From the IMG/VR virus record IMGVR_UViG_3300028178_000026, positions 1 to 20,971 of that record: a stretch of DNA of 20,971 bases. One strand, 5' to 3'. The position numbers and the translations under genes are program-made. This DNA comes from a virus. The notes under the pieces are model-generated. The model did not search any database, was not told the DNA's origin, and saw only the letters and a list, made by a program, of their open reading frames with translations. Below, one piece after another: positions 1 through 20,971 of the stretch (position 1 is its first letter; each line of letters starts with the position of its first letter).

Positions 1-1
1 C

Positions 2-364
2 CGCTACAGCGTATCCCGGCTGTGCGCGGACATAGCGGCCCGGAATCACGGGATGCTCCCCATCGTGGTCTTGAATAAGAACATCAACAACCGGATGGCT
101 TCGACGGTGCGGCACAACCGGGCGCGGGGCAAGCACTCGGTCAACGGCATGGCGAGCATGGTATTCTCCATGCTGGACAACGGATGGCCTGATGAACGAA
201 TCTGCGCGGAGTTGGGTCTGGAAGTGGATGAGCTTGTGCGATACAAGCACGTCACCGGATTCAGCAAGCTCTTTGAGAGTGTGGAGTATCGTAAGGCGTG
301 GAAAGCGAAACAACAAATCGAACTGGAGAAAGGATACAGTGAGCAAACCAAAAAAGCAGAGTAG
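2..364 (+). CDS. ParB/IbrB-like protein, C-terminal part (cut by window edge)
   Basis: The frame is open to the left edge, so the true start lies outside the window; 120 residues remain. The visible part runs through RMASTVRHNRARGKHSV and then a helical segment with WPDERICAELGLEVDELVRY. This pattern is familiar from the C-terminal half of ParB-like proteins of the IbrB type, where a basic RHNRARG stretch is followed by a helix-turn-helix-like DELxRxKxxTG segment; here the latter reads DELVRYKHVTGF. The likely role is sequence-specific DNA binding, with or without nucleotide binding, but the N-terminal ParB core cannot be examined. The stop overlaps the next gene by 26 bases, which suggests co-translation. 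It is the first of three neighbouring ParB-superfamily genes upstream of the terminase genes. An internal ATG at 53 is possible but would cut the domain, so I treat the gene as partial. Confidence 0.72.
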   Translation, partial: RYSVSRLCADIAARNHGMLPIVVLNKNINNRMASTVRHNRARGKHSVNGMASMVFSMLDNGWPDERICAELGLEVDELVRYKHVTGFSKLFESVEYRKAWKAKQQIELEKGYSEQTKKAE

Positions 365-944
365 CAACCCCGGCGAAATCACCGGATTCAAGAACGTCAA
401 GCTGGCCGACATCAAACCGTATTGGCGCAACCCGCGTGACAACGAGGCTGGCGTCGAGGCGGTGAAGGATTCGCTTCAGACCTTTGGCTACACGGTGCCA
501 ATCATCGTGGATGCGGAGAACGTCATCATTGCGGGTCACACCCGGTATCTGGCGCTCCGTGCGCTCTGCGGCATCGAGGACGAACTGGAAGTCCTTGTGC
601 GGGCTGACTTGGCCCCGGACTTGGTGAAGGAGTTCCGAATCATTGATAACGCGGCGAACCAACTGTCCGCGTGGAAGCAAGAGAAGATGCTTGAGGAAAT
701 GCAGACATCCGGTTCCTCGGCTGACTTCAGGCTCTACTTCCCCAAGCTGGACTTGCCGACGCTCTTGAAAGAGGCGGTTGCTCCGCTGCCGCCGGCTACG
801 GTAATGACGGCACCGGCCCAAGCCCCGGAGCCGCCTGAGACGATAGACCTGACGTGTCCGCATTGCAGCACGACCTTCCCGTTGGAGAAGCGGGTAATCG
901 CGTCGCTGCCGTCGTATCAAGCGCCCGCAGAAGCTACAGCGTGA
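339..944 (+). CDS. ParB-like nuclease-domain protein with C-terminal CxxC motif
   Basis: A GTG start at 339 is chosen because AAAGGA sits just upstream and the conserved domain begins soon after; the frame is open further upstream but would overlap the previous gene more deeply. The 201-residue product has a ParB-N domain at about residues 19-110: DIKPYWRNPRDN, then PIIVDAENVIIAGHTRYLAL with the GHxR box at 66-69, then FRIIDNAANQLSAW, matching the DN..xxLxxW segment of ParB-like proteins often linked to phage DNA modification. A Pro/Ala linker (about 148-168) leads to CPHC (C173, C176) and TTFPLEK, which looks like half a zinc ribbon. No methyltransferase domain is attached. The likely role is DNA binding or regulation near packaging; nuclease activity is unproven. 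It is clearly related to the gene at 1017-1637. Confidence 0.82.
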   Translation: MSKPKKQSSNPGEITGFKNVKLADIKPYWRNPRDNEAGVEAVKDSLQTFGYTVPIIVDAENVIIAGHTRYLALRALCGIEDELEVLVRADLAPDLVKEFRIIDNAANQLSAWKQEKMLEEMQTSGSSADFRLYFPKLDLPTLLKEAVAPLPPATVMTAPAQAPEPPETIDLTCPHCSTTFPLEKRVIASLPSYQAPAEATA

Positions 945-1016
945 ACGAAGGAGAAGGCCCGCAACGAGCATTTAACGCACCGCATATAAACGACAGATTA
1001 CCAACAGGTTCCAACA
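945..1016 (+). other. Short intergenic gap between ParB-like genes
   Basis: Seventy-two bases lie between the two ParB-like genes, one of only a few non-coupled junctions in this block. The gap contains GGAGAAGG near 951 and a TATAAA at about 984, but no matching -35 box at a normal distance. The following start has only a weak AGG-type ribosome site. I see no hairpin worth calling. Confidence 0.3.
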
Positions 1017-1637
1017 ATGATACCTCTACCCATCAATCGAGTTTTGGTCAAGCTGAGTGACATCAAGCCGTATGACAACAACCCCCGTGATTGCACGCCG
1101 GAAGCGATAGCGGCGATGGTTCACTCCATCCAGCGATACCGCTACACGAATCCAATCATCGTGGACGTGAACTATGTCATCATCTGCGGCCACAAGAGAT
1201 ACTTCGCCCTGTGCCAGTTGCACAAAGAGACGGGGGCGTATGAGACAGTCACGGTGTCCTATCGCAACGACCTGAATCCCACACAGGTCAAGCAACTCCG
1301 GCTCAAAGAGCAGGCCACCGCCGACCTGTCATCGTGGAACGAGGGCAATCTCGTATCTGAAATGCGCGAAGTGCATGACATCACCGCCCTCAAGCAGCAC
1401 TTCCCCGGCGTTGACCTGTCCATCAAACTTGGCTCATTCTCCGCCCCGGCTCCCGTCACGCCATCGCAAGTATCTGGCGCTACCTCGGATGCCGAAGGAC
1501 GATTCACCGCCAAGTCTCAGGAGAACGCCTCGAAGATGGTGGAAATCATTTGTCATGGTTGCGGCCAGACCTTTCTCGTTGACCGCGAGGAAGTTGCACG
1601 CCGCACAGAAATGAAGCGCGTCGAGCCGTCAGCGTAG
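1017..1637 (+). CDS. ParB-like nuclease-domain protein, paralogue of the upstream gene
   Basis: This 206-residue protein repeats the architecture of its neighbour: LSDIKPYDNNPRD at 13-25, PIIVDVNYVIICGHKRYFAL with the GHxR box at 58-61, and QLRLKEQATADLSSWNEGNL at about 93-112. A linker rich in Ala, Pro and Ser (about 139-172) precedes a CHGC motif (C179, C182) with QTFLVDREE, parallel to the CPHC motif of the upstream protein. The residues that read DN in the upstream paralogue are EQ here, so one of the two may have lost or changed an activity. The two genes look like an old tandem duplication. It is probably a DNA-binding or regulatory protein, and perhaps an oligomeric partner of its paralogue. 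The next gene begins 11 bases later. Confidence 0.8.
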   Translation: MIPLPINRVLVKLSDIKPYDNNPRDCTPEAIAAMVHSIQRYRYTNPIIVDVNYVIICGHKRYFALCQLHKETGAYETVTVSYRNDLNPTQVKQLRLKEQATADLSSWNEGNLVSEMREVHDITALKQHFPGVDLSIKLGSFSAPAPVTPSQVSGATSDAEGRFTAKSQENASKMVEIICHGCGQTFLVDREEVARRTEMKRVEPSA

Positions 1638-1648
1638 TTTTTCAGGTC

Positions 1649-2653
1649 ATGGTGATGAGCCTACCAGTCTCAGGCGTTCCAATTCCGGGGCCACAGCCGA
1701 ATCAGAGGGCGCAAAAGCGGTATCAGATGGCGGTGCGGCGGTCGGAAGTAGCGAGGCTGTTGGACTTAGAGTGGAGCCAAGTGGCGATAGCGCACGAGCT
1801 TCACGTCAACCCGGCGACGATAAGCGAGGATGTGAAGTGGCTGAAGGCACAGTGGCATGAGCGGGCTTATGAGAGCTTCGAGTGTTTCATGGCGAAGCAG
1901 ATAAGCCGGCTGGATGCGCTCTATGCCAAGTCTCAGGAATCGTTCAATGCGTCGAAGAAGGATGGTGAGGAAACGGATGTAACGCAGATGGCGATGGCGA
2001 AGAAGTCGGCGGGCGGTAAGTGGGAACCGCAGGACGCGCATGTTATCGAGCAGCGGCAGCACTTCAAGAAGAATCACGCGGGCGACCCGGTATGGATTGG
2101 CATGGGTATCTCGGTCATCCGTGAGCAGAACAGGATGCTTGGCGTAGGGGTGACAGCGAGGCGGGAGGCTGGCGGAGAGGATGCGCCTATAGGCGGGGCG
2201 GTCTTGACGGATAACGTGTATGTCTTGCTCCCTGAGAAGGACGGGACGCTCTCGTTGCCGGCGCATCTTCGACCGGGCGGGGGTGTAGGGCCGTCCACGT
2301 TGCCCGTAGCGCCCTCTGAAGAAGCGGGGGCGGGGTCTGGTGGCGGCCCCGGCGTGGAAGTCATCGAAGCGGTGACGCTGGAAGTGCCGGCGTCGCAGGA
2401 TGCTGAGAAGTTGATTGTGGCAGGCCGGGTGATTGCCGGCAAGATGAAGAAGAAACTGAAACGGAGGATACGGAAGTATGCAAGACGAAAACCAAAAGCA
2501 GGAAATGGTGACGCTGGACAAGGCGGCGGCGCTGGCGCTGGCGGAGGACATGGAGCGGGTGACAGCCCGGCTGCGGATGCTGGTAACGGTGCCATCGGCG
2601 TTCAGGCCGGTGCCGAAGATACAGCCGGCGGAACTGATGCGGCCCCGGCCTGA
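1649..2653 (+). CDS. Putative terminase small subunit
   Basis: The product is 334 residues. Residues 24-70 form a helix-turn-helix region (ARLLDLEWSQVAIAHELHV, NPATISEDVKWL), as expected of a small terminase that recognises the packaging site. A helical middle section (about 75-165) includes QHFKKNHAGDPVWIGMGISV and could mediate oligomerisation. A very basic patch follows at about 262-280 (KMKKKLKRRIRKYARRKP). The last 58 residues are low-complexity Gly/Ala and are encoded where another frame, starting at 2478, carries a better-looking protein, so the tail is probably a by-product of overprinting. The position upstream of the large terminase supports the call, but the fold is inferred from the HTH and context only; a general transcription regulator is the alternative. 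ATG codons at 1649 and 1655 are both possible starts; an AGG at 1643-1645 favours the second slightly. Confidence 0.62.
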   Translation: MVMSLPVSGVPIPGPQPNQRAQKRYQMAVRRSEVARLLDLEWSQVAIAHELHVNPATISEDVKWLKAQWHERAYESFECFMAKQISRLDALYAKSQESFNASKKDGEETDVTQMAMAKKSAGGKWEPQDAHVIEQRQHFKKNHAGDPVWIGMGISVIREQNRMLGVGVTARREAGGEDAPIGGAVLTDNVYVLLPEKDGTLSLPAHLRPGGGVGPSTLPVAPSEEAGAGSGGGPGVEVIEAVTLEVPASQDAEKLIVAGRVIAGKMKKKLKRRIRKYARRKPKAGNGDAGQGGGAGAGGGHGAGDSPAADAGNGAIGVQAGAEDTAGGTDAAPA

Positions 2654-2738
2654 AGTGGTTATGCCCGTGCCAATGACGAAAGCACCGGAGTCATCCGGCG
2701 AACGCTGTCCGCAGGCGTGCGGGCCGGCGACTGCATGA
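2478..2738 (+). CDS. Small protein overlapping the terminase small-subunit gene
   Basis: The 86-residue product starts at an ATG preceded by GGAGG (2463-2467) and overlaps the last 176 bases of the previous gene in a different frame. Residues 1-38 look like a soluble amphipathic helix (QDENQKQEMV, DKAAALALAEDMERV), followed by a Pro-rich part with repeated VP and RP. Third codon positions in this frame are strongly G/C, as in its neighbours, whereas the competing frame gives Gly/Ala low complexity. Its stop forms an ATGA overlap with the next gene at 2735, which argues that it is really translated. I do not recognise a family. Its position between small and large terminase suggests a packaging accessory, but that is only context. 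Confidence 0.6.
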   Translation: MQDENQKQEMVTLDKAAALALAEDMERVTARLRMLVTVPSAFRPVPKIQPAELMRPRPEVVMPVPMTKAPESSGERCPQACGPATA

Positions 2739-2971
2739 CCATGAAGGCGAAGCGTCACAAGCACCTGAAAGCCCGCGTGCTGGCGGAGCTTGGCAAGGGG
2801 CCGGCTACGAGCAGGGACATCGAGGATGCGACGGGCATCCCGGTTCGCCAAGTCTCGACAACGCTCAACGAGTTGCGCGAGCGTGGTGACGTGACGCGCC
2901 GTGGCAAGGTTGGCTATGAGGAAGGCGGGCATTGGGGGTATATCTGGATGGTGAAAGGACACTCGAAATGA
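2735..2971 (+). CDS. Winged-helix DNA-binding protein
   Basis: The ATG at 2735 is chosen because it overlaps the preceding stop as ATGA; a GTG at 2717 in the same frame is less likely. The 78-residue protein has a basic N-terminus (KAKRHKHLKARV) and then a textbook winged-helix pattern: ATSRDIEDATGI as helix 2, PVRQVSTTLNELRERGDVT as recognition helix, and TRRGKV with a tyrosine/tryptophan-rich strand (GYEEGGHWGYIW) as the wing. The likely role is DNA binding, either as a small regulator of the late operon or as part of packaging-site recognition alongside terminase. The stop overlaps the next start by ATGA (2968-2971). Confidence 0.72.
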   Translation: MTMKAKRHKHLKARVLAELGKGPATSRDIEDATGIPVRQVSTTLNELRERGDVTRRGKVGYEEGGHWGYIWMVKGHSK

Positions 2972-3129
2972 AGCGCGGAGCGAAGATGAAACTATGCCGG
3001 CGGTGCAAGAACCTGTTTCCGTCTCCACGAGTGAACAAGGGATACTATCGGCTGTGCGAGGTTTGCTACGAAGAAACTCACGGCGCGGGGCGGTTCAGTC
3101 ACGCTGAAGAATTGAAATTCGCACGCTGA
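2968..3129 (+). CDS. Small zinc-ribbon protein
   Basis: The product is 53 residues. Two CxxC knuckles, C10/C13 (LCRRC) and C30/C33 (LCEVC), separated by 16 residues, predict a single structural zinc site. The N-terminus is basic (MKRGAKMK). The ATG at 2968 shares ATGA with the previous stop, and the stop at 3127-3129 shares TGATG with the large terminase start, so this gene sits in a fully coupled chain. Small zinc-ribbon proteins next to terminase genes are usually nucleic-acid binding or structural; there is no evidence here of HNH nuclease residues. Function is inferred only from the motif and position. Confidence 0.68.
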   Translation: MKRGAKMKLCRRCKNLFPSPRVNKGYYRLCEVCYEETHGAGRFSHAEELKFAR

Positions 3130-4643
3130 TGCCCGCCACGTCCAAAACGAAACCGCCCGCTCCGCCGGCTACGCCTACGCCGGCCCCGGTCGAGCCGCGT
3201 GTGATTCAACCGCAAGTCGGGCCGCAGACTCGATTCCTTCAGAGCAAGGCTGACATCCTCATTTTTGGCGGGGCGGCTGGCGGTGGCAAGACGTATGCCC
3301 TGCTACTGGAGCCGCTGTTTCACCGTCGCAATCCTCTCTACGCAGCCGTCATATTCCGCCGCACGTTTGGTCAAGTCACCAACCCCGGCGGCCTGTGGGA
3401 TACTGCAAGGGAAATCTACCCGTTCACGGGCGCTCGCGGCTCGTTGCACGCAGGCGGGTTCAAATGGCCGTGCGGGTCGCGTGTGAAGTTCTCTCACTTG
3501 GAACATGACAAGAACGTGCTGGACTGGCAGGGGTCAGCGTTGACGTGCATCATGTTCGACGAGTTGACGCACTTCACTGAATACGCCTTCTGGTATCTGC
3601 AATCACGCGCACGCGGTATGTCTGGAATCCCGGCCTATGTGCGGGCGACCTGCAACCCGCAGGCGAAGGGATGGGTGAAGGACTTTATCGCATGGTGGAT
3701 TGACCCGGTGACGAAGAAGCCGATACCGGAGCGGAGCGGCATCGTGCGGTTCATGGCGCGTGAGAACAACAAGATAGTTTGGGCAGATACGCGGGAAGAA
3801 CTGATGAAGCGGTTTGGTGAGAAGTCTGTGCGCTCAGTGACGTTCATCCCGTCGAAGCTGTCTGACAACAAGCTCTTGATGGAGAAAGACCCGTCTTACG
3901 AAGCAACGCTCCGCTCGTTGAGCCGGGCCGACCGTGAGGAACTGCTTGAGGGCAAGTGGGGTGTTGACCGTGGCGTAGGCACCTTGTTCAAGAGGGAATG
4001 GTTCAAGGTGCTGCCGGCGGTGCCGGGTGATGTGAAGCTTGTGCAACAGATTCGGTATTGGGACAGGGCCGCCACGGAAGCGACGGGCGAAGTGGGCAAT
4101 GACCCTGATTGGACAGCGGGCCTGCGGCTGGCAAAGGGGAGTGATGGCAAGTTCTACATCCTTCACGTTGCCCGGTTCCGTAGCCGACCGCTTGCGGTCA
4201 AGGACTCGATTCACTCTTACGCATCACAGGACGGGTGCGCGGTCGGACTTGAACACGACCCCGGCTCGGCTGGCGTGGCGGAGATAGATGACCTAGTGCG
4301 GCACTTGGCAGGCTTCATCGTCCGCACGTTCAGACCATCCGCTGATAAGGCGACGCGGGCGAAACCGGTTTCGATTCAGGCGGAAGCTCACAACGTCATC
4401 ATCATTGCAGAGCCGGGGGCGACATGGGTTGATGACTTGCTTTCTGAGTTGGAGGAATTTGACCCTGAGAAGATGTCCCACGCGCATGATGACCAAGTGG
4501 ATGCGCTGTCTGGCGCGTTCAACGCATTGTCGAGCGGCGTTAAGCTGTTCTTTTCATGGGCGGGCGAAGGGGCGCGTAACGAGGAACGGCTGAAGGATAA
4601 GACTCTTAATCCTGAGAGCGTGCTATACGGGCAGAGCGACTGA
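3129..4643 (+). CDS. terL: Terminase large subunit (packaging ATPase and nuclease)
   Basis: This 504-residue protein powers DNA translocation into the prohead and cuts the concatemer. After a Pro-rich leader (about 1-22) the ATPase domain shows a Walker A GGAAGGGKT at 47-55, Walker B CIMFDE at 140-145 with D144/E145, and a TCNP coupling segment at 174-177. The C-terminal RNase H-like nuclease domain has candidate acidic residues at D312 (RYWDRAAT), E375 (GLEHDPGSAG) and the D454/D455/D458 cluster (HDDQVDALSGAF). Length and motif order are typical. It starts inside the stop of the zinc-ribbon gene. This is the anchor identification for the phage module. The ending at 4643 is followed by 85 non-coding bases before the unusual TTN genes rather than directly by the portal gene. 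Confidence 0.95.
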   Translation: MPATSKTKPPAPPATPTPAPVEPRVIQPQVGPQTRFLQSKADILIFGGAAGGGKTYALLLEPLFHRRNPLYAAVIFRRTFGQVTNPGGLWDTAREIYPFTGARGSLHAGGFKWPCGSRVKFSHLEHDKNVLDWQGSALTCIMFDELTHFTEYAFWYLQSRARGMSGIPAYVRATCNPQAKGWVKDFIAWWIDPVTKKPIPERSGIVRFMARENNKIVWADTREELMKRFGEKSVRSVTFIPSKLSDNKLLMEKDPSYEATLRSLSRADREELLEGKWGVDRGVGTLFKREWFKVLPAVPGDVKLVQQIRYWDRAATEATGEVGNDPDWTAGLRLAKGSDGKFYILHVARFRSRPLAVKDSIHSYASQDGCAVGLEHDPGSAGVAEIDDLVRHLAGFIVRTFRPSADKATRAKPVSIQAEAHNVIIIAEPGATWVDDLLSELEEFDPEKMSHAHDDQVDALSGAFNALSSGVKLFFSWAGEGARNEERLKDKTLNPESVLYGQSD

Positions 4644-4728
4644 CGATTTCGTTGTTGACGGTGGCGGGTGCAGGTGATACACCGTTGCCATCGAAAGCAA
4701 CCGTCAATCACTCAATCACAGGAGTAGC
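4644..4728 (+). promoter_or_regulatory. Intergenic inverted repeat with a promoter-like pair
   Basis: This gap after the large terminase holds a perfect 8-base inverted repeat: TTGACGGT at 4655-4662 and ACCGTCAA at 4700-4707. Inside it, TTGACG could serve as a -35 element and GATACA (4676-4681) as a -10 element, though the 15-base spacer is short. AGGAG near 4720 is a good ribosome site for the next gene. It could be an operator/promoter for the TTN gene pair or a weak RNA hairpin. Confidence is low because the promoter match is poor. Confidence 0.3.
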
Positions 4729-5553
4729 ATGAACCCGCTCAATCGCCTAACCGAAATCGCCCGTGTTGGAATATCTGCAACCCTCACTCTCTGCCTCATG
4801 GCGCTCGCGCTCGCATTCACTCCGCCGCCGGTCTGCGCTGAAGGCGCGAGTCAGCCGGTGATTCAGGCGACACAAGTTCCCATTACTACGACTACGACTG
4901 TTGCCCCGGCGTGGCAGTTGTTTCCGTCGCGTCAGCAACGCTTCTACGGCCGCATCGAGCAGTTGAGCGGCACTACCAACGGCGGCCTCGTATCCTTCAC
5001 AAGCAACAACTTTACTTTCCTCACGTCCGCGTCCGGTGCGATTGTGACCAACACGGCGGCGGTGCCAGGCTCCTACTCGACCGCTACGAACATGGTTGTT
5101 GCCGGCACGCTGACGCCATACGCGATTACGGTTACGGGGGTGACTTACACGGTGACGCCGTGGCTGTTCCGCACTACGAACACGCCCGCCGCGTCGCAGA
5201 CCTTCACCATCACCAATCTCGCCAATAGCGCGACGATGCTGACGAACGGCCTTGCCATCGTGCCGCTCATCACTACGAACACGTTCACCAAGACGAATAC
5301 GAGTTGGCAGGTTACAACCAACCTGACTACGGTGCTGACGACCAACGGCGTCTTGTATTCCGGCTGGCTTGTGCAGCCCGGTCAACCGTTGGTTCTACCG
5401 AGATATGCCAGTGACCCGGCCAAGCCTGACGTGTTGAACAAGGTCTGGCCCGGATCCATCTTCGTGACGCCGCTCGGATGGGATGTGACTACGAATCTTC
5501 CCGCAGTCTCAATCACGAACGTCTTTACCGGCACCGACATCTTCCAACAGTAG
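4729..5553 (+). CDS. Secreted TTN-rich protein 1
   Basis: The product is 274 residues and belongs to no family I can name. Residues 1-37 are a convincing Sec signal peptide: basic start, hydrophobic TLTLCLMALALAF, and a VCA-EG cleavage site. The mature chain is Thr/Asn-rich beta-type sequence with recurrent TTN, TNT and TN steps, for example PLITTNTFTKTNTSW at 179-193 and LTTNGVLYSG at 203-212. RFYGRIEQLSGT (71-82) parallels TSARIWNVSGT in the next protein, and VQPGQPLVLP (215-224) parallels LAPGADYPLP there. The two genes therefore share a C-terminal domain and a repeat. The LxPG...LP pattern resembles the beta-sandwich end domain of some virion surface proteins. A signal peptide is unusual for a protein between terminase and portal. 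Surface decoration, host-envelope modification or a moron are all possible. AGGAG supports the start. Confidence 0.7.
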   Translation: MNPLNRLTEIARVGISATLTLCLMALALAFTPPPVCAEGASQPVIQATQVPITTTTTVAPAWQLFPSRQQRFYGRIEQLSGTTNGGLVSFTSNNFTFLTSASGAIVTNTAAVPGSYSTATNMVVAGTLTPYAITVTGVTYTVTPWLFRTTNTPAASQTFTITNLANSATMLTNGLAIVPLITTNTFTKTNTSWQVTTNLTTVLTTNGVLYSGWLVQPGQPLVLPRYASDPAKPDVLNKVWPGSIFVTPLGWDVTTNLPAVSITNVFTGTDIFQQ

Positions 5554-6531
5554 AGTGCCGTAATCCTCAACCTCTCTTTGGAGAACGGTAATGACAACCC
5601 TACTTTCAAAACTCAATGCGGCGCTGGTAGCCGCTGTGATTCTCGGCTGTGCGGTTGTCGCGCTCTCGCGGCCCGCCACGGTAGAACAGCGAGTGGCAGT
5701 GTCTCAGTCGAAGATGACGCCCGACACCGACCACTATGTTTGGCCGGTGTTCAGCACCAACAACGAAGTGGATACCAACGTCATTCTCTCAATGACGCAA
5801 CGAGTGATTCTGTCGCAGTGGTTTACCAACGACCTCGCCTTCCGAACCATCGTCCCTTATGTGACCACGAACACGTTGCACTACACCAATGCGGACTACG
5901 GTTTCCTCTACACGACCAACGCGCTGCCAGATGAAACGAAGTTTTGGACGGCTACCAACATCCTCGACACACTGCTTACTTACACGAACGCTCTCGACAT
6001 CACCACCAACTTCATCGGGCCGTATCTCAGCACGAATCTGAATGTGATGACCAACGTGGTGTTTGTCCAGACGCAGCTTGTCGTTACCGCCTTGTGGTTT
6101 ACGAACGGCGCGGAGGTCTGGCCGTTTGTGACCACCAACAAAGTCACGAAGACCAACACGGACTACGGATTTACCAACGCCATTACGCAGGCGGGGCCGA
6201 ATCCAAACACCTACTGGCATCACACCAATATCGTTGACTCTCTGGTAAGGACAACGAACTCCATCTTCTACCTCGAAAGGACGCGCTCGCTTTTCACGCA
6301 GGTCTTGCCTCGCCGGGATAGGCCGAGGACTTCAGCGCGTATCTGGAACGTGTCTGGCACCAACGTAGTGTTGCTCTGCCGAACGACTGATAGCATCGTG
6401 TGGGATACCGCGCCTACCGGAGAGATTCAGACGAACGTGATGCGTCTGGTTGTTACCAATGCCTTTTCTGGTATCGTGTCCACGAACCGTATCTGGACGA
6501 ATCTGGTTGGCGTGCTGACGACCAACGGCGT
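5332..6531 (+). repeat. 20-base direct repeat linking the two TTN genes
   Basis: An identical 20-base stretch occurs at 5332-5351 and at 6512-6531; each encodes VLTTNG at the equivalent point of the two proteins. It marks homologous C-terminal domains and may reflect recent duplication or gene conversion. The coordinates span from the first copy to the second. Confidence 0.75.
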
Positions 6532-6703
6532 TGCAAGTTACCTCGGCGTGCCGCTGGCTCCCGGCGCGGACTATCCGCTGCCGTCCACAGGCAACGGGCT
6601 GGTTTCATCGGCGGAACTGTTTGGCGTGATACCCGGCAACACCAACGCGACTATGGGAACAAACGTCATTCTCGTCATCGAGGATTACGACTCCAACGAC
6701 TAA
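5591..6703 (+). CDS. Membrane-anchored or secreted TTN-rich protein 2
   Basis: The product is 370 residues. Residues 8-26 form an N-terminal hydrophobic segment (NAALVAAVILGCAVVAL) that could be a signal anchor, or a poor lipobox with C20. Residues 73-137 and 164-227 are a tandem duplication: QWFTN ... PYVTTNTLHYTNADYGF ... KFWTATNILDTLL and LWFTN ... PFVTTNKVTKTNTDYGF ... TYWHHTNIVDSLV. Residues 247-370 form a C-terminal domain shared with the upstream protein (ARIWNVSGT, VLTTNG, LAPGADYPLP, ELFGVIPG), resembling small beta domains of virion proteins. The aromatic and TTN spacing suggests a repetitive beta structure. GGAGAA lies upstream of the start. Its function is unknown; fibre-like, adhesin-like or host-surface roles fit equally well. 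It is not a normal part of a terminase-portal junction. Confidence 0.7.
   Translation: MTTLLSKLNAALVAAVILGCAVVALSRPATVEQRVAVSQSKMTPDTDHYVWPVFSTNNEVDTNVILSMTQRVILSQWFTNDLAFRTIVPYVTTNTLHYTNADYGFLYTTNALPDETKFWTATNILDTLLTYTNALDITTNFIGPYLSTNLNVMTNVVFVQTQLVVTALWFTNGAEVWPFVTTNKVTKTNTDYGFTNAITQAGPNPNTYWHHTNIVDSLVRTTNSIFYLERTRSLFTQVLPRRDRPRTSARIWNVSGTNVVLLCRTTDSIVWDTAPTGEIQTNVMRLVVTNAFSGIVSTNRIWTNLVGVLTTNGVASYLGVPLAPGADYPLPSTGNGLVSSAELFGVIPGNTNATMGTNVILVIEDYDSND
5807..6271 (+). repeat. Tandem duplication of about 65 residues in TTN protein 2
   Basis: Codons 73-137 (5807-6001) and 164-227 (6080-6271) encode two copies of the same unit. Conserved features in order are WFTN, a proline-aromatic-V-TTN step, TN-x-DYGF, an aromatic followed by T or H and TN, I-(L/V)-D-(T/S)-L, and a closing TN. 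A shorter version of the central step also occurs in TTN protein 1 at residues 176-193. The copies have diverged at DNA level, so the duplication is not recent. Confidence 0.75.
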
Positions 6704-6736
6704 CCGCCGCCGTTCACTCAGGCGCGGAGAAAACTT

Positions 6737-8050
6737 ATGGGACTGTTGCGCGACATCAGAACGGCGGTGTTCGGGCGTAAGATAACCCGCATCGAAGACA
6801 TCTTCGGCGGTGTCTTGTCCGGGCTGACGGTTGACCAACTGCGCGACTACGAGAGTTACCTTCGCGCATCCAGCAAGAAGGTTTGGGCCAGCTGGAAGTC
6901 CATTGACCTGAAAGCGCAGGCGTGCGCTGAAACGAAGATAGCCTTCATGTCAGGCAAGACGGAGGCAGCGCAGAAGCCGGTTGAAGCTCCAAAGGAACTT
7001 GCGGCCCTCATGGACAGGCCAAATGACCATGAGACGTTCCATGACATCATCTACAAGACCGTGTTCCACATCGCGGCGACGGGTAACGCCTACTGGTATA
7101 AGAACGAGGCGACGGTAACGGGAGAGCGGCCCCGTAGCATTATGCTTCTCAACCCGAAGCGCGTGAAGATTGTCTGCGATGATCGCCGGGGTCTGACGGG
7201 CTACATCTACAAGACGAACGGCAAGGACGTGCCGCTCCAGCCGCAGGAAATCATCCACTTCAAGAAGCCGCACCCAAACAATGACTGGTATGGGCTGGGT
7301 GAGTTGGAGGCGGCGGAAACCTTGTTCCAAGAGAACCTTGACCGTCAGGCGTGGAGCCGGAACTTCTGGAAGCACGGCGCGTCGCCATCTGGCGTGCTTG
7401 TGATGAAAGAGCGAGTTGAGAGCCAGACGGAGTTCGACAAGCTGAAGGCACGGTGGGATGAGCAATACTCTGGCGTGAACAACGCGGGCAAGACGGCGAT
7501 TCTGACGGGCGACTGGAGCTACCAGCAACTCGGCTTGACCGCTCAGGAAATGCAGGACATTGAGCGGAGCAAGTTCAACGTCGAGAGCATCGCGTGTGTG
7601 CATGGCGTGCCGCTGTCTGTGCTTGGAGTGAAGGACGCGGCGAATTACGCGACGGCTGAGATTGATGGCGTTCGGTTCCGCACGACGGCGGTGAGGCCAA
7701 TACTGAAGTTGCTCGAAGCGGTTCTCAACAGCAAGTTCATGCCCGGCTACGGCCAGAACATCCGGTTGCAGTTTTGCCTGTCAGGTCTGGTCAACACGGG
7801 CGCGATGATGGAGCTTATCAAGGCCGGGTTTGACCGTGGCATCTTCACGCCGAACCAATGCCTTGCCATGCTTGGCGAGCCAACAGTGGATGAAGACCCG
7901 CTGATGGATAGCCGATTCATTTCTTCGATGTATGTCCCGATGGAGATTGCGGGCGCGGCCTCTCTGGACAAGGCAGAGGCGGCGGGCCGGGCGCTCGTTG
8001 AGAAACAGCTTCACTCTCTGATTCACGGCGACAAGCCAAAGGGGGATTAA
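6737..8050 (+). CDS. Portal protein, HK97 family
   Basis: The 437-residue product forms the dodecameric channel at the capsid vertex through which DNA enters and leaves. Family hallmarks are visible: WASWKSIDLKAQACAETKIAF (51-70), HIAATGNAYWYK (111-122), a PKRVKIV strand followed by EIIHFKKPHP (171-180) and YGLGELEAAE (185-194), then FWKHGASPSGVL and ERSKFNVESIACVHGVPLSVLGV, which matches the region before the crown where HK97-type portals carry an RxxxIAxxFGVPxxLLG-like motif. Length is normal for the family. It is preceded by a GGAGAAAA ribosome site and followed four bases later by the minor head gene. Nothing is missing. The conventional neighbour upstream would be terminase, but the TTN genes intervene. 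Confidence 0.93.
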   Translation: MGLLRDIRTAVFGRKITRIEDIFGGVLSGLTVDQLRDYESYLRASSKKVWASWKSIDLKAQACAETKIAFMSGKTEAAQKPVEAPKELAALMDRPNDHETFHDIIYKTVFHIAATGNAYWYKNEATVTGERPRSIMLLNPKRVKIVCDDRRGLTGYIYKTNGKDVPLQPQEIIHFKKPHPNNDWYGLGELEAAETLFQENLDRQAWSRNFWKHGASPSGVLVMKERVESQTEFDKLKARWDEQYSGVNNAGKTAILTGDWSYQQLGLTAQEMQDIERSKFNVESIACVHGVPLSVLGVKDAANYATAEIDGVRFRTTAVRPILKLLEAVLNSKFMPGYGQNIRLQFCLSGLVNTGAMMELIKAGFDRGIFTPNQCLAMLGEPTVDEDPLMDSRFISSMYVPMEIAGAASLDKAEAAGRALVEKQLHSLIHGDKPKGD

Positions 8051-8054
8051 CCTC

Positions 8055-9008
8055 ATGCCTACGGCGTGCGCGTGCCGGCATCATCGTCCTACGGCGGCCT
8101 CTACTCTGGCGGCGCTTGGAGGCAAGGCGCTGTTCATCCCGAAGGACGGCTGGACGAAGCAACGCTTCGCGGTCTATGGCGCGGCGATGCTGAAGGCGCT
8201 TGTGCGACAGGCATACATTGCGAAGGCTCAGGCCATGAAACCGCTGGCGCTGGCGGCTCGCAATCAAATGCTTGCCCGCGTCGAGCAGGTCATAGCTAAA
8301 GTGCAACGTCTGGCGGAAAACCCCATGCACCATCGGGGGGCCGTCTCTTTCCCTTGCCCGCCCTCGAATCGTTCCGCATTCGGGCGTATAGGGGCCAAGC
8401 TGACAGTAAATCTCGACCTTCCGGGCGGTGACGTGTGGAATGAGGCTCTAAACCAAGTGTTTGAAGATGCCGGAATCGAAGCCGTGGCGTCCTATATGCC
8501 GCCGATTCAGAGCGTCATGGCACAAGGGTATGGCCGAACGACGGTGCTGCTTGGCGGTGAACCGGCGCGTGATGCGGCGGCGCGGATGGCGCGGATGGCG
8601 CGGCAAGTGGCGGAGAAGATAACCTCCGTGGATGAGACAACCCGTGATGGCATTGCGGCTATCGTGAGGGAAGGGATTGAGGAAGGTTCGACGCTTGGCG
8701 AACTGATTGCCGAACTGCGAGACGGCTATGAGGACATCGCGGCGTGGCGTTCGGCCCGGATAGCGCGGACGGAGTTGAGCAACGCATGGACACGCGGCAG
8801 CGCGGAAGCCTACAAGGAATGCGACATGCTGGAAACGGTAAGCGTCATCGGTTGCACCGCCGAGGAACCGGAGTGGGAATACAACGGTGAGCCGACCTGT
8901 AACTACGCGGGGTTGCCCGTGGCGGAACTTGATGCGTTCCTTGAAGCCGGCTTCCATCCAAACCACACGGGAACGCTTGTGCCGGATGAGTTCAAGAGCG
9001 AGTGGTGA
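8055..9008 (+). CDS. Minor head protein, Mu gpF-like
   Basis: The 317-residue protein has the C-terminal phage head-morphogenesis pattern: a long helical region ending in WRSARIARTELSNAWTRGSAEAY (231-253) with the IARTE signature, then a cysteine-bearing strand (IGCTAEEPEW) and FHPNHTG (300-306), in place of the common HPNCRC ending. Such proteins attach to the portal and are packaged in the head, sometimes ejected with DNA. A 9-base tandem repeat near 8580-8605 encodes MARMARMAR in a helix. The N-terminal 100 residues (CACRHHRP start, basic and Ala-rich) are not recognisable. A run of six Gs at 8335-8340 falls in a poorly conserved stretch; the frame stays open, so I treat the gene as intact. 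AAGGGGG precedes the ATG. Confidence 0.8.
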   Translation: MPTACACRHHRPTAASTLAALGGKALFIPKDGWTKQRFAVYGAAMLKALVRQAYIAKAQAMKPLALAARNQMLARVEQVIAKVQRLAENPMHHRGAVSFPCPPSNRSAFGRIGAKLTVNLDLPGGDVWNEALNQVFEDAGIEAVASYMPPIQSVMAQGYGRTTVLLGGEPARDAAARMARMARQVAEKITSVDETTRDGIAAIVREGIEEGSTLGELIAELRDGYEDIAAWRSARIARTELSNAWTRGSAEAYKECDMLETVSVIGCTAEEPEWEYNGEPTCNYAGLPVAELDAFLEAGFHPNHTGTLVPDEFKSEW

Positions 9009-9067
9009 TTTATTCGTTGACGCCAACGGGTGTGAGTGATAGAAACGCAACATCGAAGGACGACACA

Positions 9068-10195
9068 ATGCCACTTCAACCGCTCAACCGAAAGTTCACA
9101 GTCCTGCGGCAAGCACCCGTTGCTCCCCCTGTCGCCAAAGGTGATACTACCGACCATCACGCCGACGATGATGCCGCTACCCGTGCGGCGCGTGAAGCGT
9201 GTGCCAAGTCGCTTCACAAGGCGGCGGCGTGCGCTGAGAAGTGTGACTCGAAGGATGCGGGTCACAAGTGCATCACAAAGGCCACCGCGTCCATGTGCCG
9301 TCAGGTGGCAGCGATGGTGATGCCTGACTTGGAGTTGAACCTTGCGGCGGATGAGGAACTGAAGTGCGGGCCGGGCTGCCGTTGCTCTGCGGATGTGTGT
9401 TGCGAAAACGGCCCCAAGTGCGGTGACGTGTCTGCATTGCTTGGCAGCGTCGTGAAGATGATGCGGGATTGCGCCGACCACCATGACTCGACGGCGGCAG
9501 GCTCCGCCGGGGCCGGGGCGGTGCCGTCTGATGACCAATCCGCTACGGATGCGGAAGTGCGCTCCGCCCTCGGTCACACCGCCAAGCGGTTTGACGTGTC
9601 GCTGGCGTTCAAGGACGCGGATAGCATCCAGTCAACGGCCTTGAAGGGGCCGGATGGTCACGTCCTTGACTACCGTGATGTGAAGTTCACGGGCTACCTC
9701 TCGACGTTCACGAACATGACGCCGGCTGACCGTCAAGGGGATACCGTTGTCAACGGCGCGTTCGCTGAAACCATCGCACGGTTCAAGCTCAACCCGATGA
9801 TGCTGCGCGACCACTACAACAGCACGGAGAATGTCGCCGGCTCGTTCGATTCAATCTCAGAGGATGCCGCCGGCCTGAAGGTCATTGGCCGGGTGTCCAA
9901 CTCCCCGCAGATGATAAACGCCCGGTTTGACATCGTGGAAAAACATCTTCGCACGATGAGCATGGGCGGCATCTTCCACTACAACGATGATGGCCGAACC
10001 ATCTTCAAGGTGGACTTGTGGGAAGGCTCGTTGACGCCTATCCCGGCCAACCCGGATGCGCGAATCAACACTCGCGCCCTGACCCGGAGCGAAGTAAAGC
10101 GGGCGAAATCTTTCATGCAGGTCGCGGCGCAAGCCGGCGGCGGTCGCGGTGAAACCAACGGGAGTAACGGTGGCGGCTCCGGTGCAACAAAGTGA
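9068..10195 (+). CDS. Prohead protease with cysteine-rich N-terminal region
   Basis: The ATG at 9068 follows AAGGA at a good distance; the frame is open upstream but only inside the previous gene. Of 375 residues, about 174-345 match an HK97-type prohead protease: VKFTGYLSTFTNMTPADRQGDTVVNGAF, MMLRDHY with candidate catalytic H249, LRTMSMGG with candidate nucleophile S298, and the closing WEGSLTPIPANPDA (318-331). It would trim the scaffold part of the capsid protein and itself. Residues 41-135 are odd: 12 cysteines (C45, 55, 59, 68, 77, 100, 104, 106, 111, 112, 118, 135) with several histidines, partly helical with C at 3-10 residue spacing. This is reminiscent of small copper-binding four-helix proteins but not a clear match. 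A Gly/Ser/Asn-rich tail ends the protein. The protease call is firm; the metal-binding idea is inference. Confidence 0.85.
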   Translation: MPLQPLNRKFTVLRQAPVAPPVAKGDTTDHHADDDAATRAAREACAKSLHKAAACAEKCDSKDAGHKCITKATASMCRQVAAMVMPDLELNLAADEELKCGPGCRCSADVCCENGPKCGDVSALLGSVVKMMRDCADHHDSTAAGSAGAGAVPSDDQSATDAEVRSALGHTAKRFDVSLAFKDADSIQSTALKGPDGHVLDYRDVKFTGYLSTFTNMTPADRQGDTVVNGAFAETIARFKLNPMMLRDHYNSTENVAGSFDSISEDAAGLKVIGRVSNSPQMINARFDIVEKHLRTMSMGGIFHYNDDGRTIFKVDLWEGSLTPIPANPDARINTRALTRSEVKRAKSFMQVAAQAGGGRGETNGSNGGGSGATK

Positions 10196-10253
10196 CTTGC
10201 GAAAACGGAATGCCTCACCGTCTTGAGGCGCTAACTGAACAGAAGGAAACATC

Positions 10254-11906
10254 GTGAAAACATTCAAAGACGCCAAGGCCGCTTATGAAGCGGCTGTGGC
10301 AGCCAAGAAAGACGCGGCGGAACTCGCCACGTTGAAACAGACGATGGACGATGCCTTCACCGCTCTGAGCGCCGAAGACAAAAAGACGCTGGAAGGTGAG
10401 AGCAACATCGTGACGCTTGCGGACATCCGCGCCGCCATCGTTGACGCCGTGAAAACGCAGATTGAAGCCTCCATGCCGAAGGGCGCGACCGCCCCGACGC
10501 TGGACGACATCAAGGCTGCGGTCGAAGCCGCGTTCAAGACCCACACCGAAGCGAAGAAAGTTCCGACCACGGATGAAATCAAGTCCATCGTCGGCGCTAT
10601 CGTGACGGAGCAGGTCAAGAACATCCGCGTGCCGGGCAAGCAGCTTGGCAATGCGAATGACCCCGACCCGAATGCGAACCCGGAAGGCCGTATCTCCATT
10701 CCGACCACGCTCCGAAAGGACAATCTGCCGCTTCACCTGAAGCAGCTTTTCAACTTGATGACGTGGGGCAAGACCAACACGGGCGTTCCGCACAAGAGCA
10801 TCCTGAATGATGGCATTCGGGACAGCGACTTGCAGGCGGCCTGTCAGAAGGGTGAGCGTGAGCTTGACCGCGTGCGCGGTAAGGCCATGAGCATGACTCC
10901 GGTGGAGTTCGTCGCTCACGGGCGCAAGACGTTGGCGACCGCCGACAACGGCGATTTCGTGCCTGTGGACTTGTCGAGCGAGTTGCAGCGCCGGCTCTAC
11001 CTTGAGTCGGTGCTTGCGGGCTTGCTCGCCAGCCGCGAGTTGGAAATGCCGTCGCCCGATTATCGTCTGCCGCTGACGACCACGTTGCCCTCGTTTGGCT
11101 TGTTCTCCACGGAGAACACGCTGGCGATTGGCAGCGACCCCGGCACGGACGGTATCCACCTCATCGCCAAGAAGGTGATGGGCCGTTGCGACTACTCATA
11201 CGAGATTGACGAGGACAGCATCATCCCGATTCTGCCGCTCATCACATCCTCGCTGGCGCAGTCAGCGGGCCTTGCCCTCGACAGCATGATTATCAATGGT
11301 GACACCACCGCGACCCACATGGACAGCGACATCGCCGCGAATGCCGGCCTGCCGACGAACATGGTGGCTGCGGAGAAGGCGTGGAAGGGATTTCGCAAGT
11401 TCGCGCTTGCGGCCAGTCTCGTCAGCGACTTCTCGACCGGTGGCATCAGCGATGCCAACCTGCGGACGCTTCGCAAGAAGCTCGGCAAGTATGGTCTGAG
11501 GCTGAATGGCTCAACCATCTGGCTCGTTGGCCCCAACGGTTACAGCGACATGCTCGGCATCCCGCTCGTTCAGACGCTCTACAGCTACGGCCCGCAAGCG
11601 ACGGTGCTTACCGGTGAACTCTCGCAGTTCAGCGGTATGCCCATCATCGCTTCGGAGCGTTGCCGTGAGGACTTGAATGCCTCTGGCGTCTATGACGGCT
11701 CGACCGTCACGAAGGGTTCCGTGCTGGCGGTGAACCTCGACCGGTTCCTGATGGGCCGGCGTCGGGAGTTCACGGTGGAAGCGTTCCGCGACCCCCGCCT
11801 CCAGCAGACCAACATCATCGCGGCGTTCCGTCGGGCGTTCAGCCCCATCGAGACGCCATCCGCGACTGTGCCGACCGTTGCGCTCGGCTACAACTACGCG
11901 GCTTAA
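10254..11906 (+). CDS. Major capsid protein, HK97 fold, with N-terminal scaffold domain
   Basis: The GTG start follows AAGGAAA. Of 550 residues, 1-125 are helical and charged (KDAKAAYEAAVAAKKDAAEL), as in HK97 delta domains that act as an internal scaffold and are removed by the upstream protease. Within them are three related units: LADIRAAIVDAVKTQIEA, LDDIKAAVEAAFKTHTEA and TDEIKSIVGAIVTEQ. The shell domain runs from about 225 to the end: ATADNGDFVPVDLSSELQRRL, a hydrophobic spine helix (SSLAQSAGLALDSMIING), NLRTLRKKLGKYGLRLNGSTIWLVGPNGYSDML, GMPIIASERCRED, and FLMGRRREFTVEAFRDPRLQQT, all typical of Phage_capsid members. Position after the protease is canonical. A structured non-coding leader follows the stop. 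Confidence 0.92.
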   Translation: MKTFKDAKAAYEAAVAAKKDAAELATLKQTMDDAFTALSAEDKKTLEGESNIVTLADIRAAIVDAVKTQIEASMPKGATAPTLDDIKAAVEAAFKTHTEAKKVPTTDEIKSIVGAIVTEQVKNIRVPGKQLGNANDPDPNANPEGRISIPTTLRKDNLPLHLKQLFNLMTWGKTNTGVPHKSILNDGIRDSDLQAACQKGERELDRVRGKAMSMTPVEFVAHGRKTLATADNGDFVPVDLSSELQRRLYLESVLAGLLASRELEMPSPDYRLPLTTTLPSFGLFSTENTLAIGSDPGTDGIHLIAKKVMGRCDYSYEIDEDSIIPILPLITSSLAQSAGLALDSMIINGDTTATHMDSDIAANAGLPTNMVAAEKAWKGFRKFALAASLVSDFSTGGISDANLRTLRKKLGKYGLRLNGSTIWLVGPNGYSDMLGIPLVQTLYSYGPQATVLTGELSQFSGMPIIASERCREDLNASGVYDGSTVTKGSVLAVNLDRFLMGRRREFTVEAFRDPRLQQTNIIAAFRRAFSPIETPSATVPTVALGYNYAA

Positions 11907-11921
11907 CCTCAATCCCGGTGA

Positions 11922-11951
11922 GGCCGGTGCGGGTTCATCCCCGTGCCGGCC
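11922..11951 (+). terminator. Strong GC hairpin just after the major capsid gene
   Basis: GGCCGGTGCGGG (11922-11933) pairs with CCCGTGCCGGCC (11940-11951) through 12 positions, two of them G-U, around a 6-base loop. It begins 15 bases after the capsid stop. There is no clear T-tract, so a Rho-independent terminator is uncertain; it may instead act as a partial terminator, a processing site or a 3'-end stabiliser for the abundant capsid transcript. Confidence 0.5.
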
Positions 11952-11972
11952 AAAGCCGGGCGCAGTTTCGTT

Positions 11973-12020
11973 GCCCGCCCACCGTCGGGCCGTCTCACGC
12001 TCTCCGTTGGAGCGGCCCGG
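11973..12020 (+). promoter_or_regulatory. Two mutually exclusive hairpins in the post-capsid leader
   Basis: GCCCG (11973-11977) can pair with CGGGC (11986-11990), but the same CGGGCCG (11986-11992) can pair perfectly with CGGCCCG (12013-12019). The two stems exclude each other, and the second ends about 33 bases before the ATG at 12053. This layout could modulate readthrough or translation of the next gene. It is seen as base complementarity only; no ligand class is recognised. Confidence 0.35.
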
Positions 12021-12052
12021 TGAGTGGCGGGAAACCTGAAAGGAAAAGTAAC

Positions 12053-12268
12053 ATGGCCGTGAAAGTGAAGTATAAAGGCGAACGCCGGGTGTTTGGGGAC
12101 TTGACCCTTAATCCCGGCGTCGAAGTTACGCTCTCGGATGCACAGGTCAAGCAGGTGAACGCGGACGCGAAGTTCGCCGCCGGCTTTGACTTTGAGACTG
12201 CCGAGAAAATCAGCGAAGCGCCCGTTGTCGCACCGAAGCCGAGGCCGGTTTCTAAAGTGGCACCGTAG
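12053..12268 (+). CDS. Small YKG-family protein 1
   Basis: The 71-residue product starts at an ATG preceded by AAAGGAAAAG; longer in-frame starts reach back into the hairpin leader and are unlikely. VKYKGERRVFGDLTLNPGVEVTLSDAQVKQV is a small beta-type segment, followed by AGFDFETAEK and a Pro/Lys-rich tail. The first 50 residues align by eye with the start of the next protein (AKYKG ... LRMGDMVALTDKEAACI ... WWEFQ). It lies directly after the major capsid gene, where decoration, neck or small chaperone proteins are often found. Exact function is unknown; decoration or head-tail joining are the leading guesses. Confidence 0.68.
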   Translation: MAVKVKYKGERRVFGDLTLNPGVEVTLSDAQVKQVNADAKFAAGFDFETAEKISEAPVVAPKPRPVSKVAP

Positions 12269-12300
12269 CGCACACAAGAAAGGAGTAAGAGCAAGGCACA

Positions 12301-12753
12301 ATGCCAATCAACGCGAAATACAAAGGGCCGGCACGAGACGTAGGGCGGTTCGGACATCTGAGAATGGGCGACATGGTAGCCCTGACGGACAAGGAAGCCG
12401 CCTGTATCCGGGCAACTCCAGACATCCTGAAATGGTGGGAGTTCCAGAAGGACGGTAAGGGCGCTGCGGTGAATACCTTTGTCGAGACGGTTGCTCCAGA
12501 GAAGGAAGTTCCAGAGCAGGTCAAGGCGCGGCTGGACAAGGACAGCAAGGAGAAACAGCGGGTGGAGCGGTTGAACTCCGTGAATGACCCGCGCAACGCG
12601 GAACTGCAAAACCTGAGTGAGAAATCATTCGCTCAGTTGATGATTATGGTGCAGACGCTCGCCACGCAAGGCATCGAAGTTGTGGTGACGCCGACAATGG
12701 GACACCGCGACCTTGTGGCGGCCATCCTTGCGGCGAAGTATCCACGAGCGTAG
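12301..12753 (+). CDS. YKG-family protein 2 with C-terminal helical domain
   Basis: The product is 150 residues. Residues 1-50 (INAKYKG, GHLRMGDMVALTDKEAACI, KWWEFQKDGKG) resemble the preceding small protein, suggesting duplication. Residues 64-105 are charged and helical (PEQVKARLDKDSKEKQRVERL), and the C-terminus (SEKSFAQLMIMVQTLATQGIE, GHRDLVAAILAAKYP) looks like a small helical domain of the kind found on phage neck or capsid-associated proteins. The ATG follows a purine-rich stretch (AAAGGAG near 12279 and GCAAGGCACA nearer the start), and the stop codon overlaps the next ribosome site. It is likely a structural or assembly factor in the head-neck region; I cannot name it more precisely. 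Confidence 0.65.
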   Translation: MPINAKYKGPARDVGRFGHLRMGDMVALTDKEAACIRATPDILKWWEFQKDGKGAAVNTFVETVAPEKEVPEQVKARLDKDSKEKQRVERLNSVNDPRNAELQNLSEKSFAQLMIMVQTLATQGIEVVVTPTMGHRDLVAAILAAKYPRA

Positions 12754-12762
12754 GAGGCCACA

Positions 12763-13902
12763 ATGCCCGAAGCTGAAATCATATTCGAGGACATGGTAGC
12801 ACAGGAGGCGGCGGGTCTGGTCAACCCGTATTGCACTCTTGGCGAGTTGATGCAGGAATTGAAGAATGATGGCAGCAACGTCGCGTCTGAAAAGAGACAG
12901 GCTTTCCTCGGTGAGCTTCGCGCCGCAGTCAATAACGCGAGCAGGTGGATTGACCGCCACCTGTCCCGCGACTTTTTCTATCACGTCCACACCGACGAAC
13001 CTACTGCCGCCGGCTATCTGGAATCCCGCCCGGTTGAGCCGTATGCGCTCTTGTTCGATGACCACAGCCGGGCTATCTACAGGGAGAAGCTGTTCCTGAA
13101 CTACCGGCCCGTCGTGAGGATGGATGAGATAGCGGTGATGAGTGTGAACAGTGAGGGTGCTATCCAGAAATGGCAGGTGCTTCAGCAGTCCTATGACTTC
13201 ACGGTTGCTTACGACATGAGTAGCGTGAATGAGGATTACTGTGTAGTGAAGCGGCTTGCTGGCCCGTGGTATTACTACTGGCCGCAGGCGTATCCGATGG
13301 GAACGCGGACATGGGCCGTGTCGCGCCCGGCAGCCATCCTTCAGGTGCGGGGGCTGTTCGGATACCCGCAGCCTACTTTGCGGCCCGCTACGGCGTCCGC
13401 AGGCGGCTCTACGCAGGCTTCTGGCTGGCGTCTGGATTCTGCAAAGGCGCTCCCGACCGGGTTGCAGCTATGGTGGACGATTGAGGCGGATGAAGGTGTT
13501 GAAACTTGCACAGTGAGTGTCTATTTGGACGCGGCGCACTCTACGCTTGTGGCGCAAGGCTCAGGAGGCCAAGGCGCTGAGAATGCGCCCGCGTCCTTAA
13601 CTCTGAAGTCGCAATCGGTTCATGGCATTTGCGGCACGGTCAACGTCATCTACACGGAGGATGATGATGAGACGACGAACATCATCATCATCGGCCCGGT
13701 CATCGTTGACCGGACGCAGGTGCCGGCTGGAATCCCCGGTCACATCACACTGGCGACCCGGCTTGTGGCGGCGGCGCTCTCAGGCCACAACCGAAAAGAG
13801 GTTGCCGGGATGGACGGCCAGAAGCAGAGCATCCTGTCCAACGAGATTCCCAAGACGGTCTATAAGTTGCTTGGCAACAAGCAAACGCCCGTGGTTATCT
13901 GA
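12763..13902 (+). CDS. Head-tail connector (adaptor) with inserted beta domain
   Basis: The product is 379 residues, far above the usual 100-200 for a gp6/gp15-like adaptor. Residues 22-75 give the adaptor signature: YCTLGELMQELK, then AFLGELRAAVNNASRWIDRHLSRDFFYH. Residues 76-200 carry the strand-rich second part (LFLNYRPVVRMDEIAVMSV, YDFTVAYD, ILQVRGLFGYP). Residues 203-314 look like a separate beta domain (SGWRLDSAKALPTGLQLWWTIE, TCTVSVYLD, NVIYTEDDDETTNIIII). The C-terminal helix returns to adaptor type (PAGIPGHITLATRLVAAALSGHNRKEVAGMDG). The adaptor would dock on the portal and bridge to the neck. AGGAGG at the previous stop supports the start. Confidence 0.72.
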   Translation: MPEAEIIFEDMVAQEAAGLVNPYCTLGELMQELKNDGSNVASEKRQAFLGELRAAVNNASRWIDRHLSRDFFYHVHTDEPTAAGYLESRPVEPYALLFDDHSRAIYREKLFLNYRPVVRMDEIAVMSVNSEGAIQKWQVLQQSYDFTVAYDMSSVNEDYCVVKRLAGPWYYYWPQAYPMGTRTWAVSRPAAILQVRGLFGYPQPTLRPATASAGGSTQASGWRLDSAKALPTGLQLWWTIEADEGVETCTVSVYLDAAHSTLVAQGSGGQGAENAPASLTLKSQSVHGICGTVNVIYTEDDDETTNIIIIGPVIVDRTQVPAGIPGHITLATRLVAAALSGHNRKEVAGMDGQKQSILSNEIPKTVYKLLGNKQTPVVI

Positions 13903-13922
13903 CGGCGGAAAGGCGCTCAGCC

Positions 13923-14525
13923 TTGAACACCATCACCTACACAGATAACGCTTCGCCGGCTATCCGAAGGCTCCTAGCCGGGCTTCAGCCTCACAGGGTC
14001 AACCGCGTGGCGATGACTACGGCGCTTCAAGGTAAGACGCACATCGTCATGCTCACACCGAAGCGTTACACGGGCCATGCCCGGCAAGCGTGGCAGGTCT
14101 ATAACCCGACATGGGGTATCGCGGAGATTTCGCCGGGTCGCGGCGAGGACGAAACGGGCAACAAGGTAAAGATGAGGAACATCCTGTCTTGGCTCAACTT
14201 TGGCACGGCGGCTCATGGCCCGGTCACAGCGAAGGCGCTCTTTGTGCCGATTTCTCAGCGGGCTGTGATGATGACGTTGCAGGGCTTCAGGGATACGGGG
14301 ACATTTTCATTTTGGGCTGGCACGAAACTCATCCGGGTCAAGGGAACACGCGGCGGCCAGATGCTTCAATACGGCATTGATTACCTATGGTGCAAGCGGG
14401 TGCGCGGTATCACGGCCATGCACTTCGTTGAGGCAACGCGGGAGTTCTGCCGCATACGCGGGTTTATGAATGCCGTTGGCTACCTGAAATCTTTGATTGC
14501 GTCCACAGGCGCGGCGGGAGTATAA
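13923..14525 (+). CDS. Neck / tail-completion protein, HK97 gp10-like
   Basis: A TTG start at 13923 is proposed because GGAAAGG lies nine bases upstream and the upstream stop is close; the first in-frame ATG (codon 31) would remove the N-terminal helix. The product is 200 residues. The pattern helix (SPAIRRLLAGLQPHRVNRVAMTTAL), PKRYTGHARQAW, then WLNFGTAAHGPVTAKALFVPIS (90-111) matches gp10-like proteins, whose FGT...HxPxxAKxLxVP region is characteristic. They join the connector ring to the tail terminator. The C-terminal part (LWCKRVRGITAMHFVEATREF) fits the final helix. The protein is longer than many gp10 members. Confidence 0.66.
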   Translation: MNTITYTDNASPAIRRLLAGLQPHRVNRVAMTTALQGKTHIVMLTPKRYTGHARQAWQVYNPTWGIAEISPGRGEDETGNKVKMRNILSWLNFGTAAHGPVTAKALFVPISQRAVMMTLQGFRDTGTFSFWAGTKLIRVKGTRGGQMLQYGIDYLWCKRVRGITAMHFVEATREFCRIRGFMNAVGYLKSLIASTGAAGV

Positions 14526-14532
14526 GGAACAC

Positions 14533-14991
14533 ATGGGCAGTTACTCTGATTCGCTGGCGGCGCTGGTAACGAGGCTGAAAGGCCATCGCGCAAAAGACTG
14601 TATGCTGTCAGAGTTCAACTTCGCGGAGTATCCTCAACTCGAAGGCGAAGGTCAGGACACGTTGCCGGAAATCCGGTTGCTCTGTCCATTGCTTGATGAG
14701 CAGTTTCGTGAGCGGGACACGCTGAAAACCTCGACCTCTCTGAAGTTGCTGGTTTCAACGCCGCGAACGCTTGGCGTCGCCAATCTTGTGCAGGCCGTCG
14801 AGAAGGTGATGGATGCAGTTGAGCGGGTGCCAGTGACGAACGCGCTTGACCCGCACCTGTCGGCAACGTTGAGGAAACCTGTCTCAATGAAGCTGGAAGC
14901 GTGTGTGCCAAGTGACCTCGGATTGAATGCCGTAGTGGAGTTGACCTTGTATCCGGTGAAGATACCGCTGCGCGGTCGAAGGAGCGTATGA
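14533..14991 (+). CDS. Tail terminator candidate
   Basis: The ATG at 14533 follows AAGGA closely; the product is 152 residues. It has an alpha/beta pattern expected of a tail terminator: an N-terminal helix (SLAALVTRLKGH), strands (IRLLCPLLDEQFRERDT, SLKLLVSTPR), a middle helix (GVANLVQAVEKVMDAVERV) and C-terminal strands (SMKLEACVPSDLGLNAVVELTLYPVKI). Terminators cap the tail tube and stop its polymerisation. Position after the gp10-like gene is right. The call rests on size, predicted pattern and order, not on a distinctive motif. The stop is coupled by ATGA to the next gene. Confidence 0.5.
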   Translation: MGSYSDSLAALVTRLKGHRAKDCMLSEFNFAEYPQLEGEGQDTLPEIRLLCPLLDEQFRERDTLKTSTSLKLLVSTPRTLGVANLVQAVEKVMDAVERVPVTNALDPHLSATLRKPVSMKLEACVPSDLGLNAVVELTLYPVKIPLRGRRSV

Positions 14992-15179
14992 GAACGAAAG
15001 AACAACTGTCGCAGGAATATCATCGCGCCATCGGGCTTGGCGGTAATGTAGTCGCGTCATTCAATCGCGGCCTCTCGCCGGCTGAACAGCAAACGATGGA
15101 TGCAATCCTTCATCGCCGGGTGGCCGGGCCGCGTGACTCGCGGAACAACAAGGTGCTCGGCTCCGTGGATGTGAGGTAA
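14988..15179 (+). CDS. Small protein of unknown function
   Basis: The 63-residue product starts in an ATGA overlap with the previous stop and ends one base before the next ATG. It is polar and basic with two short helices (KEQLSQEYHRAIGLGGNVVASF and SPAEQQTMDAILHRRV). There is no cysteine, membrane segment or known motif. Tight coupling on both sides argues that it is real and co-made with the neck/tail proteins. No function is assigned. Confidence 0.6.
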   Translation: MRTKEQLSQEYHRAIGLGGNVVASFNRGLSPAEQQTMDAILHRRVAGPRDSRNNKVLGSVDVR

Positions 15180-15180
15180 C

Positions 15181-15897
15181 ATGCCGAACACCGTTCAATC
15201 TGGAGTGTTGGACTTGCTGGCGCAGGACATCGCGGATGCGTTGCTGGCCGACCTATTCTTTGCTGACATCCCCGTAGTGCGCGAGAAGTCGGCTTACGAG
15301 CCGGGCGATGAACACTACGAGGACTTGCTGGCGCAGGGGATGAATGATGCGGGGCGGGTTGTGGGCGTTCAGGTGCCAATGCCTGAGTTCAAGTATCCAG
15401 ACCAACTCGGCGTGTTCGCTGACATCCCGTTGAGCGGTATCGTGAAGGCGTTTCCACATCATCCATCCGGCGGCCCGTCCGCGCACCTGATTCTGGCAGC
15501 ACTCTACGCAACCCTTCACACCTACAAGTCCAGCATCGTCTCGAAGGTTGTTGTTGTGGAGAAGGGCGGCGGTGACTCGAAAGGCATGGTGGAGGATGAT
15601 GGCTTCTACAATCTTCGATGGCACTTGAAGGTGGGGGGGGCGCTTACAAAGGAAGTGTTGGTGTTGCCTGACCTTGACATCGAGGTAGTCGGGTCTGGAT
15701 TCCCGTTGACGATAACGCTGTCATGTGATACACCGGGGGCTGTGATATTCTTTACCACCAACGGAAAGCATCCCTCTCCGCCAGTCGGCACGCTCTACAC
15801 CGCGCCGTTTCAAATCACTTCCGCAGCCACGCTGAAAGCTCGCGCATGGCTGCCGGGATATGTCGCAAGCGAGCTACTGAAGCAGACCTATCCCTAA
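15181..15897 (+). CDS. Tail-completion-like protein with C-terminal chitobiase-type domain
   Basis: The product is 238 residues. Residues 8-125 have an alpha/beta pattern (DIADALLADLFFADIPVVRE, GRVVGVQVPMPE, LSGIVKAFPHHP, LILAALYATLHTY) that I associate with proteins encoded just before tail tube genes, probably neck or tail-completion factors. Residues 175-237 match the CHB_HEX_C-type beta-sandwich found on chitobiases and surface proteins: LTITLSCDTPGAVIFFTTNG, TLYTAPFQITSAATLKARAW, GYVASELLKQTY. No catalytic part of a glycosidase is present, so it is an add-on domain that may contact carbohydrate or simply decorate the tail. Eight consecutive Gs (15633-15640) lie between the two parts. The ATG is one base after the previous stop, with GAGG upstream. 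Confidence 0.66.
   Translation: MPNTVQSGVLDLLAQDIADALLADLFFADIPVVREKSAYEPGDEHYEDLLAQGMNDAGRVVGVQVPMPEFKYPDQLGVFADIPLSGIVKAFPHHPSGGPSAHLILAALYATLHTYKSSIVSKVVVVEKGGGDSKGMVEDDGFYNLRWHLKVGGALTKEVLVLPDLDIEVVGSGFPLTITLSCDTPGAVIFFTTNGKHPSPPVGTLYTAPFQITSAATLKARAWLPGYVASELLKQTYP
15633..15640 (+). other. Run of eight G inside the gene for the two-domain tail protein
   Basis: GTGGGGGGGGCG places eight Gs at codons 151-154. A shift of either -1 or +1 here meets a stop within about a dozen codons, which would yield a product lacking the chitobiase-type domain. It may be a slippage site, or merely a sequencing weak point; the reading frame shown is intact. Confidence 0.35.
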
Positions 15898-15910
15898 AAG
15901 GAGAACGCCC

Positions 15911-17155
15911 ATGCCCGACATCATCATCCCTGACATCATTCAAGGCCCGACAATCGTGCGTCAGTCCGGGCCGGCAGGCCGGCTCTACTGGCTCCCCAAG
16001 ACCGCCGTATCCCATAACCTGAAGCGCGAGGTTATGGAACTCAACTCCATGCTCTACGGTAACAAGCTTCAACAGCGGCTCAAGTCGCAGACCCGCACTA
16101 TCGGCTTTACGCCGTCATCCGTGCGCTCGTTGTTTCTGCCATCGAGCGTTGCCACCTACGTCACCGCGATTGCGGTAGCAGGGACGGGTTATTCCGTTGG
16201 CGACGTGTTGACGCTTGGCGGTGGGACACTCGCCACGGGCGGCACGGCTACTCAGGTCAAGGTCTTGACCGTGAGCGAGGCCGGCGCTGTCCTTACGGCC
16301 AAGATTCTGACCCCGGCAACCCGTGGACTCTACTCTGCCGCGCCTACGAATCCATGCGCCACGACGGTTGCCCCGTCTGGCGGCACGAACTGCACGCTGA
16401 CGATGCGCTTTGAGACTGTCAGCCAGTGGATGCCATACTGCGCGAGCGACATCGGAGTTGACATCCTGAAGCTGTCGTCCAGCACGCTCATTGAAATCTT
16501 CGCCAAGAACGAAGGGATGGTCTATTCCTACCCGCAGTCCGCTCTTACGAAAATTGCCAGCCCGCTCCACCTGAAGGCCTCGGATGAAATGCTCGGCGGC
16601 GGCGTCGAGTTCATTTGCCTTGGAAGCGCGGATGGACAGCCAGTGGATGAGGATGAGTGGATGAACATTGCCGAAGCGCAGTTCCCGCAGCCCGACTTCG
16701 ACATCAACGACATCCTCACCGACCAATACGAGGCCGACTTCGCCAGCGGAACGGCTATTGGCTCCGCCACGGGCTTTGAGGTGGACTTTGCGGCAGAGGT
16801 CAAGCCGTTGCCGCCGGATATGAACACGGGCGTTCGCGCCGTCACGCTGGATGGCTTCACGGCAACGGTAAAGTGCGCTCCGAACAACATGACGGATGCG
16901 GAACTGGAAGCGTTGCTCCGGTCTGCTGGCGCGGAAGCGTTGCTCATCGGCCAGCCCGTATCAGATCCGACGGCGAATCTCGTCATCACCGGGCGCAACA
17001 GCGGTGCGGTGTTCACACTCTACGGGTGTGGCCCGAAGGACGCGCAGCGCACGCACGAGTCCGGTCAACACCGCTTCAAGGAAGTGGATTTCGTAAGCGA
17101 GCGTCGCTACACGGCTGGAGTGCCGCAGCCGTTGTTCGCGTTCGATGCTGAGTAA
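15911..17155 (+). CDS. Major tail tube protein with inserted domain
   Basis: The product is 414 residues, with AAAGGAG upstream. The tube fold is indicated by RTIGFTPSSVRSLFLPS (62-79), QWMPYCASDIGVDI (172-185), YSYPQSALTKIASPLHLKASDEMLGGGVEFICLG, and a C-terminal half (VKPLPPDMNTGVRAVTLDGFTATVKC). This follows a tail-tube family in which an FTP-x-G segment precedes a WPY-type step and an ALTKxP.L.LS strand. Residues 83-167 interrupt it with VTAIAVAGTGYSVGDVLTLGGGT ... GAVLTAKILTPATRGLYSAAPTNPCATTVA, a small domain often appended to phage tail and capsid proteins. The insert would protrude from the tube surface. A strong hairpin follows the stop, consistent with very high expression. Tube function is well supported by order and pattern; the insert's role is unknown. 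Confidence 0.75.
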   Translation: MPDIIIPDIIQGPTIVRQSGPAGRLYWLPKTAVSHNLKREVMELNSMLYGNKLQQRLKSQTRTIGFTPSSVRSLFLPSSVATYVTAIAVAGTGYSVGDVLTLGGGTLATGGTATQVKVLTVSEAGAVLTAKILTPATRGLYSAAPTNPCATTVAPSGGTNCTLTMRFETVSQWMPYCASDIGVDILKLSSSTLIEIFAKNEGMVYSYPQSALTKIASPLHLKASDEMLGGGVEFICLGSADGQPVDEDEWMNIAEAQFPQPDFDINDILTDQYEADFASGTAIGSATGFEVDFAAEVKPLPPDMNTGVRAVTLDGFTATVKCAPNNMTDAELEALLRSAGAEALLIGQPVSDPTANLVITGRNSGAVFTLYGCGPKDAQRTHESGQHRFKEVDFVSERRYTAGVPQPLFAFDAE

Positions 17156-17172
17156 GGTGTCATTCCGAATGA

Positions 17173-17213
17173 GCCGGCCCGGTTGAACTCCTGAGAGGGT
17201 TCTCCGGGCCGGC
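17173..17213 (+). terminator. Long perfect hairpin after the tail tube gene
   Basis: GCCGGCCCGG (17173-17182) pairs perfectly with CCGGGCCGGC (17204-17213), and the loop contains a second weaker stem (GAAC/GTTC with CTC/GAG). It starts 17 bases after the stop codon. No T-tract follows, so full termination is uncertain; attenuation or 3'-end protection of the tube transcript is likely. The next gene's AGGTAGG site begins 8 bases after the stem. Confidence 0.6.
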
Positions 17214-17229
17214 ATACGAAAGGTAGGCC

Positions 17230-17754
17230 GTGAGGATAATCTTCGCAGGTCAGTTGATAGCCGACCACGGGCATACCATCACGGGGCTTTCCACTCCGAT
17301 TGAGTTTGCAACGGAAGTCTCACGGCCCTACGAGGCGCTTGAGGCGTCACCAATCCAGAAGAATCAGAGGCTCACGTCGCCCTCTGTGACCGTCATCAGA
17401 CTTCACACGTCAATGGAGGCGTGCCGTTACTTCATTGGCTCGCTTAAGAACATGGCGACGGCGGGGCCGATGCGGATTGAACCGCATGACAATGCGCCAA
17501 GTGATGCGTGGGAATGGGCGGCGCTGAAGCGTATTGAGCCTGTCCAAATGGGGGCAACCTCAACTATCACGTTCACATTTGACGCTGGCGTGCAAGCCCC
17601 GGCTGACGTGGATTTCGTCGAAAACTATGACGGCGGCGACAAATACGCTGGCGGTGAAGGAAATCCGCTCGACATCGTAGTTGACGGCGGAGACGGACAA
17701 GAGCAAGATGTGAACTGGCTAATGCGTAACGTCGAAGGCGGCGCTGGAGCCTAA
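17230..17754 (+). CDS. Minor tail protein, unknown family
   Basis: A GTG start follows AGGTAGG. The 174-residue product looks beta-rich at first (RIIFAGQLIADHGHTITGLSTPIEFATEVSRPY), then has a helix (SMEACRYFIGSLKNMA) and strands ending in GATSTITFTFDAG (about 109-121), with an acidic Gly/Asp-rich tail (YDGGDKYAGGEGNPLDIVVDGGDGQEQDVNW). The place between tube and fibre genes suggests a tail accessory protein. It does not look like a frameshifted GGT-type tail assembly chaperone, and no tape measure follows at once. The family is not recognised. Confidence 0.6.
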   Translation: MRIIFAGQLIADHGHTITGLSTPIEFATEVSRPYEALEASPIQKNQRLTSPSVTVIRLHTSMEACRYFIGSLKNMATAGPMRIEPHDNAPSDAWEWAALKRIEPVQMGATSTITFTFDAGVQAPADVDFVENYDGGDKYAGGEGNPLDIVVDGGDGQEQDVNWLMRNVEGGAGA

Positions 17755-17762
17755 AGGAAACC

Positions 17763-19310
17763 ATGCCAACTCCAACCTATCTGGCGAAGATTCAAGTGCG
17801 GCGCGATACGGATGCCGTGCGCCAAACACTTACGCTCTCATCGGGCGAAATGTTTTTTACCACTGACACGAAGCTCCTATACGTTGGTGATGGCACTACG
17901 GTAGGCGGTATCCCGGCTGCTGGCGGGGCGATGCCGGAGAATCCGCTGGCCGTGACACACGGCGGCACGGGGTCAACAAGTCAAGGTGATGCGCGAACAG
18001 CCCTCGGACTCGGCACGGCTGCCACGAAGGATACCGGCACGGATGCCGGGGATGTCCCTATTCTTGGAGACGGTGGCAAGCTCCCCGCCGTGGACGGGTC
18101 ATTGCTCACGAATCTGCCAAGCGGTAGCGGTGATGTTGTCGGACCGGCCAGCGCAACGGATGGAGCCGTGGCGGTGTTCAACGGAACGGGCGGCAAGACA
18201 CTCAAGAACGGCGTCGTGCTTGGCGGCGCTGCCACGAAGGATGTAGGCACGTCCACCGGCACAGTCTGCGCTGGCGATGATGGCCGGCTATCGGATGCTC
18301 GCACTCCAAGCTCTACGCTGGCACATAAAGCCAGCCACGCCACCGGCCAAGGTGATGCGTTGTCGCCGTCTGATATTGGCGCGGCCACCAGCGGCCACAA
18401 CCACGACAGCGCCTATGAGCCGAAGACGTTGACCACCAAGGGCGACCTACTCACGTTCAGCACAGCCGCCGCCCGCTTGGCGGCTGGAGATAACGGGCAG
18501 GTGTTGACTGCGGACAGCGCGCAGACGCTCGGCGTCAAGTGGGCGACTCCAAGCGGGGGCGCAAACGCTCAGGATGTAGCGGACGAAGCCGCCATGCTCG
18601 CGCTCACGTCAAAGCCGCTCGGCTATCTGGCTCTGCGCGCCGATGACCACAGCATCTACATGCTCGCCATCGTTGCGCTCATTGCGGATGCGGCTGGATG
18701 GGTAAAGGTTGCCAACGACGTGCTACCGTTCATCGCAGCGTTCTCAGCGGTTCCGACAGAGAGTGGAACAGAACAAGTTGGCGAAACTCTCACCGCCGCC
18801 AGCGGCACCTACGCGGGCCATCCCACGCCGTCGCACTCGGCGTGGAAGTGGCAGGTGTCCGACACCGGAACAGGCGGATGGTCTGACATCGAGGGCGCGA
18901 CGAGCGGAACCTACGTTCCTGTCACCGGCGACGTGGACAAGTATCTTCGCGTCGGCGAGAAATGCAGCAACGGTGTCGGTGAATCTGGATGGAGCTACAG
19001 CGCCGCCACCGGCGCGATTGCGGCAGCCGGCGAAGTGGATGTCTATGTCCCCAATGTTTCACTCGTTAGCGGCGGCGTCCTTTACGCAGAGAACGAAGTT
19101 GTCAGCGGGACAACTGGCACACTGGCGACCGTGGATGGTCGCCATTGGAGCGGTCACGTCACTTCTGTTGGTGAAGGCGGCGTCATTACCGGCTTCAACC
19201 TCGACGATACCGGCTATTATCAGAGCACGGGCAAGCCGTCGAATCAGGAAGAAACCGCGAGCAACGGTAGCGGCGTTGGTGCCACGTTTGACCTGACGTG
19301 GAATGCCTAA
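17763..19310 (+). CDS. Tail fibre / receptor-binding protein, multi-domain
   Basis: The 515-residue product starts with an Mtd-like N-terminal trimerisation segment (AKIQVRRDTDAVRQTLTL, SGEMFFTTDTKLLYVGDGT, 8-45). Next come fibre repeats rich in Gly/Thr with THGGTGSTSQGDARTALGLGT (65-84), GAATKD twice (155-160 for one) and GHNHDSAYEPKTLTTKGDLL (211-230). Residues 327-418 form an Ig-like domain (QVGETLTAASGTY, WKWQV, SDIEGATSGTYVPVTGDVDKYLRV), and 426-514 a C-terminal domain (SLVSGGVLYAENEVVSGTTGTLA, EGGVITGFNLDDTGYYQSTGKPSN, GSGVGATFDL) resembling the insert in the tail tube protein. Such trimeric fibres bind the host surface and set host range. AAAGGAAACC precedes the ATG. There is no reverse transcriptase or variable repeat nearby, so a diversity-generating system is not indicated. 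Confidence 0.82.
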   Translation: MPTPTYLAKIQVRRDTDAVRQTLTLSSGEMFFTTDTKLLYVGDGTTVGGIPAAGGAMPENPLAVTHGGTGSTSQGDARTALGLGTAATKDTGTDAGDVPILGDGGKLPAVDGSLLTNLPSGSGDVVGPASATDGAVAVFNGTGGKTLKNGVVLGGAATKDVGTSTGTVCAGDDGRLSDARTPSSTLAHKASHATGQGDALSPSDIGAATSGHNHDSAYEPKTLTTKGDLLTFSTAAARLAAGDNGQVLTADSAQTLGVKWATPSGGANAQDVADEAAMLALTSKPLGYLALRADDHSIYMLAIVALIADAAGWVKVANDVLPFIAAFSAVPTESGTEQVGETLTAASGTYAGHPTPSHSAWKWQVSDTGTGGWSDIEGATSGTYVPVTGDVDKYLRVGEKCSNGVGESGWSYSAATGAIAAAGEVDVYVPNVSLVSGGVLYAENEVVSGTTGTLATVDGRHWSGHVTSVGEGGVITGFNLDDTGYYQSTGKPSNQEETASNGSGVGATFDLTWNA

Positions 19311-19342
19311 CCTATAACCAAAGTCGTTCAAGTTGAAAGTCC

Positions 19343-19732
19343 ATGATGAGTCACAGACAAATCCAGAAGGCAAAGAGGCGGGCGGTAGTGCTGACGCTCT
19401 TTTTCACCGCTGGCGCGTTCGCAAGCGCGGCGATACCACAAGGTGTAATCGTGGCCGCGACAGGCGACGGCGGAGAGACGGTATTTACCGTGCCTATGAC
19501 GTGGATGATGACAGGCTTGTGCGGAATCGTCGCTACGTTTGGGGTCTATCTGATAAACCGGCTCGATAAGCTGGACACGTCCGTAGCGGCACACGCCGTC
19601 CGCTTGGCGCATGGTGATGAACAACTGAAAATCATGCGCGAGGTCAAGGATGACGTGAGGCACATTAAGGAACACGGATGCACGCGCTTCGCTGACGTTC
19701 ATCTGCCGAAGTCACCGCCGCCGCAGTATTGA
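19343..19732 (+). CDS. Small two-TM membrane protein with cytosolic helix (holin-like candidate)
   Basis: The product is 129 residues. A basic start (SHRQIQKAKRR) precedes a hydrophobic segment at about 14-39 (AVVLTLFFTAGAFASAA ... VIVAA), a polar loop with VFTVP, a second segment at 53-71 (TWMMTGLCGIVATFGVYLI), then a charged helix (RLDKLDTSVAAHAVRLAHGDEQLKIMREVKDDVRHIKEH, 73-111) able to form a coiled coil, and a Pro-rich end. Two TM segments plus a charged tail fit a holin or an inner-membrane lysis partner, but also other phage membrane proteins. The ribosome site is weak. It opens a coupled cassette of small envelope proteins. Confidence 0.6.
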   Translation: MMSHRQIQKAKRRAVVLTLFFTAGAFASAAIPQGVIVAATGDGGETVFTVPMTWMMTGLCGIVATFGVYLINRLDKLDTSVAAHAVRLAHGDEQLKIMREVKDDVRHIKEHGCTRFADVHLPKSPPPQY

Positions 19733-19738
19733 GGCACC

Positions 19739-19891
19739 ATGAAATGCGAGTGCCGTCCACCGCACGGAACACCGCCTATGCTGTTCGTGAAGTCGCTGAA
19801 GGTTGTAAAATGGTGGCCGTTGATTGTGAGGGCGACGATGTTTTGCGGAGTCAGGTTTGACTTCGTGTTTGGAAAGAAAGGAACTACATGA
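19739..19891 (+). CDS. Small basic 50-residue protein
   Basis: This short gene fills the gap between two others. ATG at 19739 follows GAGG after the preceding stop, and its own stop overlaps the next ATG as ATGA at 19888-19891. The product begins MKCECRPPHG and continues with VKSLKVVKWWPLIVRATMF, a hydrophobic-basic patch that may sit on the membrane surface. It has three cysteines (3, 5, 36). No family is recognised. Both junctions look like genuine translational coupling, which is the main evidence; composition is also unlike a random frame. Confidence 0.55.
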   Translation: MKCECRPPHGTPPMLFVKSLKVVKWWPLIVRATMFCGVRFDFVFGKKGTT

Positions 19892-20262
19892 AACGAATAC
19901 TGATTGCGGTAGCGGTGTTTGCTCTGGCCTGCGCGTGCAACACGCCACGGCCAGCGGGAAACTTCAACACGTCCACCATCTTCGGCGTGGACATCACGGC
20001 ATGGGATGCGGCGGCCAACAGTCCGAAGGTAATGTTTGGACTTGTGCGGCATGAGAGCGTGCAGTTGGACACGAACGCCATTCAAGGCACGACGTTCACG
20101 AAGGCCACTGACTTTGAGGACGATGGCTGGTTTGAAGGCAACCGCGCCCACACAGTCCTATCCTTTGGGAAGGATGCAGTTCACCAGCCGAGCGCAGCAC
20201 AACAGATGCCAAGCGCGAAGGGTAGTAATGTCGTCTGGCAGACCGCTCAACCCCTGCCATGA
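19888..20262 (+). CDS. Putative lipoprotein
   Basis: The 124-residue product has a short Sec/lipoprotein leader: MKRILIAVAVFALACAC, with lipidation possible at C15 or C17. The mature part is soluble (GNFNTSTIFGVDITAWDAAANSPKVMFGLVRHESVQLDTNAI, then WFEGNRAHTVLSFG). A lipoprotein in a cassette with a small membrane protein suggests an envelope-acting role, for instance an outer spanin or a superinfection-exclusion factor, but the sequence lacks a decisive sign. Start and stop are both ATGA-coupled to neighbours. Confidence 0.65.
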   Translation: MKRILIAVAVFALACACNTPRPAGNFNTSTIFGVDITAWDAAANSPKVMFGLVRHESVQLDTNAIQGTTFTKATDFEDDGWFEGNRAHTVLSFGKDAVHQPSAAQQMPSAKGSNVVWQTAQPLP

Positions 20263-20669
20263 AAACGGATGACTTTCGTCCTTTCTGCGCCAGCGAGCCG
20301 CACTTTGATGGCACGGCAAAGCTGTCACAGATGACGGATGGCCGGCGCTGGATTGTGGATGAGACGTTCACCTATCACAACGGCCCGGAACTGTCCATCG
20401 TTGTGCCGGCTGGATTTGAGACTGACCTTGCGAGTGTGCCTCGCGTCCTATGGGCCATCTTCCCACCGTTTGGAACCTACACGGATGCGGCAATCGTCCA
20501 TGACGTTCTCTACCAGAAGCACACGCTGGGCCGGGCAATCTGTGACGGCATCTTTTTGGAGGCGATGCGGGTCAAGCTCACGCCGGCATGGAAGCGATAC
20601 ATCCTATGGACTGCGGTGCGGCTGTTTGGATGGGCGGTGTTCAACAGAAAGCGAAACCATGAATCCTGA
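20259..20669 (+). CDS. DUF1353 family phage protein
   Basis: The 136-residue product has the DUF1353 pattern: VVPAGFETDLASVPR (48-62), then PPFGTYTDAAIVHDVLY (69-85) with the invariant-looking HD pair (H81, D82), D96 in CDGIFLEAM, and a C-terminal amphipathic helix (WKRYILWTAVRLFGWAVF). DUF1353 proteins occur in many tailed phages, often near lysis or tail genes; their biochemical role is not established, though conserved H and D residues suggest a metal or catalytic site. ATGA links it to the upstream lipoprotein gene, and its last 11 bases overlap the next gene. Confidence 0.85.
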   Translation: MKTDDFRPFCASEPHFDGTAKLSQMTDGRRWIVDETFTYHNGPELSIVVPAGFETDLASVPRVLWAIFPPFGTYTDAAIVHDVLYQKHTLGRAICDGIFLEAMRVKLTPAWKRYILWTAVRLFGWAVFNRKRNHES

Positions 20670-20838
20670 ATCACTGAAGACAGTCGTGGATGCGCTGCCG
20701 CCGAAGTGGGTCACATACCTGATGCTGGTTGTTGTCTCGGCTCACGCGCTGGTATATGTCGGGACTTGGATTGCGAATCATGGCGGCCTGAGAGGCATCC
20801 GTCGCGCCCTGATGGATGGCGTGCCGCCAAAGCCATGA
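20659..20838 (+). CDS. Small single-TM protein
   Basis: The ATG at 20659 lies inside the end of the DUF1353 gene; the product is 59 residues. A short amphipathic N-terminus (NPESLKTVVDALPPK) is followed by one TM segment (WVTYLMLVVVSAHALVYVGTWI, 17-38) and a basic C-terminus (GIRRALMDGVPPKP). It could be a holin accessory or another phage envelope protein. There is no clear ribosome site other than GCGAAACC, so it probably depends on coupling. Confidence 0.55.
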   Translation: MNPESLKTVVDALPPKWVTYLMLVVVSAHALVYVGTWIANHGGLRGIRRALMDGVPPKP

Positions 20839-20971
20839 TGTAGCGCGGGCCGGTGGATGCCGTGTTTCCTCATACGGCGCGGCGGCGTTATCAGCGGCGC
20901 ACGCCGGTTCCTTGCCGCCGGCCCGCCTCTATTTTGAGACTGACAATGCGGCGCGGGTGATGTAGAACGGA
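20839..20971 (+). other. Non-coding structured region at right end
   Basis: No gene is visible. GCGGGCCGG (20845-20853) pairs perfectly with CCGGCCCGC (20918-20926), enclosing a small hairpin (GCCGT 20859-20863 with ACGGC 20874-20878) and a second GC-rich stem region (GGCGGC near 20881 with GCCGCC near 20914). A CTCTATTTTGAG stretch follows. It looks like a multi-armed RNA: a terminator complex for the cassette, or a small structured RNA. The window ends before the next gene is seen. Confidence 0.45.

Follow-up and report, generated by a model that had tools for sequence, protein, structure and literature searches.

Two Thr-Asn-patterned proteins with export-type N-termini encoded between the terminase and portal genes of a phage: candidate exported surface proteins

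Two genes at the terminase-portal junction

The window considered here, that is, the whole stretch of 20,971 bases making up the IMG/VR virus record IMGVR_UViG_3300028178_000026, raises the question of what role two export-type proteins might play when their genes lie within a phage head operon. The stretch contains a siphophage-like structural operon on the plus strand, in which profile searches recognized terminase, portal, head-morphogenesis protein, S78 protease, HK97-type capsid, connectors, tail proteins and a fibre with an Mtd_N domain. The initial annotation of this DNA described two genes inserted between the large terminase and the portal, and this placement was borne out: intact open reading frames for both (denoted here as P0001 and P0002) occupy the junction, and profiles confirm the terminase and the portal on either side (Table 1). 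The four genes lie on the same strand and are separated, in order, by 85, 37 and 33 bases; good Shine-Dalgarno sequences precede those of P0001 (AGGAG-4-ATG) and P0002 (GGAG-7-ATG), and their codon usage is that of the adjoining genes (GC3 0.74 and 0.72, compared with 0.63-0.80).

The gap ahead of the P0001 gene holds an imperfect inverted repeat, which had been counted in favour of a moron. Its RNA fold is only slightly better than that of shuffled sequences (z -1.8) and no promoter or terminator was called at 4645-4717, and on these two grounds the repeat was rejected as either element. It lends no weight to the moron idea, and whether it has a function is doubtful. Searches for RNA families and tRNAs within the window found none.

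Table 1. Coordinates of the features discussed, in the window unless a locus is named
Feature	Coordinates	Strand	Basis or context
Large terminase (upstream neighbour)	3129..4643	+	PF03237 5e-20, PF17289 2.6e-12, PHROG 979 3.9e-140
Imperfect inverted repeat, arms 4645-4665/4697-4717	4645..4717		76% complementary, within the 85-base gap
P0001, exported TN-rich protein 1 (274 aa)	4729..5553	+	Intact ORF, Shine-Dalgarno, signal-like N-terminus, TN excess
P0001 signal-peptide-like segment, aa 1-37	4729..4839	+	Positive n-region, KD15 2.19, VCA/E AXA-type site
P0001 stretch shared with P0002, aa 177-243	5257..5457	+	BLASTP E 9e-5
P0002, exported or membrane-anchored TN-rich protein 2 (370 aa)	5591..6703	+	Intact ORF, Shine-Dalgarno, hydrophobic N-terminus, TN excess
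P0002 hydrophobic export/anchor segment, aa 8-26	5612..5668	+	KD15 2.92, contains ILGC
P0002 duplication, first copy, aa 60-135	5768..5995	+	Smith-Waterman vs shuffles; MAFFT
P0002 duplication, second copy, aa 152-227	6044..6271	+	Smith-Waterman vs shuffles; MAFFT
P0002 stretch shared with P0001, aa 283-350, with VLTTNG and LxPG	6437..6640	+	BLASTP E 9e-5
Portal (downstream neighbour)	6737..8050	+	PF04860 5.3e-62, PHROG 12 4.3e-67
L012 secreted FN3-like gene	3240-3986	-	Terminase-portal interval, opposite strand
L012 exported beta protein	4171-4659	+	Terminase-portal interval; judged by eye, missed by the rule-based scan
L014 exported FN3-like protein	1640-2149		Directly after portal
L020 exported FN3-like protein	2227-2817		Terminase-portal interval
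L364 exported protein	9977-10480		After major capsid gene
L364/L366 row of four Sec-signal, TN-rich fibre/tailspike-like genes	L364:15470-17530, L366:138-4518		Fibre position

Export-type N-termini

The N-terminus of P0001 has R6 and R12, a hydrophobic core that averages 2.19 on the Kyte-Doolittle scale over 15 residues and, after residue 37, a signal-peptidase-I-like site, VCA/E; it has no lipobox. That of P0002 carries K7 and a stronger core (2.92), and its cleavage is ambiguous: the segment may be a signal anchor, contain a weak signal peptidase I site, or use a lipobox-like ILGC at residue 20, which is followed by further hydrophobic residues. Both proteins show the features of Sec export (a positively charged n-region and a hydrophobic core, together with a cleavage site or an anchor) in a home-made rule-based scan, whose positive calls (4% overall) in many cases proved false when inspected. 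The export or anchor sequences first suggested for the two proteins are supported by these segments and also by the TN signature described below, which marks the exported proteins of this phage group. Structure prediction, proposed at the outset as a check, gave no usable model when AlphaFold was run on single sequences without an alignment (pLDDT 38 for P0001 and 30 for P0002); in the low-confidence P0001 model, the N-terminal helix alone exceeds pLDDT 70.

Internal repeat, shared stretch and search for homologues

P0002 contains a duplication that had escaped the earlier reader, consisting of a 76-residue unit whose two copies reach a Smith-Waterman score of 150 (2000 shuffles gave at most 64) and 43% identity in a MAFFT alignment. 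The likeness between the C-terminal parts of the two proteins is real but modest (BLASTP 35% over 68 residues, E 9e-5), and their Smith-Waterman score of 85 exceeds the highest value obtained from 2000 shuffles, 77. The common C-terminal domain claimed initially therefore stands in part: a similar stretch exists, but the distance from 'RI..SGT' to VLTTNG is 127 residues in P0001 and 58 in P0002, so that these two motifs do not make up a single collinear domain. When the LxPG tail was searched for as a regular expression in the other loci, P0002 itself was the sole match; the virion look of this tail is, therefore, an impression by eye.

No convincing relative of either protein was found in Pfam, PHROGs, NCBIfam, PADLOC or PDB sequences; specifically, Pfam and PHROG profiles detected no capsid-binding domain, the Pfam OMP families gave no match, and PADLOC reported no defence system. 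A tblastn search of 50,697 GenBank phage records found no match, and pattern scans of IMG/VR with P0001, P0002 and the repeat profile returned nothing convincing, empty scans of this type excluding close relatives only. Likewise, no convincing relative was found for P0002 in 388 Verrucomicrobiota genomes or for P0001 in 293 genomes of one order. The matches of P0001 in the order of the metagenome-assembled genome G001 (best E 1.7e-5) were taken as chance; at L313, the best locus read, the ORFs are of an ordinary housekeeping type and include a low-complexity stretch rich in T. Insofar as no homologue turned up in these searches, they favour the suggestion that P0001 and P0002 form a new two-member family.

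Exported proteins in related phages

Searches with terminase, portal and capsid delimited a clade formed by the window, L011/L363, L012, L014, L018/L364 and L020, whose members have a portal-capsid-connector block in common. In five of the six, the window included, the structural operon has genes for beta proteins that are rich in T and N and bear a Sec signal, and no such secreted genes were found in the nearly complete L363. The minus-strand gene of L012 looks like a genuine moron insertion. The FN3-like proteins of L014 and L020 resemble each other (phmmer 4e-12); the signal of the latter depends on a non-ATG or internal start, received no call in the rule-based scan and is the least certain, and its weak match to the Hoc-like PHROG 10993 (0.0033) is the sole FN3-like profile match of this kind. 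The row of genes at the fibre position of L364/L366 encodes a 686-aa protein with YadA_head (2e-4) and Phage_depo_C-like stretches, a 602-aa GDSL/SGNH hydrolase (1.2e-8), a 284-aa protein and a 581-aa protein with a CHB_HEX_C (chitobiase C-terminal) domain (2.7e-12) and what looks by eye like a beta-helix. For the SGNH domain of L366:138-1946, the matches are virion proteins annotated as neck-passage or Hoc (PHROG 7918, 4.7e-8; PHROG 9703, 2.4e-5).

BLAST comparison of the clade's exported proteins with one another revealed clear relatedness only within the L014/L020 and P0001/P0002 pairs, so they do not constitute one sequence family. The recurrence lies in the type of protein and the type of operon, whereas the family and the locus vary. 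A constant position, which the initial annotation had named as a possible sign of a system, is seen only loosely: secreted genes lie between terminase and portal in L012 and L020, but they lie elsewhere in L014 and L364. At 178 loci with a related terminase, the other exported calls nearby were mostly false positives inside portal ORFs.

A directional Thr-Asn signature

The Thr/Asn patterning noticed initially proved to be pronounced. The mature part of P0001 contains 12 TN dipeptides against 3.2 expected from 5000 residue shuffles (3.5x), and that of P0002 contains 25 against 5.4 (4.7x); TTN occurs six times in each (0.6 and 0.9 expected, respectively). The codons are mixed, and therefore the pattern is not a simple DNA repeat. 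When the mature parts of 11 exported proteins from five related phages were pooled, TN was counted 113 times, against 31.9 +/- 5.0 in within-protein permutations (maximum 50 in 2000), a ratio inflated by the fact that these proteins were partly picked with TN-richness in view. By the same procedure, NT was not enriched in these proteins (29 against 31.7), and 23 non-exported proteins of the same phages showed 23 TN against 21.2 expected. Selection by signal only gave TN ratios of 3.9 to 6.3 in L012, L014 and L018, compared with 0.2 to 0.9 in their other ORFs, so the contrast is not due to the choice of proteins alone. The ratio was 1.01 in secreted ORFs (n=119) at other terminase-related loci. 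Within the window, the ordinary, non-exported fibre (17763-19310; Mtd_N, 1.9e-11) has 12% T and a TN ratio of 0.6, and the lipoprotein-like protein at 19888-20262 shows no TN excess. P0001 and P0002 are, in sum, real and unmatched by known families, and the TN signature makes of a single-locus oddity a group pattern.

Probable host lineage

The same signature was found in the order of G001 (RA.bin74, Verrucomicrobiota), whose secreted ORFs contain 130 TN against 78.3 and 78 NT against 78.4, the other ORFs of the order having 259 TN against 217. A phylum-wide sample of secreted ORFs from Verrucomicrobiota gave 185 against 186. The TN signature is directional, largely specific to exported proteins and common to the host-type secretome; it therefore supports the export of P0001 and P0002 and a host in or near G001's order. 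The TN-biased secreted proteins of this order share with P0001 and P0002 this directional enrichment, mainly in exported proteins, but no homologue of the two is among them, the P0001 matches being weak. The verrucomicrobial host guessed at the start gains support from the shared bias; a prophage search with the portal against Verrucomicrobiota found none, and one weak, distant portal was seen in 293 genomes of the order. The window phage probably infects verrucomicrobial bacteria, with a host in or near G001's order, the link being a statistical one. Among the dipeptides of this order's secreted ORFs (genome pieces L252-L256 and L323-L362), TN ranks third in enrichment, behind MK and HC, and NT is not enriched.

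Possible roles of P0001 and P0002

We favour, with confidence little better than even, the reading that P0001 and P0002 are accessory Sec-exported proteins of the late operon that act outside the cytoplasm of a verrucomicrobial host. The function proposed for them at the surface would probably be adhesive or receptor-masking. They would be co-transcribed with the head genes and hence made late; P0001 would lose its signal segment and end up free in the periplasm or at the surface, P0002 would stay anchored or be lipidated, and the TN-patterned beta domains may form a surface adhesin or receptor mask. The process most plausibly altered would be adsorption rather than head assembly, and late expression would make receptor masking or superinfection exclusion, or else the adhesion of cells and virions to a matrix, the most economical functions. 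The beta-rich repeats, together with the FN3, SGNH and chitobiase-type modules of the relatives, suggest that surface polysaccharide may be bound or trimmed. Against a surface role count the missing homologues, the low pLDDT values, the error-prone signal rule, the lack of such genes in L363 and the absence of a TN excess in the window's own lipoprotein-like protein. Furthermore, several exported proteins of the relatives carry domains of virion decoration or fibre type (SGNH, Phage_depo_C-like) that would also fit a virion role.

Indeed, P0001 and P0002 might be virion decorations made through Sec, folded and perhaps modified outside the cytoplasm and then, during lysis or later, attached to virions as adhesins of the head or neck, an explanation that we consider unlikely even if several observations agree with it. 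The genes sit within the head module, the LxPG-type C-terminus looks virion-like (by eye only), and the relatives contribute the GDSL/SGNH matches to neck-passage-structure and Hoc-annotated proteins, the YadA_head and Phage_depo_C-like stretches, the weak Hoc-like match in L020 and the fibre position of the exported genes in L364; in principle, such decorations can bind finished capsids. Sequence profiles, however, found no capsid-binding domain in either protein, the window phage has an ordinary, non-exported Mtd_N fibre, and we know of no tailed phage decorated via exported proteins. Rather improbable is the wider proposal that a group of verrucomicrobial phages makes virion-type adhesins, fibres, hydrolases and head decorations through Sec, so that the outer decorations would arise outside the cytoplasm, and adds them to virions when the cell lyses or afterwards, with P0001 and P0002 as head or neck members; such decorations could possibly undergo host secretory modification, for which the TN motif might serve.

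Virion proteins of tailed phages are assembled in the cytoplasm, and the terminase-portal position would suit two ordinary proteins of this sort, in which the N-terminal helix is internal or assembly-related and not an export signal. We give this little credence, since the pooled TN counts set the exported proteins apart from the 23 non-exported ones, T-rich fibre included, the signature matches the host-type secretome, and classical signal peptides occur independently in many related proteins. Adjacent genes for one possibly anchored and one secreted product also recall the envelope proteins of lysis pathways, spanin- or holin-like, but the putative lysis region (19343-19732, 19888-20262) is far away, and proteins of 370 and 274 residues with beta-type sequence and no family match are unlike spanins, which makes this very unlikely. 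Least probable of all is that host genes were joined on at an assembly junction, or that the contig is misassembled: the host-like TN signature would agree with either, but on the single contig that represents this phage the genes lie in an unbroken co-directional operon with gaps of 33-85 bases and neighbour-like GC3, and comparable genes exist in related phage contigs from other samples.

Comparison with known systems

Superinfection-exclusion surface lipoproteins are encoded by phages such as T5 (Llp) and phi80 and N15 (Cor); most proteins of the Ltp, Llp and Cor type are small and are expressed early or from the prophage. Ltp of Streptococcus thermophilus phage TP-J34 is a phage-encoded surface lipoprotein acting in this way (PMC3952083). 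P0001 and P0002 resemble this type as products of phage accessory genes with an export-type N-terminus and, as candidates, in envelope-directed action. They differ in their larger size, TN-patterned beta sequence and location inside a head operon, and P0001 also in lacking a lipobox; no sequence relation was found in Pfam, PHROG, NCBIfam, PADLOC or the 50,697 phage records. Lom, the late-operon outer-membrane barrel of lambdoid phages, is likewise an exported product of a gene inside a structural operon, but P0001 and P0002 match no OMP family in Pfam.

To our knowledge, known Hoc, Ig/FN3 and SGNH decorations have no Sec signals. Hoc and the Ig/FN3 or SGNH decorations of heads and necks (PMC10385173, PMC7602432) are, like P0001 and P0002, beta-rich products of accessory genes in the head module; FN3-like and SGNH modules occur in the related phages, but the two proteins themselves match no Hoc PHROG or Pfam profile. 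Unlike tail fibres with an attachment N-terminus of the Mtd_N type, they start with an export-type segment. A missing signal peptide has been taken as support for the phage origin of adhesin-like proteins (PMC6199706); the phage group described here has signal-bearing adhesin- or fibre-like genes inside its structural operon, with a composition of host-secretome type. If these proteins act at the cell surface, they would be an unexplored set of phage-encoded modifiers of that surface, from a phylum whose phages have seldom been studied; should they end up on virions, they would represent a new route of virion decoration. The TN signature can also be computed from sequence, and as a marker it could help to assign uncultured phages to a host order and to pick out phage proteins that are exported.

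Other observations on the window and the loci

A signal-bearing protein, beta-helix-like by eye and without TN excess, is encoded downstream of a portal-like gene at L002:5904-7658, which suggests that signal-bearing adhesins occur outside the clade. In L364, the portal gene (2350-4803) is split by an intein-like insert (Hom_end_hint, LAGLIDADG), and the terminase-portal interval encodes a 65-aa membrane protein (2053-2250). Ahead of the terminase, the window encodes tandem ParB-like proteins (192-944 and 1017-1637) whose matches are to the N-terminal region of a model for a type II methyltransferase. At its other end, a gene for a transmembrane protein (19343-19732) is followed by the lipoprotein-like gene (19888-20262), possibly as a lysis cassette. 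Finally, a tail-region protein (15181-15897) bears a terminal Fn3_assoc/CHB_HEX_C domain (4.4e-11), which is also present in L366 and, as a stretch detected by tblastn, in L364.
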